Source: Bacillus andreraoultii
GTDB taxonomy: Bacteria > Bacillota > Bacilli > Bacillales > Caldibacillaceae
Length of the DNA: 64,000 nucleotides
NCBI RefSeq assembly: GCF_001244735.1
Contig: NZ_LN868937.1
Span: 2,528,785 to 2,592,784 of the forward strand
Direction of reading: 5' to 3'
The notes under the pieces are model-generated. The model did no database searches. It was not told where the DNA came from and saw only the letters and a list, made by a program, of their open reading frames with translations. This document shows, in pieces, positions 1 through 64,000 of the stretch. The position numbers and the translations under genes were made by a program. Within the stretch, counting starts at the first letter, position 1; each line of letters opens with the position of its first letter.

Positions 1-131
1 CTTTTTTATTATTATTTACAAAACCAAATCTCTAATATCTTTATCAAACATATAGGATTTATTTTCAAATAACATAGGTACCAATGTCCATAAATAAATC
101 TTAAAACTTTTAATATCAACGAAATAAAAAA

Positions 132-161
132 CTATCCATTCCCTAATTTATGGGTGGATAG
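132..161. terminator. Bidirectional rho-independent terminator
   Basis: The inverted repeat CTATCCA/TGGATAG, extended inward by CCC/GGG, has T-rich tracts on both sides. It lies 24 bp past the stop of the minus-strand DUF2249 gene and probably ends that transcript. Bases 1-131 show no gene. Confidence 0.75.
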
Positions 162-184
162 CTTTTCTTTTCTTTTTCAAAAAA

Positions 185-415
185 CTATTTTTTACTTATT
201 GCCACTCTCCATTGTTCTGGTCCTTCTTCTAAATATTCCCAGTTAAACGTCCCTTCTCGTTCAATTAAAAATTGGTAGTATAATGGTTTTGGGTCATGAT
301 CATTTGTTAATTCCATTGATTGTCCAGATTCCAATCCATCAAAAGCTTCAAATATTTTTGTATGGCGATATTTTGGTTCAATATCTGGCGCATAAATTTT
401 TGTAGTAAATTCCAT
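185..415 (-). CDS. DUF2249 domain protein
   Basis: This is a 76-residue soluble protein of the DUF2249 type, with the family pattern of an aspartate-rich start, a FEAFDGLESGQSMEL helix-strand stretch, NDHDPKPLYYQF and a C-terminal W-x-V strand. DUF2249 proteins are often encoded with hemerythrins and with denitrification or NO-related genes; their biochemical role is not settled. The ATG at 415 is chosen because GGAGGTT lies 6 bp upstream; the in-frame TTG at 430 has no such site. It diverges from the Crp/Fnr gene, and an FNR-type box 62-77 bp upstream with a well-placed -10 suggests anaerobic activation. Two further DUF2249 genes lie at 1410 and 1651. Confidence 0.82.
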   Translation of the reverse strand: MEFTTKIYAPDIEPKYRHTKIFEAFDGLESGQSMELTNDHDPKPLYYQFLIEREGTFNWEYLEEGPEQWRVAISKK

Positions 416-449
416 AGTTAAAACCTCCAATTTGTTTCATCTCTGCATC

Positions 450-492
450 ATTTTACGCTACTATTATTCTTATAGCTGTGATTATTATCACT
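450..492 (-). promoter_or_regulatory. FNR-type class II promoter for the DUF2249 gene
   Basis: TGTGATTATTATCACT (477-492) matches the Bacillus Fnr consensus TGTGA-N6-TCACT. On the minus strand a TAAAAT -10 (450-455) begins 29.5 bp from the box centre. That spacing puts the box at about -41.5, the usual position for Fnr activation. The box lies in the divergent region and could also affect the crp/fnr gene at 607. Confidence 0.7.
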
Positions 493-606
493 AATAGGTT
501 GTGTTTTTTATCATTACCACCTTTATTAAATTAATTACACGATTTTTATATATACATAACAACGTGGGGAGTATAAGTATATTACCGATGAAGGAAGGAT
601 AGTTTT

Positions 607-1299
607 ATGGACCAAGCTTCAATTAAAAAGATTTTACAAAGTTTTCCTTTATTCATAAATCTAGAAGAACATGAATTGGATGCTATTGTAGAATTAGCTC
701 AGATTCGTACTTTTCAAAAAGAAACACACATTTTCTTACAGGGAGAGATTCTTTCCAACGTTTATTTTATATTTGATGGAAAAGTGAAGATTTATCGTCT
801 TGATGCACAGGGGAATGAACAAATTGTGAATGTTCTTAATAAAGGAGCCATGTTTCCACACCAAGGATTTTTCCGAAACGATTCCTATCCAGCAAACGCG
901 GTAGCCTTAGAGAATGCCCTTTTATTCTACATACCGATTCATTCCTTTGAACAGTTTTTAATAAAGAACCCTGTAATCTGCATTAAAATATTTCGCATCT
1001 TAGGTGATCAAATTGTTGATTTACAAAATCGATTAGAGGAAAAAATTTTATACAATACTTATGAACAAATATTACTTCTTATACTCCGGTTAACCAAAAA
1101 TCACGGTGAGAGATTAATTGATACAACCTATCGAATTACAACACAATTTACAAATCGAGACTTAGCTAACATGATTGGTTCTAGCCGTGAAACCATCAGT
1201 CGAACATTTTCCCAATTGAGAAAGAAAAATTTAATCGATACTGATAGCAACGGGTTTTTAATAATTGATACTGACAAACTAAAGGAAGAGCTAATATAA
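607..1299 (+). CDS. Crp/Fnr-family transcriptional regulator
   Basis: The 230-residue protein has an N-terminal cyclic-nucleotide-binding-like beta barrel (about 15-115), a dimerisation helix (about 125-160) and a C-terminal winged helix with the helix-turn-helix at about 181-206. The recognition helix keeps the E-x2-SR signature (E195, S198, R199) used by Crp and Fnr to read TGTGA half-sites, which fits the three such boxes nearby. There is only one cysteine (C125), so an Fnr-type [4Fe-4S] cluster is unlikely. It may instead be a heme or NO-sensing DNR/NnrR-like regulator or act with a small-molecule ligand. Its position between the DUF2249 genes and nirK suggests that it controls this nitrite-reduction locus. 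Start ATG follows GAAGGATAG. Confidence 0.88.
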   Translation: MDQASIKKILQSFPLFINLEEHELDAIVELAQIRTFQKETHIFLQGEILSNVYFIFDGKVKIYRLDAQGNEQIVNVLNKGAMFPHQGFFRNDSYPANAVALENALLFYIPIHSFEQFLIKNPVICIKIFRILGDQIVDLQNRLEEKILYNTYEQILLLILRLTKNHGERLIDTTYRITTQFTNRDLANMIGSSRETISRTFSQLRKKNLIDTDSNGFLIIDTDKLKEELI

Positions 1300-1336
1300 T
1301 CCCTTTAAAAATCATTTAGGCACACTCACTAGTATA

Positions 1337-1379
1337 TGTGATTTTCGTCACACCTAATTTCATTGATAATGATTATCAT
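1337..1379 (+). promoter_or_regulatory. FNR-type class II promoter of the DUF2249/DUF59 operon
   Basis: TGTGATTTTCGTCACA (1337-1352) is a perfect TGTGA-N6-TCACA palindrome. A TATCAT -10 (1374-1379) begins 29.5 bp from its centre, as at the other two boxes. Predicted start of transcription is near 1386, about 24 nt before the ATG at 1410. Confidence 0.7.
1364..1378. promoter_or_regulatory. Putative Fur box overlapping the -10 element
   Basis: TGATAATGATTATCA is an exact match to the 7-1-7 Bacillus Fur consensus TGATAATNATTATCA. PerR sites would have TTATAAT/ATTATAA instead. It covers most of the predicted -10 hexamer, so bound Fur would be expected to block the promoter when iron is replete. 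Confidence 0.6.
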
Positions 1380-1409
1380 ATAGTTAGAACATGTCGGGAA
1401 GGTGATTAG

Positions 1410-1664
1410 ATGGATAATAAGAATATATTTGAATTAGATGTTCGTGAAGATTTACGGCTAAAAAAAGAGCCTTTCGATAAAATAATGAGCGCTGTAAAAC
1501 AATTACAAGATGGACAAGACCTTGTTTTACATGCACCATTCAACCCAGTCCCTCTACATAAAGTACTAGGGCGAAAGGGATTCGACAATCAAGTAGAAAA
1601 GATTGAAAAGAATCATTGGAAAGTAATATACACGAAAAGGGAGGATACGAATGAAAACTCTTGA
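1410..1664 (+). CDS. DUF2249 domain protein
   Basis: This 84-residue protein has the DUF2249 pattern: LDVREDLRLKKEPFDKIM, a central G-x2-LVLHAPFNPVPLHKVL segment, and a terminal HWKVIYTKR strand. It is the first gene of an operon running to 3439. The ATG follows GGAAGGTGATT and the 3' end overlaps the next gene by 14 bp, indicating translational coupling. The function is unknown; the family co-occurs with hemerythrins and denitrification genes, which suggests a role in metal or NO handling. That role is inference. Confidence 0.82.
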   Translation: MDNKNIFELDVREDLRLKKEPFDKIMSAVKQLQDGQDLVLHAPFNPVPLHKVLGRKGFDNQVEKIEKNHWKVIYTKREDTNENS

Positions 1665-1869
1665 TAACCGTGGGCTAGAACCACCTCAACCAATGATGCG
1701 TACGTTAAAAAGTTTAGAAAAAATGGAGAAAGGTGAGCAACTCGTCATTATAAATGATCGCCGGCCAATGTTTTTATATGAAGAATTAGAGGAGCTCGGC
1801 TACTTACATGAAACGGAAGCACAAGACGATGGAAGTTATAAAATTACGATTACGAAAACTGGTGATTAA
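1651..1869 (+). CDS. DUF2249 domain protein
   Basis: This 72-residue protein opens with DNRGLEPPQPMMRTL, a characteristic DUF2249 start, followed by EKGEQLVIINDRRPMFLY and a C-terminal YKITITK strand. It overlaps the preceding DUF2249 gene by 14 bp and ends 3 bp before the membrane-protein gene, so all are co-transcribed. It differs enough from its neighbour that the pair may form a heterodimer; this is speculative. Start is set by GGGAGG about 9 bp upstream of the ATG. Confidence 0.82.
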   Translation: MKTLDNRGLEPPQPMMRTLKSLEKMEKGEQLVIINDRRPMFLYEELEELGYLHETEAQDDGSYKITITKTGD

Positions 1870-1872
1870 TGG

Positions 1873-3117
1873 ATGGTTAGTACAGATTTAAAAACAGATA
1901 CAAACGTAAAACTTCCCGTTAGTTTTATCGTATATGGCCTAATCGCTTTTGTTGCAGCACAGTTCATTTTATTTCTGAACAGTAACGAAGTACTAACTGG
2001 ACAATTTCGCATCCCTCATGTTTGGATGTCTGCACACTTTTTAACGCTTGGCTTTGCAGTTATGACGGCTATGGGTGCGATGTATCAGCTTGTTCCAGTT
2101 GCTTTCCTCACACCAATTTGGAATCAAACATTTGGCTTTTTTCAATTTTTTGTGACAGCCATTGGCGTTACTTTGTTTGCAATTCTTTTAGGTTTCCGAA
2201 CAAATCTAGCTATTTACGGTGGAGCACTTACCATCATTGGTATATTAATGTTTTTATTTCAAATGGCAAAAACAATTTCTATACAAAAAGAAAAGACTAC
2301 GATGACTTATTTTGTCATTGCGGCGTTAATTTGTTTTTTTCTTACAATTGCTGCTGGATTTTTACTAGCTTGGAATTTAGCTTACGGTAGCACTGATTAT
2401 CACGTCAATATACTGTACTCCCATATCACTTTAGGGGTTACTGGATGGTTTACACTGTTAATTTTTGGTTTATCTTACAAATTAGTTCCAATGTTTAGCC
2501 TATCTCATGGGTTTACGATGAAATGGGCAAGACCGGCATATATGGTGTATTTGTTCGGACTAGTTTCCACGATACTTTCTTATTGGGTCAATATCCCAAC
2601 GATTAGTGTTATTGGTTTTTTCTTGTTATTCCTAGGTTTTTGGTTTTTCGCTTTAGATATGAATGAAATCATTTCTAAGAGAATAAAAAAGAAACTAGAT
2701 CAACCGTTCTCTTTTTCATTATTTGCTATCATAAATGGATTAATCGTTCATTTTCTAGCCTTTATCGTTACATTATTTAATATTCATACAGAAAATCTTT
2801 GGTCATGGTTAATCTATCTTTATATAGTAACTTGGATTCTTTTTAGTATTTTGGGTTATTTATATAAGATTGTTCCATTTCTATGGTGGACACATAAATA
2901 TTCGGAAAAGGTTGGCAAAGAAAAAGTACCCACACTTAAAGAGATGATGGATGAAAAATTAGGTGTGACCTTATATTGGCTATTTATTATTAGTACGTTA
3001 GGAATTATAGTAAGTGTTGGTATACAAAGCGGCATTAGTTTATATGTCTTTACAGCAATTATGACGCTTACTTCTATCGTCTATGCATACTCCATCATCA
3101 AAGTTTTATTAAAGTAG
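1873..3117 (+). CDS. Polytopic heme-copper-oxidase-I-like membrane protein
   Basis: This 414-residue integral membrane protein has about 11-12 hydrophobic helices. Histidines sit in conserved-looking contexts at H49/H55 (IPHVWMSAHFLTLGF) and H177/H184 (HVNILYSHITLGVTGW). The motifs YQLVPV, YKLVPMF and YKIVPFLWW follow successive helices. The pattern is that of distant heme-copper oxidase subunit I or NnrS-type proteins, so b-type heme is plausible. The short length and absence of a clear Cu-B/Tyr motif argue against a standard oxidase or NorB. It lies between DUF2249 and DUF59 genes and close to nirK, so a part in nitrite/NO electron transfer or NO tolerance is inferred. The family assignment is tentative; a quinol-oxidising partner of NirK is one possibility. 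Confidence 0.6.
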   Translation: MVSTDLKTDTNVKLPVSFIVYGLIAFVAAQFILFLNSNEVLTGQFRIPHVWMSAHFLTLGFAVMTAMGAMYQLVPVAFLTPIWNQTFGFFQFFVTAIGVTLFAILLGFRTNLAIYGGALTIIGILMFLFQMAKTISIQKEKTTMTYFVIAALICFFLTIAAGFLLAWNLAYGSTDYHVNILYSHITLGVTGWFTLLIFGLSYKLVPMFSLSHGFTMKWARPAYMVYLFGLVSTILSYWVNIPTISVIGFFLLFLGFWFFALDMNEIISKRIKKKLDQPFSFSLFAIINGLIVHFLAFIVTLFNIHTENLWSWLIYLYIVTWILFSILGYLYKIVPFLWWTHKYSEKVGKEKVPTLKEMMDEKLGVTLYWLFIISTLGIIVSVGIQSGISLYVFTAIMTLTSIVYAYSIIKVLLK

Positions 3118-3136
3118 CGAAAGGAGTTTTATTTTT

Positions 3137-3439
3137 ATGACATTAAAAGAACAAATTATTGAAGCACTTCGAGATGTATTAGATCCTGAGCTTGGTATAA
3201 ATATTGTTGATTTAGGACTTGTATATGAAATTGATATTGATGAGGATAAAAACGTTGTAATTAAAATGACTTTAACAACACCAGGTTGTCCAATGCATGA
3301 TAGTATTAGTTTTGGTGTACAAAATCGTCTACATCAAATTGAAGAAATTGGAAATATTGATGTTCAACTAGTATGGGAGCCACGATGGGACCCAAGTCGG
3401 ATGAGCGATCGTGCTAAAGAACTGTTATGGGGAGTATAG
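3137..3439 (+). CDS. DUF59/MIP18-family Fe-S assembly factor
   Basis: This 100-residue protein belongs to the DUF59 (MIP18, SufT/PaaD-like) family. It has the DPELGINIVDLGLVYEI motif at residues 16-32 and the conserved single cysteine in TTPGCPMHD. Such proteins help mature or insert Fe-S clusters and other metal centres in target proteins. It is the last gene of the DUF2249 operon, 19 bp after the membrane-protein gene, with a GCGAAAGGAG ribosome site. It is followed by a strong terminator. The target here may be an anaerobic-respiration enzyme; that is inferred from position. Confidence 0.88.
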   Translation: MTLKEQIIEALRDVLDPELGINIVDLGLVYEIDIDEDKNVVIKMTLTTPGCPMHDSISFGVQNRLHQIEEIGNIDVQLVWEPRWDPSRMSDRAKELLWGV

Positions 3440-3452
3440 AAGTTTGAAATCG

Positions 3453-3485
3453 AACAGGCTGTCAAGAAATTTCGGACAGCCTGTT
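3453..3485 (+). terminator. Rho-independent terminator of the DUF59 operon
   Basis: An 11-bp stem AACAGGCTGTC/GACAGCCTGTT is followed by TTTTATTT on the plus strand, 13 bp after the DUF59 stop. Confidence 0.88.
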
Positions 3486-3500
3486 TTTATTTAATGAAAA

Positions 3501-3526
3501 AAAGCCCTTTATCAAAAGAGCTTTTA
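3501..3526 (-). terminator. Rho-independent terminator of nirK
   Basis: Read on the minus strand, AAAAGCTCTTTTGATAAAGGGCTTTTTTT forms a stem followed by a T run. The hairpin overlaps the nirK stop codon. Confidence 0.7.
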
Positions 3527-4900
3527 AATAACGACTAAAGTGGCAGTCATTTCCGGATGGCCTTGTCCACAGTATACATTACAACGAATTTTATATTCTC
3601 CTCGTTTTGTAGGTGTGAACGAAGCTTGTCCTTGACCTGCTAAATTAACACCTAATCCATCAATAGTAAGACCGTGATAGCCTTCATCACTTGAAAATGA
3701 TATCGTTACTTTCTTTCCAGACTTTACAATAAATTTCTTTTCGTTATATTTAAAGTTTTTGGCTGTAATTTTCAAATTGTTCGATGCAAGCTTCCTATCA
3801 TTTTGATGTTCTGAAGGGCTTGCAACTAATTTTGGAATTTTACCTTCATAAGCGATAATTTTCCCAACTGCTCCTTTTTGCGCATCATTGAATTGGTGTG
3901 TAACAAATTTATATTCCCCCGCTTCTTTCAGCGTAAACTCAACGACAGCACCACCACTTGCGGGAAGTTCAACTGTTTGCATACCTTCCAAATGATTACT
4001 TGGATTTCCGTCCAAATAGACGTCGTCAAACATTGAGCCAATGACATGAAAACTAGACGTTCTATTTGGGCCCATGTTTGCAATATAAAAACGAATTTTC
4101 TCTCCCGCTTTTGCTTGAAAAGGAGTATCGATTAGAGCACCGACCGTCCCATTTGTATTTAGATCACCTTTATGAAGTGCTTTTGTCGAGAAAACGACCT
4201 GTGACGGGTTTCCATTTGTCATATCATCAATATCATTGTATTGGTACCACTCATTTTGAATAACAACAAACTCCCGACTCACTTCTTCGTCTGTCGGATA
4301 ACCACTGTTCGGTTTAACAATAATCATTCCATGCATGCCGTTACCGATATGCAATAGCACTGGATCCGTTCCACAATGGTACATGAATACACCTGGATTT
4401 GATGCTTCATATACGAATGTTCCTTCCTTATTCGGCTCAACATTAGCAAATGCTTTATTTGGAGCCGCATGGACAGCATGGAAGTCCATACTATGTGGCA
4501 TTGCTGGGTCCATATTCTTCAAAGTAAAATGAATTGTATCGCCCTCATTTACAACTAGTAACGGTCCCGGCGCCTGTCCATTAAATGTCCACGCTTTGTA
4601 TTTGTATCCGTCTTTAACTTCAATATCCGTAATTTGTGCTGTCATTTTTATATAAACATCGTGCCCAGAACGCTTTACTTCTGGTTCAGTTGGTTGTTGA
4701 TTTAAATTTTGATGTTCTGGCATTAATTGATTTACTTCGTTACCAGTATCCATCATCATTGTATTCTCGTGATGCGACATATGCATGCCCATACCAGAAC
4801 TCATCGCTAGATTCGTATCTGTCACATTTAAACGAATTAAAGAAAAAATAATTATTAGCCAAAATATTATCAGTGCTGCCCATTTGAATTTATTCGGCAT
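3524..4900 (-). CDS. nirK: Copper nitrite reductase NirK with C-terminal CuA-type domain
   Basis: The 458-residue enzyme reduces nitrite to NO on the outer face of the membrane. An N-terminal membrane anchor (about 7-24) leads to a Met/His-rich linker (33-51) and two cupredoxin domains (about 75-355). Type 1 copper ligands are H136, C176, H184 and M189; type 2 ligands are H141, H175 and H335; the catalytic D139 and H285 are present. Beyond the usual NirK end, residues about 372-458 form a third cupredoxin domain with H409, C440-x3-C444-x3-H448-x2-M451, a complete CuA ligand set as in cytochrome oxidase subunit II. Simple NirKs are about 350 residues. The CuA domain probably feeds electrons to the type 1 centre. 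It is preceded by an FNR-type promoter and is transcribed alone. Confidence 0.93.
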   Translation of the reverse strand: MPNKFKWAALIIFWLIIIFSLIRLNVTDTNLAMSSGMGMHMSHHENTMMMDTGNEVNQLMPEHQNLNQQPTEPEVKRSGHDVYIKMTAQITDIEVKDGYKYKAWTFNGQAPGPLLVVNEGDTIHFTLKNMDPAMPHSMDFHAVHAAPNKAFANVEPNKEGTFVYEASNPGVFMYHCGTDPVLLHIGNGMHGMIIVKPNSGYPTDEEVSREFVVIQNEWYQYNDIDDMTNGNPSQVVFSTKALHKGDLNTNGTVGALIDTPFQAKAGEKIRFYIANMGPNRTSSFHVIGSMFDDVYLDGNPSNHLEGMQTVELPASGGAVVEFTLKEAGEYKFVTHQFNDAQKGAVGKIIAYEGKIPKLVASPSEHQNDRKLASNNLKITAKNFKYNEKKFIVKSGKKVTISFSSDEGYHGLTIDGLGVNLAGQGQASFTPTKRGEYKIRCNVYCGQGHPEMTATLVVI

Positions 4901-4942
4901 ATACTCACCCTTTCAAACGGATTTTCTACGTTCCCAATGATT

Positions 4943-4985
4943 ATTATAAACGTTTAGTCGTAATTTTTTTGTGATATAAATCACT
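4943..4985 (-). promoter_or_regulatory. FNR-type class II promoter of nirK
   Basis: TGTGATATAAATCACT (4970-4985) is a perfect TGTGA-N6-TCACT box. On the minus strand a consensus TATAAT -10 (4943-4948) begins 29.5 bp from its centre. The predicted transcript starts near 4936, giving a short leader before the ATG at 4900. Confidence 0.78.
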
Positions 4986-5078
4986 TGTTTGTGTTATTAG
5001 CAAACTATTACTTATTATTATAGTAAAAATATTATAGGGGGTATAGGAATTGTTCTTTCCAGTTTTTCTCCGGAAAGA

Positions 5079-5105
5079 AAAAAAGCCCTCACACATCATG
5101 CGAGG
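5079..5105 (-). terminator. Rho-independent terminator of the FAH-family gene
   Basis: On the minus strand CCTCGCA/TGTGAGG forms a stem followed by GCTTTTTTTC, about 47 bp past the stop at 5152. Confidence 0.75.
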
Positions 5106-5151
5106 AAAAATAAATCATTTGTCATAGTAGAGGTATGTTTCGTATTCAAAA

Positions 5152-6018
5152 TTACATAAGAATATTTACTAACGTACCGACTTTTTCAATTTCTACTTCA
5201 ATACGATCACCTGATTGAAGCCATTTTTGCTTTTCTTCAGAATATCCCATGATAACTCCATCAGGTGTTCCTGTAAAAATAAGATCGCCTGGTTGTAATG
5301 TAAAGTGTTTCGATACATAACTTATAATTTTAGCGATAGAAAAAATCATATGGCGTGTATTTGAAGACTGCCTAATTTCACCATTTACCCGGCATTCAAT
5401 CTGTAAGTTTGTCGGGTCGACTATCTCGTCACTCGTAACTAAATAAGGACCAACCGGGGCAAATGAATCTAGCGACTTTCCTAATAACCATTGGCCTGAT
5501 AAAAACTGAAGACTACGTGCCGATAAATCATTTCCACAAGTATAACCGAAGACATAGTCCAATGCATTCGTCTCCGAAATATTCTTTGCTTCTTTCCCTA
5601 TCATAATTACTAGTTCTGCTTCGTAATCAACTTTTTCGTCATTTTCTGGAAGATTAATTGTTTGATTATGAGCTGCTAAAGTATTATTAAATTTACTAAA
5701 AAGAACTGGGTTTTTCGGTAATTCCATTAATGTTTCTTCTACATGATTCCTATAGTTTAATCCGACACAAATAATTTTTTCTGGATGCGAAATAATTGGT
5801 GCAAATGTAATTTCTTCTTCCTGTAATAGATTCTCTTCGTACTCTGCTATATTCAGTAATAGATGTATTGATGATTGTCCACCTTTTAAAATCTCCTCTA
5901 TTGTATGTGGAATCTCTATATTTTTCTGATGAGCCAATGCTTTTAAATCAATAATCCCCTTATCCACCTTAAGACCTAGTCTTATTTCTCCATTTCGATA
6001 AAAATGTAAAAATTTCAT
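5152..6018 (-). CDS. Fumarylacetoacetate hydrolase family protein
   Basis: The 288-residue protein has an N-terminal partner domain (about 1-75) and an FAH catalytic domain with [13 protein letters not shown], the metal-binding [12 protein letters not shown] segment (D-x-E-x-E pattern), [14 protein letters not shown] and [12 protein letters not shown]. Members hydrolyse or decarboxylate acylpyruvate-type compounds: acylpyruvases, oxaloacetate decarboxylases and HpcE-type isomerase/decarboxylases. The substrate cannot be told from sequence. It is a single gene between nirK and narK, with AAAGGGGAT before the ATG. No link to denitrification is evident. Confidence 0.88.
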
Positions 6019-6167
6019 AAATATCCCCTTTCATTCGTTTTATTTTATTTTATCAATAATTGTGTGTTTTTTCTAAATTAATCGTTATTTTACAGAAACA
6101 ACTCGATTTTGATTAATTCCATTACTTTTATCAGATAATAAAACTAAAATGAGAAAGGATCATTATT

Positions 6168-7343
6168 ATGAAGAAACGAGGAATTCAATTAACACTTCAA
6201 ACTTCAAGTCTAATCGTCGGTTTCATGGTCTGGGTACTTTTATCGTCTCTTATGACTTATATTAAAGAAGACATAGCACTGACTTCTGGTCAAGCATCAA
6301 TCGTTACTGCTGTACCTGTCATTTTAGGTTCGCTTTTACGAATCCCCCTTGGCTTTTATAGTGACCGATTCGGAGCAAGATTAATTTTTAGTATTAGTTT
6401 TCTTATACTTTTATTTCCCGTTTTTTTTATTAGTACTGCCGATTCATTCATCGATTTAATTATTGGAGGATTATTTTTAGGTATAGGAGGAGCAACTTTT
6501 TCAATCGGCGTAACATCGCTACCAAAGTACTATCCGAAAGAAAGACATGGTTTCATTAATGGCGTTTATGGTGTTGGTAACGCCGGAACTGCAATTACAA
6601 CTTTTGGAGCACCAATTTTAGCAAGTTCGATTGGCTGGCAAGGAACCGTACGTCTTTATTTAATTCTCTTACTCGCTTTTATTGCCTTAATCTTCGTATT
6701 TGGAGATCGTAAAGAAGTAAAAGTAAAAAAATCGATGGTTGAGCAAATTCAAGGGGTTTATAAAAATGCAACATTATGGTTCTTAAGCCTGTTTTACTTT
6801 ATTACTTTCGGAGCTTTTGTCGCGTTTACCGTGTTTTTACCAAGTTTTTTAGTAACTTATTTTGGATTAGACCCTGTAGATGCTGGACTTAGAACAGGAT
6901 TCTTTATTATTTTAGCAACGGCAATGCGACCAATTGGCGGATTTTTAGCAGATAAATTTAATGCGTTTATTATATTAATGCTCGTATTTTGTTTTGTCTC
7001 TTTATCAGGAATTCTACTTGCTTTTTCTCCGGATATTAAGTGGTACACTGTAGGCGCATTGTCAGTAGCTGTTTCAGCTGGTATCGGTAATGGAACGATT
7101 TTTAAACTTGTTCCCTTATATTTTTCAAACCAAGCAGGAGTTGTAAACGGCATTGTTTCAGCAATGGGTGGTCTTGGTGGATTTTTTCCTCCTTTATTAC
7201 TAACAGCGGTAAATAATATGACCGGGCAATATGCAATAGCTTTTATGTTAATGTCTGAATTTGCACTTGTCAGCTTTGTCATTGTTGCTTTTATGTATTA
7301 TCAAGAAAAATTAGCTACGATGCGAAACTCGAAGCTTAATTAA
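6168..7343 (+). CDS. narK: Nitrate/nitrite transporter NarK
   Basis: The 391-residue major facilitator protein has 12 predicted helices. It carries the NarK signature in helix 4-5 (GIGGATFSIGVTSLPKYYP, then GVYGVGNAGTAITTFGAP) and the MFS loop motif GFYSDRFGAR after helix 2. It moves nitrate in and/or nitrite out across the plasma membrane. The length matches B. subtilis NarK (about 395). It is convergent with narGHJI, which ends 81 bp downstream across a shared terminator. The ATG follows GAAAGGATC. No clear FNR box is visible in the upstream gap, unlike nirK. Confidence 0.93.
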   Translation: MKKRGIQLTLQTSSLIVGFMVWVLLSSLMTYIKEDIALTSGQASIVTAVPVILGSLLRIPLGFYSDRFGARLIFSISFLILLFPVFFISTADSFIDLIIGGLFLGIGGATFSIGVTSLPKYYPKERHGFINGVYGVGNAGTAITTFGAPILASSIGWQGTVRLYLILLLAFIALIFVFGDRKEVKVKKSMVEQIQGVYKNATLWFLSLFYFITFGAFVAFTVFLPSFLVTYFGLDPVDAGLRTGFFIILATAMRPIGGFLADKFNAFIILMLVFCFVSLSGILLAFSPDIKWYTVGALSVAVSAGIGNGTIFKLVPLYFSNQAGVVNGIVSAMGGLGGFFPPLLLTAVNNMTGQYAIAFMLMSEFALVSFVIVAFMYYQEKLATMRNSKLN

Positions 7344-7363
7344 AAAAATATGCAATAATTATA

Positions 7364-7390
7364 AAACCAGGCGTAATAGTAGCCTGGTTT
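7364..7390. terminator. Bidirectional terminator between narK and narI
   Basis: The 9-bp stem AAACCAGGC/GCCTGGTTT is flanked by TTTTTT on the plus strand and TTTTATAATT on the minus strand. It serves both convergent genes. Confidence 0.88.
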
Positions 7391-7423
7391 TTTTACTTGG
7401 TAAAAATGGTTCGTACCTTCTTA

Positions 7424-8119
7424 TTATATTTTTTGTCTTTTATAATTTGATCTTGACCGATATTGCTGCGGTGGTCTAGCTGGATAGCGAATCGGAAAAC
7501 TAAAGATGTGAACAAGCCGAGTGAACGGAATCGACGCAAAAAGAGCAAAGGCCGAAACGATATGAAATTTGAACAAAAACGGAACACCATGCATTAGTTC
7601 ATATTTCGGTTGGAATATAAATAAACTACGGAACCACGGTCCTATTGTTTCACGGTACTCGTATGGGTAGACTGTTAAATTAAATATAATCGTCATGTAA
7701 GTACCTGTTGCAGCGACAAAAAGAACGGCGAGAACTGAAAAATAGTCAGCGAATGTCGCTTTCACCCTTACCGGATCAATTGTAATCTTTCTTATTAATA
7801 GTATAACTAGTCCAACTACTACCATCAGTCCAGCTAATCCACCACCGTAAATTGCTCCAAAATGATAGAGGTGGTCTGGTATACCTAACGCATTATAAAA
7901 CTCTAACGGAATAACGACTCCCATGATGTGACCAATAAAAGCGAAAATAATACCATAGTGGAATAGTGGAGACCCAATTCGCAACCACTTCTTTTCGAAA
8001 AAATTTGTTGAAGGTGCAGCCCAAGTAAGTTGTCTAAAAGCGTAACGATATAATAAACCTACAATCATAATTGTTAAGGTTAAATACGGAAATACTACCC
8101 AAAAAAAGAGATCGGTCAT
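7424..8119 (-). CDS. narI: Respiratory nitrate reductase gamma subunit NarI
   Basis: This 231-residue cytochrome b subunit anchors NarGH to the membrane, oxidises menaquinol and passes electrons through two b hemes to NarH. It has five hydrophobic helices and the four expected heme ligands: H54 and H64 in FHYGIIFAFIGH, and H186 and H204 in the last two helices. It is the last gene of the nar operon, 38 bp after narJ, with a strong GGGAGGTACATGT ribosome site. Confidence 0.95.
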   Translation of the reverse strand: MTDLFFWVVFPYLTLTIMIVGLLYRYAFRQLTWAAPSTNFFEKKWLRIGSPLFHYGIIFAFIGHIMGVVIPLEFYNALGIPDHLYHFGAIYGGGLAGLMVVVGLVILLIRKITIDPVRVKATFADYFSVLAVLFVAATGTYMTIIFNLTVYPYEYRETIGPWFRSLFIFQPKYELMHGVPFLFKFHIVSAFALFASIPFTRLVHIFSFPIRYPARPPQQYRSRSNYKRQKI

Positions 8120-8157
8120 ACATGTACCTCCCTGATGTCATTTGTAAGTTTACCCGA

Positions 8158-8760
8158 TTATTGATACATAATCGGGTATGGTAATTCTTCCAAATCGGCC
8201 TCTTCTCGACCCTTTTCTAATTGTTGCAATTCTTCTTTCGTAGGTTGAGAAAAAACATACTTCATAAGCATTGTAAATACACCAAAATAAGGGTTGTTTT
8301 CAAATAAATTCTCTTTCATATAACTCAATGCAACGCCAATTCTCTTTTTTAATCGTTCAATTTCTGAGTTTTCAGGTGCAACTGTTAGAAACTCAAGCAG
8401 CATCGGTATGTAGTCAGCTAACTCTTCACCTACTCGTTCAAATCCAGCATGATTAATGATTTTTTGTAGTTTTATTAAAGCAGCTCCTCGACGGTTACTA
8501 TCTCCTAACTCATGAGCTGTTAAATAAAGACCTAGTTTTGTTTTTAAATCAAACGTTTCAACATAAAGCTCTTTTAACTGTATATCACTAAAAGTTACGA
8601 ATGGCCTATACATCATTCGAATTTCTTCTTTTACTGTTGATGAAGCGATTGTATGTTGAACAAACTCTTCTACTTCTTCAAGAAGCTCTTTCAATCCTAC
8701 ATCAGGATAATCTAAAAGCCGAGATGCAACGAGGAGAATCGTTCTATGTTCATTATTCAT
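8158..8760 (-). CDS. narJ: Nitrate reductase assembly chaperone NarJ
   Basis: This 200-residue, mostly helical cytoplasmic protein belongs to the NarJ/TorD chaperone family. NarJ binds apo-NarG, helps insert the molybdenum cofactor and controls docking on NarI. Typical features include LLDYPDVGLKELL near the start, YVETFDLK, and YLTAHELGDSNRRG in the central region. It overlaps narH by 4 bp (ATGA), which indicates coupled translation. Confidence 0.94.
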   Translation of the reverse strand: MNNEHRTILLVASRLLDYPDVGLKELLEEVEEFVQHTIASSTVKEEIRMMYRPFVTFSDIQLKELYVETFDLKTKLGLYLTAHELGDSNRRGAALIKLQKIINHAGFERVGEELADYIPMLLEFLTVAPENSEIERLKKRIGVALSYMKENLFENNPYFGVFTMLMKYVFSQPTKEELQQLEKGREEADLEELPYPIMYQ

Positions 8761-10265
8761 TGACTCTCTCTCACTTTCATCATGCCGTATCTTGGGTTCA
8801 TTCCTTCTTTCGGAGCTAGTTCCTCTAAACTACAAGCACCTTGCTTATAAAAGAGGTCATCATCCATTTCTCTTCGACCAGTTGGGATTACGTATCGTTC
8901 TTTGTACTTGGCAACACCTAATAATCGAGCCATTTCCACTACTTCTTCTGGTGTTGTTTCGGCTTCTTTTAATAATTCACTTTGACGGAATTCATCGACA
9001 CCTCCAACTGTTTTTCCACGCATGAAGACACGCATCGCTGTTAATTTTAGCAACACTTTACGTACTACACTCACATCATCTGCAGCTAAAATAGACGCTA
9101 AGTATTCGATTGGAATCCGCATTTGTTCAACGGCTGGAATATAACCATCTGTGTTTAGCTCATCCTCATTTGTTATATGGTTCATAATTGGGCTGAGTGG
9201 AGGCACATACCAAACCATTGGTAATGTTCGATATTCCGGATGAAGTGGTAATGCAATCTTCCACTTCATTGCCATTTTATAAATTGGCGACTCTTTCGCT
9301 GCTTCAATCCACGAATCGTTAATTCCAGCTTCTCTCGCTTTTTCTTGAATTTCCGGGTCAAATGGATCAAGGAAACAAGCAAGCTGGGCTTCATATAAAT
9401 CTTGTGGATCCTCGACTGAAGCGGCCGCTTTTACTTTATCAGCATCATATAAAACAACGCCAATATAACGAATTCGTCCAACACAAGTTTCCGAGCAAAT
9501 GGTTGGCAGTCCTGCTTCAGTTCGTGGATAACAGAAATTACATTTTTCCGCCTTATGTGTATTCCAATTATAGTAAACTTTATGGTATGGACAGCCGTTT
9601 TGACAAAAACGCCAACCACGACATGCATCATGGTCAACTAAGACAATTCCGTCTTCATCGCGTTTATATAGCGCCCCTGTTGGACAGGAAGCGACACAAG
9701 ATGGGTTTAAGCAATGTTCACAGATTCGCGGCAAATACATCATGAACGTTTTTTCATATTCAGCTTTAATATGTTCTTGTAATTTCTCAACGTTCGGGTC
9801 GTTTTTTATATTTTCACTTCCCCCAGCCAAGTCATCATCCCAGTTTGAACCCCATTCTGGTTTATCAATATATTTTCCAGTAATTTGTGAAATTGGCCGT
9901 GCTACCGGTAGATTGTCTCTTTTCGGGCTATGAATTAAGTTGTCATAATCATATGTCCACGGTTCATAAAAATCTTCCATCTCCGCCATATTCGGATTGT
10001 AAAAGATATTTGCGAGTTTCGAGATTGGTCCACCTGCACGTAATTTCAATTTTCCATTTTCTAAAACCCAACCGCCTTTATAACGTTTCGTATCTTCCCA
10101 CCGTTTCGGATAGCCGACACCAGGTCTTGTTTCTACGTTATTAAACCACATATACTCAGTTCCCGGACGATTTGTCCACGTATTTTTACATGTTACCGAA
10201 CAAGTATGGCAACCGATACATTTGTCTAGGTGCATGACCATTGCTACTTGTGCCTTAATTCTCAA
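8757..10265 (-). CDS. narH: Respiratory nitrate reductase beta subunit NarH
   Basis: The 502-residue iron-sulfur subunit carries electrons from NarI to NarG. Four cysteine groups are visible: CIGCHTCSVTC (residues 16-26), CEHCLNPSCVASC, CRGWRFCQNGC and CNFCYPR...CSETC. The third group has Trp in place of one cysteine, giving the expected [3Fe-4S] cluster; the others give three [4Fe-4S] clusters. It overlaps narG by 11 bp and narJ by 4 bp, so subunit synthesis is coupled. Confidence 0.96.
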   Translation of the reverse strand: MRIKAQVAMVMHLDKCIGCHTCSVTCKNTWTNRPGTEYMWFNNVETRPGVGYPKRWEDTKRYKGGWVLENGKLKLRAGGPISKLANIFYNPNMAEMEDFYEPWTYDYDNLIHSPKRDNLPVARPISQITGKYIDKPEWGSNWDDDLAGGSENIKNDPNVEKLQEHIKAEYEKTFMMYLPRICEHCLNPSCVASCPTGALYKRDEDGIVLVDHDACRGWRFCQNGCPYHKVYYNWNTHKAEKCNFCYPRTEAGLPTICSETCVGRIRYIGVVLYDADKVKAAASVEDPQDLYEAQLACFLDPFDPEIQEKAREAGINDSWIEAAKESPIYKMAMKWKIALPLHPEYRTLPMVWYVPPLSPIMNHITNEDELNTDGYIPAVEQMRIPIEYLASILAADDVSVVRKVLLKLTAMRVFMRGKTVGGVDEFRQSELLKEAETTPEEVVEMARLLGVAKYKERYVIPTGRREMDDDLFYKQGACSLEELAPKEGMNPRYGMMKVRESQ

Positions 10266-13200
10266 GCCAATCTACCTCCTTCAACGGTCTAATGATGGCC
10301 ATCGTGTCACGTTGGTGTCCAGTCGGACCATAATAATTGAATCCATAACTTAATTGAGAATATCCTCCTATCATATGGGTCGGCTTTAATGTAATTCGGG
10401 TAATACTATTATGCGTTCCACCTCGTTTTTTGTTAATGGCTGTTCCTGGTACCCCCATCGTCCGGTCTTGTGCATGATACATATAACACATCCCTTTTGG
10501 AATTCGGTAAGTAATGACTGCCCTTGCTGCAACGACCCCATTACGGTTGTATACTTCAATAAAGTCGTTATCCTTTACTCCAATAGAAGCCGCATCTTCT
10601 TCATTCATCCAGACAACTTGCCAGCCTCGGAATAATTGAACCATTGGCGTTGCTTCCGTAAACATTGTGTGAATACCCCATTTTTGGTGAGGAGTTAAAT
10701 AACGTAAAGTAATTGAATTTCCTGTATCTGGCACACCGTGTTCATTTTTTGTAAAAGGTGCTTTTTGTAATGGTGGTAGATACAAAGGAAGACCTTCACC
10801 ACAATCTAAAATCATTTCATGGTCAAGATAAAAACTTTGCCGACCAGTTAACGTACGCCACGGAATATTATATTCCGTATTTACTGTAAACGGTGAATAG
10901 CGTCGTCCGTCTTTTTCTAGTCCACTCCAAATTGGAGTTGATATAGATACACGTGGTTGAATGGTTAAAGCATCTAACGTATAATCCTCTTCCTCACGTG
11001 GTTTTGCAATCTCAGTTAAGTTTTGACCTGTTTTTTCCTCTAATGACTTCCAACCTTCAACGGCACGTTTTCCGTTTGTTGCACCCGACATTAATAAAAT
11101 AGCATTAATCGCTTTTTGATCCGTATATAAATCAGGATGGCCCTTTCCTATACCTTCACGTTGGTTTACGCCAATCCGATCTTTTAACTCGTCATAAACT
11201 TGCTCTCCAGGAATTTTTATTCCTTTACCACCATATCCTTTTCTTAACTCTGGTCCAATTGACGTCATCTTATGGAATACATTCGGATAATCTCGTTTTA
11301 CTATTTTTAGATGAGGCATTGTTTTTCCTGGAATTGCCTCAACTTCTCCTTTTCGCCAATCTTTTATTTTTCCATATTCTTGTGCAATCTCATCTTGTGA
11401 ATCATGTCCGAGTGGACGCATGATAATTTCTTCTGTTTCCGGTAAATATTTTGCTGCTAATTCTGAAAAAACTCTTGCTATTTCACGGAACGTATCCCAG
11501 TCACTTTTCGCTTGCCACGGTGGGCTAATTGCTGCATTAAACGGATGAATAAATGGATGCATATCCGTACTACTAATGTCATACTTTTCATACCATGTAG
11601 CGGCTGGTAATACAATATCAGAGAATAAACCTGAACTTGTCATCCGAAAGTCGATGCTTACAAATAAATCCGCTTTACCTTCTGGTGCTTCATCGGAAAC
11701 ATTAACTGTCTCTGGTTGCCAACAGTTCTCTGGTTCAGATAGTACTTGGTTTTCGCCACCGATAAAATGTTTAGCAAAATATTCATGACCTTTACCACTA
11801 TCTCCTAAAAGGTTTGAACGCCAATTGAAAAAGACACGTGGGAAATTTCGTGGATCATTTGGATTTTCAATCGCCCATTCGATTTCTCCATCTATTATTT
11901 TCTTAACAACTTGATCAATAATTTCCTGTTCAGACTTTGCTCCATTTTCTCGAGCCTCTTTAACAATATCAATCGAGTTTTGCGAGAACTGTGGGAAAGA
12001 TGGCAACCAACCAAGCCTGGCTGAGAGTGCATTTACATCTGCCGGGTGCATATACGTATATTTTCCATTCCACCGGTTTTGCTTCATATTTTCTTTTGTT
12101 TCATAGCGGAATTGTTCTGTTGCAAAATAAAAGAAAGAAGTTCCATTTTGTAATCTTGGCGCTACACCCCAATCACTTGCAAACGAAACTACATTCCAAC
12201 CTTCTGATGGACGCACCTTTTCCTGACCAACATAATGAGCCCAACCGCCGCCATTCACACCTTGTGAGCCAGTTAAAAGAACGAGGTTTAATATAGAACG
12301 ATAAATTTGATCACTATGATGCCAATGGTTTGTACCTCCACCCATAGCAATCATTGATTTCCCTTTTGTTCTTGCTGCATTATCGGCGAATTCTTTAGCC
12401 ACTTGAATGACATGGTTCCGATGTACACCTGTAATACTTTCTTGCCATGCAGGTGTGTATGGACTTAGATCATCATAATCTTTTGGATAGTCACCTGGCA
12501 AACCACGGTTCACACCAACATGAGCCATCATTAAATCGTATACTGTTGTGATTTTTATCGTATGGCCGTTTGTATCTTCTATATGTTTTACAGGAACACT
12601 ACGCCTAATAACTCCGCCTTCTTCTTCAGCAAAATAAGGAAATGTTACTTCGACAACTTCATCCGAATGATTTAGAAAACTTAATTGCGGATTAATTTCT
12701 GTCCCATCTTCCTTCTTCAATTCAAGATTCCATTTACTGTCATCATCCCACCGGAATCCTTGACTGCCATTAGGTATTTCCATTTTATTTGCGTCTTCAT
12801 CCCAAACAACGGTCTTCCATTCGGCTAATTTTTGTTTATCACTAATATCAGATGCTCGTAAAAAATTGTCTGTACGATATTCATTTCCGGTTTGTTTTAA
12901 CGTAACTAAAAACGGTAAATCGGTAAACCGTTTAACATAATCGATAAAATAAGGGATTTGTTGTTTCACATAAAATTCATTCAATATAACATGGGTCATC
13001 GCCATGGCAAGGGCACCGTCTGTCCCTGCACGTGCCGGTAACCATATGTCAGCAAACTTATCATACTCTGCATAGTCTGGACTCACTCCAACTACTTTTG
13101 TCCCGTTATATCTCGCTTCGACCATAAAATGTGCGTCTGGTGTGCGTGTTTGTGGTAAATTTGTACCCCAAATAATAAAATATTTTGCATTGTACCAATC

Positions 13201-13935
13201 TGCACTTTCTGGTACATCTGTTTGTTCACCCCATACTTGCGGGGAAGCAGGAGGTAAGTCGGCATACCAATCGTAGAAACTTAATATTGTCGCACCTATT
13301 AATGAAAGAAAACGGGCCCCACCAGCATAACTTACCATCGACATCGCAGGAATCGGACTAAAACCAGCTACTCGATCTGGTCCGTATTTTTTAATTGTAT
13401 AAATAATCGAACTTGAAATAAGTTCACATAATTCTTTCCAATCAGCTCGGACAAAGCCACCTTTACCACGTGTTTTTACATATTTATTTCTTTTTTGTGG
13501 ATTAGTAACAATGTTTTCCCATGCTTTTATTGGATTCTCTTCGACACTTCGTTCAGCTTTCCACAATTCATATAGATCTGAACGGACATAGGGATATTTC
13601 ACACGTGCTGGACTATATGTATACCAAGAAAATGATGCGCCACGAGGACAGCCTCTTGGTTCATATTCTGGATAATCGTCTCCTGTTGAAGGGTAATCTG
13701 TTTGTTGTGTTTCAGATGTAATAATTCCATCCTTCACATAGATCTTCCAACTACATGATCCTGTACAGTTTACTCCATGAGTGGAGCGAACTATTTTATC
13801 GTGTTGCCATCTCCGTCTATAAATTTCCTCAGCATCTCTTGACCTTGGACTTTCTTCTGTCCAACCTTTATTTATGACATTTCCACGACGAAGATGTTTA
13901 AAATGGTCAAACAATTTATTTTTTTGTTTAGCCAC
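10255..13935 (-). CDS. narG: Respiratory nitrate reductase alpha subunit NarG
   Basis: The 1226-residue catalytic subunit reduces nitrate to nitrite at a Mo-bis-MGD centre in the cytoplasm. The FS0 cluster ligands H53-x3-C57-x3-C61-x34-C96 are present. D226, in YADLPPASPQVWGEQTDVPE, matches the Asp ligand of molybdenum (E. coli D222). There is no twin-arginine signal, so the enzyme faces inward. The start overlaps the upstream small gene by 8 bp. The length is that of Bacillus NarG. It is the fourth gene of an operon that begins with a hemerythrin gene. Confidence 0.97.
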   Translation of the reverse strand: MAKQKNKLFDHFKHLRRGNVINKGWTEESPRSRDAEEIYRRRWQHDKIVRSTHGVNCTGSCSWKIYVKDGIITSETQQTDYPSTGDDYPEYEPRGCPRGASFSWYTYSPARVKYPYVRSDLYELWKAERSVEENPIKAWENIVTNPQKRNKYVKTRGKGGFVRADWKELCELISSSIIYTIKKYGPDRVAGFSPIPAMSMVSYAGGARFLSLIGATILSFYDWYADLPPASPQVWGEQTDVPESADWYNAKYFIIWGTNLPQTRTPDAHFMVEARYNGTKVVGVSPDYAEYDKFADIWLPARAGTDGALAMAMTHVILNEFYVKQQIPYFIDYVKRFTDLPFLVTLKQTGNEYRTDNFLRASDISDKQKLAEWKTVVWDEDANKMEIPNGSQGFRWDDDSKWNLELKKEDGTEINPQLSFLNHSDEVVEVTFPYFAEEEGGVIRRSVPVKHIEDTNGHTIKITTVYDLMMAHVGVNRGLPGDYPKDYDDLSPYTPAWQESITGVHRNHVIQVAKEFADNAARTKGKSMIAMGGGTNHWHHSDQIYRSILNLVLLTGSQGVNGGGWAHYVGQEKVRPSEGWNVVSFASDWGVAPRLQNGTSFFYFATEQFRYETKENMKQNRWNGKYTYMHPADVNALSARLGWLPSFPQFSQNSIDIVKEARENGAKSEQEIIDQVVKKIIDGEIEWAIENPNDPRNFPRVFFNWRSNLLGDSGKGHEYFAKHFIGGENQVLSEPENCWQPETVNVSDEAPEGKADLFVSIDFRMTSSGLFSDIVLPAATWYEKYDISSTDMHPFIHPFNAAISPPWQAKSDWDTFREIARVFSELAAKYLPETEEIIMRPLGHDSQDEIAQEYGKIKDWRKGEVEAIPGKTMPHLKIVKRDYPNVFHKMTSIGPELRKGYGGKGIKIPGEQVYDELKDRIGVNQREGIGKGHPDLYTDQKAINAILLMSGATNGKRAVEGWKSLEEKTGQNLTEIAKPREEEDYTLDALTIQPRVSISTPIWSGLEKDGRRYSPFTVNTEYNIPWRTLTGRQSFYLDHEMILDCGEGLPLYLPPLQKAPFTKNEHGVPDTGNSITLRYLTPHQKWGIHTMFTEATPMVQLFRGWQVVWMNEEDAASIGVKDNDFIEVYNRNGVVAARAVITYRIPKGMCYMYHAQDRTMGVPGTAINKKRGGTHNSITRITLKPTHMIGGYSQLSYGFNYYGPTGHQRDTMAIIRPLKEVDWLEN

Positions 13936-14209
13936 AGAAACCTCCCCCTTCTCTTGTTATCTCAATTGGATTAAAGCGATCCCCGACAATTCGATAGCTT
14001 TCTTCACCTGCTTCCAATTCCTCTAGAAAAACCTTTAATGTTGGCGCGTTAACTGCAACAAGAATGAGTCGTTCCAATGTTTGTAGCTCGCTAATTTGAT
14101 AAATTGTCTCAATTATTCCCGATGCAATTTCACCGAACCGAAGTCGTAACACATATATTAACTCTTCTCGATCTTGTACCAAATCTGCTTCTCGTTCGAA
14201 AACAAACAA
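13928..14209 (-). CDS. Small protein upstream of narG, DUF4351-like
   Basis: This 93-residue protein is acidic and probably helical. The stretch LRFGEIASGIIETIYQISELQTLERL, then a small-residue turn and FLEELE, resembles the DUF4351 repeat found at the end of PD-(D/E)XK-related proteins, but the match is weak and here stands alone. The TTG start follows AGGGGG with an 8-base spacer. It overlaps narG by 8 bp, so it is co-translated with nitrate reductase. A role in Nar assembly or regulation is possible but unsupported. Confidence 0.6.
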   Translation of the reverse strand: MFVFEREADLVQDREELIYVLRLRFGEIASGIIETIYQISELQTLERLILVAVNAPTLKVFLEELEAGEESYRIVGDRFNPIEITREGGGFCG

Positions 14210-14234
14210 ATTACTACCCCCTAGCCTAATAAAT

Positions 14235-14540
14235 TTATGGAGTCATCATTTTAAAGTAGTCATCTTTTAATACTTGAATACATTTTTCCCCAACTTTTGT
14301 AAGAAATTCCTTTAAATCATCGTTTTGTTTAGTTATGGAATGATTGGTGAAATATTGTTCCATCCGATGGGTAAAATTTTCACCAAACATAATGATGATC
14401 TGAATACCATCCTCATTTTTAATTCCGTCTGCCTGAAAATCGTACGGTTGGATATTAAAATTATTTTCTAACTCAGATAAAACAAAACGATATAAGCTGG
14501 GAGAGATTGTATGTAATGGTGTTGATTGTTTATTTGACAT
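14235..14540 (-). CDS. Hypothetical protein in the nar operon
   Basis: This 101-residue soluble protein has no motif I recognise. It has an amphipathic N-terminal helix (SPSLYRFVLSELENN), a central hydrophobic strand (IQIIIMFGENF) and a basic C-terminal helix. The ATG at 14540 is preferred over one at 14615, which would run into the hemerythrin gene; AGGAG lies about 11 bp upstream. It sits between the hemerythrin and DUF4351-like genes in the same direction, so it is probably part of the nar transcript. Confidence 0.6.
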   Translation of the reverse strand: MSNKQSTPLHTISPSLYRFVLSELENNFNIQPYDFQADGIKNEDGIQIIIMFGENFTHRMEQYFTNHSITKQNDDLKEFLTKVGEKCIQVLKDDYFKMMTP

Positions 14541-14562
14541 TTCCGACCAAACTCCTAATCGA

Positions 14563-14979
14563 TTAATGATGTGGTAAGATTCTTTCCTCTTCAAAGTTGT
14601 GATACGTATCCACATGGACTAATGCGTATAGTTGATGTAAAATTTCTTCATTGAAACCATCTGACTCCAGTTGAGTTTTAATTTGTTTTACAAAGTAGCG
14701 CATTGTATTGTGGTCACGTGTTAACTCAATGATTGAATTTTTTAGCTCTGGTGACTCTTCTACTAACTCTTGATAAAGACCTTCTTCCTCTGCTTGTGCA
14801 TGTCTAAGCGTACGTGTTTCCCAATGTTCAATAGCAACGAGAGCTGTTTGATGTGCCTTTTCTAATTGCCCATCTCTTATTAATTTTGCAATAATCTCAT
14901 TTAATTCTTTCGCCTCCTCTAGCGCAGCCTCATGAATAGCCGAATGACTATCAACATGTTTCAAACCTGGTCCTGACAT
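14563..14979 (-). CDS. Hemerythrin HHE-domain protein
   Basis: The 138-residue four-helix protein has histidine/carboxylate ligands typical of the HHE domain: H-x3-H at 12-16, IEHWE, RHAQAEEEGLY, RDHNTMR, and HNFEEERILPH. Such proteins bind a di-iron centre and sense or bind O2 or NO, or help repair NO-damaged iron centres. It is the first gene of the transcript leading to narGHJI, so protection of nitrate reductase or an O2/NO-sensing function is a reasonable inference. The ATG follows AAAGGAG. Confidence 0.88.
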   Translation of the reverse strand: MSGPGLKHVDSHSAIHEAALEEAKELNEIIAKLIRDGQLEKAHQTALVAIEHWETRTLRHAQAEEEGLYQELVEESPELKNSIIELTRDHNTMRYFVKQIKTQLESDGFNEEILHQLYALVHVDTYHNFEEERILPHH

Positions 14980-15100
14980 TTAAACATTCTCCTTTCATAT
15001 AATGACCAAAAAAGGTAATTTTTAGTTATTAATCATTATGAGTTTAAATTTTTTGTTTTATACGTTAAGTAGGACGGCATTTCCGATAAATGGAACTGAT

Positions 15101-15316
15101 AAAGAACATTCAGGGCTCAAGCTTTAGGCAACAATATAGCGAAAGTTCACCGAATAATTCTTTTCGGTTGCGAAGTCATGCTGCTAGAGTCTTCCTTATG
15201 CGCTTACACATTAGGAAAGTGAAATAAAGAAAACATAGTACTTAATAAGTTGAACCGCAGTTTACAGAGTGTATAAAGGAAAGTGAAATTGAAAAATTTA
15301 TACTTTCCTATTAGCC
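15101..15316 (+). repeat. Interspersed intergenic repeat, copy 1
   Basis: This is a copy of a family seen nine times here. The consensus runs AAAGAAAACTCAGGGACG, then CCTTTAGGCAAC, GACTAGAGTTCGCC, TTTTTCGGCTTTGATG, GCTAGAGCCTTCCTTGTGCGC, a loop, ACAAGGAAAGTAGAAATTGG, AAAATTTATACTTTCC and TATTAGC. Copy 1 carries an extra segment of about 60 bp that duplicates the AGGAAAGTGAAAT block. It abuts the fruA terminator. Confidence 0.8.
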
Positions 15317-15323
15317 AAAAAAA

Positions 15324-15348
15324 AGCCAGACTCTTATAGAACCTGACT
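15324..15348 (-). terminator. Terminator of the fru operon
   Basis: On the minus strand AGTCAG/CTGGCT (one G-U pair) is followed by eight T residues, directly at the end of repeat copy 1. Confidence 0.7.
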
Positions 15349-15373
15349 AATTAACTAATGCAACTTGTATTCA

Positions 15374-17239
15374 TTATTTTTCAACTGGTTTACGCCAAAA
15401 ACCTATCATTAAACCAGAAATAATTGCACCGATAAGAAGCGAAAGGATAAAGAAAACTTTATTTTCAGCTAACGCAATAACGAAAATACCACCATGTGGC
15501 GCAGGAATCGCTGTATTCCATAATTGAGTTAAACCACCTGCAATAGCTGAACCGACAATTGATGATCCGATAATTCTTAATGGATCCGACGCAGCAAAGG
15601 GTATCGCTCCTTCTGTAATAAAGGATAAACCTAAGACATAGTTGGAGACCCCAGAACGTCTTTCTTCTGCTGTAAATTTATTTTTATAGAAAGTAGTTGC
15701 AAGGGCGATAGCGAGTGGTGGAATCATTCCTCCTGCCATTACAGCAGCCATTAAACTCCCATCACCTGTATCAGTAAATATTCCAATTGAAAAAGTATAC
15801 GCCGCCTTATTAAATGGACCTCCCATATCAATTGCCATCATTCCAGCAAGAAGGGCACCAAGAATTACGGCATTTCCAGTACCTAAATCACTAAGGAAGT
15901 TTATCATTGCTGTATTAATATTGGAAAAAATTGGGCCAACAATATAGTACATGAAAAGACCCGTTAACAATAGACCTAACACTGGATAAATTAAAATAGG
16001 TTTTAGCCCTTCCAAAGATCTTGGCATGCCACGGAATAATTTTTTCAAAAATACAACTAGATAACCTGCTAAGAAACCAGCTGCTAAACCACCAAGGAAT
16101 CCTGCATTGCTGTTTACTGCCATTAACCCACCGACCATACCTGGCATAAGTCCTGGACGGTCACCGATACTCATTGCAATATATCCAGCCAAAATTGGAA
16201 TTAAGAAATTAAATGCATTTCCACCGATTGAATTTAAAAATTTAAATATTTCACTCTTATCACCCAGTGCACTTTCAAACAGAAAAGATAGTGCCATGAG
16301 TATGCCGCCACCAACAACGAACGGTAACATGTGAGAGACACCATTCATTAAATCTTTATATATTTTACCCCAAACAGAAGTGGTTTCTTTTTCTTCATTA
16401 TTTTGTGAAGAACCCTTTTCTGCGTGATAAATTGGTGCATCTCCATTAACAATTTTTGTAATTAATTCTTCCGTTTTGTTAATTCCATCACTTACAGGTC
16501 TTTGTAAAACCGGCCGGCCGTCAAATCGTGCCATCTCAACTTTTTTATCCGCTGCAACGATAATCCCTTTTGCCCGACGAATTTCGTCTTCTGTTAAACG
16601 ATGTTTCACACCTTCAGAACCATTAGTTTCAACGCGAATTTCCACGTTCATCTCAGCTGCTTTTCTTTTTAATGCTTCTTCTGCCATATACGTATGAGCG
16701 ATTCCTGTTGGACAAGCTGTAACTGCTAGAACAAAAGGCTTTTCACTCGTGTTAGCTGCAACTCTATCTTCTTTTTCGTCACTTTCTTCTTCACGCTCTT
16801 GGAATAGCTGATAAACTTCCTCGCTATTTTTAGCTACTTTTAAACTTTCAATAAAACTTTCATCTATCAATGAACGAGAAAGTGCTGCTAGCGCTTGTAA
16901 ATGTGTATCGTAAGCACCATCTGGAACAGCAATCATAAAAAATAAGTATGTTGGTTGTCCATCTAATGAATCATAGTCAACACCATTATTACTTTTCGCA
17001 AAAAGAACCGTTGCCTCATCTACTGCTTTTGTTTTTGCATGTGGCATAGCAATCCCATTTCCTAAGCCTGTTGACGATTGTTCTTCACGTTTGATAATGG
17101 CTTCTTTAAATAAATTTTTATTATTAATTACTTTATGTTTAGCGAGATTATCAATCATCTCATCAATAACTGCTTCTTTCGTTGTTGATTGTAAATCCAT
17201 GAGCATGATGTCTTTTCTAAGTAGTTCTGTTACTCTCAT
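15374..17239 (-). CDS. fruA: PTS fructose transporter EIIABC (FruA)
   Basis: The 621-residue phosphotransferase enzyme II imports fructose as fructose-1-phosphate. Domain order is IIA (about 1-145, phospho-His H67 in GIAMPHAKT), IIB (about 168-265, phospho-Cys C176 in AVTACPTGIAHTYMAEEAL) and a membrane IIC domain (about 285-615, starting SHMLPFVVGGG). The ATG at 17239 is chosen because GGGGTG lies 6 bp upstream; an in-frame GTG at 17248 overlaps that site. It is the last gene of fruRKA, 25 bp after fruK. Confidence 0.95.
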   Translation of the reverse strand: MRVTELLRKDIMLMDLQSTTKEAVIDEMIDNLAKHKVINNKNLFKEAIIKREEQSSTGLGNGIAMPHAKTKAVDEATVLFAKSNNGVDYDSLDGQPTYLFFMIAVPDGAYDTHLQALAALSRSLIDESFIESLKVAKNSEEVYQLFQEREEESDEKEDRVAANTSEKPFVLAVTACPTGIAHTYMAEEALKRKAAEMNVEIRVETNGSEGVKHRLTEDEIRRAKGIIVAADKKVEMARFDGRPVLQRPVSDGINKTEELITKIVNGDAPIYHAEKGSSQNNEEKETTSVWGKIYKDLMNGVSHMLPFVVGGGILMALSFLFESALGDKSEIFKFLNSIGGNAFNFLIPILAGYIAMSIGDRPGLMPGMVGGLMAVNSNAGFLGGLAAGFLAGYLVVFLKKLFRGMPRSLEGLKPILIYPVLGLLLTGLFMYYIVGPIFSNINTAMINFLSDLGTGNAVILGALLAGMMAIDMGGPFNKAAYTFSIGIFTDTGDGSLMAAVMAGGMIPPLAIALATTFYKNKFTAEERRSGVSNYVLGLSFITEGAIPFAASDPLRIIGSSIVGSAIAGGLTQLWNTAIPAPHGGIFVIALAENKVFFILSLLIGAIISGLMIGFWRKPVEK

Positions 17240-17264
17240 GTTGTTCACCCCGATACAATATTTA

Positions 17265-18176
17265 TTAAAGTTGATTAACTTTGACTTGGTTTAATAACGC
17301 TAATATATCTTCTCCCTTTGCTAAATCACTGGAGAAAGCTGTTGCGCTACCAGATGCAAGTCCAAATTGAAAGCTGGATACTACATCACTAGTTTCGACA
17401 TATCGACTAATAAACCCAGCAATTAAGGAATCTCCTGCACCAACAGAATTTTTAACAGTACCTTTTGGACTCATTCCTTCATACACAGCGTTACTTGTAA
17501 GAAGCAATGCACCCTCTCCGCCCATTGAAACGATGACATTTTTAGCTCCTGCTTCAAGTAGTTTTTTTCCATACTTAATAATATCTTCTCTATTATTCAT
17601 TTTGATACTGAATATTTCTGAAAGTTCCTCTAAATTTGGTTTCACAAGTAAAGGGTGGTACGGTAAAATCTCCAATAATTCTTTACTTGTTGTATCAATG
17701 ACAAATTCTGCTTTTTTCCTATTCACTATTTCTACAATTTTTTTATAATAATCCGTAGGTAGTGAAGGTGGTTTACTTCCAGAAAGAATAATCGTATCCT
17801 CATTTGTAATTTGATTGAATCGATCTAATAAAGCACTTGCTTCTTCTTTCGTTATTTCCGGACCAATTCCATTAATTTCTGTTTCTTGATTCGATTTTAA
17901 TTTTATATTAATACGTGTATCTCCAGTAATATGGGTAAAATCGGTGCTTAATCCGTCCTTTTTTAACCACTTTTCAATAAATTCTCCTGTAAAACCGCCA
18001 ATGAAACCTAATGCAACGGTTTCTGATTTTAACTCATGAAGAATTCTGGAAACATTAATTCCTTTCCCACCCGGATATTTATAATCTGTTTCCATTCGAT
18101 TTAGCTCACCTAGTTTTACATTTTGCACATGCACAATATAATCAACTGAGGGATTAAGAGTAACTGTATAAATCAT
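17265..18176 (-). CDS. fruK: 1-phosphofructokinase FruK
   Basis: This 303-residue PfkB-family sugar kinase phosphorylates fructose-1-phosphate to fructose-1,6-bisphosphate. It has the N-terminal PfkB signature PGGKGINVSRIL at 36-47 and the C-terminal catalytic signature NSVGAGDSLIAGF, in which the Asp is the base. It overlaps fruR by 4 bp and precedes fruA, the standard fructose operon order. Confidence 0.95.
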   Translation of the reverse strand: MIYTVTLNPSVDYIVHVQNVKLGELNRMETDYKYPGGKGINVSRILHELKSETVALGFIGGFTGEFIEKWLKKDGLSTDFTHITGDTRINIKLKSNQETEINGIGPEITKEEASALLDRFNQITNEDTIILSGSKPPSLPTDYYKKIVEIVNRKKAEFVIDTTSKELLEILPYHPLLVKPNLEELSEIFSIKMNNREDIIKYGKKLLEAGAKNVIVSMGGEGALLLTSNAVYEGMSPKGTVKNSVGAGDSLIAGFISRYVETSDVVSSFQFGLASGSATAFSSDLAKGEDILALLNQVKVNQL

Positions 18177-18925
18177 GATGACATCGCCTCCAGTATTGTC
18201 GCGTTTTCTAGTTCTTTCCTATTTTGACTTTTTGTTAATTTATCTGTAACTAGTGTAACCTCATCTATATCGCATACTTTTGCAAAATTTACTTTCCCCC
18301 ATTTCGTGTGATCTGCTAATATAAATGCCTTTGCTGACTGTTCAATTGCTAATTGTTTCATTGTTGCTTCTTCTGGGTCTGGTGTCGTGTAACCGTACTC
18401 GTTGTCAATTCCGTTTATTCCTATAAACGCTTTATTGAAACGATATTTTTTTAATTCGTTAACACTTGTTGCCCCAACGATTGCCTTTGTTGTATGTTTA
18501 ATCATTCCACCAATTAGGAATGATTGAATTTGATAATCAGCAAGTAAAGAAGCATGTTGTACACCGTTCGTGGCAACGGTAACATCTTTTTGCAAAAAAG
18601 GAATCATCTCGTACGTAGTTGTACCAGCATCAATATATATAAAATCATTTTTATGAACTAGCGATGCAGCATATTTGCCAATAACCGTCTTTTCTTGAAC
18701 GTTTTTGACTGATTTTTCAAGTATGGATTGTTCCTTGTCTAAATTATAGGACTGTTTAGCCCCACCGTGTATTCGTTTTAAGTATCCTGCCTTCTCAAGA
18801 AGTATAAGATCCCTTCTAATGGTTGATTCTGAACAGTTTAAACGACGGACTATCTCTTGTGATTTTATAACACCGTTTTCTTTTAACTGCTTTATTATAT
18901 ACGCATGTCTTTCCTCAGTTAACAT
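18173..18925 (-). CDS. fruR: DeoR-family fructose operon repressor FruR
   Basis: The 250-residue regulator has an N-terminal DeoR helix-turn-helix (SQEIVRRLNCSESTIRRDL at about 22-40, then GYLKRIHGGA). Its C-terminal sugar-phosphate-sensing domain has the DeoR_C features YIDAGTTTYEM, GTTSVNEL-like GATSVNEL, and GINGIDNEYGYTTPDPEEA. It is the first gene of fruRKA and probably represses the operon until fructose-1-phosphate accumulates. A set of 10-bp direct repeats 36-85 bp upstream is a candidate operator. Confidence 0.93.
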   Translation of the reverse strand: MLTEERHAYIIKQLKENGVIKSQEIVRRLNCSESTIRRDLILLEKAGYLKRIHGGAKQSYNLDKEQSILEKSVKNVQEKTVIGKYAASLVHKNDFIYIDAGTTTYEMIPFLQKDVTVATNGVQHASLLADYQIQSFLIGGMIKHTTKAIVGATSVNELKKYRFNKAFIGINGIDNEYGYTTPDPEEATMKQLAIEQSAKAFILADHTKWGKVNFAKVCDIDEVTLVTDKLTKSQNRKELENATILEAMSS

Positions 18926-18960
18926 TTTTGACCACCTACTGAATCAATCTTATCATCAAA

Positions 18961-19010
18961 AACATTCATAATCAATCATTTTCATTCATTTTCTTTCATT
19001 TGCATTCATT
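18961..19010. promoter_or_regulatory. 10-bp-periodic direct repeats, putative FruR operator
   Basis: Five in-register 10-base units (AACATTCATA, ATCAATCATT, TTCATTCATT, TTCTTTCATT, TGCATTCATT) lie upstream of fruR. A period of one helical turn suggests cooperative binding along one DNA face, probably by the DeoR-type repressor. The rest of the 18926-19286 gap shows no gene. Confidence 0.5.
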
Positions 19011-19286
19011 TATTACGGTTAAATAATAAAACGATTGTTGTATTATTCAACAGCTTTTACTCGTTAGTTTTTTCATTCATCTGGGATTTAAACATATTTC
19101 TATTTAAATGATGTTTTTTAGTACTGAACAAAAGTGGGATATTCTTATTTAGCGATTTCTAACAAGTAATCGTAATTACATGTTAAAAAGGAGAAAGAAG
19201 GAATTCAAGTTGTAAAAGGAGAATAGTAAAATAGAGATATAGATTAATAATTTCCAATATTCAACCTAATAAAAGGAGGTAAAAAT

Positions 19287-20765
19287 ATGATTATTGAAAC
19301 TACATACGGAAAGGTGAAAGGACAAAAAGAAAATGATGTTTATGTTTGGAAAGGTATTCCTTATGCTCAATCTCCTATTGGTCCACTCCGCTTTCGTGCA
19401 CCAAAACCACCAGAAGAATGGAGCGATATAAAAGATTGTACAGAATTCGGACCAATCGCCTACCAACCAAGTCTTGAAATTATGAACTTCCTTGGAACAA
19501 ATCCGACAAATATGAGTGAAGATTGCCTCTACTTAAACATTTGGTCACCTAGCATTGATCATAAGAAGAGACCGGTTCTCGTATGGATTAATGGTGGGGC
19601 TTTCATTACTGGTTCAGGTTCAAGTCTAATCTATGATGGTTCAGCTTTTGCAAAAAATGGTGACGTTGTGGTCGTTACGTTCAATTATCGTTTAGGAATT
19701 CTTGGTTTCTTACATTTAGCAGAACTAGGAGGCGAAGAATATTCAGTATCGGGTAATTGTGGAATTCTTGACCAGATTGCTGCTTTACAATGGGTCAAGG
19801 ATAACATTGGAGCGTTCGGTGGAGACCCTGATCAAGTAACTATTTTCGGTGAATCAGCAGGGGCGATGAGTGTCGGAACATTACTTGCCACTCCAAAAGC
19901 AAAAGGGTTGTTCGCAAAAGCCATTCTCCAAAGTGGAGCAGCAAATCATGTCATTGATTTGAATCAAGCGACAAAGAATGCTGAGTTTTTACTAAACATC
20001 CTAAATATGAATAAAAATGAAATAAAAAAACTAGAAGAATTACCTGCTGAACAGCTTATTGAGGCTTCTAATAAATTACCAATGATGAGTTTAATACCGG
20101 TTATTGATGGCGTTGTTTTACCGAAGCATCCGAAAGAATTACTGAAGGAAGGATCTGCTAGTAATATACCTATCTTAATTGGTACGAATAAAGATGAGTA
20201 TCGTCTATTTACATTCTTTGATCCAATTTGGAAAAAGAACGATCCAATAGAAATAGAAAAAATATTTCAACGAACGTTTAGGAATCGTTGGAGTGCAATC
20301 GCTGAACAATTCACCACCGATGAAAGAGAATTAAATCAAATCTTATACGATCAATTAATGACAATGATAACTTTCACATCTCCAGCCTATCAACTAGCTG
20401 AATTACAAGTGAAAAATAATGCACCGGTTTGGATGTATCGTTTTGATTGGGAATCAAGAGCGTTTGCTGGTCAACTTAAATCTTGTCATGCGCTTGAAAT
20501 TCCATTTGTGTGGAATACGATAAACAAACCTGGAATCGAAAATTTTACTGGAATTTCTCCTGACCGTAATGAACTTGCATCTAAAATGCATCATGCGTGG
20601 ATTGCCTTTGCACGGTCCGGTAATCCGAATACAACTGACTTACCAGACTGGTCAAGTTATGATCTTGATAATCGAACAACAATGATCTTTGATACGATGT
20701 GTAAAGTTACTTGCGACCCAGATCGTGACGCGCGAATCAAATGGGAAAATATAATTAACTCCTAA
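19287..20765 (+). CDS. pnbA: Type B carboxylesterase (para-nitrobenzyl esterase-like)
   Basis: This 492-residue alpha/beta hydrolase is the same size as B. subtilis PnbA (489). The catalytic serine is S190 in FGESAGA; the likely acid is E304 (GTNKDEY) and the likely base H401 (SCHALEIPFVW). The oxyanion hole WINGGAF and the SEDCLYLN signature are present. It hydrolyses esters of varied size; the natural substrate is unknown. There is no signal peptide. It is a single gene with a strong AAAAGGAGG site, diverging from fruR. The symbol is assigned by family and length only. Confidence 0.88.
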   Translation: MIIETTYGKVKGQKENDVYVWKGIPYAQSPIGPLRFRAPKPPEEWSDIKDCTEFGPIAYQPSLEIMNFLGTNPTNMSEDCLYLNIWSPSIDHKKRPVLVWINGGAFITGSGSSLIYDGSAFAKNGDVVVVTFNYRLGILGFLHLAELGGEEYSVSGNCGILDQIAALQWVKDNIGAFGGDPDQVTIFGESAGAMSVGTLLATPKAKGLFAKAILQSGAANHVIDLNQATKNAEFLLNILNMNKNEIKKLEELPAEQLIEASNKLPMMSLIPVIDGVVLPKHPKELLKEGSASNIPILIGTNKDEYRLFTFFDPIWKKNDPIEIEKIFQRTFRNRWSAIAEQFTTDERELNQILYDQLMTMITFTSPAYQLAELQVKNNAPVWMYRFDWESRAFAGQLKSCHALEIPFVWNTINKPGIENFTGISPDRNELASKMHHAWIAFARSGNPNTTDLPDWSSYDLDNRTTMIFDTMCKVTCDPDRDARIKWENIINS

Positions 20766-20851
20766 CATAATTAATATAGTGACGATTTCCCTACATGATG
20801 AATTTTTTGTCCCTCAACATAAAGTATGAACCTTGAAAATTGAACAAAGGG

Positions 20852-20881
20852 ATAGATTGGGATATTTTCATTCCAGTCTAT
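20852..20881 (+). terminator. Probable terminator of the carboxylesterase gene
   Basis: The 9-bp stem ATAGATTGG/CCAGTCTAT (one G-U pair) is followed by CTTTCTTCC, about 87 bp after the stop. The trailing tract is only partly T. Confidence 0.5.
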
Positions 20882-21373
20882 CTTTCTTCCGGAGTCTCTT
20901 GTAACAAAACTTTCTCCAATTCACTACACAATTTCTGCCATTTTTTTCGCAATATATAAAGCTTCGTCAGTTCTTTTATACCAACTTTAAATGATTCATT
21001 TTTATTTCTTTCCGCAACACCAAAGCTCTCCGTTTGTTTTCCAACGACTGGAAAAACACATTCAGCTTAAATGTCGCCTAATTTTTTCTGCAATATTAGC
21101 AGCACCCGATAAATCACATCGTTCTATAACGATACAAAACTCTTCCCCGCCATGTCTTGCAAATAAATCCGTTTTTCGAATGATCTTACTTACCAACTCT
21201 GCAATTTGTCTTAATAATTCGTCCCCTCTTACATGACCCCATGTATCATTAATCATTTTAAAATGGTCAAGATCAAAATTGACCATTGACATAGACCAAT
21301 GCTCTTTATTAGATCGTTCAATCCATGTCTCAATAATATGGAAGTGGAGATTTCTCAAAAAATAGTGAAACAT
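20878..21373 (-). pseudogene. Decayed GGDEF (diguanylate cyclase) gene
   Basis: The frame from 21373 encodes LRNLHFH, FDLDHFKMINDTWGH, the signature GGEEF and ANIAEKIRRHL, then hits a stop at about 21064. The domain continues in another frame as TESFGVAERNKNESF (about 21000). A further frame gives DEALYIAKKNGRNC (about 20930-20970), the usual end of a GGDEF domain. At least two frameshifts are therefore present. The N-terminus upstream of the GGDEF domain is also missing. This remnant probably makes no active enzyme. The stretch between the carboxylesterase gene and tyrA holds no other gene. Confidence 0.8.
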
Positions 21374-21469
21374 TAGGCATTCCCCCGATTTATACTATAT
21401 CCGGAAAACACAGGAAACATAGGACTTTATTACTGTAATACAATATTTAAAAAATATCTCAAACAAAAA

Positions 21470-21492
21470 GGCACCCAGCTATTATAGGTACC
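21470..21492 (-). terminator. Rho-independent terminator of tyrA
   Basis: On the minus strand GGTACC/GGTGCC forms a stem (one G-U) followed by TTTTTG, 9 bp beyond the tyrA stop. Confidence 0.7.
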
Positions 21493-21501
21493 AATTCATC
21501 T

Positions 21502-22593
21502 TTAATATGTTTTATATTCATGTTCTTCTAACACTTGACGAGCTCTAATTAAATCTTCTTCCTTTTGAAAACTTACACGGAGCACACCGAGCAATCCTTC
21601 TCTTGCTTCCATTATATTTAAATTCGTAATATCAATTTCTTGACTAGCAATCAACCCAGTAATCTGTGCGATTGCACCCGTTTTATCAATCACATCAACG
21701 TACAAATCATAATAAGCTGGTATTGCACCTTTCGAACGAACTGGTAATGCATCACGATAAACTTTTGCTTCTTCAAAATACTTAGTAATAATATGCTCAT
21801 TTCCTGTTTGAATAATACTTTGGATATTCTTAATCTCCATCTCCCAATCATCGAGCAATGTTAATATATTTTCTCGATTCTGTAACACAATATCTTTCCA
21901 CATTCGTGGACTGCTAGATGCAATTCTCGTAATATCTCGGAATCCACCAGCAGCTAACATACTAATAAATGGGTTTTTACTAGAATGTTTTTTCACATGC
22001 GAAACTAAGCCGGCTGCAATAATATGTGGAAAATGACTGACAACACCGACAAGATAATCATGCTCATTTGGATCCAATACAAGAAAATTAGCTTTTGTTC
22101 CTCGAAGCCACTGTTTTAATTCTTCAATTTTTTCATAAGACGTACATAATTGGGGCGTTAAAACATAGAAGGCATTTTCCAATAGGTGAGCTTTAGCACT
22201 TTCAACACCAGTCTTATGGGAACCAGCCATTGGATGACCACCAATAAACGTTACATTTCCATTCCACAGTTCATTTGCTAAATTCATTATATTTTTTTTT
22301 GTACTGCCAACATCTGTAATCAGAACCGATTCTTTCAGTTGAAAACTAGCTAATTGTTGCATAATTTTAATCGTTTCTTCTACAGGTGAGGCTAATATAA
22401 TAAGGTCTGCTAGTTCAGCTTCCAATTGAATATTTTCGACAACTTGATCAATGACTTTTAGCTCGTATGCTTTTTGAGCTTGTTCTTTATTAATATCAAA
22501 TCCAACGATTAAAGATTCATTCGTATTTCTAATCGAAAGAGCAATTGAACCACCGATGAGTCCAGTTCCTATTAAAAGTACTCTTTTTCTCAC
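21502..22593 (-). CDS. tyrA: Prephenate dehydrogenase TyrA
   Basis: The 363-residue enzyme converts prephenate to 4-hydroxyphenylpyruvate with NAD+ in tyrosine synthesis. The N-terminal Rossmann fold has GTGLIGGS (9-16). The catalytic region includes GGHPMAGSHKTGVE and the helical dimerisation domain has HFPHIIAAGLV. A C-terminal ACT domain (about 292-363, DLYVDVIDKTGAIAQI) probably mediates tyrosine feedback, as in Bacillus TyrA. It lies 257 bp downstream of aroA in the same direction, separated by a terminator and repeat copy 2, so it may have its own promoter. Confidence 0.95.
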   Translation of the reverse strand: MRKRVLLIGTGLIGGSIALSIRNTNESLIVGFDINKEQAQKAYELKVIDQVVENIQLEAELADLIILASPVEETIKIMQQLASFQLKESVLITDVGSTKKNIMNLANELWNGNVTFIGGHPMAGSHKTGVESAKAHLLENAFYVLTPQLCTSYEKIEELKQWLRGTKANFLVLDPNEHDYLVGVVSHFPHIIAAGLVSHVKKHSSKNPFISMLAAGGFRDITRIASSSPRMWKDIVLQNRENILTLLDDWEMEIKNIQSIIQTGNEHIITKYFEEAKVYRDALPVRSKGAIPAYYDLYVDVIDKTGAIAQITGLIASQEIDITNLNIMEAREGLLGVLRVSFQKEEDLIRARQVLEEHEYKTY

Positions 22594-22624
22594 TATTTAA
22601 CACCTGCTTTCATGGCTGCACAGT

Positions 22625-22780
22625 TAAAGAAAAATCAAGGGACACAACAAGCCCTTGCGAAACGAGAGACTTAAGCTTGCCAGAGTTTTTTGGCTTGGAT
22701 GCAATACTCGAAGCCTTCCTTGTATTCTTAAGTACACAAGGAAAGTAGAAATTGGAACATTTACACTTTCCTATTGCTAA
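22625..22780 (+). repeat. Interspersed intergenic repeat, copy 2
   Basis: The copy starts AAAGAAAAATCAAGGGACAC and keeps the CCTTCCTTG...CAAGGAAAGTAG hairpin and GAAATTGGAACATTTACACTTTCC. Its end is the variant CTATTGCTAAAGG. It lies between tyrA and the aroA terminator. Confidence 0.78.
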
Positions 22781-22785
22781 AGGTA

Positions 22786-22814
22786 GAGCCGGATTAAAAT
22801 GATGAATCCGACTC
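22786..22814. terminator. Terminator downstream of aroA
   Basis: The stem GAGCCGGATT/AATCCGACTC lies 37 bp after the aroA stop. The T-rich flank is better on the plus side (CTATTTTATT), but by position it serves aroA on the minus strand. Confidence 0.6.
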
Positions 22815-22850
22815 CTATTTTATTGGACCAATGTTGTTTTTTTAAAATCA

Positions 22851-23927
22851 TTAAACAAGTTTTGCTTTGAATGATTCAAGTTCATTGATAAATTCGTTGA
22901 ATTGAGGAATATCCATTTGTTGTAATGAATCAGATAATGCAACAGCTGGGTCTGGGTGAACTTCTGCCATTACTAAATCAGCACCAATAGCTAAAGCTGC
23001 TTTTGCTGTGGGAAGAAGAAGATCTCGTCTTCCTGTAGAATGTGTTACATCAACTGCAACCGGTAAATGTGTTTCCTTTTTCAAGATTGGAACTGCTGAG
23101 ATGTCTAATGTGTTTCTTGTTGCTTTTTCATATGTCCGGATTCCACGCTCACATAAAATTATTTGATTGTTTCCTCGTGAAATGATGTATTCTGCCGCAT
23201 TAATGAATTCAGAAATCGTTGCAGAAAGTCCACGTTTCAATAATACTGGTTTTTTCACACTACCGACTGTTTTTAATAATTCAAAGTTTTGCATATTACG
23301 TGCCCCAACTTGAATAACATCAACATATTCTAAAGCCTGTTCAACATCTTGTGGGGTGACAATTTCAGTTACGACTGACATACCAACTTCATCAGCAACT
23401 TCACGTAAAATTTTTAAACCTTCCACACCTAGACCTTGGAAATCATATGGAGAAGTACGTGGCTTGTATGCTCCACCTCTTAATAACGTTAATCCGTGTT
23501 CTTTCATAGCTAGAGCAACTTGTCGAACTTGTTCGTAAGACTCAACAGCACACGGACCCATAATAAAACGTTGTACACCGTCACCAATTGTTTCGGTACC
23601 AACCTTAACAATTGTATTTTCTGGATGTGCTTTTCTAGAAACGAGTAATGTCTTTTCATAATCTGTTTCTTGAAGTTCTAGGCTCGCTTTAAAAATTTCT
23701 TTAAAAATATGTTTAATTGTTGAAACCTCATAAGGCCCGTCATGATATTTTAGAATTAGGTCAAGGGACTCACGTTCACGTACTGGATCAAACCGATTCG
23801 TTCCTTGTTTTTTCTTCTCTTCTCCAATTTCTTGAACAATCTTCCCGCGTTCATTTAATAGTTCTAAAATTTGCAAGTTGATTTGGTCAATCCGATCACG
23901 TAAATTTGATAAATGTTGTGAACTCAT
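22851..23927 (-). CDS. aroA: Bifunctional chorismate mutase / DAHP synthase
   Basis: The 358-residue enzyme has an N-terminal AroQ-type chorismate mutase domain (about 1-90: [21 protein letters not shown]-x-R-E) fused to a type I-beta DAHP synthase (about 100-358: [47 protein letters not shown]). It makes 3-deoxy-D-arabino-heptulosonate-7-phosphate, the first step of aromatic amino acid synthesis; the mutase domain usually acts as the feedback sensor. In B. subtilis the gene is aroA (aroG or aroF elsewhere). A T-box leader with its own promoter precedes it. Confidence 0.95.
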
Positions 23928-24106
23928 GTATAACTCCTCCTAAAATTATGTTTTATCTATAAAAATATATATTTATAGTATTTAACAGTTTAAAAGAATA
24001 ATAATACCCAAATAATAAGTTTACCTCTTTAAATTAGTAAAGTTCAAGAATAAATTTTCATTCCATCCATTCGCATTTTTATTAATCACTCCCCTCTAGA
24101 ACAAAA

Positions 24107-24345
24107 AAGTCCCTGTTGTAAAAACAACAGGGACGATTATAATCGCGGTACCACCCTAATTGTGGAAATAATCCACCACTCATTTCCATAACGATCACGA
24201 TAAATGACCGTCCTCTTCCTTTCTGATAGTTGAAAGAAAAAGGAAGCTCCGGGATTGTAATTCATGCTTATCTTTATACTGATTCCCACCAACCATCAGC
24301 TCTCTATAATAGGGAGATAAGTCATTACTTTTGTCCTTTCTTCGC
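24107..24345 (-). promoter_or_regulatory. T-box riboswitch leader of aroA
   Basis: On the minus strand the T-box core AGGGTGGTACCGCG (24144-24157) precedes a terminator stem GTCCCTGTTGT/ACAACAGGGAC (24109-24134) with a T run. Upstream lie the Stem I features AGAGAGC, GATGGTTGGTG, AGTA and GGAGC (24240-24305). The specifier region reads GAATTACAATCCCGGAGC. With the usual trailing A, the specifier is best read as UAC (Tyr), though UUA cannot be excluded. Uncharged tRNA would pair here and prevent termination. Confidence 0.9.
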
Positions 24346-24376
24346 CTTTTTGCATCAATTTTTGTTATTGTTTTGA

Positions 24377-24405
24377 ATTATAAATTGATTTCGATTATAT
24401 GTCAA
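24377..24405 (-). promoter_or_regulatory. Sigma-A promoter of the aroA T-box transcript
   Basis: On the minus strand TTGACA (24400-24405) and TATAAT (24377-24382) are both perfect, with a 17-bp spacer. Transcription would start near 24370, just upstream of T-box Stem I. Confidence 0.85.
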
Positions 24406-24517
24406 TGGTTATTATTAAAATATTTTTATAAATTTATACAGTTATATAATTCGGGCTATGAATCAGTGATTATTCGAACAAAACACACTTCTTTGACCCT
24501 TTAATAAGAATAACACA

Positions 24518-24550
24518 ACGGACAAGTTTCGTATGAATGGGCTTGTCCGT
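24518..24550 (+). terminator. Orphan terminator-like hairpin
   Basis: ACGGACAAG/CTTGTCCGT is followed by TTTTTTG on the plus strand. No plus-strand gene precedes it; the nearest upstream feature is the divergent aroA promoter. It may end a short unannotated transcript. Confidence 0.6.
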
Positions 24551-24639
24551 TTTTTGTTGATTGAATATTTAGGTGTGCATGTGTGGATGTGGCACATGAT
24601 CAGTTCCATTCGATTATTCATGAGTTGGACGTTTATACC

Positions 24640-24740
24640 CGCTCTAGATGACTATTTCAACCAATTGTACCGTAATTTGGGCGACTAGAACCATTCTAGA
24701 TGACCGTTTGCGTCCTTTTTACCACAAATCGGGCACCTAC
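24640..24740. repeat. Two degenerate tandem units of about 50 bp
   Basis: Two units share CTCTAGATGAC or TTCTAGATGAC, then a CGTTT/TATTT stretch, TACC, and a TTGGGC or TCGGGC tail. They lie in the long gene-free gap 23928-25034, which otherwise holds the T-box leader, an orphan terminator and repeat copy 3. Confidence 0.5.
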
Positions 24741-24773
24741 ACGAGTGAAACAGCCTTTTTTCCATGGTAGCCC

Positions 24774-24994
24774 AGAAAACTCGGGGACGCTAGATCCTTT
24801 AAGCACCCAAGAACCGTATTTCGCCGAAATGAGAAATTTTCGGCTTTGCTGTAATGATGCAAGAGCCTTCCTTGTGCGCTTTTGCGTATTGGAAGGGGCT
24901 ATCCAGAAAGTCGGATTTTGATTTCCGAATGCCCCCGGTTCAAGTTTTATAACCTTGATATATCAATACTCTTGATTCAACCTCTTCCTATTAG
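24774..24994 (+). repeat. Interspersed intergenic repeat, copy 3 (diverged)
   Basis: The copy has a typical head (AGAAAACTCGGGGACG) and middle (TTTTCGGCTTTGCTG, AGAGCCTTCCTTGTGCGC) but a scrambled 3' half. It still ends CCTATTAGC, 9 bp from the dhaS terminator stem. Confidence 0.7.
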
Positions 24995-25003
24995 CATAAA
25001 GAT

Positions 25004-25027
25004 ACCACTGGAGAATTCCCCAGTGGT
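25004..25027 (-). terminator. Rho-independent terminator of dhaS
   Basis: ACCACTGG/CCAGTGGT with an AT-rich loop lies 8 bp past the dhaS stop. The minus-strand tail is ATCTTTATG. Confidence 0.6.
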
Positions 25028-25034
25028 CAATCTT

Positions 25035-26519
25035 TTAGCGCATCGATACCCATACACTTTTTACTTCAGTATAGTTATTTAATGCATATGATCCCATTTC
25101 CCGACCAAAACCAGATTGTTTAAAACCACCAAAAGGACTAGCTGCATCAAACACATTATAACAGTTCACCCATACCGTACCCGCTCGTAATTTACTAGCA
25201 ATATAATGTGCTTTTCCGACATCTCGTGTCCACACACCAGCTGCTAATCCATAATCACTATTATTTGCACGAGCGATTAAATCATCAAGATCCTCATACG
25301 GTAAAGCTGATATAACTGGTCCAAAAATTTCCTCTTTCGCAATTGTCATTTCATCATTAACATTTGCAAAAATTGTTGGTTCGACAAAATAACCTTGTTC
25401 AAAAGGATTATTTCCTCCCGTGAGAAGCTCAGCACCTTCCTCTAAGCCTTTCTCAATATATCCTAACACACGGTTTTGTTGTTCAGTTGAGACTAGTGGT
25501 CCCATTTCTGTATCAGCTTTCAAACCAAAACCTTGTTTAATATTTTGCGCATGGCTAACCATGTCACTTACAACGTTATCATAATTTTTTTTCTGTATGA
25601 AAACACGGGAACCAGCACAACATACTTGACCTTGGTTGAACATCACGCCATTTAATGCACCTGGAATGGCACGTGTTAAGTCAGCGTCTGGTAAAATAAT
25701 ATTTGGTGACTTACCACCTAATTCTAGCGTCACTCTTTTTAATGTTTTTGATGCATTTCGCATAATAGATTTTCCTACCTCGGTAGAACCAGTAAAAGCA
25801 ATTTTGTCAACTTGTGGGTGATCAACTAAAGGTTGACCGGCAGTCTCACCAAATCCAGGGACAATATTAACAACACCCTTTGGAAATCCTGCTTCATCAA
25901 TTAATTCAGCTAAGTATAAAGCCGAAAGTGGTGTTTGCTCAGCTGGTTTTAAAACAACCGTACAACCAGTGGCAAGAGCTGCCCCTAACTTCCACATAGC
26001 CATAAGTAATGGGAAGTTCCACGGGATAATTTGCCCGACTACTCCGACTGCTTCATGTCTTGTGTAGTTAAAATATGGTCCTGCAACAGGAATTGTTTGA
26101 CCAACAATTTTCGTTGACCAACCAGCATAATAACGCATATGTTCGATTGCTAACGGTATGTCTGCATTTGATGTTTCACGGATCGGTTTTCCATTATCAA
26201 GTGTTTCTAGTTGAGCCAATTCTGCACGATGTTCTTCCATTAAATCTGCTAGTTTATACATGAGTCGGCTTCTTTCTGCTGCGTTCATGTGCGACCATGG
26301 ACCCTCATCAAAAGCAACTCTAGCTGCTTTTACAGCTCGATCAATATCCTCTAATCCAGCCTCATACACAGTAGCCAACACTTCTCCTGTAGCAGGATTA
26401 TAACATTCAAATGTTTTTCCTTCCGCACTTTCAACAAATTCACCATTAATGTACAACTTTTTTGTACCTGTTAAAAATTTCTCTACTTTTTCTAGCAATT
26501 GAATCGTTAATTGGCTCAT
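25035..26519 (-). CDS. dhaS: NAD(P)-dependent aldehyde dehydrogenase DhaS
   Basis: The 494-residue aldehyde dehydrogenase oxidises aldehydes to acids. The nucleotide-binding motif FTGSTEVGKSI, the general-base region ELGGKSPNI and the catalytic cysteine in FNQGQVCCAGSR are all present. Length and sequence closely match B. subtilis DhaS (495). The ATG at 26519 follows AAGGGGG; a longer frame to 26582 has no ribosome site. A perfect cre site overlaps the promoter region, so carbon catabolite repression is likely. Confidence 0.93.
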   Translation of the reverse strand: MSQLTIQLLEKVEKFLTGTKKLYINGEFVESAEGKTFECYNPATGEVLATVYEAGLEDIDRAVKAARVAFDEGPWSHMNAAERSRLMYKLADLMEEHRAELAQLETLDNGKPIRETSNADIPLAIEHMRYYAGWSTKIVGQTIPVAGPYFNYTRHEAVGVVGQIIPWNFPLLMAMWKLGAALATGCTVVLKPAEQTPLSALYLAELIDEAGFPKGVVNIVPGFGETAGQPLVDHPQVDKIAFTGSTEVGKSIMRNASKTLKRVTLELGGKSPNIILPDADLTRAIPGALNGVMFNQGQVCCAGSRVFIQKKNYDNVVSDMVSHAQNIKQGFGLKADTEMGPLVSTEQQNRVLGYIEKGLEEGAELLTGGNNPFEQGYFVEPTIFANVNDEMTIAKEEIFGPVISALPYEDLDDLIARANNSDYGLAAGVWTRDVGKAHYIASKLRAGTVWVNCYNVFDAASPFGGFKQSGFGREMGSYALNNYTEVKSVWVSMR

Positions 26520-26563
26520 ACACACTTCCCCCTTCAATAATAGAATCATGGATGGAATAAACT

Positions 26564-26577
26564 TGTTAGCGTTTACA
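26564..26577. promoter_or_regulatory. CcpA cre site upstream of dhaS
   Basis: On the minus strand TGTAAACGCTAACA matches the consensus TGWAANCGNTNWCA at every position. It lies 45-58 bp upstream of the dhaS ATG, where it would block transcription. Confidence 0.7.
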
Positions 26578-26814
26578 TTCACAATCTTACCACACCTCTA
26601 TTTAGGCTTCAATAAAAATTATTTGGAATCTTTCGACAATGTTAGACAATACTGATTTGCTTTCACACCTAAAAGACCACTCAAATATTTTTCACATTAC
26701 ATATGGTACCGACTTATTCTCAATAAACTACAATAAATTGGTGTTTTTACAATTACATAAACTTATAAATCTACCTTTTTGGGGGACTAACCGTTGTTAT
26801 CGCTTATAAAAATG

Positions 26815-26846
26815 AAAGGCCTTACCCTAATTTGGATAAAGCCTTT
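26815..26846 (-). terminator. Rho-independent terminator of the glcD-like gene
   Basis: On the minus strand AAAGGCTTTATCC pairs with GGGTAAGGCCTTT, followed by CATTTTTATAA, just past the stop at 26855. Confidence 0.75.
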
Positions 26847-26854
26847 TACATATC

Positions 26855-28249
26855 CTATAATATTTTTCCAGGATTTAATATTCCTTTAGGGTCTAATGCT
26901 GCCTTAATTTTTTTCATAATTTCAAGTGACTGACCGTGCTCTTGTTGTTGATATTTCTTTTTTCCAATTCCGACGCCATGTTCCCCGGTACATGTCCCCC
27001 CTTTCGCTAATGCATACTCGACAATTTTCTCATTAAGGTAATTAGCCCGCTCAATATCTTCAGAGTGATTAGGATTAATCATTAAACAAATATGGAAATT
27101 TCCATCCCCTACATGACCAACAATTCCACCCGGTAAACCACTATCCTTTAAAATATGTTCTCCAAATGTTATTGCACCTGCAAGTTCCGAAATTGGTACA
27201 GCAACATCGGTCGACATGAGTTTCCGATCACGATACATATGGATAAAAGAATAGGCCATATTGTGCCGAACTTTCCATAATTGATTACGTTTAGCATTGT
27301 CAGTCTCTTGAAGGAAGTCAACACAATGAAAATCATCTAAAATTTGTTTCGTTAATTTTACATCTTCCATCAACCCCGACTTATTTCCTTGAAACTCGAA
27401 AAATAATGTAGGCAACTCAGGAAAATTTGTACCTTCAAATTTATTAACTACACGTATTGATTCCACATCAACAAATTCGACTCGAGCAACTGGAATACCT
27501 GTTTGTCGAATGACCGTAACTGCTTCTACAGCATCTTCAAAGTTTGTAAATACCGCTCGATGAGCAATTGTGAATTCTGGTATTCCGTATACTTTTAACG
27601 TTAATTCTGTAAAGCAGCCTAACGTCCCTTCTGAACCAACGAACAAACTATTTAAATGATAGCCTGAGGAGGATTTTACCGCTAAATTTCCTGTATGAAC
27701 GATCGTTCCATCAGCAAGGACAATTTCTAAATTTTGAACTTGATCACGCATCGTACCGTATCGAACAGATGTCGTACCACTAGCTGAGGTGGCAGCCATA
27801 CCACCTAACGTTGCATCTGCGCCTGGATCAATTGGAAAAAAGAGCCCATATTTTTTTAATGCTTTGTTTAACTGAGTTCTTGTTACTCCGGGTTGAACCT
27901 TCACTAATAAGTCTTTTTCACGAACTTCAACAATTTCATTCATCCGTGTAAAATCAATCGACACACCATGTTTTAAAGGGATGACATGTCCCTCTAAACT
28001 TGAACCAATGCCAAAAGGAACAACTGCTGTTTCATATTTCGTTGCCAGTTTCATAATTTGACTAACTTCTTCTTTCGTTTTTGGAAAAACAACAACATCT
28101 GGCAAGCTCGGTGTATGATAGGATTCATCTTTACTATGTTGCTCTAGAACAGTTGAATTTTGACTTACCCGATCTACATCTAAAAAATTCTTTAGTTCTT
28201 CAACCAGCTGATTAGTCACAACCTTATTCAATTTATTCCCACTCCCCAT
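26855..28249 (-). CDS. FAD-binding oxidase (GlcD / D-lactate dehydrogenase type)
   Basis: The 464-residue flavoprotein has an N-terminal FAD_binding_4 domain (PDVVVFPKTKEEV, VPFGIGSSLEGHV, GADATLGGMAATSASGTTSVRYGT) and a C-terminal FAD-oxidase domain ending in GHVGDGNFHICLMINP and GTCTGEHGVGIGKKKY. Such enzymes oxidise D-2-hydroxy acids, chiefly glycolate or D-lactate, and pass electrons to quinone or cytochrome. The length matches Bacillus GlcD (about 470). Neighbouring genes do not include glcF, so a DLD-type D-lactate dehydrogenase is the better guess. Confidence 0.88.
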   Translation of the reverse strand: MGSGNKLNKVVTNQLVEELKNFLDVDRVSQNSTVLEQHSKDESYHTPSLPDVVVFPKTKEEVSQIMKLATKYETAVVPFGIGSSLEGHVIPLKHGVSIDFTRMNEIVEVREKDLLVKVQPGVTRTQLNKALKKYGLFFPIDPGADATLGGMAATSASGTTSVRYGTMRDQVQNLEIVLADGTIVHTGNLAVKSSSGYHLNSLFVGSEGTLGCFTELTLKVYGIPEFTIAHRAVFTNFEDAVEAVTVIRQTGIPVARVEFVDVESIRVVNKFEGTNFPELPTLFFEFQGNKSGLMEDVKLTKQILDDFHCVDFLQETDNAKRNQLWKVRHNMAYSFIHMYRDRKLMSTDVAVPISELAGAITFGEHILKDSGLPGGIVGHVGDGNFHICLMINPNHSEDIERANYLNEKIVEYALAKGGTCTGEHGVGIGKKKYQQQEHGQSLEIMKKIKAALDPKGILNPGKIL

Positions 28250-28381
28250 CTACTCATACAAAGCTTCATTTCTTATAATACTACAACTATTGTTAATAGT
28301 ATGTGAATAGAATGTTTAAGATTTAAACACCCCTCGTTTTCAACTAATTTTGATTATGTTCGTAACTTATATTACAATAAC

Positions 28382-28990
28382 ATGGAAGGAGTGATGTTTT
28401 TGATAATTACTGATGTAAAAAAATTCAGAAAACCCACACACGAAATTGATGATATCTTTATTAATCGTTGGTCACCAAGATCATTTTCAGAACAGAAGAT
28501 TCCTAAAGATATTTTACTATCGCTTTTTGAAGCAGCTCGTTGGGCGCCTTCTGCATTTAATATTCAACCTTGGCGTTTTATTATCGCCCATACAAAAGAA
28601 TCACGAGAAAAGTTTTATTCATTTATTAGTGAGTCTAATTTATCTTGGTGTAAAAAAGCACCTGTTCTTACACTCATCATTTCAGAAAAAGAAAATGATC
28701 GAGGAGAAAATAGATCCCATTCATTCGATGCAGGGACAGCTTGGGGCTTTCTTTCATTACAAGCGATTAAATGTGGTCTAATTACACATCCAATGTCTGG
28801 ATTTGATTTTGAAAAAGCAAGAAAAGTTCTTGAAATTCCTGATAACTATGAAATTCAAGCATGTATTGCAATTGGTTACCAGAGCGATCGAGAAAACTTA
28901 CCAAAACAATTACAAGAACGTGAAGAACCAAACGGACGTAGACCATTAGAAGAATCAATTTTTGATGGAGAATTTGGTAAAACCTTTTAA
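28382..28990 (+). CDS. Nitroreductase-family protein
   Basis: The protein of about 200 residues has the FMN-binding nitroreductase fold: RWSPRSFSEQKIP near the start, AARWAPSAFNIQPWRFI (about 52-68), GTAWGFLSLQAIKCGL and a final ACIAIGYQ. It reduces nitro groups, quinones or similar acceptors with NAD(P)H; the substrate is unknown. Start choice is uncertain. The ATG at 28382 gives 202 residues, but the only good ribosome site (GGAAGGAGTG) lies inside that frame and fits a TTG at 28400. It is a monocistronic gene with its own terminator. Confidence 0.87.
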   Translation: MEGVMFLIITDVKKFRKPTHEIDDIFINRWSPRSFSEQKIPKDILLSLFEAARWAPSAFNIQPWRFIIAHTKESREKFYSFISESNLSWCKKAPVLTLIISEKENDRGENRSHSFDAGTAWGFLSLQAIKCGLITHPMSGFDFEKARKVLEIPDNYEIQACIAIGYQSDRENLPKQLQEREEPNGRRPLEESIFDGEFGKTF

Positions 28991-29005
28991 ATATTATTCA
29001 TTCAT

Positions 29006-29035
29006 ACCCGAGAAAGAGGATTTTCTTTCTCGGGT
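29006..29035 (+). terminator. Rho-independent terminator of the nitroreductase gene
   Basis: An 11-bp stem ACCCGAGAAAG/CTTTCTCGGGT is followed by TTTTTTATAT, 16 bp after the stop. Confidence 0.88.
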
Positions 29036-29131
29036 TTTTTATATAAAAAGATAGATAAACGGTGACAAGCAGACTAACATAAAATAACGTAACATTTCAT
29101 TATTTTGAAGTTACAAAGGAGGAAAATTGTC

Positions 29132-29551
29132 GTGATTAATCGCTCCACCTCATTCCCTGTATATTGCTGCCCTCTGAGTCCGATACAAATGTTTTATCCG
29201 ATATTTTGTCATTCACCTTCTTATCGAAAACAGCAAAATCCACACATGACAAAAAGTCCATTTCCACCAGTTAACATTGAAAAATTCGATATATCCGCTC
29301 ACCAATTTCAACGTTTAATGGAACAAGCTAGATTATTTGTGAATAAAATTGTAAATTCATCACAATTTGCTTATGAACTTATGGATGCGGCACAACGTTC
29401 AGATAAAAATAAAGTAGAAGAAATGATTCGTACGACTGGCATTACAATTGCTTTTCATGTCCAATTTACCCCTACTGCCATTCAAATTATATTAGATAAT
29501 TCCACAGAAAAAGTAAATTGTTGCCAATTGCTCGTTGGCCTCAAGTGGTAG
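29132..29551 (+). CDS. Hypothetical protein, possibly spore-associated
   Basis: This 139-residue protein is not recognised. The GTG at 29132 follows AAAGGAGG by 9 bases; an upstream TTG at 29105 would contain that site. The first 40 residues are rich in Pro, Tyr, Ser and Cys (PVYCCPLSPIQMFYP). They are followed by a helical segment (SAHQFQRLMEQARLFVNKIV, YELMDAAQRSDKNKVEEMI) and a strand-rich tail with a second Cys pair (NCCQLL). The layout resembles small spore-coat or sporulation proteins of Bacillus, but no family can be named. It stands alone. Confidence 0.6.
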   Translation: MINRSTSFPVYCCPLSPIQMFYPIFCHSPSYRKQQNPHMTKSPFPPVNIEKFDISAHQFQRLMEQARLFVNKIVNSSQFAYELMDAAQRSDKNKVEEMIRTTGITIAFHVQFTPTAIQIILDNSTEKVNCCQLLVGLKW

Positions 29552-29570
29552 AATCCCATTTAACATCTTA

Positions 29571-29678
29571 AAAAAACTCAGGGACGCTTGAGATTTTAGG
29601 CAACCAATGAGACTAGAGTTCGCCAAAAAAAAGAGTTTTTCGGCTTTGATGTATTACGGCTGGAGCCTTCCTATTAGA
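29571..29678 (+). repeat. Interspersed intergenic repeat, copy 4 (internally deleted)
   Basis: The head and middle are well conserved (AACTCAGGGACGC, GACTAGAGTTCGCC, TTTTTCGGCTTTGATG). Then GAGCCTTCC joins straight to TATTAG. The whole hairpin segment between the two TTCCT blocks is missing, as expected for deletion between short direct repeats. Confidence 0.78.
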
Positions 29679-29684
29679 AAAAAA

Positions 29685-29709
29685 CTGTCCGCTTACAAAA
29701 AGGGGACAG
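29685..29709 (-). terminator. Rho-independent terminator of the ZIP transporter gene
   Basis: On the minus strand CTGTCC/GGACAG is followed by TTTTTTTC. The T run joins repeat copy 4. Confidence 0.75.
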
Positions 29710-29733
29710 CTTTCCTCTATACATAACCATTTA

Positions 29734-30555
29734 TTATCCTAATGCAACATCTAAAATCATCATTATTGTAAACCCGACCATTAAACTCATCGCCGCAAGA
29801 TCTTTATTCCCCCGTTCTTGTGAGCCGGGAATTACTTCTTCAGCTACTACAAAAATCATTGCACCTGCCGCAAAACTTAATGCATACGGTAATATTGGTT
29901 GTATATAAGTAACAGAGATACAACCAATAATTGCTGCTATCGGCTCAACAAAACCAGAAAACTGACCGTAGAAAAAGCTCTTTCCTTTCGACATTCCCTC
30001 TCCCCGTAACGGTAGTGAAACGGCTGCACCTTCTGGAAAGTTTTGAATACCAATACCTATTGCTAAAGCTAAAGCCCCTGCTAATGTTGCATCACTTGTT
30101 CCATTCGCAACTGCGCCAAAAGCAATCCCAACCGCCAACCCTTCTGGAATGTTGTGTAATGTGATAGCCAAAACTAATAATGTACTCCTCTTTCGGCTAG
30201 TTGGATGATATCCTTCAGCCTGGCCCATCGGCATATTCGGATGTAAATGTGGGAGAACTTTATCAATACCCCATAAAAATATTCCACCTAGTAAAAAACC
30301 ACTGGCTGCAGGAAACCATGCTAGAGCCCCTGAGTTTTCCGACATTTCAATCGACGGACCGAGTAATGACCAATAGCTGGCTGCAATCATGACTCCTGCC
30401 GCAAACCCTAACATCCCATCGAGAAGCTTTTGACTCATTCCCCTCGTCGCAAAAACTAAACCAGCTCCTAAAGCCGTCATACCATATGTAAATAATGTTG
30501 CCAAAAGGGTTTGCACTACTGGATGTAAATTTTGAAAAAAATCAACCATAATCAT
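29734..30555 (-). CDS. ZIP-family metal transporter
   Basis: The 273-residue protein has eight predicted membrane helices and the ZIP metal-site motifs HNIPEG (helix 4) and QNFPEG (helix 5), with a His-containing loop (LPHLHPNMPMG) between helices 3 and 4. It belongs to the GufA/ZupT-like branch that imports zinc and other divalent cations. GGAG lies 5 bp before the ATG. A half-site AAATCGTAA upstream recalls Zur but is not a full operator. It is a single gene with its own terminator. Confidence 0.9.
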   Translation of the reverse strand: MIMVDFFQNLHPVVQTLLATLFTYGMTALGAGLVFATRGMSQKLLDGMLGFAAGVMIAASYWSLLGPSIEMSENSGALAWFPAASGFLLGGIFLWGIDKVLPHLHPNMPMGQAEGYHPTSRKRSTLLVLAITLHNIPEGLAVGIAFGAVANGTSDATLAGALALAIGIGIQNFPEGAAVSLPLRGEGMSKGKSFFYGQFSGFVEPIAAIIGCISVTYIQPILPYALSFAAGAMIFVVAEEVIPGSQERGNKDLAAMSLMVGFTIMMILDVALG

Positions 30556-30913
30556 TTTGTCTCCTTTTTCCTCTTATCTATAAAAATATGGCTAAGACTT
30601 AAAATGTTTCCCTTAGTCAAATTTTACGATTTGCCTTAAACACTTGTCAATTTTTCTAAAAATTACACTTGTAAATGGTGCCCTTTTCATTATACACCCC
30701 TATCATTATGTTGATTTTAACTTTCCCTTATTTATTCTTCTTCCAAGCATTCATCAAAAAAATGGAATCATTTATACTTTTTTCAATCCATAACCATCAT
30801 TGGCAGTTTATCTATAATATTGTTATGATTATTATATATAAATAAAGAAAACGCATGGCTTGGGCCTTATGTGGGACGAGAGCCATAAAAGCGACAATAA
30901 AGGAGAGGTTTTC
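30556..30913. other. Intergenic gap with no gene seen
   Basis: The gap between the divergent ZIP and esterase genes is AT-rich. A segment at about 30843-30890 (AAAGAAAACGCATGGCTTGG, then GACGAGAGCC) looks like a truncated head of the interspersed repeat. A partial Zur-like half-site lies at about 30623-30632. Confidence 0.35.
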
Positions 30914-31558
30914 ATGCAGTCACCATTTGTATTTGAATTAAAAAAGCCAACTTACTTAAAGGAAAACAAAAAATATCCAGCGCTTTTTATGATGCATGGA
31001 ATGGGAAGTAATGAACAAGATTTACTACCACTCGTCGAAGGATTTCAAGAAACAATGTTTATTTTTAGTCTTCGTGGACCATTTATTCAACCACCAGGAT
31101 ATGCTTTTTTTAGAATGGAAGAATTAGGAAAACCAGATCGTCAAAGCTTTGTTGATACGATAAATAAAATTGATGATTTTCTAAAATTCACAATTCAGTC
31201 GTACCCAATTGACGAGAAGCAAGTATATTTGCTCGGATTTAGTCAAGGTGCAATGTTAGCAACATCATTAAGTATCAAGTTGAGTGATTCAATTAAAGGG
31301 GTTGTTGCGTTAAGCGGATATATTCCGAGTTTTGTTCAAGATGAGTACCGAGAACAACCATTACAAAATCTCCATCTATTTTTATCCCATGGAGAACAAG
31401 ATCCAGTACTACCATTCCAATGGGGTGTTTCCAGCTACAACTATTTAAAAGAACATGGGGCGAATATTACCTTTAAATCTTATCCAGCTGGCCACTGGGT
31501 TACACAAGAAAATTTTGAAGATATCCGTTCGTGGTTAAGTGAAGCATTGAAACAGTGA
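30914..31558 (+). CDS. Alpha/beta hydrolase, carboxylesterase/phospholipase type
   Basis: The 214-residue hydrolase has the nucleophile elbow GFSQGAM, an early MMHGMGSNEQDL oxyanion region, the acid in HGEQDPVLP and the base in AGHWVT. It resembles the YodD/MhqD group of Bacillus, small esterases linked to quinone stress, and the wider phospholipase/carboxylesterase family. Substrate is unknown. The ATG at 30914 is set by AAAGGAGAGG; a frame opening at 30860 is not supported. The next gene starts 75 bp downstream in the same direction. Confidence 0.85.
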   Translation: MQSPFVFELKKPTYLKENKKYPALFMMHGMGSNEQDLLPLVEGFQETMFIFSLRGPFIQPPGYAFFRMEELGKPDRQSFVDTINKIDDFLKFTIQSYPIDEKQVYLLGFSQGAMLATSLSIKLSDSIKGVVALSGYIPSFVQDEYREQPLQNLHLFLSHGEQDPVLPFQWGVSSYNYLKEHGANITFKSYPAGHWVTQENFEDIRSWLSEALKQ

Positions 31559-31633
31559 CATCTCTTATGTTACGAATATGAAATGGGGCTAGTGGCGCCC
31601 CTTATCCTAACATTTAAACTTGAGGATGATTTT

Positions 31634-32053
31634 ATGTGGATTTTCTTTATCTTTATCCTATTTTCAACATTTTTCATTACTTATAAAATTATGGATTACA
31701 CTCGTTTGAGAAAAATTGAACGAGATGAGTTTAATACATTATACGAATGTCTTTCATGTGGGAAATTCCATCGAAAGTACCAAGAAGAGCTTCATTTACT
31801 TATTGATTCAAACTATCATGAACCACTCACATGTCCTCGTTGCTATAAACAAGCCGTTATTTATACAGGAGAATATTTCGAATGGATGAAGACCAACCCT
31901 GAATGTCCAGAGTTAAATCAACATGAAACAAAAATAATTAAAAAGGCCATGAAAAATGCAGAGTCCCTTAAAACAGAGAATCGTAGTTTAGAAGCTTTTC
32001 TCCACTACTATTATTTGAATGGACCTTTAAAAAGTAAGTCAAATAGGGAGTGA
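31634..32053 (+). CDS. Membrane-anchored protein with possible zinc-binding cysteines
   Basis: This 139-residue protein has one N-terminal membrane helix (about 1-18) and a cytoplasmic part with two C-x2-C pairs (CLSCGKFH and CPRCY) about 35 residues apart, consistent with a zinc ribbon. The C-terminal third is charged and helical. I do not recognise the family. TTGAGGATG precedes the ATG; the longer frame from 31583 is less likely. It may be co-transcribed with the esterase gene. Confidence 0.6.
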   Translation: MWIFFIFILFSTFFITYKIMDYTRLRKIERDEFNTLYECLSCGKFHRKYQEELHLLIDSNYHEPLTCPRCYKQAVIYTGEYFEWMKTNPECPELNQHETKIIKKAMKNAESLKTENRSLEAFLHYYYLNGPLKSKSNRE

Positions 32054-32080
32054 GTTTTCTAAACATTACTCCCGATTCTT

Positions 32081-32812
32081 TTATACCGTTATTTCTTCTC
32101 GACTATCTCTTTCTTCATAAATCATTTCTCTTTTAATTCGTTCAGAAAAATGTCTGTTAATAAAATCTTTTACAAACAAATCTCGCTTAGTAATATCCTC
32201 TTCTTTACGAAACCACCCAACTTTTTTATAACGTTCATCGAATGGTTTAGCAGTCCATAAAAGTAAGGCTTCCTTCTCCAATTGATATTCCACCCGTCTT
32301 CTTACTACTAAATCTTGAAATCTTCTTTCACGCTCATCATCCATATTTTCTTGCGGCAGGCGTTTCACGATGGAATCAACGTATGACTTTAATTCTTGTA
32401 ACTGACTTGCAGCAACCTCCTCATAGGCACCTCGTACCTCAGTAAGAAGTTCTTCCTTGATATTACCTATATGTAATTTTTGCATTAAGCTAGAAAGTTG
32501 AGGAATCGGTAATGGAGATAGATCATTTTCTTGCATTTCAATAGGAATAGGTCTTACATCAAACTGATCGCGGATCTCATTAAATATTGCATTTAATGAC
32601 CAGTTTTCATTACGTTTCCGTTTAATAAATATACCAATTTGTAAATCAAGTCCATCGTAAACTTTCTCATTCGTATCTTCTGTTCTGTTCACATAATGAA
32701 TTCCGTCATCCTCTAATTTTTTAAACCATGTATCGACAGTTTTTCTATTTAACTTTTTATCGCCGACTGCTTTTTTTATTTCATCCGTAAAATCACTAAT
32801 CTTCCAAAACAA
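32081..32812 (-). CDS. MerR-like helix-turn-helix protein with coiled coil
   Basis: This 243-residue protein has an N-terminal winged-helix-like region (FWKISDFTDEIKKAVGDKKLNRKTVDTWFKKLE) resembling MerR/RacA DNA-binding heads. An acidic linker, a helical segment likely to form a coiled coil (about 110-180) and a strongly charged C-terminal tail follow. There is no effector-binding cysteine set. It could be a regulator or a chromosome-binding structural protein; the family is not firmly recognised. The TTG start follows GGGGGAG by 7 bases. It diverges from the efflux gene at 33078. Confidence 0.65.
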   Translation of the reverse strand: MFWKISDFTDEIKKAVGDKKLNRKTVDTWFKKLEDDGIHYVNRTEDTNEKVYDGLDLQIGIFIKRKRNENWSLNAIFNEIRDQFDVRPIPIEMQENDLSPLPIPQLSSLMQKLHIGNIKEELLTEVRGAYEEVAASQLQELKSYVDSIVKRLPQENMDDERERRFQDLVVRRRVEYQLEKEALLLWTAKPFDERYKKVGWFRKEEDITKRDLFVKDFINRHFSERIKREMIYEERDSREEITV

Positions 32813-33077
32813 TGTTTAACTCCCCCTTTACAATCTTCCCATGTCATTTACAGTGAATAATGGCACGTCTCCTTAAAGTTTGTCCCTTATTTTTTTATTC
32901 GACAAAATTATCCGGTTACCCTTTTAAAAAAGTTCGACAGTTTTTCACAAATTCCTCGAAAAATCGATCCGGTCTATGTACAGTAAAAAATTTCCCTTAA
33001 AAATAATATTAGAAATGTGTTAAAATGAAATTTATCAATTATAACGTAATTGAAGTTTGAATTAGAAGGTGATATTC

Positions 33078-34271
33078 ATGGGGAGTCAAATGAAAGTGCA
33101 ACATGCCGATATAATAGCTGAACCAAAGTTTAATAAACAAGCGCTATTCACGTTTAGTGGTTCTCATTTTTTAAATGACCTTGTCACAACAGGAATGGTT
33201 CCTGCTCTCGTTGTTATGTATAAAGAAGCCTTTCATTTAAATTACACGCAGTCTACTCTGATTGTATTAATTTCATACTTAACTTCATCGATTACTCAAC
33301 CCGTTTTTGGCATGTTGAGTGACCGAAAACCTCGAGTATGGCTATTTTCAGTCGGATTGTTCCTGTCAATTACTGGTCTTGCATTAACAGCGATTGCACC
33401 AAATCTAACTTGGTTATTAATCTTTATTGCCATATCTGGTTTCGGCTCTGGCGTCTTTCATCCTGAAGCTTCTAGAGGAACGCATTTTGCTTCTGGTTCG
33501 AAAAAAAGTTTAGCTCAAGCAATTTTCCAAGTTGGAGGGAATGCAGGGCAAGCTTTTGGTCCGTTAATGATTCCTTTATTTCTCGTATTTACTGGAATTG
33601 ACGGGCTTATATGGCTATTACCTATTGCCTTCGTATCGCTACTTATCACAGTTCCACTTTTAAAATGGTTAAATAAAAAAGTGAGTGATTTCCAATTTAA
33701 AAAGAAAGAATTACCTGGTAAAAACCATCTAACTGGTACTGTTCTTCTTGTAACAGTCATTTTACTCCGTTCTTGGTGTCAAGTTGGGGTTGTTATTTTT
33801 CTACCATTCTATTTAACTCATTTAACGTTGGAACAAACTGAAATATTGAACTTTATTTTCGTTGGTGCAGGTGCACTTGGTACTTTCATTGGTGGCATGT
33901 TATCTGATCGAATCGGAATGAAGCGGCTAATGGTTGGGTCAATGTTTTTAGCAACCCCATTTGCTTTACTATTCCCACATGTTCATGGATTTTTAGCAGT
34001 ACTTGTATTGTTACTATTTGGTTTTACAGTTTTATCCTCATTCTCAATCAGTGTTGTGTATATGCAGCAGTTATTGCCAAAAAATTTAGCCCTCGCCTCT
34101 GGATTATCCATTGGATTTGGTGTCGGTGCTGGTGGTATCGGTTCAGTTTTCATGGGAAGAATTTCAGATGTGTTAGGTGTATCAACCGTATTTACAATTC
34201 TTTCACTATTACCTTTATTGGGTGCGGTAATCGCATCATTTTTACCAAACGAGAAGAAATTAATGGCATAA
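33078..34271 (+). CDS. MFS transporter, fosmidomycin-resistance (Fsr) type
   Basis: The 397-residue transporter has 12 helices and matches the Fsr subgroup: FSGSHFLNDLVTTGMVPAL in helix 1, FGMLSDRKPR in the helix 2-3 loop, FGSGVFHPEASRGT in helix 4-5 and GGMLSDRIG in the second half. Family members export fosmidomycin and other small compounds. The ATG at 33078 is chosen over GTG 33069, which overlaps the AGAAGGTGAT ribosome site. It has its own terminator. Confidence 0.88.
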   Translation: MGSQMKVQHADIIAEPKFNKQALFTFSGSHFLNDLVTTGMVPALVVMYKEAFHLNYTQSTLIVLISYLTSSITQPVFGMLSDRKPRVWLFSVGLFLSITGLALTAIAPNLTWLLIFIAISGFGSGVFHPEASRGTHFASGSKKSLAQAIFQVGGNAGQAFGPLMIPLFLVFTGIDGLIWLLPIAFVSLLITVPLLKWLNKKVSDFQFKKKELPGKNHLTGTVLLVTVILLRSWCQVGVVIFLPFYLTHLTLEQTEILNFIFVGAGALGTFIGGMLSDRIGMKRLMVGSMFLATPFALLFPHVHGFLAVLVLLLFGFTVLSSFSISVVYMQQLLPKNLALASGLSIGFGVGAGGIGSVFMGRISDVLGVSTVFTILSLLPLLGAVIASFLPNEKKLMA

Positions 34272-34280
34272 ATAATGGAA

Positions 34281-34306
34281 AAAGGAGAGCTCATACGCTT
34301 TCCTTT
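34281..34306 (+). terminator. Terminator of the Fsr-like gene
   Basis: AAAGGAGAGC/GCTTTCCTTT is followed by a run of seven T, 10 bp after the stop. Confidence 0.85.
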
Positions 34307-34310
34307 TTTT

Positions 34311-35148
34311 GTATCTATATATTCGTTTTATTGTTTGTTAAAAAAGTAATTAAATCAGGAAAATTCTTTTAGCCTAGAATTTGTTTCATCACAATAAGTA
34401 CCGCTTCCTAACGGTGCATTCGCCTTATTCGGAACTATTTATCAGCAAACAAAACGAATGAACAAGCTTATCGGTCGCAAATTTCCGGCAGATATCGATA
34501 CACATATCTTTACAAACTCTATTCATTATACCAAAACTACAATTTATGTCAACTAGAATATTGTAACAAATGATGCCATCAACTGATTATATAGAATATC
34601 CAAGTATGTATTAAATTTATAACCAACTTCTCGCAATCTCCCTCCTTGCACATGTTCCTTCAAAACATAAAAACAAATACCACTGATCAATTAGGAGGAA
34701 AACTTTCGTATTCATTATGATTAATCTTCTTCTTTATATCCTGAAAAACCGAGATTTATGTTGTGTTTGCTTGCACTTGCACTTGGTTTAAATCACCTTT
34801 TATGTCATCGAACCTATTTATCTTACAGATACAAGAACAATGAATATGACTATGCTTACAATAATGAAGAAAGGATGATAAACTTTTTTCATCATACATT
34901 CCCCTATCCATATTTCCCATCATTTTTCCAAGACTTTCATCTTTAAAGCTTATACCAACTCACAATTTATCAAGCTAATTCATCAAAAAAACCTTATTTT
35001 AAAATACGTAAAAAGGTGTATGAAAACGGAATCATTTTGCTTTACAAAAACAATTATTCACTTTAAAATATAGACAAAGAAATGTAACAACTTGGACAAA
35101 ATTATTAACGATTTATCAATTTTCACGATTTGGAAGGGGTTTTTATAT
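34311..35148. other. Long intergenic gap, possible gene remnants
   Basis: No convincing gene is present. A stop-to-stop open stretch at about 34404-34556 lacks a start. An AGGAGG at about 34694 precedes a 23-codon frame from 34718 and then a Tyr/Phe-rich frame to 34946 (DYAYNNEERMINFF, FPYPYFPSFF). The pattern suggests a broken small gene, but I cannot assign it. Confidence 0.3.
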
Positions 35149-35334
35149 ATGAATTTATCATTTACAGTATCGGCTATGTTTATGCTTCTCTATTGGGTTG
35201 TTAGTTTAACTGGCTCTTATGGTAGTGCTCTCGTTTTATTCGTATTAACAATCATTACTATGGGGATTGGGATTTATCAAGCACTTGCCAAAACAGACAC
35301 TAACGATCAACATCAATTAAAACTCGTAAAGTAA
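35149..35334 (+). CDS. Small two-helix membrane protein
   Basis: This 61-residue protein has two predicted membrane helices (about 3-18 and 23-43) and a short polar C-terminal tail. No family is recognised. The ATG at 35149 follows GGAAGGGG; an in-frame start at 35092 lacks a ribosome site. A clear terminator right after the stop supports a real, independently transcribed gene. Confidence 0.65.
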   Translation: MNLSFTVSAMFMLLYWVVSLTGSYGSALVLFVLTIITMGIGIYQALAKTDTNDQHQLKLVK

Positions 35335-35340
35335 ATATGA

Positions 35341-35380
35341 AAAAATGACTACTTGGGATGGGGAACCAGTAGTCATTTTT
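35341..35380. terminator. Terminator of the small membrane protein gene
   Basis: A 13-bp stem AAAAATGACTACT/AGTAGTCATTTTT encloses a G-rich loop. The flanks are T-rich on the plus side, and it could also stop minus-strand transcripts from brnQ. Confidence 0.8.
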
Positions 35381-35459
35381 CATTTGTTATATTAGCCGTT
35401 TGAATCGTACAAACGTAAACAACTCGTGCCAATTCTACTTAAGGAAGCATAATCTATAA

Positions 35460-36824
35460 TTACTGCATAACTGTTTTTTCTTGAGTGATAAAAAACTTAC
35501 TAATTAGTGTTGTAATAATAATAGCTATAATTGCTGGGATAAACCAACCTAGACCTTGTTCATAAAAAGGTAAAACACTTTTATAAAACGAGACAATTAC
35601 TTTCAACCAATCGAACATCTCAATTTCCAGTGATTTACATAAAGCAACGAATCCATCCACAATACTAATTAAAAACGTTACAGCTATTGTTCCAACGTAG
35701 ACAATTTGCGAATGATGGAAGATTGGTGATAAGAAAGTTAAAAGTATTAACACAATTGTCAAAGGATATAAAAACATGAGTACTGGAATAGAATATGCAA
35801 TAATATTAGCTAATCCGAAGTTTGCAATGATAAATGATACAACAGAGAATAAAACAGCCAATGCTTTATAACTAAATTTCGGCATAAGCGTATGAAAATA
35901 TTCTGCACATGATGTTATTAATCCAATACTCGTTGTTAAACAAGCTAAAATCATTATAACTGCCAAAACAATTAATCCAAATGATCCTAAATAGTGTGAG
36001 GCAATTTGACTAAGTACAGGACCTCCATTTTTAAACAGCCCGTATTTTTGGACCGTAATTGAACCCATATATGCAATACCAATATAAATAATTCCGAGGA
36101 AAAACGCTGCAATCAATCCTGATTTAAATGTTGCTTTTAATATCCCCTGCTCAGATTTCACACCTAATGATTTAATTGCGTTAATCACAATAATAGCAAA
36201 TACTAATGAAGCTAAAGCATCCATCGTGTTATATCCTTCTAAAAATCCTTTCGCAAATGGACTTGCTAAATACTCACCTTGTGCTTTCCCAGTACCACCA
36301 ATTGGATTTACTATTGACATAACGATTAATACAATTAGTAAGAGAATTAAAGCAGGTGATAACAACTTCCCTATCCGATTTACAATTTTACTAGGATTTA
36401 ATGATAACCATAATGTGATTGCAAAGAATATTAAAGAAAAAATGATTAAACTTAGTCTAGGGTTCATATCCTTCAAAAGTGGTGAAATACTTACTTCAAA
36501 TGGTACCGTCGCTGTTCTCGGTATAGCAAAAAACGGACCAATCGTTAAGTATAGTAAACTAGTAAATAAAACCCCGTACACCGGGTGGACTCGACTAGAC
36601 AATTCTTGTAAGTTGCTAGATCCTGAAAAACCAATAGCAATAACACCTAATAATGGTAATCCTACACCTGTAATTAAAAATCCAATCGTTGCTGACCAAA
36701 GGTTTTCTCCAGCTAGCTGGCCAAGCTGTGCAGGAAAGATTAAGTTTCCAGCCCCAAAAAATAATGCAAATAACATCACTCCAATTACTAAATACTCTGA
36801 AAATAATACTTTGCTTTTCTCCAT
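35460..36824 (-). CDS. brnQ: Branched-chain amino acid:cation symporter BrnQ
   Basis: The 454-residue protein has 12 predicted membrane helices and the LIVCS family features FALFFGAGNLIFPAQLGQLAG in helix 1 and FFAIPRTATVPFEVSI near helix 3. It imports Leu, Ile and Val with Na+ or H+. A near-perfect CodY motif lies 41 bp upstream of the start, matching the known CodY control of branched-chain amino acid uptake. Confidence 0.95.
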   Translation of the reverse strand: MEKSKVLFSEYLVIGVMLFALFFGAGNLIFPAQLGQLAGENLWSATIGFLITGVGLPLLGVIAIGFSGSSNLQELSSRVHPVYGVLFTSLLYLTIGPFFAIPRTATVPFEVSISPLLKDMNPRLSLIIFSLIFFAITLWLSLNPSKIVNRIGKLLSPALILLLIVLIVMSIVNPIGGTGKAQGEYLASPFAKGFLEGYNTMDALASLVFAIIVINAIKSLGVKSEQGILKATFKSGLIAAFFLGIIYIGIAYMGSITVQKYGLFKNGGPVLSQIASHYLGSFGLIVLAVIMILACLTTSIGLITSCAEYFHTLMPKFSYKALAVLFSVVSFIIANFGLANIIAYSIPVLMFLYPLTIVLILLTFLSPIFHHSQIVYVGTIAVTFLISIVDGFVALCKSLEIEMFDWLKVIVSFYKSVLPFYEQGLGWFIPAIIAIIITTLISKFFITQEKTVMQ

Positions 36825-36864
36825 TTTATCCTCCCAATTACTAATTAATATATTTTTAATAATG

Positions 36865-36879
36865 AATTTTCAGAAAATG
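36865..36879. promoter_or_regulatory. CodY operator upstream of brnQ
   Basis: AATTTTCAGAAAATG matches the CodY consensus AATTTTCWGAAAATT at 14 of 15 positions. In GTP- and BCAA-rich cells CodY would repress brnQ. The remainder of the gap to 37247 shows only AT-rich promoter-like sequence for ppaC. Confidence 0.75.
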
Positions 36880-37247
36880 TATAGCGGAATCTGATTAAGG
36901 GAATGATTGTTTTATTTATATCATATTTTAATATACAATTCCAGTAAAGTTTTTTTACTTTTTAATGAATTTTTGATTTTTATCAAATAATGAATTCATC
37001 AAATATTACTAACAGTTTAGCCTTAAAAATTATATCATAACATTGGAGAATTTTAAAGAATTCTGTCGAAAAAAGTTTTTAGCTTTTATTTATTGTATTA
37101 TTTGGCTATAATTATCGAAGAGCTAAGCGCCTATTTTTACACAATTCTACAACAAGTTCAATGAAAATATTGTTAATTCTCGTTGTTTAGAGTACCATAT
37201 TAATGTTAACTTAGAAGAAATTTGAAGAAAGTGGAGATGAAGTAAGA

Positions 37248-38174
37248 ATGGAAAAAGTTCTTGTATTTGGTCATAAAAATCCAGATACGGATTCAATTTG
37301 TTCTGCAATTGCCTATGCAGAATTAAAAAAAGAGTTAGGTATGAATACCGAAGCAGTTCGCCTTGGTGATGTTAATAGCGAAACACAATATGCACTTGAC
37401 TACTTTAAAATCGATGCTCCAAGATTTGTTGAAACTGTCACAAACGAAGTCGAAAGCGTTATTCTTGTTGATCATAATGAACAAGGTCAAAGCGCAGATG
37501 ATATAAGAAATGCAAAAGTTCTTGAAGTCATTGATCATCATCGAATCGCCAACTTTGAAACTGCTGATCCATTATATTATCGTGCAGAACCAGTCGGCTG
37601 TACTGCAACAATTATTAAAAAATTATATAAAGAAAATAACGTAACAATCAGTAAAAGTATTGCAGGTCTTTTACTTTCAGCAATTATCTCTGATTCGCTA
37701 TTATTTAAGTCACCTACTTGTACGGATGAAGATGTAAAAGCGGCCAAAGAACTTGCTGAGATTGCAAATGTTGAATTAGAAACATATGGAATGGCAATGC
37801 TTAAATCAGGTGCAGATGTGTCTTCTAAAACACCAGCACAATTAATTTCACTTGATGCGAAACCATTTGATATAGGTGGAAAAAAAGTAATTATTGCCCA
37901 AGTTAACACGGTCGATACAGCGGATGTATTAAATCGTCAATCAGAATTAGAAGCTGCCATTCAATCAGTTATTGATGAAAAAGGCTTAGATTTATTCCTG
38001 TTAGTTATCACCGATATTTTAAATAGTAATTCTGTTGCATTAGCTCTTGGCAATAGTACTTCACTTGTTGAAAAAGCTTATCAAGTTACGTTAGATAATA
38101 ACACGGCTCTTTTAGAAGGTGTCGTTTCTCGAAAAAAACAAGTTGTTCCTGTATTAACAGCTGCAGCTGAATAA
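37248..38174 (+). CDS. ppaC: Manganese-dependent inorganic pyrophosphatase
   Basis: The 308-residue family II pyrophosphatase hydrolyses PPi to phosphate in the cytoplasm. DHH-family metal motifs are present: GHKNPDTDS (7-15), LVDHNE, the signature EVIDHHRI, and the C-terminal DHHA2 domain with substrate-binding SRKKQVVP. It is a single gene; GTGGAGATGA precedes the ATG. An IS1182-type element starts about 12 bp after its stop and supplies the nearest terminator. Confidence 0.96.
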
Positions 38175-38221
38175 TTAAAGTACTCTAGAGACTGGGACAA
38201 AACTCCAGTAAAATAAAAATT

Positions 38222-38264
38222 AAGGCGTTGGAGCTTACACTAAAAAGTGTAGACCCAACGCCTT
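38222..38264 (+). terminator. Terminator inside the left end of the IS
   Basis: AAGGCGTTGG/CCAACGCCTT with an inner TACACT/AGTGTA stem is followed by a T run. It would shield the transposase gene from incoming transcription and probably ends ppaC mRNA. Confidence 0.85.
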
Positions 38265-38345
38265 TTTTGTCACAATTCTAGTAAACAAAAAGGGCACCTT
38301 TTGATAAAATTAAAGTGACGAAACAATAATTTTGGAGGTGCCCTT

Positions 38346-40007
38346 ATGTTTAAACATTATAACATGAATCAAGTAGTTTTACCGCTAAATTTAGAAATTA
38401 AGTTGAAAGAAAACGATATTGCTTTTGCGATCAATGATCTTGTCGAGAGTATTCCCGAAGAAGCTTTCGAGGACTTCATACGACAAACCGGCCGTCCCGC
38501 GTATCATCCTCGTATGATGTTGAAAGTCATTTTGTGTGGATATACGCAATCCGTGTTTTCCGGCCGTAAAATAGAAGCTTTATTACAGGATAGTATCCGC
38601 ATGATGTGGCTAGCTCAAGGACATGAACCTAGCTATCGCACCATCAATCGCTTCCGTTCTAATCCACTCATTGAAAACATCCTACGTGAATGCTTTGTCC
38701 AGTTCCGAAATCAGCTCGTGGAAAAGGAATTGATTGAAGAGGAAGCCATTTTTATTGATGGTACAAAAATTGAAGCAAACGCAAATAAGTTCACCTTTGT
38801 ATGGCGGAAGTCCATTGAAAGATATAGTGATAAGCTAATTGAAAAGTCCAATCAACTGTATGATGAGCTGCTAGAGAAGGAGATCATCCCAGCAATAGAG
38901 CGAGAAAAGGAAGAGGAACTTTCCGTCAAAGAAATGGAAGAAGTAGTCGAAAAGTTAGACGAGAAAATCGAGGAATATAATAAAAAGATTGAAGTATCTG
39001 AAGTTGGGAGTGAACGGAAAAAGCTCCGTTCCGAACGCAAATTACCCATACAATCTCGGAAGCAATGGATGGATTTCATTACTCGCATACAAAAGTATCA
39101 AAACGATATGGAGATTTTCGGTGATCGCAATAGTTACTCAAAGACGGACCCAGATGCGACGTTTATGCGCATGAAGGACGACTACATGAAGAACGGTCAA
39201 TTGAAAGCTGGTTACAATGTCCAAATTGCGACGGAAGGTCAATATGTGCTCGCTTACGATGTTTTCCCAAACCCGACCGATACACGCACTTTAATTCCTT
39301 TTCTCGACACGATTGAAGAAAACTTTTTCGAGCTTCCGGAATTCATTGTCGCGGATGCAGGATATGGTAGCGAACAGAATTATGAAGATATCATCGAGAA
39401 TCGAAATCGAACGCCACTTATTACATACAATCAATATCGAAAGGAGAAGAAAAAGAAGCATAAGGACAACGCTTTTCATGTAGATAATTGGGAATATAAT
39501 GAGGACGAAGATACTTTTCTGTGCCCAAATGGTCGGAAAGTACGATTTAGCCATCATTCCAAACGAACAGACAGGTACGGATTCACCCGTGAATTTAAAG
39601 TGTACGAGTGTGAGGACTGTTCGGATTGTCCACTCCGCGATTTATGCACGAAAGCAAAAGAAGGGAACAACCGAAAAGTCTACATGAATGAAAAGTGGGA
39701 GTCCCAAAAAGAATATGTACGTACGAAGCTTTCAGACGAGAAAACTGGTGAAATTTACGGAAAACGTAAAATTGATGTAGAACCAGCGTTCGGTTTTCTG
39801 AAGGCTAATTTAGGTTTCACTCGTTTTTCCGTCAGAGGAAAACAGAAAGTGAAAAATGAATTAGCCTTTGCGTTGATGGCGGTGAATATGAGAAAAGTCA
39901 CCGCCATCAGCGGTAAAATAGTGACGAGAAATGGAAAAACCCCACAAAAAAGGTTCCAAGCAAATTTTTTATTGCCTGGAACCTTTTTATATACTACTTT
40001 TGGCTAG
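38346..40007 (+). CDS. IS1182-family transposase
   Basis: The 553-residue DDE transposase appears intact. An N-terminal DUF772-like domain (RPAYHPRMMLKVILCGY, SYRTINRFR) is followed by the first catalytic Asp in FIDGTKIEANANKFTF, a charged coiled-coil insertion (about 155-225), the second Asp in VADAGYGSEQNYE, a Cys-rich finger (CEDCSDCPLRDLC) and the catalytic Glu in DVEPAFGFLKANLGFTRF. It follows GGAGGTG, and the reading frame has no breaks, so the element may be active. Confidence 0.94.
   Translation: MFKHYNMNQVVLPLNLEIKLKENDIAFAINDLVESIPEEAFEDFIRQTGRPAYHPRMMLKVILCGYTQSVFSGRKIEALLQDSIRMMWLAQGHEPSYRTINRFRSNPLIENILRECFVQFRNQLVEKELIEEEAIFIDGTKIEANANKFTFVWRKSIERYSDKLIEKSNQLYDELLEKEIIPAIEREKEEELSVKEMEEVVEKLDEKIEEYNKKIEVSEVGSERKKLRSERKLPIQSRKQWMDFITRIQKYQNDMEIFGDRNSYSKTDPDATFMRMKDDYMKNGQLKAGYNVQIATEGQYVLAYDVFPNPTDTRTLIPFLDTIEENFFELPEFIVADAGYGSEQNYEDIIENRNRTPLITYNQYRKEKKKKHKDNAFHVDNWEYNEDEDTFLCPNGRKVRFSHHSKRTDRYGFTREFKVYECEDCSDCPLRDLCTKAKEGNNRKVYMNEKWESQKEYVRTKLSDEKTGEIYGKRKIDVEPAFGFLKANLGFTRFSVRGKQKVKNELAFALMAVNMRKVTAISGKIVTRNGKTPQKRFQANFLLPGTFLYTTFG
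39946..39988 (+). terminator. Terminator overlapping the 3' end of the transposase gene
   Basis: AAAAAAGGTTCC/GGAACCTTTTT forms a long stem within the last codons of the transposase gene, followed by ATATA. Confidence 0.65.
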
Positions 40008-40039
40008 TTATGTCCCAGCCTCTTTTTCTGTTTATCAAT

Positions 40040-40206
40040 AAAGAAAACTCAGGGACTCAACAAGCCTTTAGACGAACGAGTGACTAGAGTTCGCTTGATA
40101 AGAAAGAGGGGTTATCGGATTTGATGTCATGCTGCTAGAGCTTTCCTTGTGTGCTTATACGTACGAGGAAAGTAGAAATTGGAAAATTTATACTTTCCGA
40201 TTAGCC
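40040..40206 (+). repeat. Interspersed intergenic repeat, copy 5
   Basis: This nearly full-length copy runs from AAGAAAACTCAGGGACTC to GATTAGC. Both hairpins are intact: TTTCCTTGTGTGC/ACGTACGAGGAAA, then GGAAAGTA paired with TACTTTCC. It lies 17 bp from the IS right end and abuts the cvfB terminator. Confidence 0.82.
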
Positions 40207-40212
40207 AAAAAA

Positions 40213-40235
40213 GGACACTCTACTCAGAATGTTCC
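40213..40235 (-). terminator. Terminator of cvfB
   Basis: On the minus strand GGAACATTCT pairs imperfectly with AGAGTGTCC, followed by TTTTTTGG at the border of repeat copy 5. Confidence 0.6.
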
Positions 40236-40244
40236 TAAAAACTT

Positions 40245-41105
40245 CTATTTTTCTTTTACATATGTCCACCCTTCTTTTTGATAAACCCTGCCTGCTTTCA
40301 TTAGACGTCCGAGTGCCCGTTTAAATGCCCCTTTACTCATATTGAATCGCTTTTCAATATCTTCTGGTTCACTTTTATCCGAGTAAGGCATACTCCCTCT
40401 CCGACCTTGCAAATACGAAAATATTTTTTCAGCATCATCATCCAACTTTTCGTAACCCCGTTTTAATAGTGAAATATTTACAGTTCCATCTTCCTTCACA
40501 TCAATAACACGACCTTCAACTTGTTCACCAATACGAGGTTCACTTTCCCGCTGACTTTCATGAACAAAACCGCGATACCCTTCTTCAGTAATAATAAACG
40601 TACCGGTATGTAAAGTTCGATAAACAATTCCAGTAACATTTTTATTATATACACTAGGGTTCGCTAATGTAAAAATCTCTTCCATGATATTTTCAGTCGC
40701 AAGTTTCCCAAGTAATCGACCATTTTTATCCGTTTTTAACCTACAATATACTTTGCCTCCAACCGTTGGCCAAACAGTTATTAATTTAGGGAGATCATCC
40801 TTATGTATTAAAATATCTTTGCTAATACCAATATTAATAAACACACCTAAATGTTCTTTCACCTCGGCAACTTCAGCCCAACCATATTTTCCCACTTGAA
40901 CTTCTGGGATAGTCATTGTTGCCGACAATCTTCCTTGCTTATCTTGGTATAAAAACACTTCTACTTGCTGACCAATCTCTAACTCACCCGTCCTCTCCCT
41001 TTTATGGAGAAGAACGTCATAATTCCCGTCTGTCAAAAAATGACCAAACTCAGCTTCACGAGCTACTTCCATCGTAACTACAGTTCCTGCTTCTAACAAA
41101 CTCAT
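40245..41105 (-). CDS. cvfB: S1-domain RNA-binding protein CvfB
   Basis: The 286-residue protein has three S1-like beta-barrel domains (about 1-65, 70-140 and 150-215) and a C-terminal winged helix (about 225-286, FNMSKGAFKRALGRLMKAGRVYQKEGWTYV). It matches CvfB of Staphylococcus and YitL of B. subtilis, which bind RNA and influence gene expression. Start ATG follows AAGAAGGAAT. Monocistronic. Confidence 0.92.
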   Translation of the reverse strand: MSLLEAGTVVTMEVAREAEFGHFLTDGNYDVLLHKRERTGELEIGQQVEVFLYQDKQGRLSATMTIPEVQVGKYGWAEVAEVKEHLGVFINIGISKDILIHKDDLPKLITVWPTVGGKVYCRLKTDKNGRLLGKLATENIMEEIFTLANPSVYNKNVTGIVYRTLHTGTFIITEEGYRGFVHESQRESEPRIGEQVEGRVIDVKEDGTVNISLLKRGYEKLDDDAEKIFSYLQGRRGSMPYSDKSEPEDIEKRFNMSKGAFKRALGRLMKAGRVYQKEGWTYVKEK

Positions 41106-41294
41106 TTTTTATTCCTTCTTTCCGTTACTTTCCTAACTTTATTTTTACCAGATTATTTGATTTTAACAATGTTTTACAGAAAGATACAGTAGAAATAAAA
41201 AAACTTTCTTATTATGTTTATAAGGCAGATTAATCCAGTTTTTCTAACAGTTATGATAAGATTATTTCGAACGAACAATGATGGGGGATTTTTC

Positions 41295-42017
41295 ATGTCA
41301 GGTACAACAGAAGATTTTGTTATTTATAGTAATGAATTAGAGGAGGAAATTAAGGTACTCGTCTATCTTCCTCCACAGTACACGCCAATACAACAATATC
41401 AATATTGTATTGCACAAGATGGGAAAGATTATTTTCAACTTGGAAGGATTGCAAGAACTTTAGACGAATTAATTGAAAACGGAGAAATTGAGCCGATACT
41501 TTTTTTTGGAATCCCTTATATAAATATACGGGATCGCAGAGTAAAGTACCATCCTGAAGGAGCAAAGCGAAAAAATTATAGCCAATTTTTAATAAAAGAA
41601 CTTGTCCCATTTCTCGAACAAAATTATTCTGTCGTAACTGAACCAAATGGGAGAGGTTTAGCAGGAGATTCATTAGCTGCAACGATTTCTTTATTAACAG
41701 CACTAGATTTTCCTGGAAGTTTTGGAAAGGTGATGCTTCATTCGCCATATGTCGATCATCATGTTCGACAAGCAATCGATAAGTTTACCAATTGGAATAA
41801 CTTAAAAATTTACCATGTCGTAGGAAAGGAAGAAACAAATGTCGATATGACAGATGGGAATACAGCTAATTTTCTCACTATAAATCGCGAGTTGAATGAA
41901 ATTTTATCTATAAAAGCGGTGACATACTTTTACGACGAATTTCATGGCAACCACACATGGAAACATTGGCAAAAAGATTTAAAAAGAAGTCTTTCTTATT
42001 TATTCTGGGATTTGTAA
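41295..42017 (+). CDS. yjcH: Esterase-D-type hydrolase (YjcH-like)
   Basis: The 240-residue alpha/beta hydrolase of the putative esterase (Fes/EstA) family has the nucleophile in GLAGDSLAATIS and the probable His in EFHGNHTWKHW. The family cleaves varied esters; the substrate is unknown. It is recognised as YjcH by synteny: the next two genes are YjcG- and YjcF-like, the B. subtilis set read in reverse. The ATG at 41295 follows GGGGGA; a longer frame from 41214 is not supported. Confidence 0.85.
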   Translation: MSGTTEDFVIYSNELEEEIKVLVYLPPQYTPIQQYQYCIAQDGKDYFQLGRIARTLDELIENGEIEPILFFGIPYINIRDRRVKYHPEGAKRKNYSQFLIKELVPFLEQNYSVVTEPNGRGLAGDSLAATISLLTALDFPGSFGKVMLHSPYVDHHVRQAIDKFTNWNNLKIYHVVGKEETNVDMTDGNTANFLTINRELNEILSIKAVTYFYDEFHGNHTWKHWQKDLKRSLSYLFWDL

Positions 42018-42101
42018 GCTACGCGAAATATTTTTTATTATCTAATAATTTATTTCTCTTTTTTCATTTTTTTGTTATAATATAAGAATGAAGATTTACA
42101 G

Positions 42102-42271
42102 TAAAGAAAACTCGGGGACGCACAAGCTTTGGCGAGACGAGAGCCTAGCGTTCGCCGAGCATATAGGAAGGTAGAAGATAATGAAATTTCGGGTATCCGA
42201 GTCTTTAAGCAAGAGTAGTAGCTACGCACAAGGAAAGTAGAAATCGGAAAATTTATACTTTCCTATTAGCT
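42102..42271 (+). repeat. Interspersed intergenic repeat, copy 6
   Basis: The head (AAGAAAACTCGGGGACGCAC) and the 3' half (CACAAGGAAAGTAGAAATCG, TACTTTCCTATTAGC) are intact, while the left arm of the first hairpin has diverged. Unlike most copies, it lies 45 bp upstream of a gene in the same direction (yjcG) and not against a convergent terminator. Confidence 0.8.
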
Positions 42272-42316
42272 AAAAAAATACTACTTTCCTGGTAAACCAA
42301 AAAGGAGGTCATTCTG

Positions 42317-42826
42317 ATGCAAGTTGGTATTGTAATCTTTCCATCCAAGAAATTACAGGACTATGCGAATTCATATCGAAAGCGCTACGATTCAAGTTAT
42401 TCACTCATTCCACCGCATTTGACACTAAAGGCATCGTTCGAATCAAACGAAGAACAGTTGGTGAAAATCTCAAAGGAACTAGATCGTATTTCAAAAGAAC
42501 ATCAACCTTTTGCATTGACAACAAACAAAATTAGCTCGTTTCATCCTGTCAACAATGTAATATTTTTAAAAGTGGAGCCGACTCCTGAACTGGAAGGGTT
42601 ATTTAATGACGTTAATTCCAGCTTTTTCGGCAATCCTCCTGAATATGCATTTGTTCCACATATTACAATTGGACGTGATTTGTCAAATAGCGAACACGCC
42701 GATGTGTACAGCCAATTACGCCTACAAAAAATTGAACATTCGGAAACAATCGACCGTTTCCATCTTCTGTATCAATTGGAAAATGGAATATGGAATGTAT
42801 ATGAAACATTCATTTTAGGTAACTAA
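42317..42826 (+). CDS. yjcG: 2'-5' RNA ligase-family phosphoesterase YjcG
   Basis: The 169-residue 2H phosphoesterase has two catalytic H-x-T/S-x motifs, HLTL (about 34-37) and HITI (about 116-119). Such enzymes act on 2',3'-cyclic or 2'-5' linked nucleotides; the cellular substrate is not known. The ATG follows AAAGGAGG. It is followed 17 bp later by yjcF, so the two are probably co-transcribed. Confidence 0.92.
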   Translation: MQVGIVIFPSKKLQDYANSYRKRYDSSYSLIPPHLTLKASFESNEEQLVKISKELDRISKEHQPFALTTNKISSFHPVNNVIFLKVEPTPELEGLFNDVNSSFFGNPPEYAFVPHITIGRDLSNSEHADVYSQLRLQKIEHSETIDRFHLLYQLENGIWNVYETFILGN

Positions 42827-42843
42827 ACACAGGAATTTAGGAT

Positions 42844-43287
42844 GTGTCTAATTTGAGAATTGAAGTAGCAAAAAATATTGAACAATTACAAGATGCATTA
42901 TTTGTACGTAAAATTGTTTTTATCAACGAGCAGCAAGTACCAGTGGAAGAAGAAATTGACCAGTATGATGAAGTAGAACGAGCTACTCATTTTGTGATGT
43001 ACAATGATGATGATAAACCGGTTGGGGCTGGCCGTTTTCGAAAAGTGGACAATTCTGGGAAAATCGAGCGAATTTGTATTTTACCTGAATACAGGAAAAT
43101 GGGTGCTGGAAAAGAATTAATGGAAACGATCATTCAATTTGGGAAAAGCAGAGATGTTTCAAAACTAGTTTTAGGGGCCCAGACACATGCCCTGACCTTC
43201 TATGAAAAGCTAGGTTTTGTAATCACTTCCGACATATTTATGGATGCTGGCATTCCACATAAAACAATGGAATTAGTAATTGATTAA
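42844..43287 (+). CDS. yjcF: GNAT-family N-acetyltransferase YjcF
   Basis: This 147-residue GNAT protein has the acetyl-CoA motif ICILPEYRKMGAGKELMETII (motif A, R/Q-x-x-G-x-G/A) and motif B with LGAQTHALTFYEKLGF. The ElaA-like start VFINEQQVPVEEEIDQYD is typical of the YjcF group. Acceptor unknown. The GTG start follows TTAGGATG. It completes the yjcH-yjcG-yjcF order. Confidence 0.92.
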   Translation: MSNLRIEVAKNIEQLQDALFVRKIVFINEQQVPVEEEIDQYDEVERATHFVMYNDDDKPVGAGRFRKVDNSGKIERICILPEYRKMGAGKELMETIIQFGKSRDVSKLVLGAQTHALTFYEKLGFVITSDIFMDAGIPHKTMELVID

Positions 43288-43301
43288 TTTCGAACAAAAA
43301 G

Positions 43302-43335
43302 AAAGGACTTTCCTAAATAATAAGGATTGTCCTTT
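43302..43335 (+). terminator. Terminator of yjcGF
   Basis: AAAGGAC/GTCCTTT with inner TCCT/AGGA pairing is followed by TTTATAG, about 15 bp after the yjcF stop. Confidence 0.75.
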
Positions 43336-43345
43336 TTTATAGTTA

Positions 43346-43546
43346 TTATCCTATTAAATCGATAAAGCGACCTTTTTCTTTATCATTGGTAAAAGAATGC
43401 TTTTCGTTGTATAAATAAGGTTCTGTTAACACATGCTGAATCTTATTTGTTTTGTTCACACTTATAACAGTTCGTTGTTTATCTCGATCACTTGCTACTC
43501 TTTCCACATATTGATTGTATGAATATATGGGTAAAACGGGAATCAT
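43346..43546 (-). CDS. Small hypothetical protein near spoVIF
   Basis: This 66-residue, Tyr-rich, charged protein (VLPIYSYNQYVERVASDRDKQ) has no recognised domain. The minus-strand ATG follows GGGGGATGATATAAA. It ends 58 bp from yjcF, convergent across a shared terminator. Its place within the sporulation block makes a minor coat or spore role possible; this is inference only. Confidence 0.5.
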   Translation of the reverse strand: MIPVLPIYSYNQYVERVASDRDKQRTVISVNKTNKIQHVLTEPYLYNEKHSFTNDKEKGRFIDLIG

Positions 43547-43625
43547 TTTATATCATCCCCCTTTACCTTAATTATACCACAGAAATTAAAAATATTTGAA
43601 TTTTTACTCTGGATAAATAAAGAAA

Positions 43626-43646
43626 AGTAAGGAGAGCCCCCTTACT
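43626..43646 (-). terminator. Terminator of spoVIF
   Basis: On the minus strand AGTAAGG/CCTTACT is followed by TTTCTTTATTT; it overlaps the spoVIF stop codon. Confidence 0.75.
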
Positions 43647-43899
43647 TTTTATTGTTCATCATTTCTGCAATTGTATTAAAGTCAAGTTTTTTCCCATCGT
43701 TAATAATTGTATGCACAATTTTGTCTTCCATTTCTTTAGGAATATTTCGGTTCGCAATTCTTGACACTTGTTGCACTACTTGCCGAACCGTTTGTTCATC
43801 TTGTAAGTTTGCACCTTGTAAAGAATTAGCTAATTGAAAGATATCATTCATATTTACACCAGTTTTTTTCTCAACATTTTTAAAGAAATTATTTTCCAT
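43642..43899 (-). CDS. spoVIF: Stage VI sporulation protein F
   Basis: The 85-residue protein closely matches Bacillus SpoVIF (YjcC): FFKNVEKKTGVNMNDIFQLANSLQ, then TVRQVVQQVSRIANR and a DGKKLDFNTIAEMM end. In B. subtilis it is needed for late coat assembly under sigma K/GerE. It keeps the B. subtilis neighbourhood (yjcZ, yjcF-H). Good AAAGGGAG ribosome site. Confidence 0.93.
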   Translation of the reverse strand: MENNFFKNVEKKTGVNMNDIFQLANSLQGANLQDEQTVRQVVQQVSRIANRNIPKEMEDKIVHTIINDGKKLDFNTIAEMMNNKK

Positions 43900-44010
43900 A
43901 CTCGGTTCTCACACTCCCTTTCAAACTACTTTCATTTTATGCAATTGGTTCTAAATGGTTCAGTCGTTTTACTTATTATCAGTAGTTTGTACGTAATGCT
44001 TAAAAAGTGA

Positions 44011-44038
44011 AAAAGGATAGGTATGCGCCTATCCTTTT
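44011..44038 (-). terminator. Terminator of yjcZ
   Basis: The 11-bp stem AAAAGGATAGG/CCTATCCTTTT is followed on the minus strand by TCACTTTTT. Confidence 0.8.
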
Positions 44039-44047
44039 GAAATGCAA

Positions 44048-44191
44048 CTAGCATAAATAACTGGCACCGACAATAATTAGCAAAATGAAGAGAACAACAA
44101 TTAACACGAAAGAGCTACCGTAGCCGAAACCGCCATAGCCATATCCGTAACTACAGCCACCACAACCGTAGCCACCAAATCCCCATGACAT
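44048..44191 (-). CDS. yjcZ: YjcZ-family sporulation peptide
   Basis: This 47-residue protein starts [20 protein letters not shown] and ends in a single hydrophobic helix ([21 protein letters not shown]). The Gly/Tyr/Cys-rich head plus membrane helix is diagnostic of the YjcZ family of small sporulation proteins. GAGGTGA lies 7 bp before the ATG, and a consensus-like sigma-K promoter and a terminator flank it. It lies beside spoVIF as in B. subtilis. Confidence 0.9.
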
Positions 44192-44226
44192 ATAAACTTC
44201 ACCTCTCTCACATTCATTCTACATTT

Positions 44227-44254
44227 TAGACTATGTAACGAGAGGGAATTTGGT
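44227..44254 (-). promoter_or_regulatory. Putative sigma-K promoter of yjcZ
   Basis: On the minus strand AC (44253-44254), a 17-bp spacer and CATAGTCTA (44227-44235) match the sigma-K pattern AC-N16/17-CATANNNTA in full. Transcription would start about 28 nt before the ATG. Confidence 0.55.
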
Positions 44255-44418
44255 ATGGGCATTTTCCATAAAAAGAATGAATTTTATAATCCATTCTTTT
44301 TACAAATGTGACAACGAGCATGGGTTTTCCTCATTGAATCCAGATGCTTATACAAAAGGCAAGTTTTATTGAAATAAATGAATTTATTCGTTCGCTATGA
44401 AAGTTATGAACCATGATA

Positions 44419-44775
44419 TTAACCTTTTGCTTTAAACAGTAACGCACCAATAAATGCAAAGATAATCGCCGAAGAAATCCCAGAACTGGTTACTTCAAAC
44501 ATACCTGTAATAACCCCTATTATTCCGTGTGCTTCTGCTTCTTGCATTGCACCGTGCACAAGAGAGTTACCAAAACTTGTAATCGGGATAGATGCCCCCG
44601 CACCCGCGAAATCTAATAATGGTTCATACAGTCCTAAACCATCTAGTATGGCACCAGTAACAACCAATAAACTTAATGTATGTCCAGGTGTAAGTTTTGC
44701 TAGGTCTAAAAGTAACTGACCAATCACGCAAAATAACCCACCAACGACAAAAGCCCAAAAAAACATCGCTAACAT
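44419..44775 (-). CDS. spoVAE: Stage V sporulation protein AE (SpoVAEb type)
   Basis: The 118-residue membrane protein has three to four helices and the family segments [41 protein letters not shown] and [16 protein letters not shown]. SpoVA proteins form the channel that moves Ca-dipicolinate into and out of the spore. The ATG at 44775 follows AAAGGAGGG; an upstream TTG at 44793 overlaps that site. It belongs with spoVAC-spoVAD but is separated from spoVAD by 280 bp containing repeat copy 7. Confidence 0.92.
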
Positions 44776-44818
44776 AATAATCCCTCCTTTCAATGCTAAA
44801 AACTGAAGGTCTTAACTT

Positions 44819-44978
44819 AGCTAATAGGAAAGTATCAATTTTCCAATTTCTACTTTCCTTGTGCGCATAAGCGAAGGCTCTAGTAGCTACATCAAAGCCG
44901 AAAAACTCTCTTTCTAATCAAGCGAACTCTAGTCTCTCGCTTGCTCCTAAAGGCTCTAACGTCCCTTTAGTTTTCATT
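44819..44978 (-). repeat. Interspersed intergenic repeat, copy 7 (inverted)
   Basis: This is the only copy in the opposite orientation. From the plus side it reads GCTAATAGGAAAGTA, TTTCCAATTTCTACTTTCC, TTGTGCGCATAAGCG, AAAGCCGAAAAACTC and GAACTCTAGTCTCTCGC. It separates spoVAD from spoVAE, so it lies inside what is usually one transcript. Confidence 0.82.
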
Positions 44979-45055
44979 AATTTTTGTTGCAAATGAAAAT
45001 TACCGCTTTCCTTACTACCCATAACTTTTCAAATTTATTGAGATGTCCGATTCCA

Positions 45056-46075
45056 TTATTTGTTCATCTCAATTGCTACAGCATGTGCGATACATGGAAT
45101 TGTTTCTTTTTGTTGAACAGTCATTGGTGACAGTAATGCTCCAGTTGCAACACATAATATTTTTTTATAAAAGCCATATTTCATTTGTTTTAATAAATGA
45201 CCGTAGATTACTGTTGATGAAGATGCAGCACCACTTGCACCGGCATTTACTTCTTGATCTTCGCTGTAAATCATTAAGCCACAATCTTGGAATTTCTCCT
45301 CGGGAATATGTACACCTTTTGAATGAAGAAGATCTATTGCTGCGGCACGCCCAACTTTTCCTAAATCACCTGTTACGATCAGATCATAATCATCAAAATT
45401 TCGACCCGTATCTTCAAAGTGAGCTATGATCGTATCTGCTGCAGCTGGTGCCATAGCTCCTCCCATGTTAAATGGATCACTTAACCCCATATCGATTACT
45501 TTACCAATGGTTGCCGATGTTATTCTCGGGACATCTTCATATTTAGCTACATTTTTTCCAATAACTGCAAATCCTGCACCAGTGACAGTCCATTGTGCTG
45601 TTGGTGGCTTTTGCCCACCATATTCAGTAGGATAACGAAACTGTCTTTCCGCCGTTGCATTATGACTTGCAGCACCTGTTATTATGTAGTCCGCTCCATC
45701 GCGATCAATAATAAAGGAGGAAAGAGCTAATCCCTCCATTGAAGTAGCACACGCATTAAATAAGCCAAAAAAAGGAATTTCTACTGTTCTTGCCGCAAAG
45801 TTTGTTGGTGTAATTTGGTTAATTAAATCGCCACCAATCATAAATTTAATATCTTCCTTTTTGAGCTCAGCCTTTTCTATCGCGATTTCGATAGCCTCTT
45901 CTATGAGTAAGCAATGAGCTTTCTCATAAGAATCCTCTCCCATCCAGAGGTCATCATGTAAAAGGTCAAAATCCTCTGCTAGTTTTCCATTTTTTTCAAA
46001 TGGTCCACCTGTTACTCCTGTGGAAATAATAACTGGTTCATTTTCAAAAATCCAACTTGCTTTCCCCACATTCAT
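45056..46075 (-). CDS. spoVAD: Stage V sporulation protein AD
   Basis: The 339-residue protein has a thiolase-like fold and matches SpoVAD, the dipicolinate-binding subunit of the SpoVA channel. Segments include GVTGGPFEKNGKLAEDFD, FGLFNACATSMEGLALS, TGAASHNATAERQFRYPTE and VTGDLGKVGR. The ATG at 46075 overlaps the spoVAC stop by 4 bp and follows GGAGGAGGATT; the longer frame from 46096 is unlikely. Confidence 0.95.
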   Translation of the reverse strand: MNVGKASWIFENEPVIISTGVTGGPFEKNGKLAEDFDLLHDDLWMGEDSYEKAHCLLIEEAIEIAIEKAELKKEDIKFMIGGDLINQITPTNFAARTVEIPFFGLFNACATSMEGLALSSFIIDRDGADYIITGAASHNATAERQFRYPTEYGGQKPPTAQWTVTGAGFAVIGKNVAKYEDVPRITSATIGKVIDMGLSDPFNMGGAMAPAAADTIIAHFEDTGRNFDDYDLIVTGDLGKVGRAAAIDLLHSKGVHIPEEKFQDCGLMIYSEDQEVNAGASGAASSSTVIYGHLLKQMKYGFYKKILCVATGALLSPMTVQQKETIPCIAHAVAIEMNK

Positions 46076-46551
46076 GAGAATCCTCCTCCAAACCATTGAA
46101 TAACAATTGTTTTAATCAATGCAACGACAAACGCAGAAAAAACACCAAACAAAATAACAGAACCAGCCAATTTAAACATATTACCTCCCACACCAAGAAC
46201 AAACCCTTCCGTTCGATGTTCAATTGCTGCTGATATTACTGCATTACCGAAACCTGTAACAGGAACAGCACTTCCAGCACCTGCAAATTGACCTAAACGA
46301 TCGTAAATACCAAAGCCTGTTAAAATCATAGCAAAAAAGATCATAGTTGCTACCGTTGGATTACTTGCTGTTTGTTCTGTAAAATTAAAGAAGTAAATAT
46401 AAAAGTATGTTACCGCTTGTCCAATTAAGCAGATTGTTCCCCCAACCAAAAATGCGACGATACAATTCCGTAATACAGGCCTTTTTGTTTCATGTTTCTG
46501 TTGTAATTTCTCATACTGCTTTTGTTCTGGTGTTTTTGAGTTCTTTCCCAT
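46072..46551 (-). CDS. spoVAC: Stage V sporulation protein AC
   Basis: The 159-residue protein has a charged N-terminus and about four membrane helices, with FLVGGTICLIGQAVTYFY, FAGAGSAVPVTGFGNAV and the SpoVAC-specific HRTEGFVLGVGGNMFKLAG. SpoVAC behaves as a mechanosensitive channel for Ca-dipicolinate release in germination. It starts the three-gene AC-AD-AE set; spoVAA, AB, EA and AF are absent nearby. Overlaps spoVAD by 4 bp. Confidence 0.95.
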   Translation of the reverse strand: MGKNSKTPEQKQYEKLQQKHETKRPVLRNCIVAFLVGGTICLIGQAVTYFYIYFFNFTEQTASNPTVATMIFFAMILTGFGIYDRLGQFAGAGSAVPVTGFGNAVISAAIEHRTEGFVLGVGGNMFKLAGSVILFGVFSAFVVALIKTIVIQWFGGGFS

Positions 46552-46566
46552 ATTATTCCTCTCCTA

Positions 46567-47043
46567 TCAAGTTTTTTCCGTACTTAATTTGATAATTTCT
46601 TGAAGTCGCTTTTCTCTTTTTTCCTCGGACAAATGATCTTTTTTTATTTTTTCATTTAAGCGAACAGATTCAAGAAAAATTTTATAATCACTAGATACAG
46701 TGAAATTTAATTCACTAAATTTTTTCTCTAATTTCTCTGTTAACTGTTTTTCAATTTTTTTCATACGAAATCGTTCTAGATGGCGAACTTTAAACCCAAC
46801 GAGACAATCTTTCTCTTTCCCTTTTACAACTGCAACATCATAAATTCCATTAACCGATAATGCTGTCTTTTTAATATCATCTACTAATCGTTCTTCTGAA
46901 GTGGTTTCCTTAACTGCAACCGGATTTGGATTTGCCGTTTTCAAAAGTGACGTTCTCGTTTCCGTTGTGTCATCAACTGAACTACAAGCGGTGGCCGAAA
47001 AAGTAGCAAAAATTATTAGCAAAAATAAATAACATCTCTTCAT
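46567..47043 (-). CDS. YhcN/YlaJ-family sporulation lipoprotein
   Basis: This 158-residue protein has a lipoprotein signal (MKRCYLFLLIIFATFSATAC; lipobox SATAC, Cys20). A YhcN/YlaJ-type domain follows, with ERLVDDIKKTALSVNGIYDVAVVKGKEKDCLVGFKV. Such lipoproteins sit in the inner spore membrane and affect germination or outgrowth. It lies 15 bp upstream of spoVAC in the same direction, so the four genes may be one operon. Confidence 0.85.
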   Translation of the reverse strand: MKRCYLFLLIIFATFSATACSSVDDTTETRTSLLKTANPNPVAVKETTSEERLVDDIKKTALSVNGIYDVAVVKGKEKDCLVGFKVRHLERFRMKKIEKQLTEKLEKKFSELNFTVSSDYKIFLESVRLNEKIKKDHLSEEKREKRLQEIIKLSTEKT

Positions 47044-47222
47044 TTCGTTACCTCACTAAAAGTAATTTATCTAATTTTGGTACATTATATTTTTTGCTGA
47101 TTTACACATTTTATGAATTGGAAATAAATGGTCAAGTGAAAACACTTATAAACAATAGGAACTGGGAAATTCGACAGTAGAAAGACTAACTTCAACACGA
47201 CAGCCGAAAATTTCACCATTAA

Positions 47223-47251
47223 AAAACCGTCTCTATTAATGAGACAGTTTT
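47223..47251 (-). terminator. Terminator of the glycan operon
   Basis: On the minus strand AAAACTGTCTC/GAGACGGTTTT is followed by TTAATGG, directly after the glycosyltransferase stop. Confidence 0.8.
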
Positions 47252-47255
47252 CCAT

Positions 47256-47936
47256 CTACGGTCCATATTTATTCTGGACCATTTGAATTTCCTTTTTAAT
47301 CAAATCATTATTTTTTTTTGTTCCCATCTGTTTATGCACGCGATAATGGATAGTAGGGACTTCAAAATAGCCAATTTCAAATTGCTTTGACACGCGTAAC
47401 CAATATTCATAATCTTGGGTATAAAGAAGGGCTTCATTAAAATAACCTACTTCTTCAAATATTGATTTATGAATGACTGCTGTAGATCCATTTAAAAAGT
47501 TCTGCCTTTTTAAAACTCTCTTCATTTGTTCGCTATTGTAAAATTTAAGGAATATTGGTTCGTGAATGATTTCATGGCGTTCATTTATGATGTAAAATGG
47601 AGAAAAACTAATTTTCAACTGTTTTTTTAACATAAAATCAATTTGTTTTTCTAATTTGTCCGGTAAAAAATAGTCATCCGAACTAAGCCAAGCAATATAA
47701 TCTCCATTTGCATGACGAATACCTAAATTTAAAGCGCTCGCAGTTCCACCGTTCGGTTTTTCTAGACATTGAATATGTTGTAAAAATGGGGTTATTTTCT
47801 CAATATTGTTCGTTGATCCATCGTTTACGACAATGATTTCCTTATTTTCATACGTTTGATCTAGTACGCTTGTAATTGCTTCATTAATATACGGGCAGTT
47901 GTAAAACGGAATAACAATTGATACTTTCGGTTCCAT
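47256..47936 (-). CDS. Family 2 glycosyltransferase
   Basis: The 226-residue GT-A enzyme has VSIVIPFYNCPYINEAI, IIVVNDGSTNN and the metal-binding AWLSSDDYFLPDK motif in place of a strict DxD. A later YTQDYEYWLRVS matches the acceptor-side ED motif. It would transfer a nucleotide-activated sugar to a glycan or protein. It is the last gene of a six-gene glycan operon and has no membrane anchor. Confidence 0.9.
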   Translation of the reverse strand: MEPKVSIVIPFYNCPYINEAITSVLDQTYENKEIIVVNDGSTNNIEKITPFLQHIQCLEKPNGGTASALNLGIRHANGDYIAWLSSDDYFLPDKLEKQIDFMLKKQLKISFSPFYIINERHEIIHEPIFLKFYNSEQMKRVLKRQNFLNGSTAVIHKSIFEEVGYFNEALLYTQDYEYWLRVSKQFEIGYFEVPTIHYRVHKQMGTKKNNDLIKKEIQMVQNKYGP

Positions 47937-47940
47937 AGAA

Positions 47941-48849
47941 TCACTCTTTATTTCGATAATAAGTCAATATTTCTTCCAATGACTCACGAAAATTATGCTT
48001 TGGATGCCAATTTAGTTCATTCATCTTTGATAAATCCATTTCATTCGTTACTGGCCTGCCACTTTTTTGGGTAAATCGCTTTCCATATTGAACAGGTACG
48101 GGTAGATCTGTTAATTCTTGGTATGTGTTTATTACTTCTGTTAATGTTCGATAATCCCCTGTCCCAATTGGATAAACTTCACCAATTTCTCCATGTAACA
48201 ACAGTTTTTCATAGGCAGAAATCGCATCCCTTATATTTAAAAAGTCACGCCTTTGATTCGGGTCATCTACTTTTATTAGTTCAACTTTATTCCCCTTTTC
48301 AAGTCCAGATATTTTTTGGGCTAAAAGTGCGCAAAACCCTTTAGAAGGACCTGGTCCAATTAAATTTGTCGGTTTTGCAATAATAACGGGAAGTTGAAAT
48401 AAATTTTTCCAAGACTTTGCAATGAGTGATTGGAAAGTTTTTGTCAAACCATACGGGTGGTTTGGTGAATTTTGTGGATTGTATTCAAGGGCAGATCCGA
48501 TAACTAAAACTCTTACCTTTTTATTCAACTTACGAATTGCTTCAAGGAGGTAGACGGTTGCTAAAACATTTACTTTTACATACTCACGCGGATTTTCCCA
48601 CGATTCCTTCACATCATTTTTTCCTGCAGCATGTAAAACATAATCAGGTTGGACAATAGTCACTACTTCTTCAATTGCTCTTTCATCTGACAAATCACAT
48701 TCAAATTCTTGATAATTTATTGAACTCTCTTTATCACTATAATTTCTTACTAATCCAACAACTTTGTACCCCTTTTCTGAAAAAAAACAACATGCATGGC
48801 GGCCAGTAAAACCATTAGCTCCAGTAATTAATATTGTTTTCTCATTCAT
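47941..48849 (-). CDS. NAD-dependent sugar epimerase/dehydratase (extended SDR)
   Basis: The 302-residue extended short-chain dehydrogenase has GANGFTGRHA (NAD-binding GxxGxxG) at about 10-19, VLHAAGKNDVKESW, and catalytic Ser plus HPYGLTK (Y-x3-K). It resembles GDP-6-deoxy-4-keto-hexose reductases (RMD/Tld) and related 4-reductases or 4-epimerases acting on nucleotide sugars. It overlaps the preceding gene by 8 bp. The exact substrate is unknown. Confidence 0.85.
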   Translation of the reverse strand: MNEKTILITGANGFTGRHACCFFSEKGYKVVGLVRNYSDKESSINYQEFECDLSDERAIEEVVTIVQPDYVLHAAGKNDVKESWENPREYVKVNVLATVYLLEAIRKLNKKVRVLVIGSALEYNPQNSPNHPYGLTKTFQSLIAKSWKNLFQLPVIIAKPTNLIGPGPSKGFCALLAQKISGLEKGNKVELIKVDDPNQRRDFLNIRDAISAYEKLLLHGEIGEVYPIGTGDYRTLTEVINTYQELTDLPVPVQYGKRFTQKSGRPVTNEMDLSKMNELNWHPKHNFRESLEEILTYYRNKE

Positions 48850-49693
48850 GATACTTCATCCAATCATGAAGTTCACGAATCATTTTTTGGTAAGTTGGAA
48901 CCGAATACGTAAAATCAGGCCGCGTAGTTTTCAACGTCCGATCTAATAAAACTTCATCAAACGGGTGGATGACTACATCGGTTTTCGAGAAAATTTGTTG
49001 GATTAACTTTAGTAAGTCATGTTTCGATATTACTTCTGGTGCGGCTACATGGTAGAGACCTTGCCCATTATTATTTATGACGTATTCAATGACTTTCGCT
49101 AATTCTAGTGTTGTAATGCCGTTCCACAACACTTTTGTATAGCCTTGTATATCACCTTTTTGTTGCATAAACCAATGCAGGAGACCAATTCCTTCTTTTA
49201 ATTCTGGACCAATAATGGACGTTCGAAGTGTAATATGGTTCGGTGATTGAACTTCCCCTAATGCTTTCGTCATTGCATAAATCGTTGTACCATCTGGGGA
49301 GTCGGTTTCTTTATAGCGCCCCTCCGTTTTCGGTGCAGGCATTTTCCCATCAACAGTGCCAGAAAATACACAGTCTGTACTTATGTGGATCAACTTACCA
49401 CCATGCATATCAAGAACTTTACTTATATAATGCGGAAGGAAGCTATTAACTTGAATAGCTTCCATTTGTTTTTTTGCGGCAAAGTCATTTAAAAGTCCAA
49501 TCGCATTAATAACAAAATCAGGTTGAACTTGTAAAATGATTTCTTTTACTCTTTCTAAATCTGTTGCATCATAATAAATTCCTTCCTCTTTCGAACGGGT
49601 CGTATATTGTACATCAAAATCGGTCTTTTCTTGGAAATAGTGTACAATCATATGTCCAGCCATTCCACGACCACCTAAAACAAGGAGTTTCAA
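48842..49693 (-). CDS. RmlD-like nucleotide-sugar 4-reductase
   Basis: The 283-residue SDR of the dTDP-4-dehydrorhamnose reductase (RmlD) family has LGGRGMAGHMIVHYF, the catalytic STDCVFSG and IYAMTKALGE (Y-x3-K). The rml genes for dTDP-rhamnose are absent. It instead lies between a UDP-GlcNAc 4,6-dehydratase-like gene and another SDR gene, so it probably reduces the 4-keto group of a UDP-2-acetamido-6-deoxy-L-hexose (WbvR-like). It overlaps the upstream gene by 4 bp. Confidence 0.85.
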   Translation of the reverse strand: MKLLVLGGRGMAGHMIVHYFQEKTDFDVQYTTRSKEEGIYYDATDLERVKEIILQVQPDFVINAIGLLNDFAAKKQMEAIQVNSFLPHYISKVLDMHGGKLIHISTDCVFSGTVDGKMPAPKTEGRYKETDSPDGTTIYAMTKALGEVQSPNHITLRTSIIGPELKEGIGLLHWFMQQKGDIQGYTKVLWNGITTLELAKVIEYVINNNGQGLYHVAAPEVISKHDLLKLIQQIFSKTDVVIHPFDEVLLDRTLKTTRPDFTYSVPTYQKMIRELHDWMKYHE

Positions 49694-50676
49694 TGTAAAA
49701 ACCCCCCTTTTTTTAATAGCTGCCTTATTTCTGATTTCGTCATTAAATGATCTTTTGAACTATAACTCTTTGTTTCAACTATTGGGCAATCATGATACTT
49801 TTCCTGTAAACTAGGAAAATGTCTTGTTGGTAAAATGACATAATAGTTGTCATCATAAATCACCGTATTTAAGCTCTCATTCTCGGAAAATAATAATTCA
49901 TGAACTTTTTCACCAGGACGAATACCTAACTCAATAATTTCTACATCCTTCCGTTGGGATTCCTCAATTAATACGTATGCTAAATCTACTATTCGGCAAG
50001 TCGGCATTTTCATAACAAATATTTCTCCGCCTTCACTTGATTCTGTTGCCTTAAATACAAGCTGAATCGCTTCTTCAATTGTCAAGAAAAACCGGGTCAT
50101 CCGTTTATCGGTAATACTTACTTTTCCTGTTGTTTCAATTTGCTCTTTAAAAACATAGATAACACTGCCGCTTGTTCCAAGAACATTTCCCCCGCGAATT
50201 GTAACAAATTTCGTTTTCTCGGTTAGTAAGTTCGCATGCGTAATTAACTGTTCAGAAATTGCTTTTGTCATCCCGTAAAAATTTGCCGGATTGGCTGCTT
50301 TATCTGTAGAAATATTCACAACCTTTTTCACTTCATTAACGATGGCAGCCTCAATTACATTTTGCGTTCCAATTACATTTGTCTTTAACGCTTCTAACGG
50401 CTGATCTTCACAAACTGGAACATGTTTTAATGCTGCTAAGTGAAATAACAAGTCAACTTGATGACAGGCAGTAACTATACTATCTTTATCTCTTATGTCA
50501 CCAATAATAAATCGTAATCGATCATCTTTAAATTTTCTTTGCATCGCCACTTGGCTTGCTTCATTTCTCGAAAATATACGAATTTCTTTCGGGTTTTTTG
50601 CTAATAATTGTTTTACAAGTTCATGTCCCCAAGACCCGGTTGCTCCTGTGATAAGTATAATTTGTTCATCAAACAA
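49690..50676 (-). CDS. UDP-GlcNAc 4,6-dehydratase-like SDR
   Basis: The 328-residue protein of the CapD/PseB/WbjB family has ILITGATGSWGHELV, FHLAALKHVP, ISTDKAANPANFYGMTKA (catalytic T-D-K and Y-x3-K) and MTRFFLTIEEAI. It removes water from UDP-GlcNAc to give a 4-keto-6-deoxy sugar, in some members with C5 inversion. The TTG at 50676 is chosen: it overlaps the upstream stop by 8 bp, follows GGGAGG by 8 bases and fits the family's N-terminus. A longer frame to 50739 reads through the upstream gene. Confidence 0.88.
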   Translation of the reverse strand: MFDEQIILITGATGSWGHELVKQLLAKNPKEIRIFSRNEASQVAMQRKFKDDRLRFIIGDIRDKDSIVTACHQVDLLFHLAALKHVPVCEDQPLEALKTNVIGTQNVIEAAIVNEVKKVVNISTDKAANPANFYGMTKAISEQLITHANLLTEKTKFVTIRGGNVLGTSGSVIYVFKEQIETTGKVSITDKRMTRFFLTIEEAIQLVFKATESSEGGEIFVMKMPTCRIVDLAYVLIEESQRKDVEIIELGIRPGEKVHELLFSENESLNTVIYDDNYYVILPTRHFPSLQEKYHDCPIVETKSYSSKDHLMTKSEIRQLLKKGGFLH

Positions 50677-51760
50677 CTCCTTTACCTCCCAAAATAAATT
50701 TAACGACTTTATCGGATACTCGTTGATCTTCATAACCAATGGGTAAATCCCAATCCGCTTTTTTATTTACCATAACCTTTACAGCTTTTAAAATTGATTT
50801 CGCATCGATACCTGAAACAATATTACTACCGCATTCAACCGTTTCAGGACGTTCTGTACTATTCCGTATCGTTACAGCAGGAACATGAAAAATACAACTT
50901 TCCTCCTGGACAGTGCCACTATCTGTTAGGACACAATAAGCATTTTTTTGTAATTGAATAAAATCAAAAAATCCAAACGGTTCGTGGAATTCAATTCTTG
51001 GATGAAATTGATGAGTTGTTAAAGTTGTAAGTTTTGATTTTGTACGGGGATGGGTGCTACAAATAATTCTTTTATTAAAGTTTGTTGCAACACCATGTAA
51101 GCCTGTAAAAATTTCTTGCAAACGATGTTTTTGATCAACATTTTCAGCACGGTGAATCGTAACGAGAAAATAATCACGTGTTTTAAGATTCAAGTCTTTC
51201 AATATATTACTCTCGTTAATTTTTTGCTCATAATAAGTTAACACTTCATAAATTGGATTTCCTGAGACAATAATGCGATTACTTGGAAACCCTTCTCGCA
51301 ATAAGTTTTCGCGCGAATTTGGTGTATATGGTAAATTAATTGTCGAAACCGAATCAATAACCCGACGATTTTTCTCTTCAGGAACCTCTAGATCAAAACA
51401 ACGATTTCCCGCTTCCATATGAATGACAGGAATTCCCATTCGCTCTAGGAAGATTGAAGAAAGGGCACTATTTGTATCACCAAGCACTAATGCTTTATCT
51501 GGCTTTTCATACTTAATGATTGATTCCAGTCCGTTAAACATGGTAGCCAATTGATTCCCTAACGTATTTTTTTCATTATATAAATGATAATCTGGTTTAC
51601 GAATTTGTAATTCTTCAAAAAAAATATCACTTAAATTTTTCGTGAAATTTTGTCCTGTGTGAACAAGAATATGTTTGTCACATAGCTCATCTAATTTTTT
51701 AATAATGAGACTGAGGCGAATGATTTCAGGTCTTGTTCCTAGTATTGTTAATATCCTCAT
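50669..51760 (-). CDS. UDP-N-acetylglucosamine 2-epimerase family protein
   Basis: The 363-residue non-hydrolysing epimerase of the WecB/MnaA/WbjD family has GTRPEIIRL, HTGQNF, LGDTNSALS, HMEAGNRCFD, HRAEN and LTDSGTVQEES. Members invert C2 of UDP-GlcNAc or of UDP-2-acetamido-6-deoxy sugars. Because it adjoins a 4,6-dehydratase and a 4-reductase, the WbjD/WbvD role is more likely than wall teichoic acid synthesis. ATG follows AGGAAGTG. Confidence 0.88.
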   Translation of the reverse strand: MRILTILGTRPEIIRLSLIIKKLDELCDKHILVHTGQNFTKNLSDIFFEELQIRKPDYHLYNEKNTLGNQLATMFNGLESIIKYEKPDKALVLGDTNSALSSIFLERMGIPVIHMEAGNRCFDLEVPEEKNRRVIDSVSTINLPYTPNSRENLLREGFPSNRIIVSGNPIYEVLTYYEQKINESNILKDLNLKTRDYFLVTIHRAENVDQKHRLQEIFTGLHGVATNFNKRIICSTHPRTKSKLTTLTTHQFHPRIEFHEPFGFFDFIQLQKNAYCVLTDSGTVQEESCIFHVPAVTIRNSTERPETVECGSNIVSGIDAKSILKAVKVMVNKKADWDLPIGYEDQRVSDKVVKFILGGKGVV

Positions 51761-51858
51761 TTAAACACTTCCTAATATTGTTTATCTTTACTCTTTATAG
51801 TATTCTGTCAGTATTCATTCGGACTAGTACGCACGACTATTTTAAAAAGCTTAACGAG

Positions 51859-52779
51859 CTACTCTATATTCCTAATAATTGCTCTTATATGTTGAAGTAA
51901 ATCAACTGCTCGCTTCCCTGTTGAATGGCGGCGTCGCACCATTTCATACCCTTTTGTAACAATTTTGTTCCGCTCTTCTTCATTGCTTAAATAGTAAGCT
52001 ACTTTTTCTTGTAAATTACTTTCATCTACAGCTACAAATGTTTCACCATCGATAAATCCGAGGTCCGTTAACTCTTTCGATGGAGTTGCGAGTAATAATG
52101 TTCTACAAGCGGCCACTTCGAAGTATTTCATTAAAGGGAAATGTTCGATCGAATCGCAAGTAACAAATATTTTTGCTTGATTTATTTCCCTAGCATACCT
52201 TTCACCGGCATATACACGCCCAAAGTCTTGAATATGTTGATAACCAGGATGAGCATGATACACAAAGTTCGGTTGATCTTTTAATTGCTCATAAAATTTC
52301 GCTCGTTTTGGATAAAGCCATGGGAAAATCGCCCCCATCATTAAAATGTCAATGTTCTTCGTTAATTTATAGTCTTTAAAAATATTCGTCGGCACATGAT
52401 GTGGAAACCAAATCATTCGGTGAATGAATTCAGGAAAAAGAGAAATAAAAGCCTCACGATAATGAGTAAATAGGTATTGAATATTTTCTCGCTCATAAAA
52501 TCTTTTCCGTTGATTCGGTTTATATTTTAAATCATGGACAATAGCACTAACAGGGATATCGATTTCATTAAATCCACCAACATGTGGACAATAATCCGGT
52601 TTCATATCGTTAAGTAAAATAAAATCTGGTTTACTTCTTTCGGTACGTAATATTTCCACAATGTGACCATCTTGATTACATGTTTCGACATTCACATATT
52701 TCCTTAACTCTTCAAATAAATATTGACTGCTTTTTTCTATACGATTTGTAAAATCACGTGTTATAAAAAGAATGTTCAT
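51859..52779 (-). CDS. CgeB-like glycosyltransferase
   Basis: The 306-residue GT-B protein resembles the spore protein CgeB and Glyco_trans_1_2 enzymes: NILFITRDF at the N-terminus, VSAIVHDLKYKP and WFPHHVPT midway, and FPLMKYFEVAACRTLLLATPS in the donor-binding domain. In Bacillus, CgeB-type enzymes glycosylate the outer spore surface. It is the first gene of the glycan operon and lies 99 bp upstream of the epimerase gene. Confidence 0.85.
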   Translation of the reverse strand: MNILFITRDFTNRIEKSSQYLFEELRKYVNVETCNQDGHIVEILRTERSKPDFILLNDMKPDYCPHVGGFNEIDIPVSAIVHDLKYKPNQRKRFYERENIQYLFTHYREAFISLFPEFIHRMIWFPHHVPTNIFKDYKLTKNIDILMMGAIFPWLYPKRAKFYEQLKDQPNFVYHAHPGYQHIQDFGRVYAGERYAREINQAKIFVTCDSIEHFPLMKYFEVAACRTLLLATPSKELTDLGFIDGETFVAVDESNLQEKVAYYLSNEEERNKIVTKGYEMVRRRHSTGKRAVDLLQHIRAIIRNIE

Positions 52780-52810
52780 TCCTTTAACTACAACCTCCTA
52801 TCTGACGGTA

Positions 52811-52965
52811 GTAAAGAAATCTTAAGATTCATTTCTTTAGCGGGAGGAGAGCCTTTAGTTCACCAAAGTAATTTTTTATGCTATGGGGCATGCTATCGAA
52901 GTCTTTCTTCTGTGCTTATGCATTAGGAAAGTAGAAATGGAAAGATTTATACTTTCCTATTAGCC
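52811..52965 (+). repeat. Interspersed intergenic repeat, copy 8
   Basis: The head is diverged, but GAGCCTTTAGTTCACC, TTTCTTCTGTGCTTATGC and AGGAAAGTAGAAATGG are recognisable, ending TATACTTTCCTATTAGCC. It joins the T run of the next terminator. Confidence 0.78.
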
Positions 52966-52972
52966 GAAAAAA

Positions 52973-52991
52973 GAGCCCCTTAAGGGAGCTC
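52973..52991 (-). terminator. Terminator downstream of the 77-residue gene
   Basis: On the minus strand GAGCTCCCTT/AAGGGGCTC is followed by TTTTTTCGG, 8 bp past the stop at 53000. Confidence 0.8.
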
Positions 52992-52999
52992 ACATTCAT

Positions 53000-53233
53000 T
53001 TAAAACCGAACCGGTGGTAGTGGTGGATGATCAATTGCGACAATCGATTTTATAGCTATTGTTGTATGGGATGCCTCTGCAGAAGTTGCTCTTGTAAAAG
53101 TTACATATGATGGAGTCATTTCAGTTACTTTAACGCCATGTAAAACAGTTTCATTTCCGTCATTTATTGGAAGTGTATAAACCGTATCAATAACCAACCC
53201 TAATTCTCGTAAGCGAAACAAATGTCCATACAT
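53000..53233 (-). CDS. Small spore-locus protein of unknown function
   Basis: This 77-residue, strand-rich soluble protein (YGHLFRLRELGLVIDTVYTL, GNETVLHGVKVTEMTPSYV, ends HPPLPPVRF) has no family I can name. A strong GGAGGAGG site precedes the ATG, and a terminator follows. It sits between yjcA/cotZ and the glycan operon, so a role in the coat or exosporium layer is plausible but unproven. Confidence 0.65.
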   Translation of the reverse strand: MYGHLFRLRELGLVIDTVYTLPINDGNETVLHGVKVTEMTPSYVTFTRATSAEASHTTIAIKSIVAIDHPPLPPVRF

Positions 53234-53359
53234 TCTTATATTCCTCCTCCATTTAATAATGTTGTCTATATTTATATATGTATTTGCTTCATCTTTGAAT
53301 GGACATCTGTTCTTGTAATAGTCAATGTACGTTAAATTGTGCTTTTATCTATTTAAAAT

Positions 53360-53519
53360 CAAGAAGACTCGTGGGACACTAAAACCTTTAGGCAACCACG
53401 AAACTAGAATTCGCCAAATAGCTTTTTTTCGGATGCGATGCAATGCTCGAAGCCTTCCTTTTCGCGCTTATGCGCACAAGGAAAAAAGAGATTGGAAAAT
53501 TTATACTTTCCTATTAGCC
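53360..53519 (+). repeat. Interspersed intergenic repeat, copy 9
   Basis: This full copy runs from AAGAAGACTCGTGGGACAC through TTTAGGCAACCACGAAACTA to TTTATACTTTCCTATTAGCC. The first hairpin is CCTT-rich with GCGC-TTAT-GCGC at its tip. It ends at the T run of the following terminator, 395 bp from copy 8 in the same orientation. Confidence 0.82.
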
Positions 53520-53526
53520 GAAAAAA

Positions 53527-53546
53527 GAGTGCTGGGATTAGCACTC
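53527..53546 (-). terminator. Terminator of the small CGCG-peptide gene
   Basis: On the minus strand GAGTGC/GCACTC is followed by TTTTTTCGG, about 40 bp past the stop at 53585. Confidence 0.75.
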
Positions 53547-53584
53547 ATCAAGGATGTTTGTTTTTTGTTATAATTAACATATTA

Positions 53585-53698
53585 TCACGAATTTTTTGCT
53601 CTTCTCCGTCTTCCTCCACAACCGCAATTCTTTTTCTTTTTCGTCATTGATTTTTCTTTTTTTAACTCCATTGACTTCTCTAGTTTCATTCGTCTCAT
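53585..53698 (-). CDS. Candidate small basic peptide with CGCG tail
   Basis: This 37-residue reading frame encodes MRRMKLEKSMELKKEKSM followed by a Lys run, NCGCGG, an Arg run and AKNS. It is strongly basic with a Cys-Gly-Cys-Gly-Gly turn. GGGG lies about 6 bases before the ATG at 53698. A good terminator follows, and the gene lies between yjcA and the 77-residue gene in the coat locus. Low complexity means it could be a chance frame, but context favours a small spore protein. Confidence 0.45.
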   Translation of the reverse strand: MRRMKLEKSMELKKEKSMTKKKKNCGCGGRRRRAKNS

Positions 53699-53755
53699 AT
53701 TCATCCCCATTTCTTTTTTATATAGTTTACGAAAGACACAAAAATTACGTTCATG

Positions 53756-54115
53756 CTAATTCCCTAAAAACCAACTAATTACTGTTTCTATCATTGCTGC
53801 AACAGCGGCTACTGCCAGTATAACGATAATCGGTTCAGCAATGTTTGGAATATAATAATATAGAAGAATTAAAAAAATACTGACCCATATTCCTGTACAC
53901 CAATAACAACTCAACAATTCGCCAATCCATTTTCTTATCCCATCTCCTTTTGGAACAATGAAAATTTCTGTTTCACCATTGATTTCTTCTTCCAGCTCAT
54001 AAAAAAATGGGCTACGTAGAAATTCTGTGATTTTGTCAAATACAATTAACCTTGTTAACCGAAATGCTGCCAATGCAACTAAACAAAATATCCATGGATC
54101 TATTTGAAGGTTCAT
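53756..54115 (-). CDS. yjcA: DUF1360 sporulation protein (YjcA-like)
   Basis: This protein of about 119 residues has an N-terminal helix (WIFCLVALAAFRLTRLIVFDKI), a charged loop, then GELLSCYWCTGIWVSIFLILLYYYIP, the DUF1360 signature (C-x2-C-x-G-x-W), and a final helix. It matches B. subtilis YjcA in size and in position beside cotZ. Start is uncertain among several ATGs after AAAGGTG (54115-54121); the last is listed. Confidence 0.87.
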   Translation of the reverse strand: MNLQIDPWIFCLVALAAFRLTRLIVFDKITEFLRSPFFYELEEEINGETEIFIVPKGDGIRKWIGELLSCYWCTGIWVSIFLILLYYYIPNIAEPIIVILAVAAVAAMIETVISWFLGN

Positions 54116-54193
54116 CATCATCACCTTTACTAATATATAAATGTGGGCTTATCTTTATAATTAATTCAACCAAAAAATGGGCGTTTTAACGAT

Positions 54194-54221
54194 ACCGATA
54201 TCACTCTTCTTACATAGTCTG
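54194..54221 (+). promoter_or_regulatory. Putative sigma-K promoter of cotZ
   Basis: AC (54194-54195), a 17-bp spacer and CATAGTCTG match sigma-K AC-N17-CATANNNTA with one mismatch. The -10 core is nearly the same as at yjcZ. The ATG is about 32 nt downstream of the expected start. Confidence 0.45.
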
Positions 54222-54259
54222 TAAGTGAATATGAATTTCTGAAAAGAGGAGGAAAAATA

Positions 54260-54814
54260 ATGGGTTGCGAACATGATGTATTTAACAGCAACTGTGTTTG
54301 TGATATATTGCTTGATATTGTAGAAGCCCAAGAAAAAGTGGATCCGACTAATAATCACTGTGTAAGTGGATGCTCTACAGCCCTTGATGAATTGTGCGGC
54401 GGACCGACCTCAAGTACGTACACAACAATTCCAGTTTCATTAATTTGCAAAGGTACTTGTGACTACTTTATTGGAAAAGGTGTAAGAAGAAGTGGTAGTG
54501 GTGTGAACGTTTATGAAGGTGTCGCATTCCGTGTAGTTGATGTTGATCCAGAGACTTGCTGTGCAACATTGGAACTTCTACAAGCTGCTCCAGTTTGGTA
54601 CTTCATTGAACCAGGGACGACGCAAACAGCAAAGGCACAATTTTTGTTTTCTGGAATTGACGCTTTCGGATACACAAACACAGGTATTTGCATTACCGTT
54701 GACTTAAATTGTTTCTGTGGTGTGACTTGCCATCCAGCCACAACACCATCTTCTTGGTTCCCATTATCAGCAGACCAACTGAATTCCATCACAAATCGTC
54801 AAAGCAATGCTTAA
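54260..54814 (+). CDS. cotZ: CotY/CotZ (ExsY)-family spore outer-coat protein
   Basis: This 184-residue cysteine-rich protein self-assembles through disulfides into the spore crust or exosporium base. Cys clusters include C12-x-C14, C34-x3-C38, CKGTCDYFIGKGV, ETCCATLELL and LNCFCGVTC. Length is nearer CotZ/ExsY than CotY extensions. There is a single paralogue here. GAGGAGG precedes the ATG. Position beside cotO, yjcA and fabI matches the B. subtilis cot locus. Confidence 0.93.
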   Translation: MGCEHDVFNSNCVCDILLDIVEAQEKVDPTNNHCVSGCSTALDELCGGPTSSTYTTIPVSLICKGTCDYFIGKGVRRSGSGVNVYEGVAFRVVDVDPETCCATLELLQAAPVWYFIEPGTTQTAKAQFLFSGIDAFGYTNTGICITVDLNCFCGVTCHPATTPSSWFPLSADQLNSITNRQSNA

Positions 54815-54838
54815 TTTACCATCAAATATTCTTGTAAC

Positions 54839-54869
54839 AGAGATGTGCTTCAATGAATGGAGCACCTCT
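54839..54869 (+). terminator. Terminator of cotZ
   Basis: AGAG...GTGCT pairs with AGCAC...CTCT around a short loop and is followed by TTTATTC. Confidence 0.65.
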
Positions 54870-54881
54870 TTTATTCAAATA

Positions 54882-54943
54882 AAAATGGAGTTGCTCCTAA
54901 ATCCAAAATCATTTTGGTACATTCGGGCAACTCCACTTTTTAT
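54882..54943 (-). terminator. Terminator of cotO
   Basis: On the minus strand GTGGAGTTGC/GCAACTCCAT closes a long loop with an internal CCAAAAT/ATTTTGG hairpin, then TTTTTATTT. Confidence 0.7.
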
Positions 54944-54960
54944 ACAAGTTCATTTATTTT

Positions 54961-55935
54961 TTATAACTTATTCGATAAAATGGTTAGTTCATCAATCTCA
55001 TTAATATGAATCGATTCCAACTTTCTACCCTTTTTAATCCTCACTTTATTTCCACGCTTACTAATAATCTGAACGTTTACTACTTCTCCATTAATTTTCG
55101 CTTCACAAATCGGTCGATCTAACACACTCGGATAAAAGGCTAGTCGTTTAACAAGTTGCCTAATTTTCCTTCTATGTTCTTTTTCCTCTTTCACTATTTG
55201 ATCATCTTCACTGTATATGTCATTATTTTCGTTCGTTGTATCATAAGTAACTATACTCTCTTCGTCCATTTCCTCTTTCACTATTTGATCATCTTCACTG
55301 TATATGTCATTATTTTCGTTTGTTGTATCATAAGTCTCTAGACTCTCTTCGCCCATTTCCTCTTTCACTAATTGATTATCTTCACTGTATATGTCATTAT
55401 TTTCGTTTGTTGTATCATAAGTCTCTAGACTCTCTTCGTTCATTTCCTCTGTTAACTGTAAGTATTCTGTCTCTTTAGCTTTTGTCTGTATTATATTTTC
55501 AATTGGTACATTATTTTCTGTATCATTTACATCGTTAACTATTTCCTCGTTATCATCTCTTACATCAACTTCTACACTTATCGTCTGCAATGTAGCATGA
55601 TTTTGTGTAATCATGAGCTCTTTCTCTTGAGCAATCTCATCAATACTCAACTCTTCTTCATTACTTTCAAACTCGATTTCACTTTTCTTATCTTTAGAAT
55701 TTCCTTTTAATTCAGTGATTGGTTCATCTAACTTCTCTTCTTGCATGTTATTTTGTCCCTTATTCCCTTCCACATCGCATCCTTTATCAAGAATTAATTT
55801 AGATTCAGATATGTCAGGTTCAACATTTATGACAAACCGGTATTCCTTTTGATTGTTTCCTTGGATTACTACTGTATAGTCTGGCTGTTGCACGAAGTAC
55901 GTAGGCATTTTATTTTTGTTATTTTCATTACTCAT
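54961..55935 (-). CDS. cotO: CotO-like spore coat protein with internal repeats
   Basis: This 324-residue acidic coat protein has a short N-terminal motif (PTYFVQQPDYTVVIQ), a long low-complexity Glu/Asp/Asn middle and a basic C-terminal domain (about 255-324: LAFYPSVLDRPICEAKINGE, then KRGNKVRIKKGRK). The C-terminal domain and the position between fabI and cotZ match CotO, a morphogenetic protein needed for crust or exosporium assembly. Residues 163-249 are three tandem 29-residue repeats, so length may vary among strains. The ATG at 55935 follows AAAGGAG. Confidence 0.78.
   Translation of the reverse strand: MSNENNKNKMPTYFVQQPDYTVVIQGNNQKEYRFVINVEPDISESKLILDKGCDVEGNKGQNNMQEEKLDEPITELKGNSKDKKSEIEFESNEEELSIDEIAQEKELMITQNHATLQTISVEVDVRDDNEEIVNDVNDTENNVPIENIIQTKAKETEYLQLTEEMNEESLETYDTTNENNDIYSEDNQLVKEEMGEESLETYDTTNENNDIYSEDDQIVKEEMDEESIVTYDTTNENNDIYSEDDQIVKEEKEHRRKIRQLVKRLAFYPSVLDRPICEAKINGEVVNVQIISKRGNKVRIKKGRKLESIHINEIDELTILSNKL
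55189..55449 (-). repeat. Three tandem 87-bp repeats within cotO
   Basis: Three in-frame 87-bp units encode EEM-x-EES...YDTTNENNDIYSED-x-Q-x-VK. Units 2 and 3 are nearly identical at the DNA level, which suggests recent slippage or recombination. Confidence 0.93.
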
Positions 55936-56072
55936 AAATAATCTCCTTTCGCACAAATTCTGTCTTTATATGTTTATGTAAAAAATATGAATCGGTTAAT
56001 TACCTATTCAATGGAATTTTCATATTAAACATGTAAAATATAGATAAGGATTTACTCTGAATTTGAGGGAGC

Positions 56073-57014
56073 GTGTTTTTGCTAATGGAAAATTTACGAG
56101 AAATACATGTAAGCGAATTGGAACAACCAGGAATTGTTGCAAAGAACGCTTCTCTTTCACTTTTGAATAATAATATTAAAAGAATAAAAGAAAATGAGAA
56201 GATATATTACAATCAGAACGAGGACGAACGGATAAAGAAAAAATATTATCGAAAGGTGAATTTTCATCATGAAGGAAAAAAATTATTCATACATTTCCAC
56301 AACAAATTGAAGAAAACCCATCATAACTTAGTTCCGTATTTTATTAGCAAAGATTTATACTTATATACATGGGTCGACTTGCAACCTGATGGGACGATAA
56401 AGAGTATATATTCTGGAGAGCAGAAATCACCACAGCAATTTTTAATAGAAGACTTTTTCACGATTAATGAACGTTATGCGCAATTTCAAACACTTATGAA
56501 CACAAATAAAGATGAGCTTAAAATAGTAAAAGAAATGAAATCCATTGACCGAGAATACAAGTTTAATACGGAACATATTGTGCCTCAAAGTTGGTATCAT
56601 GCAGAAGAACCAATGAAAGGTGACTTACATCATCTCTTTGCCTGTCATCCAGATTGTAATACGCTTAGATCAAATTATCCTTACGGTGATCATAAATTTT
56701 ATAATCCTGAATCAGAGAAAGAGCCTATACGAAATCATTGTGGTGTAAGCTTTGAAGAGTACTTTGAACCTGAACATGGGAAAGGAACAGTTGCCAGAGC
56801 AATGTTCTACTTTTTAGTCCGTTATCCGGATGTTTTAAAGAAATCAGTAATGAAAAAAATTAATATCCCTATACTGCAACAATGGAACAGTCAATTTCCA
56901 GTCACGACTTATGAAAAGCATCGTAATCTTGCTATTTATCAAATCCAAGGAAATCGCAATCCATTTATCGATTATCCGATGTTAGCTAATCGTATATGGG
57001 GGGGGAAGCTTTAA
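56073..57014 (+). CDS. Endonuclease I-like (EndA/YurI family) nuclease, no signal peptide
   Basis: The protein of about 313 residues matches the Endonuclease I (His-Me finger) family: the catalytic TEHIVPQSW (H168), GDLHHLF, N-x-LRSNYPYGDH, RAMFYFLVRYPDV, W-x3-FPVTTYEKHRN and GNRNPFIDYP. Family members cut DNA or RNA without sequence preference. Unlike the secreted Bacillus YurI and YhcR, it has no signal peptide; a basic N-terminal region (about 30-85) is added instead. Start is ambiguous: GTG 56073, TTG 56079 or ATG 56085 after GAGGGAG. It interrupts the cotO-fabI pair. Confidence 0.87.
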   Translation: MFLLMENLREIHVSELEQPGIVAKNASLSLLNNNIKRIKENEKIYYNQNEDERIKKKYYRKVNFHHEGKKLFIHFHNKLKKTHHNLVPYFISKDLYLYTWVDLQPDGTIKSIYSGEQKSPQQFLIEDFFTINERYAQFQTLMNTNKDELKIVKEMKSIDREYKFNTEHIVPQSWYHAEEPMKGDLHHLFACHPDCNTLRSNYPYGDHKFYNPESEKEPIRNHCGVSFEEYFEPEHGKGTVARAMFYFLVRYPDVLKKSVMKKINIPILQQWNSQFPVTTYEKHRNLAIYQIQGNRNPFIDYPMLANRIWGGKL

Positions 57015-57032
57015 ATGCATAAGTTAATGTAA

Positions 57033-57061
57033 AAATCCTTGCCAAACATTGACAAGGATTT
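57033..57061. terminator. Bidirectional terminator between the nuclease gene and fabI
   Basis: AAATCCTTG/CAAGGATTT is flanked by T runs on the plus side and TTTTTACATT on the minus side; it serves both convergent genes. Confidence 0.85.
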
Positions 57062-57073
57062 TTTTCTATTCAT

Positions 57074-57853
57074 TTATACTCCACTTAAAATATGGAAACC
57101 AGCGTCAACATGAAGATTTTCTCCTGTAATACCGCGTGCAAGGTCACTGAATAAAAATAAAGCTGTATCTCCTACTTCTTCTTGTGTTACTGTTCTGCGT
57201 AACGGTGCTTTTTCTTCAATTTGATTTAAAACAGAATTAAAATCACGAATTCCTTTTGCCGATAATGTGCGGATTGGACCAGCTGAAATCGCATTTACCC
57301 GGATACCTTCTTTTCCAAGGTCATTCGCTAAATACTTTACACATGCCTCTAAAGAAGCTTTCGCAACACCCATAACATTATAGTTCGTAACGACACGCTC
57401 TCCACCTAAGTAAGTTAGGGTAATGATACTGCCGCCTTCTGTCATTAATGGCCTTGCTTCTTTCGCTACTGCAGCAAGCGAAAACGCACTAATATTTTGG
57501 GCTAGTAAAAATCCATCACGAGAAGTATCTACAAATTCTCCTTCAAGATCTTCTCGGTTCGCAAATGCAATACAATGAGCTAATCCGTTAATCGTACCTA
57601 CTTGATTTTTAATTTTTTGAAAACAATTTTTAATTTGTTCATCATCGGTTATATCACATTGCAAAATGAGAGAATCATTTCCTTCAAGAGTATCTACAAG
57701 TTCTTTAACATTTTTATACATACGTTCTTGGTTGTATGTAAAAATTAATTTTGCCCCAGCACGATCAAGTGAACGAGCAATGCCCCAACCGATACTTCTT
57801 TTATTAGCTACACCCATAACGACGAACGTTTTTCCTTTCAAAGATAAGACCAT
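57074..57853 (-). CDS. fabI: Enoyl-[acyl-carrier-protein] reductase FabI
   Basis: The 259-residue SDR enzyme reduces enoyl-ACP in the last step of each fatty-acid elongation cycle. It has GVANKRSIGWGIARSL near the N-terminus and the catalytic pattern Y-N-V-M-G-V-A-K (Y-x6-K), with SAGPIRTLSAKGI further on. A full FapR operator lies 49 bp upstream, so malonyl-CoA-responsive control is expected. Triclosan target family. Confidence 0.96.
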   Translation of the reverse strand: MVLSLKGKTFVVMGVANKRSIGWGIARSLDRAGAKLIFTYNQERMYKNVKELVDTLEGNDSLILQCDITDDEQIKNCFQKIKNQVGTINGLAHCIAFANREDLEGEFVDTSRDGFLLAQNISAFSLAAVAKEARPLMTEGGSIITLTYLGGERVVTNYNVMGVAKASLEACVKYLANDLGKEGIRVNAISAGPIRTLSAKGIRDFNSVLNQIEEKAPLRRTVTQEEVGDTALFLFSDLARGITGENLHVDAGFHILSGV

Positions 57854-57901
57854 TTCTCTTCCTCCTAGCTCCGAATTCTAAATAATAAATTATTACAAGT
57901 T

Positions 57902-57920
57902 ATTAGTACCTACTACTAAT
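57902..57920. promoter_or_regulatory. FapR operator of fabI
   Basis: ATTAGTACCTACTACTAAT matches the 17-bp FapR consensus TTAGTACCTANTACTAA exactly. FapR represses fatty-acid genes until malonyl-CoA releases it. Confidence 0.88.
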
Positions 57921-57961
57921 ACTACAATATTTTTTAAGAATTGAAAAGAAGAGAATTGTTG

Positions 57962-59812
57962 TCAGCTGAATTCTAATTCCCGTTTTAATTCATTTGCATA
58001 TTTTTTCGTACCGGAAACGATGAGCCGATCATTTACCCTTAATACTGTATCTCCATGAGGAATGATTGTTTCACTACCACGGAAAATTCGAACAAACACA
58101 ATATCACCTGTAAACGGGAATTTACGAATTGGCATATGGTCAAACTCACGATTACGAATTTTAATTTCATAAAGCGATGTTTCTCTGTTTGTTAAAAGAT
58201 CAATCATCGATGGTGATTCAATTAATGTCCGTAGTAAAACATGTTGTGTTTGAATAACCGAGAAAATTTCAATTTGATACTTTTGTAACTTCTCTTCTAA
58301 ATCTGGACTCTCTATTCTTGCAATTACCCGTTCCATTTCATGTTCCTTCATAACTATGGCTAATTTCGCATTTAACTGTTCATCCCCTGTTGAAATAACG
58401 ACCACATCATAATTGAAAATATTATTCTTTTGCAATGATTCCTCACTATAATCTTCCAGCTCTACAATTGAAAAAACCGAATCACTTTTCTTTCCTTTTT
58501 CTAATTTTTCTTGCTTACGATGGAAAAGAGTTGGGATTATTAAAGATGAAGCTAAATCTTTATAAACAGGTAACGTTAATTGATTAGCACCAATAATGGC
58601 AACTGTAATTTGTTTCTCTTCTGTTTCATGTTTCGGTAAAAACTTTTTAAAAATCATTGGTGCTATAATGCATGAGATGACGGCAACTAAAATTAACGTC
58701 CCACTCATCTCCTTTGAAATCATCTCGATTTTTTCACCAATCGTCGCTGCAGCAATGACAAGTGATAGTGTAGATGTTAATAAAAAACCTGATGCGACTG
58801 TTGACTTCATTCGATACCATTTACGTAATAACAATACCGGGATCATCTTTGAAATAAATAACGCAATCAGTAGTAATGGGATTAATGTCAACATTTTCGG
58901 ATCTTTCAATAATGACAAAAGATCCAAATCGACACCGACCATAACAAAGAAAATCGGAATTAAAAACCCGTAACCAAAAGAATCTAATTGTGCGACAAGA
59001 TCCTTACTTGGTGCTAGAAGTGAAACAAGTACACCGGCTAAAAATGCTCCTAATATATTTTCCGCTCCGACAGTTTCAGATAGCGCAACAAGGAAAATAA
59101 TTAATGTAAAGATTGCACGTGTCCCAATTTGAACTGTTCCTTTTGATAATGAATTGATAAGCTTACCGTTTTTAAATCTTCTCCCAACAAAATAAAGGAG
59201 GATACCAACCGCAAATAAAACTAACAATAGCCATGTATTTCCATCTCCACTATCATTAAAAGAAACAAAAACAGCAAGCAATATCATTGTTGCTAAGTCA
59301 GCAATAACCGCAACAAGTAAAATAATTTGTCCAAGCGTTTTTTTCATTAAGTTTTCTTCTTTTAATGTTGGGACAACAACACCTAATGAAATAGTGGAAA
59401 TAATTATTGTCATTAACATGACACTATCAATAAAACCAGCTAAAACGAATAAAAAAGATAGGCCATAAGAAATAATAAAGATGCTTATAAATATAATGAA
59501 TGATACGGTTAATGGGTTTGGACCATTCATTTTATTTTTTTCCTTTTTGGAAGAAGAAAAAGCTTGGAAGTCAATTTCTAAACCACTTAAAAACATTAGA
59601 AAAATAAAGCCGAGTGTTGATAAAATTTCTAACCAATCATCTGGTTGAACAATGTTAAAACCGCTTTTACCTATAATTAAACCGATAATTATCTCTGCCA
59701 CTACAACTGGAATCATATTTAGTTTAAATCGGTGTAAAATGATCGGTGTTAAAAACGCAGCAATAATAACTATAACGAGAGATGTAACAGATGTGCCGTG
59801 TTCCATAAGCAC
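57962..59812 (-). CDS. yjbQ: CPA2-type cation:proton antiporter with RCK domain (YjbQ)
   Basis: This 616-residue protein has about 12 N-terminal membrane helices (1-385) of the Na_H_Exchanger/KefB type (FLMFLSGLEIDF, ENILGAFLAGVLVS, PIFFVMVGVDLD). A TrkA-N-like domain (about 400-520) and a TrkA-C domain (about 535-616) follow. The nucleotide site reads IIGANQL rather than GxGxxG, so NAD binding may be lost. It probably exchanges K+ or Na+ for H+. Length and position match B. subtilis YjbQ. Confidence 0.9.
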   Translation of the reverse strand: MLMEHGTSVTSLVIVIIAAFLTPIILHRFKLNMIPVVVAEIIIGLIIGKSGFNIVQPDDWLEILSTLGFIFLMFLSGLEIDFQAFSSSKKEKNKMNGPNPLTVSFIIFISIFIISYGLSFLFVLAGFIDSVMLMTIIISTISLGVVVPTLKEENLMKKTLGQIILLVAVIADLATMILLAVFVSFNDSGDGNTWLLLVLFAVGILLYFVGRRFKNGKLINSLSKGTVQIGTRAIFTLIIFLVALSETVGAENILGAFLAGVLVSLLAPSKDLVAQLDSFGYGFLIPIFFVMVGVDLDLLSLLKDPKMLTLIPLLLIALFISKMIPVLLLRKWYRMKSTVASGFLLTSTLSLVIAAATIGEKIEMISKEMSGTLILVAVISCIIAPMIFKKFLPKHETEEKQITVAIIGANQLTLPVYKDLASSLIIPTLFHRKQEKLEKGKKSDSVFSIVELEDYSEESLQKNNIFNYDVVVISTGDEQLNAKLAIVMKEHEMERVIARIESPDLEEKLQKYQIEIFSVIQTQHVLLRTLIESPSMIDLLTNRETSLYEIKIRNREFDHMPIRKFPFTGDIVFVRIFRGSETIIPHGDTVLRVNDRLIVSGTKKYANELKRELEFS

Positions 59813-59962
59813 GCTCCTTTCTGAAAAAGTTAATTTCCACTAGTTTATATTTTTGACTTAAGTGCAGCAAGAAATATGATTATATACTGATGATATAGTT
59901 CTCATGGAGCAGAACCGTTCTCGTCTTTTTGAACTACATTATACAAAGGAGGAATGGAATTC

Positions 59963-60049
59963 ATGTTTATAGAATTCAATATACGGAGCAAAATTGATTT
60001 AGTCTTTATGAATCACATGCAAAGAAGGAATGGAATTCATGTTAATTGA
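59963..60049 (+). CDS. Possible 28-residue leader peptide upstream of prpE
   Basis: An ATG 10 bases after a perfect AAAGGAGG opens a 28-codon frame ([15 protein letters not shown]..., ending RRNGIHVN). Its first 27 bases and ribosome site are repeated 76 bp downstream at 60030, ahead of prpE. It may be a coupled leader, or simply a duplicated start region without function. Confidence 0.3.
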
Positions 60050-60143
60050 ATTGTGTCCCGGGGATGAAAAAAATATAAGGAATAACCAACACTTTTTAAG
60101 AAAACAACACATTATTCGTACTATGAAAAAGGAGAAATCATTC

Positions 60144-60881
60144 ATGAAAGTTGATATTATCGGTGATATCCATGGTTGCTATGGAGAGCTCATGGAATTA
60201 ATACGGAAATTAGGATACTCGATTACTGGTGAATCTGTTATACACAACGATGATAGGAAACTAGCTTTCTTAGGTGATTTAACTGATCGGGGGCCGGAAT
60301 CGATTAAAGTCATAGAACTTGTCTATTCTCTTGTCCAACAAGGGCTGGCATACTACACCCCTGGAAATCACTGTAACAAACTGTATCGATATTTTCTCGG
60401 TAATAAAGTGCAAATCTCTCATGGACTCGAAACGACCGATGCCGAATATAAACAGTTGCCAAAGAATAAACAACGGGAAATACGTGCGAAGTTTTTGAAA
60501 TTATATGAGGATGCACCAATGTATTTACAATTAGACGATGGCAACCTAATTGTTGCTCATGCTGGTATCCGGGAAGATTATATCGGACTTGAGAATAAAA
60601 AAGCTCAGAAGTTTGTCCTTTATGGGGACATTACTGGAGAAAAACTACCAGATGGCCGGCCTGTACGAAGAGACTGGGCGAAAAAGTATAGTGGGAAACG
60701 AACAATTGTATATGGACATACACCCGTTCATGAGGTGCGAGTAATTAATCATACATATAACATTGATACTGGATGTGTATTTGGCGGTAAACTTACTGCT
60801 CTAAGCTACCCTGAAATGAAAATCTTACAAGTGCCCTCACAGCAAGAATACGTAGCGGAGAAATTTTCGGTGTTTGAATAA
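60144..60881 (+). CDS. prpE: PrpE metallophosphatase / diadenosine tetraphosphatase-like
   Basis: The 245-residue metallophosphoesterase (PPP type) has GDIHGC (6-11), [10 protein letters not shown] and GNHCNKL, then VAHAGIRED and the late [10 protein letters not shown]. subtilis PrpE (244 residues) removes phosphate from spore-germination factors and hydrolyses Ap4A asymmetrically. The ATG at 60144 follows AAAAAGGAGAA. Two in-frame ATGs upstream (60030, 60039) would add up to 38 residues not seen in the family. Confidence 0.93.
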
Positions 60882-60942
60882 GTGGGTGACTTTTGGTAAG
60901 TTATATGATTAAGATTGAACAAGATTTTTCTGCATTTGTTTT

Positions 60943-61130
60943 TGAGGGCTCTCGTTTAGGACAGTTCACCCCCGATTTTGTGATTTGTCCTTGAGAACCC
61001 TCGTCTAGGACAGTTCACTCCGATTTCGTAATCGATTTGCCCCTTTAGAACCCTCACTAAAGGACAATTCCTCCCGATTTCGTGATTGGTTTGTCCTTGA
61101 GACCGCTTCTTTCGGATAGTCCACATCAGT
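60943..61130. repeat. Degenerate tandem repeats of about 52 bp
   Basis: Three and a half units share CTCGTCTAGGACAGTTCAC, CCGATTTCGTGATT and TTTGTCCTTGAGA with scattered changes. They fill most of the 366-bp gap between prpE and the yjbO-like gene. No gene is seen there. Confidence 0.75.
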
Positions 61131-61248
61131 TACACTTAAATTTTTCCGGAGAAAACTAATCTTGACATTCGGCCACTACATTCCTCAGTTTGGTTCCGTT
61201 CAAACAACACCCTTATAACATATAAAAAAGAATATTCGTAAGGTGAAC

Positions 61249-62157
61249 TTACCCCTTTGAATAGTCCCGCTTTAACAATGTTTCAAGATCACTCGGTCGA
61301 GAAGCAGTAAACTCCATCTTCTCACCTAACATCGGATGAAGAAAACACAACCGCCGACAATGTAACGCTTGACGGTTCAAATATTCTGTCCCTCCCCCAT
61401 ATAAACCATCACCAACTAACGGATGGCCAATATGTGCCATATGTACGCGAATTTGATGTGTCCGACCCGTCTCAAGTTGAAGTTTTACATGTGTCATATT
61501 GGCTAATCGCGTTAACACTTGATAGTGGGTACAAGCATATTGACCATCTTCTACTACAGTTCTTTCAATAATACTATCTTTTTTCCGTCCGATTGGTGCT
61601 TCAATCGTTCCAGCATTTAACAAAACTGTTCCTTCCACAATAGCCTCATACTCACGCTTCACATGTTTACGCTTTTGTGACTCACTTAACAAATGATGAA
61701 TATGTCGATGTTTCGCAATTAAAACAAGCCCTGATGTGTTTCGATCTAATCTCGTAACAATATGAGGTGAAGCCGTTAAACCGATATTTTCATAATAACC
61801 CATTAATGCATTTGCTAAACTCCCTACTGGATGCTCCCTTGAAGGAATTGTATTCATAAACGCTGGTTTGTTTACAACAAGTAGCATTTCATCTTCATAG
61901 ATAATATTTAGTGGAATTTTCTCAACTAATAACGATGGGCTTACTTCTTCCACTGGGAAAATAACGGTCAAACAGTCACTTTTTTGTAACAGATGTCTCA
62001 CAGTAACATGAGATCCATTTATTAAAAGATCACCGCCATGTAGTTTAATTTCCGTTAATGCCCTTTTAGAAAGATTCTTCCTTTGTAAAAACTCTTTAAT
62101 GGTAATGCCTTCCTCTTTTTCTGTAATAACCCATTCAAGGGTAAAAGGTTTCATCAT
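61249..62157 (-). CDS. yjbO: RluA-family pseudouridine synthase (YjbO-like)
   Basis: The 302-residue enzyme isomerises uridine to pseudouridine in RNA. An S4-like N-terminal segment (about 15-75) precedes the catalytic domain with VTRLDRNTSGLVLIAK, where Asp is the nucleophile, and LQLETGRTHQIRVHMAHIGHPLVGD. It follows nadK in the order yjbM-yjbN-yjbO known from B. subtilis. The RNA target is not determined. Confidence 0.92.
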   Translation of the reverse strand: MMKPFTLEWVITEKEEGITIKEFLQRKNLSKRALTEIKLHGGDLLINGSHVTVRHLLQKSDCLTVIFPVEEVSPSLLVEKIPLNIIYEDEMLLVVNKPAFMNTIPSREHPVGSLANALMGYYENIGLTASPHIVTRLDRNTSGLVLIAKHRHIHHLLSESQKRKHVKREYEAIVEGTVLLNAGTIEAPIGRKKDSIIERTVVEDGQYACTHYQVLTRLANMTHVKLQLETGRTHQIRVHMAHIGHPLVGDGLYGGGTEYLNRQALHCRRLCFLHPMLGEKMEFTASRPSDLETLLKRDYSKG

Positions 62158-62305
62158 AAAATCAGTGTAACTCCTTCTCGTCCTTCATTCTTTAGAAACA
62201 TGTTAATCTTTCAGCATTACTTCCCGATAAATGAGTCTTCCAAGCTCAAACCTCTCGTACTTGTATACGCATCAATAAACAAGTCCTTAAACCTCTCCCC
62301 ACGTA

Positions 62306-63100
62306 TTATTCTCCAATAAATGAGCCACGCACTCTTGACCAAAATGGGAAAGGTTTAAATCGCGCAAATCGTATCTTTTTATCTGCTACCTTAAACTGAA
62401 GAGACTGGATATCTCTTTGGATAAAAGATAAATGATCGATTCCGATTAGAAAATCTTTTTCCGTAACTGGTCGAAAAATACATTTATGGTGGTGAGGTAA
62501 AATTAATGGTGAGCCAATTGTTCGGAATACACGATTATTAATTGATGCCATTTCTGATATTTGAATTGATTCCAAAGAAGGGTGAATAATCGCTCCCCCT
62601 AATGCTTTATTATAAGCTGTACTTCCTGAAGGTGTAGAAACGCACAAACCATCACCTCTAAATCTTTCAAACAACTCATCTTGAATCTCAACATCAATAA
62701 CAAAAGTACCTTCAACACTTTTAATTGTCGCTTCATTTAATGCTAAATAATGTTCCTCTTTTTTTCCTTTATTATAATAAATAATAACTTCCAAAAGTGG
62801 ATACTCAACAATTCGGCATTCTGTTCGCGCAATTGCAATGACTAGCTTCTCAATTTCATCAGGCATCCAATCAGCATAAAATCCTAAATGACCTGTATGA
62901 ATCCCAACAAAAGCTGTTTCATCTAACCGGTGACGATAACGTTGAAATGCAGATAACAATGTACCATCCCCACCAACAGAAATAACCATTTCCGGTTCCT
63001 TTTCATCAAAAACAAATTGAAAGTCGGCTAAGTACTTTCGTAATTTTTCTTCCAATAAATTTGATTTTTCATCCCCTTTAGATACGATCGTGAATTTCAT
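62306..63100 (-). CDS. nadK: NAD kinase
   Basis: The 264-residue enzyme phosphorylates NAD to NADP. It has [10 protein letters not shown] (GGDGT), [21 protein letters not shown] and the glycine-rich [17 protein letters not shown]. It matches B. subtilis NadF/YjbN (266), which begins MKF. The ATG at 63100 is used; a GTG at 63109 lies too close to GGGAG. It lies downstream of yjbM and upstream of yjbO, probably in one operon. Confidence 0.95.
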
Positions 63101-63355
63101 TTCTACCACACTCCCGCCCTTTATATATATATCAAATCCGCCTTAACCTATTGCACCCGATAAATTCTTGCATACTCGCAAAATTTCTTTAAAAATCGTA
63201 GCACCCGAAAGAGGCTTTAAGCTAACACGATGTTGGTTACTTTAGACACCATGAACCCTTTATTTCAGCCAGGTTTTTAATCCCCTACTGAATTGATTAA
63301 TTATTTTGCATCCATCCCCCACTTATAAAAGTAGAGGGACAATTGCAGAATACAT

Positions 63356-63973
63356 TTAGTCATCTTTTTTACTTGAGAAAAATCGTTGTGCTTCCCGAAT
63401 TTCTTCACGAATTTTCGACATTTCTTCATCAAGTAAGAAGGCCGCCTCTGCAGCCCGCTGTAAACGAAATTGGATGTCTTCCGGGAACTGCCCATTATAC
63501 TTATAGTTTAGCGAATGTTCAATAGTTGCCCAAAAATTCATTGCAAGCGTGCGAATTTGAATTTCGACTAACACCTTTTTTTCTCCATGAATGGTTTGCA
63601 CTGGATAGCGAATAATAACATGATAAGAACGATATCCACTTGCTTTTTTATGTGAAATATAATCCTTTTCTTCAACTATTTCAAAGTCATTACGAATCCT
63701 TAGCAATTCAACAACCTTCTTAATATCATCAACAAATTGGCACATAATGCGTAAACCTGCGATGTCATACAATTTATGTAACTCGTCAAGTGGGATGTTT
63801 TTCTGTTTCGCTTTATCTATAATACTTGCAATTGGTTTCACTCGTCCTGTAACAAACTCAATGGACGAATGAGTTTTTTCTAATTCAAATTGTCTCCTTA
63901 TTCCTTTTAATTTAATTTTCAGCTCATCAACTGCTTGTTTATATGGATCTAAAAATTCTTCCCAATTTTTCAA
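63356..63973 (-). CDS. sasB: Small alarmone synthetase, GTP pyrophosphokinase (YjbM/RelQ)
   Basis: This 205-residue single-domain RelA/SpoT synthetase makes (p)ppGpp from ATP and GTP or GDP. Catalytic motifs include FVTGRVKPIASIIDKAKQ, LYDIAGLRIMCQFVDDI, KASGYRSYHVIIRYP and EIQIRTLAMNFWATIEHSLNYK. There is no hydrolase or ACT domain. It corresponds to B. subtilis YjbM (SasB/RelQ, 211 residues) and leads the yjbM-nadK-yjbO set. A weak hairpin follows the stop. The last 27 bases of the window hold its ribosome site. Confidence 0.95.
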   Translation of the reverse strand: MKNWEEFLDPYKQAVDELKIKLKGIRRQFELEKTHSSIEFVTGRVKPIASIIDKAKQKNIPLDELHKLYDIAGLRIMCQFVDDIKKVVELLRIRNDFEIVEEKDYISHKKASGYRSYHVIIRYPVQTIHGEKKVLVEIQIRTLAMNFWATIEHSLNYKYNGQFPEDIQFRLQRAAEAAFLLDEEMSKIREEIREAQRFFSSKKDD

Positions 63974-64000
63974 TGAAAATCACCTCTGTAATGCATGACA

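Follow-up and report, generated by a model that had tools for sequence, protein, structure and literature searches.

A gene in the 64,000-nucleotide stretch of Bacillus andreraoultii DNA analyzed here (the window) raises the question of whether a copper nitrite reductase (NirK) can carry a CuA-type domain of its own and, if so, whether electrons enter the enzyme through it. The tethered NirKs known so far carry haem c (RpNiR, PhNiR) or type 1 copper (HdNiR, TsNirK) (PMC6400189, PMC7201279, PMC13324648), and the protein of the window departs from these described class III NirKs in having the two-cysteine ligand set of CuA instead. The original prediction, made from the letters of the window, had proposed such a fusion, with a route from a membrane cytochrome or quinol-linked donor to CuA and on to the type 1 (T1Cu) and type 2 (T2Cu) coppers. 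The fusion is a real and apparently unreported variant of tethered NirK; no description of CuA on NirK was found in the open-access literature, an earlier mention elsewhere being possible.

The fusion gene and its neighborhood

The features of the locus are provided in Table 1. The nirK-CuA gene was correctly located by the original prediction, whose residue numbers were also exact. It comprises 458 codons from an ATG on the minus strand, in an unbroken frame preceded by a probable ribosome-binding site, and the plus strand across the same positions contains many stops. An assembly or frameshift artefact was ruled out by the intact frame together with the occurrence of the same fusion in a second, independent genome (69% identity over residues 10-457). 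The proposed membrane anchor was also found, as a single hydrophobic segment at the N-terminus, where the AlphaFold2 model has a helix (residues 4-33); the sequence has no lipobox cysteine there, and alignment revealed a lipobox in place of the plain anchor in most other Bacillales NirKs. The Met/His-rich stretch described as a linker does exist, but it follows the anchor and precedes the NirK core instead of joining NirK to CuA. In the second fusion, HHHHHH occupies roughly this position.

A motif search upstream of the gene located an FNR/NNR-type box whose center is about 41.5 bp before the transcription start expected from TATAAT at 4948-4943, a placement that fits an FNR-activated promoter. 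The gene of the second fusion, in genome G005, has a perfect FNR-type box upstream. Given that a terminator-like hairpin lies right past the stop codon, the CuA part is the end of what is likely a single-gene transcript. The plus-strand cluster coding for the Crp/Fnr, DUF2249, NnrS-like and MIP18-type proteins ends facing nirK-CuA, and a NarK-like MFS transporter is encoded in the window as well. At locus L149 (12649-15081), the genes for the DUF2249 protein and the Crp/Fnr regulator occur twice in tandem, about 1.3 kb apart and identical where compared; the second copy of the pair corresponds to about 185-1299 of the window and the first lies just to its left. The window also contains, in a stretch of higher GC, a transposase-like ORF of 553 aa (38346-40007, plus strand).

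Table 1. Predicted features around the nirK-CuA gene, in coordinates of the window.
Feature	Position	Strand	Evidence or remark
Crp/Fnr-family regulator	607..1299	+	FNR-type box upstream, 477-492
DUF2249 protein, first gene of the linked cluster	1410..1664	+	Perfect FNR-type box, 1337-1352
NnrS-like multi-span membrane protein	1873..3117	+	Weak COX1 match; conserved near nirK in Paenibacillaceae
MIP18/SufT-type Fe-S assembly protein	3137..3439	+	Convergent with nirK-CuA
Terminator-like hairpin, directly past the nirK-CuA stop codon	3500..3525	-	Sequence
nirK-CuA fusion gene, 458 aa	3524..4900	-	Anchor, Met/His-rich segment, two-domain NirK core, linker, CuA domain
CuA-type cupredoxin domain, residues 374-458	3527..3781	-	Ligands H409, C440, C444, H448, M451
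Linker, residues 351-373	3782..3850	-	Low model confidence; low identity between the two fusions
NirK core, residues 62-350	3851..4717	-	All T1Cu, T2Cu and catalytic residues; model TMt 0.95 to 3wi9
Met/His-rich segment, residues 33-51	4748..4804	-	Sequence
N-terminal hydrophobic anchor, residues ~8-24	4829..4879	-	Sequence; AlphaFold2 helix
FNR/NNR-type box AGTGATTTATATCACA	4970..4985	-	Motif search upstream of nirK-CuA
narGHJI nitrate reductase operon	7424..13935	-	Read from translated sequence

The NirK core and the CuA-type domain

The claim of a complete two-domain NirK was borne out by alignment, in which every ligand of T1Cu (H136, C176, H184 and M189) and T2Cu (H141, H175 and H335) is present together with the catalytic residues Asp-CAT D139 and His-CAT H285. 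The best solved relative of the core is Geobacillus NirK 3x1e (E 5e-138). The TIGR02376 score of the protein (192.9) is below the cut-off of 296.3, and that of the second fusion is likewise below it. As judged from the aligned residues, positions 62-350 are a complete Bacillales-type NirK.

When searched alone, the C-terminal 105 residues matched the CuA domain of Thermus thermophilus ba3 oxidase (2lln, 2cua; E 5e-9), far beyond what chance would give, and then that of NosZ. The full CuA ligand set claimed for the extension aligns residue by residue with solved CuA sites in the search alignment (H409, C440, C444, H448 and M451) and is kept in the second fusion. The resulting motif is H-x30-C-x3-C-x3-H-x2-M, and that published for oxidases is H-x34-C-x-E-x-C-x3-H-x2-M (PMC9145763). 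Val442 is found between the cysteines, where oxidases have Glu, and Ile or Val is usual at this place among related CuA homologues. The oxidase Glu binds copper through its backbone carbonyl in known sites. H409 was invariant in all 54 aligned homologues; these had been picked by C-x3-C-x3-H-x2-M, so the invariance of that motif is by construction and only H409 is an independent test. For the motif itself, the independent evidence comes from its register with the solved CuA sites and from the second fusion.

A domain model was obtained by running AlphaFold2 on residues 366-458 with an alignment of 12 CuA homologues from the fetched loci (pLDDT 90, pTM 0.79). It has a cupredoxin fold, in agreement with the third cupredoxin domain that had been proposed for residues 372-458, and superposes on 2cua with a VIA-align Z of 12.9 and 1.1 Å over 85 residues; its top Foldseek matches in the PDB were engineered and native ba3 CuA domains and NosZ. 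The single highest VIA-align Z was that of Escherichia coli bo3 subunit II, which has a CuA-type fold without the copper site. Therefore, the fold alone is no proof of copper, and it is the ligand residues that decide. In the full-length model, built with no CuA homologues in the alignment, the core was confident, parts of the CuA domain were of low confidence and the linker was disordered, with pLDDT below 50 at residues 360-374. This model is a monomer and says nothing on the distance between CuA and T1Cu; the low confidence of its placement of the CuA domain counts against electron entry through that domain.

The scores of the oxidase subunit II families were under their cut-offs (COX2, 14.7 against 22; CoxB, 27.9 against 147.7), and no partner subunit I gene was found beside the fusion gene. 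Identification of the domain as COX II or NOR subunit II was excluded by the gene context and by the CuA tree, in which oxidase-type subunits lie outside the lipoprotein/NirK group, and a single type 1 copper domain was excluded by the two cysteines at CuA spacing. On the alignment and the models, residues from about 374 to 458 are a CuA-type cupredoxin, with putative binding of binuclear copper.

Distribution of fused and free CuA domains

The search for NirK homologues with the extension yielded one other protein, of 449 aa and the same layout, in G005, which belongs to another genus of the same eight-genome family. The identity between both fusions is 80% in the core, 54% in the CuA domain and 37% in the linker; despite the 54%, all the ligands and the CNVYCGxGHxxM loop are retained. 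Among the matches listed for 397 genomes from the order, 399 from the class and 398 from the phylum there was no further fusion, and every other NirK with an identity of 50% or more in the core stops near residue 350, in many cases with -SH or -GH. The CuA tail was absent from the odd long frames in G605, G419, G849, G1117 and G935, a check that left out the NirK ORF of G637; the 686-aa proteins of G393 and G373 were assigned to NosZ by their length and sequence only. The NirK tree places the two fusions as sisters (SH-aLRT 97), nested in an Oceanobacillus-type clade of unfused NirKs, and therefore the fusion is derived and most simply explained by a single event. Oceanobacillus-type genomes have nirK adjoining the genes of a CuA subunit II and a heme-copper subunit I (L003 4342-6366, L155 7674-9692, L157 8530-10538). 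In one genome (G248), two copies of nirK, separated by about 4 kb (L155 250-1407 and 5327-6418), flank nosD/F/Y/L-like genes.

Free CuA proteins of about 120-150 aa, mostly lipobox-bearing, are common in Bacillales, and 130 of the 397 genomes of the order gave matches to the fused domain at E 1e-8, oxidase-type subunits included. Co-occurrence of nirK and a free CuA gene in these 397 genomes was weakly enriched by hand count, a figure confounded by kinship. The fused domains fall among the lipoproteins in the CuA tree (95 columns), outside the oxidase subunit II group, the tree being short and its fine detail weak. The nearer free copies are 42-56% identical to the fused domain and those in nirK clusters about 30%; direct derivation from the nirK-linked lipoprotein of Paenibacillaceae is unsupported, as the tree does not join them. 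The small lipoproteins with CuA ligands (e.g., L198 4927-5322, L240 4760-5188) include some that are encoded near likely copper-export genes. A lipoprotein of about 285 aa with a C-terminal CuA domain and a further domain at its N-terminus was also observed (L092 1498-2367, L204 4715-5557), one being in the window's own family; that of L204 is followed by a 500-aa lipoprotein without strong family match.

The typical gene order in Paenibacillaceae is nirK, DUF2249, NnrS-like and MIP18, followed by a convergent CuA lipoprotein gene. By tblastn, at least 12 of the 19 nirK loci of Paenibacillaceae contain a separate CuA lipoprotein gene; at one of them (L029) it is about 4 kb further away, and one of the seven loci without a match is cut near that place by a contig end. 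The product has about 125 aa and its gene lies about 2.3 kb past nirK (e.g., L021 11447-11812, L024 11434-11811, L017 11286-11663); no description of it was found in the open-access literature. A TGTGA-N6-TCACA box with 0-1 mismatches precedes the CuA start by 58-81 bp in all 11 copies tested, and such a box was found for nirK in 10 of the 10 loci tested. It was present in 7 of 138 control ORFs of the same loci, several of which run antisense to nirK or diverge from it, and no FNR-type box was found upstream of the six orphan CuA lipoprotein genes. These loci are related and are thus not independent events. The separate, FNR-boxed CuA gene in nirK loci points to CuA as a likely cognate partner that has become a tether of NirK in the fusion.

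Possible role of the third domain and comparison with known systems

We consider it probable, from the sequence and the models, that the protein is a membrane-anchored three-domain NirK in which the third domain serves as a CuA module for electron transfer, fed by cytochrome c. This role, which we infer, is strengthened by the finding that FNR-boxed nirK clusters in Paenibacillaceae include a CuA lipoprotein gene of their own. CuA and T1Cu are normally similar in potential and CuA normally takes its electrons from cytochrome c, so the path proposed is plausible. Encoded in the genome are the cytochromes c550 and c551, a complex of the bc type (Qcr, assigned by gene order), a CuA-bearing caa3 oxidase, two enzymes of the quinol oxidase type, homologues of Sco and a qNor-like protein of 786 aa, which was assigned by its length, its sequence and a match to COX1. 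No free CuA protein was found in this genome apart from the caa3 subunit, and no NosZ reached the cut-off, from which N2O would be the expected end product.

Nitrite would be supplied by narGHJI, and the bc complex, acting as a menaquinol:cytochrome c reductase, would reduce a membrane cytochrome c (c550/c551). CuA, with two coppers bound, would accept the electrons from this cytochrome and pass them to T1Cu of the same or a neighboring subunit of the trimer and from there to T2Cu, where nitrite would be converted to NO, which would then go to the qNor-like enzyme. The advantage would lie in having the donor site attached to NirK where cells lack a pool of free periplasmic cupredoxin. Between the two donors considered originally, membrane cytochrome c is the more likely, nothing having pointed to a direct quinol donor. 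Several observations count against electron entry at CuA: most Bacillales NirKs lack the domain and manage without it, divergence is more rapid in the CuA part than in the core, and its nearest free relatives are not beside nirK and are devoid of FNR boxes.

The main rival is that the domain binds copper in order to load or protect the copper sites of NirK, as a chaperone or a store, since similar cupredoxins such as CupA do that. CupA of Streptococcus pneumoniae is a membrane chaperone with a cupredoxin-like fold and a binuclear, exchangeable Cu(I) site (PMC3817396), and the fold of the domain also resembles it and the Cupredoxin_1 protein of Bacillus anthracis; the location of some free homologues near likely copper-export genes and the Met/His-rich segment of the fusion point in the same direction. 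However, we regard this role as unlikely, given that the complete CuA ligand set is retained, that the domain is closer to ba3-type CuA (26-31% identity, about 1.1 Å) than to CupA and the B. anthracis protein (15-16%, 1.6-2.3 Å), and that the FNR-type boxes tie the Paenibacillaceae gene to nitrite respiration and not to copper stress.

Retention of all five ligands would not be needed if CuA were a docking module that kept NirK close to a respiratory complex (bc-type, caa3 or NOR), with NO arising next to the enzyme that consumes it and electron transfer being secondary. Respiratory supercomplexes are known in Bacillus (PMC9145763) and a CuA-bearing heme-copper enzyme gene adjoins nirK in the Oceanobacillus-type relatives, but neither fused genome has such a gene beside nirK, and the proposal seems quite improbable. 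We give even less credence to the extension being a low-function relic, a passenger of the gene fusion: its restriction to two genomes of one family among the matches listed and its faster divergence would fit, but the second fusion has kept every ligand and the loop through that divergence.

If CuA is the electron entry, as we favor, this would be the first known NirK with a CuA center and a natural construct for CuA-to-T1Cu electron transfer. A 2012 study of the Bacillus azotoformans and B. bataviensis genomes reported no pseudoazurin or cupredoxin donor and no gene-context clue (PMC3475470). The CuA tether and the FNR-boxed CuA lipoprotein provide a named and simply testable candidate for the NirK donor in Bacillus-type denitrifiers, and the NO of the nitrite step feeds N2O emission. 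More tentatively, CuA proteins might be dedicated NirK electron carriers in several Gram-positive denitrifiers, lipid-anchored in Paenibacillaceae and fused here. If true, CuA would stand in for the pseudoazurins and soluble cytochromes that Gram-negative bacteria use, in a CuA-T1Cu-T2Cu wire previously undescribed.

With regard to known systems, the core is like that of Geobacillus NirK (3wi9, 3x1e; about 68% identical), a predicted lipoprotein that has two domains only and ends at about residue 352 of the fusion. The closest sequence relatives of the third domain, the CuA lipoproteins of Bacillales and Paenibacillaceae, are separate lipid-anchored proteins, unlike the fused domain. HdNiR of Hyphomicrobium denitrificans also has an extra cupredoxin domain, but it is N-terminal, contains type 1 copper and lies about 24 Å from the core T1Cu; its role is disputed (PMC7201279), which counts against the electron-entry reading. 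RpNiR and PhNiR resemble the fusion in having a C-terminal donor domain joined by a linker (36 residues in RpNiR, about 23 here), their donor being haem c and not copper. As in the fusion, TsNirK of Thermus scotoductus (PDB 6hbe, PMC6400189) has a C-terminal cupredoxin tethered to a two-domain core, only distantly related to ours (27% over the whole model); this third domain is thought to feed the core T1Cu and holds mononuclear type 1 copper, in contrast to the two-cysteine CuA set found here. Finally, T. thermophilus ba3 subunit II and the CuA domain of NosZ share with the fused domain the fold and the H...C-x3-C-x3-H-x2-M set, whereas the latter is joined to a nitrite reductase, without an oxidase subunit I partner or a catalytic CuZ domain.
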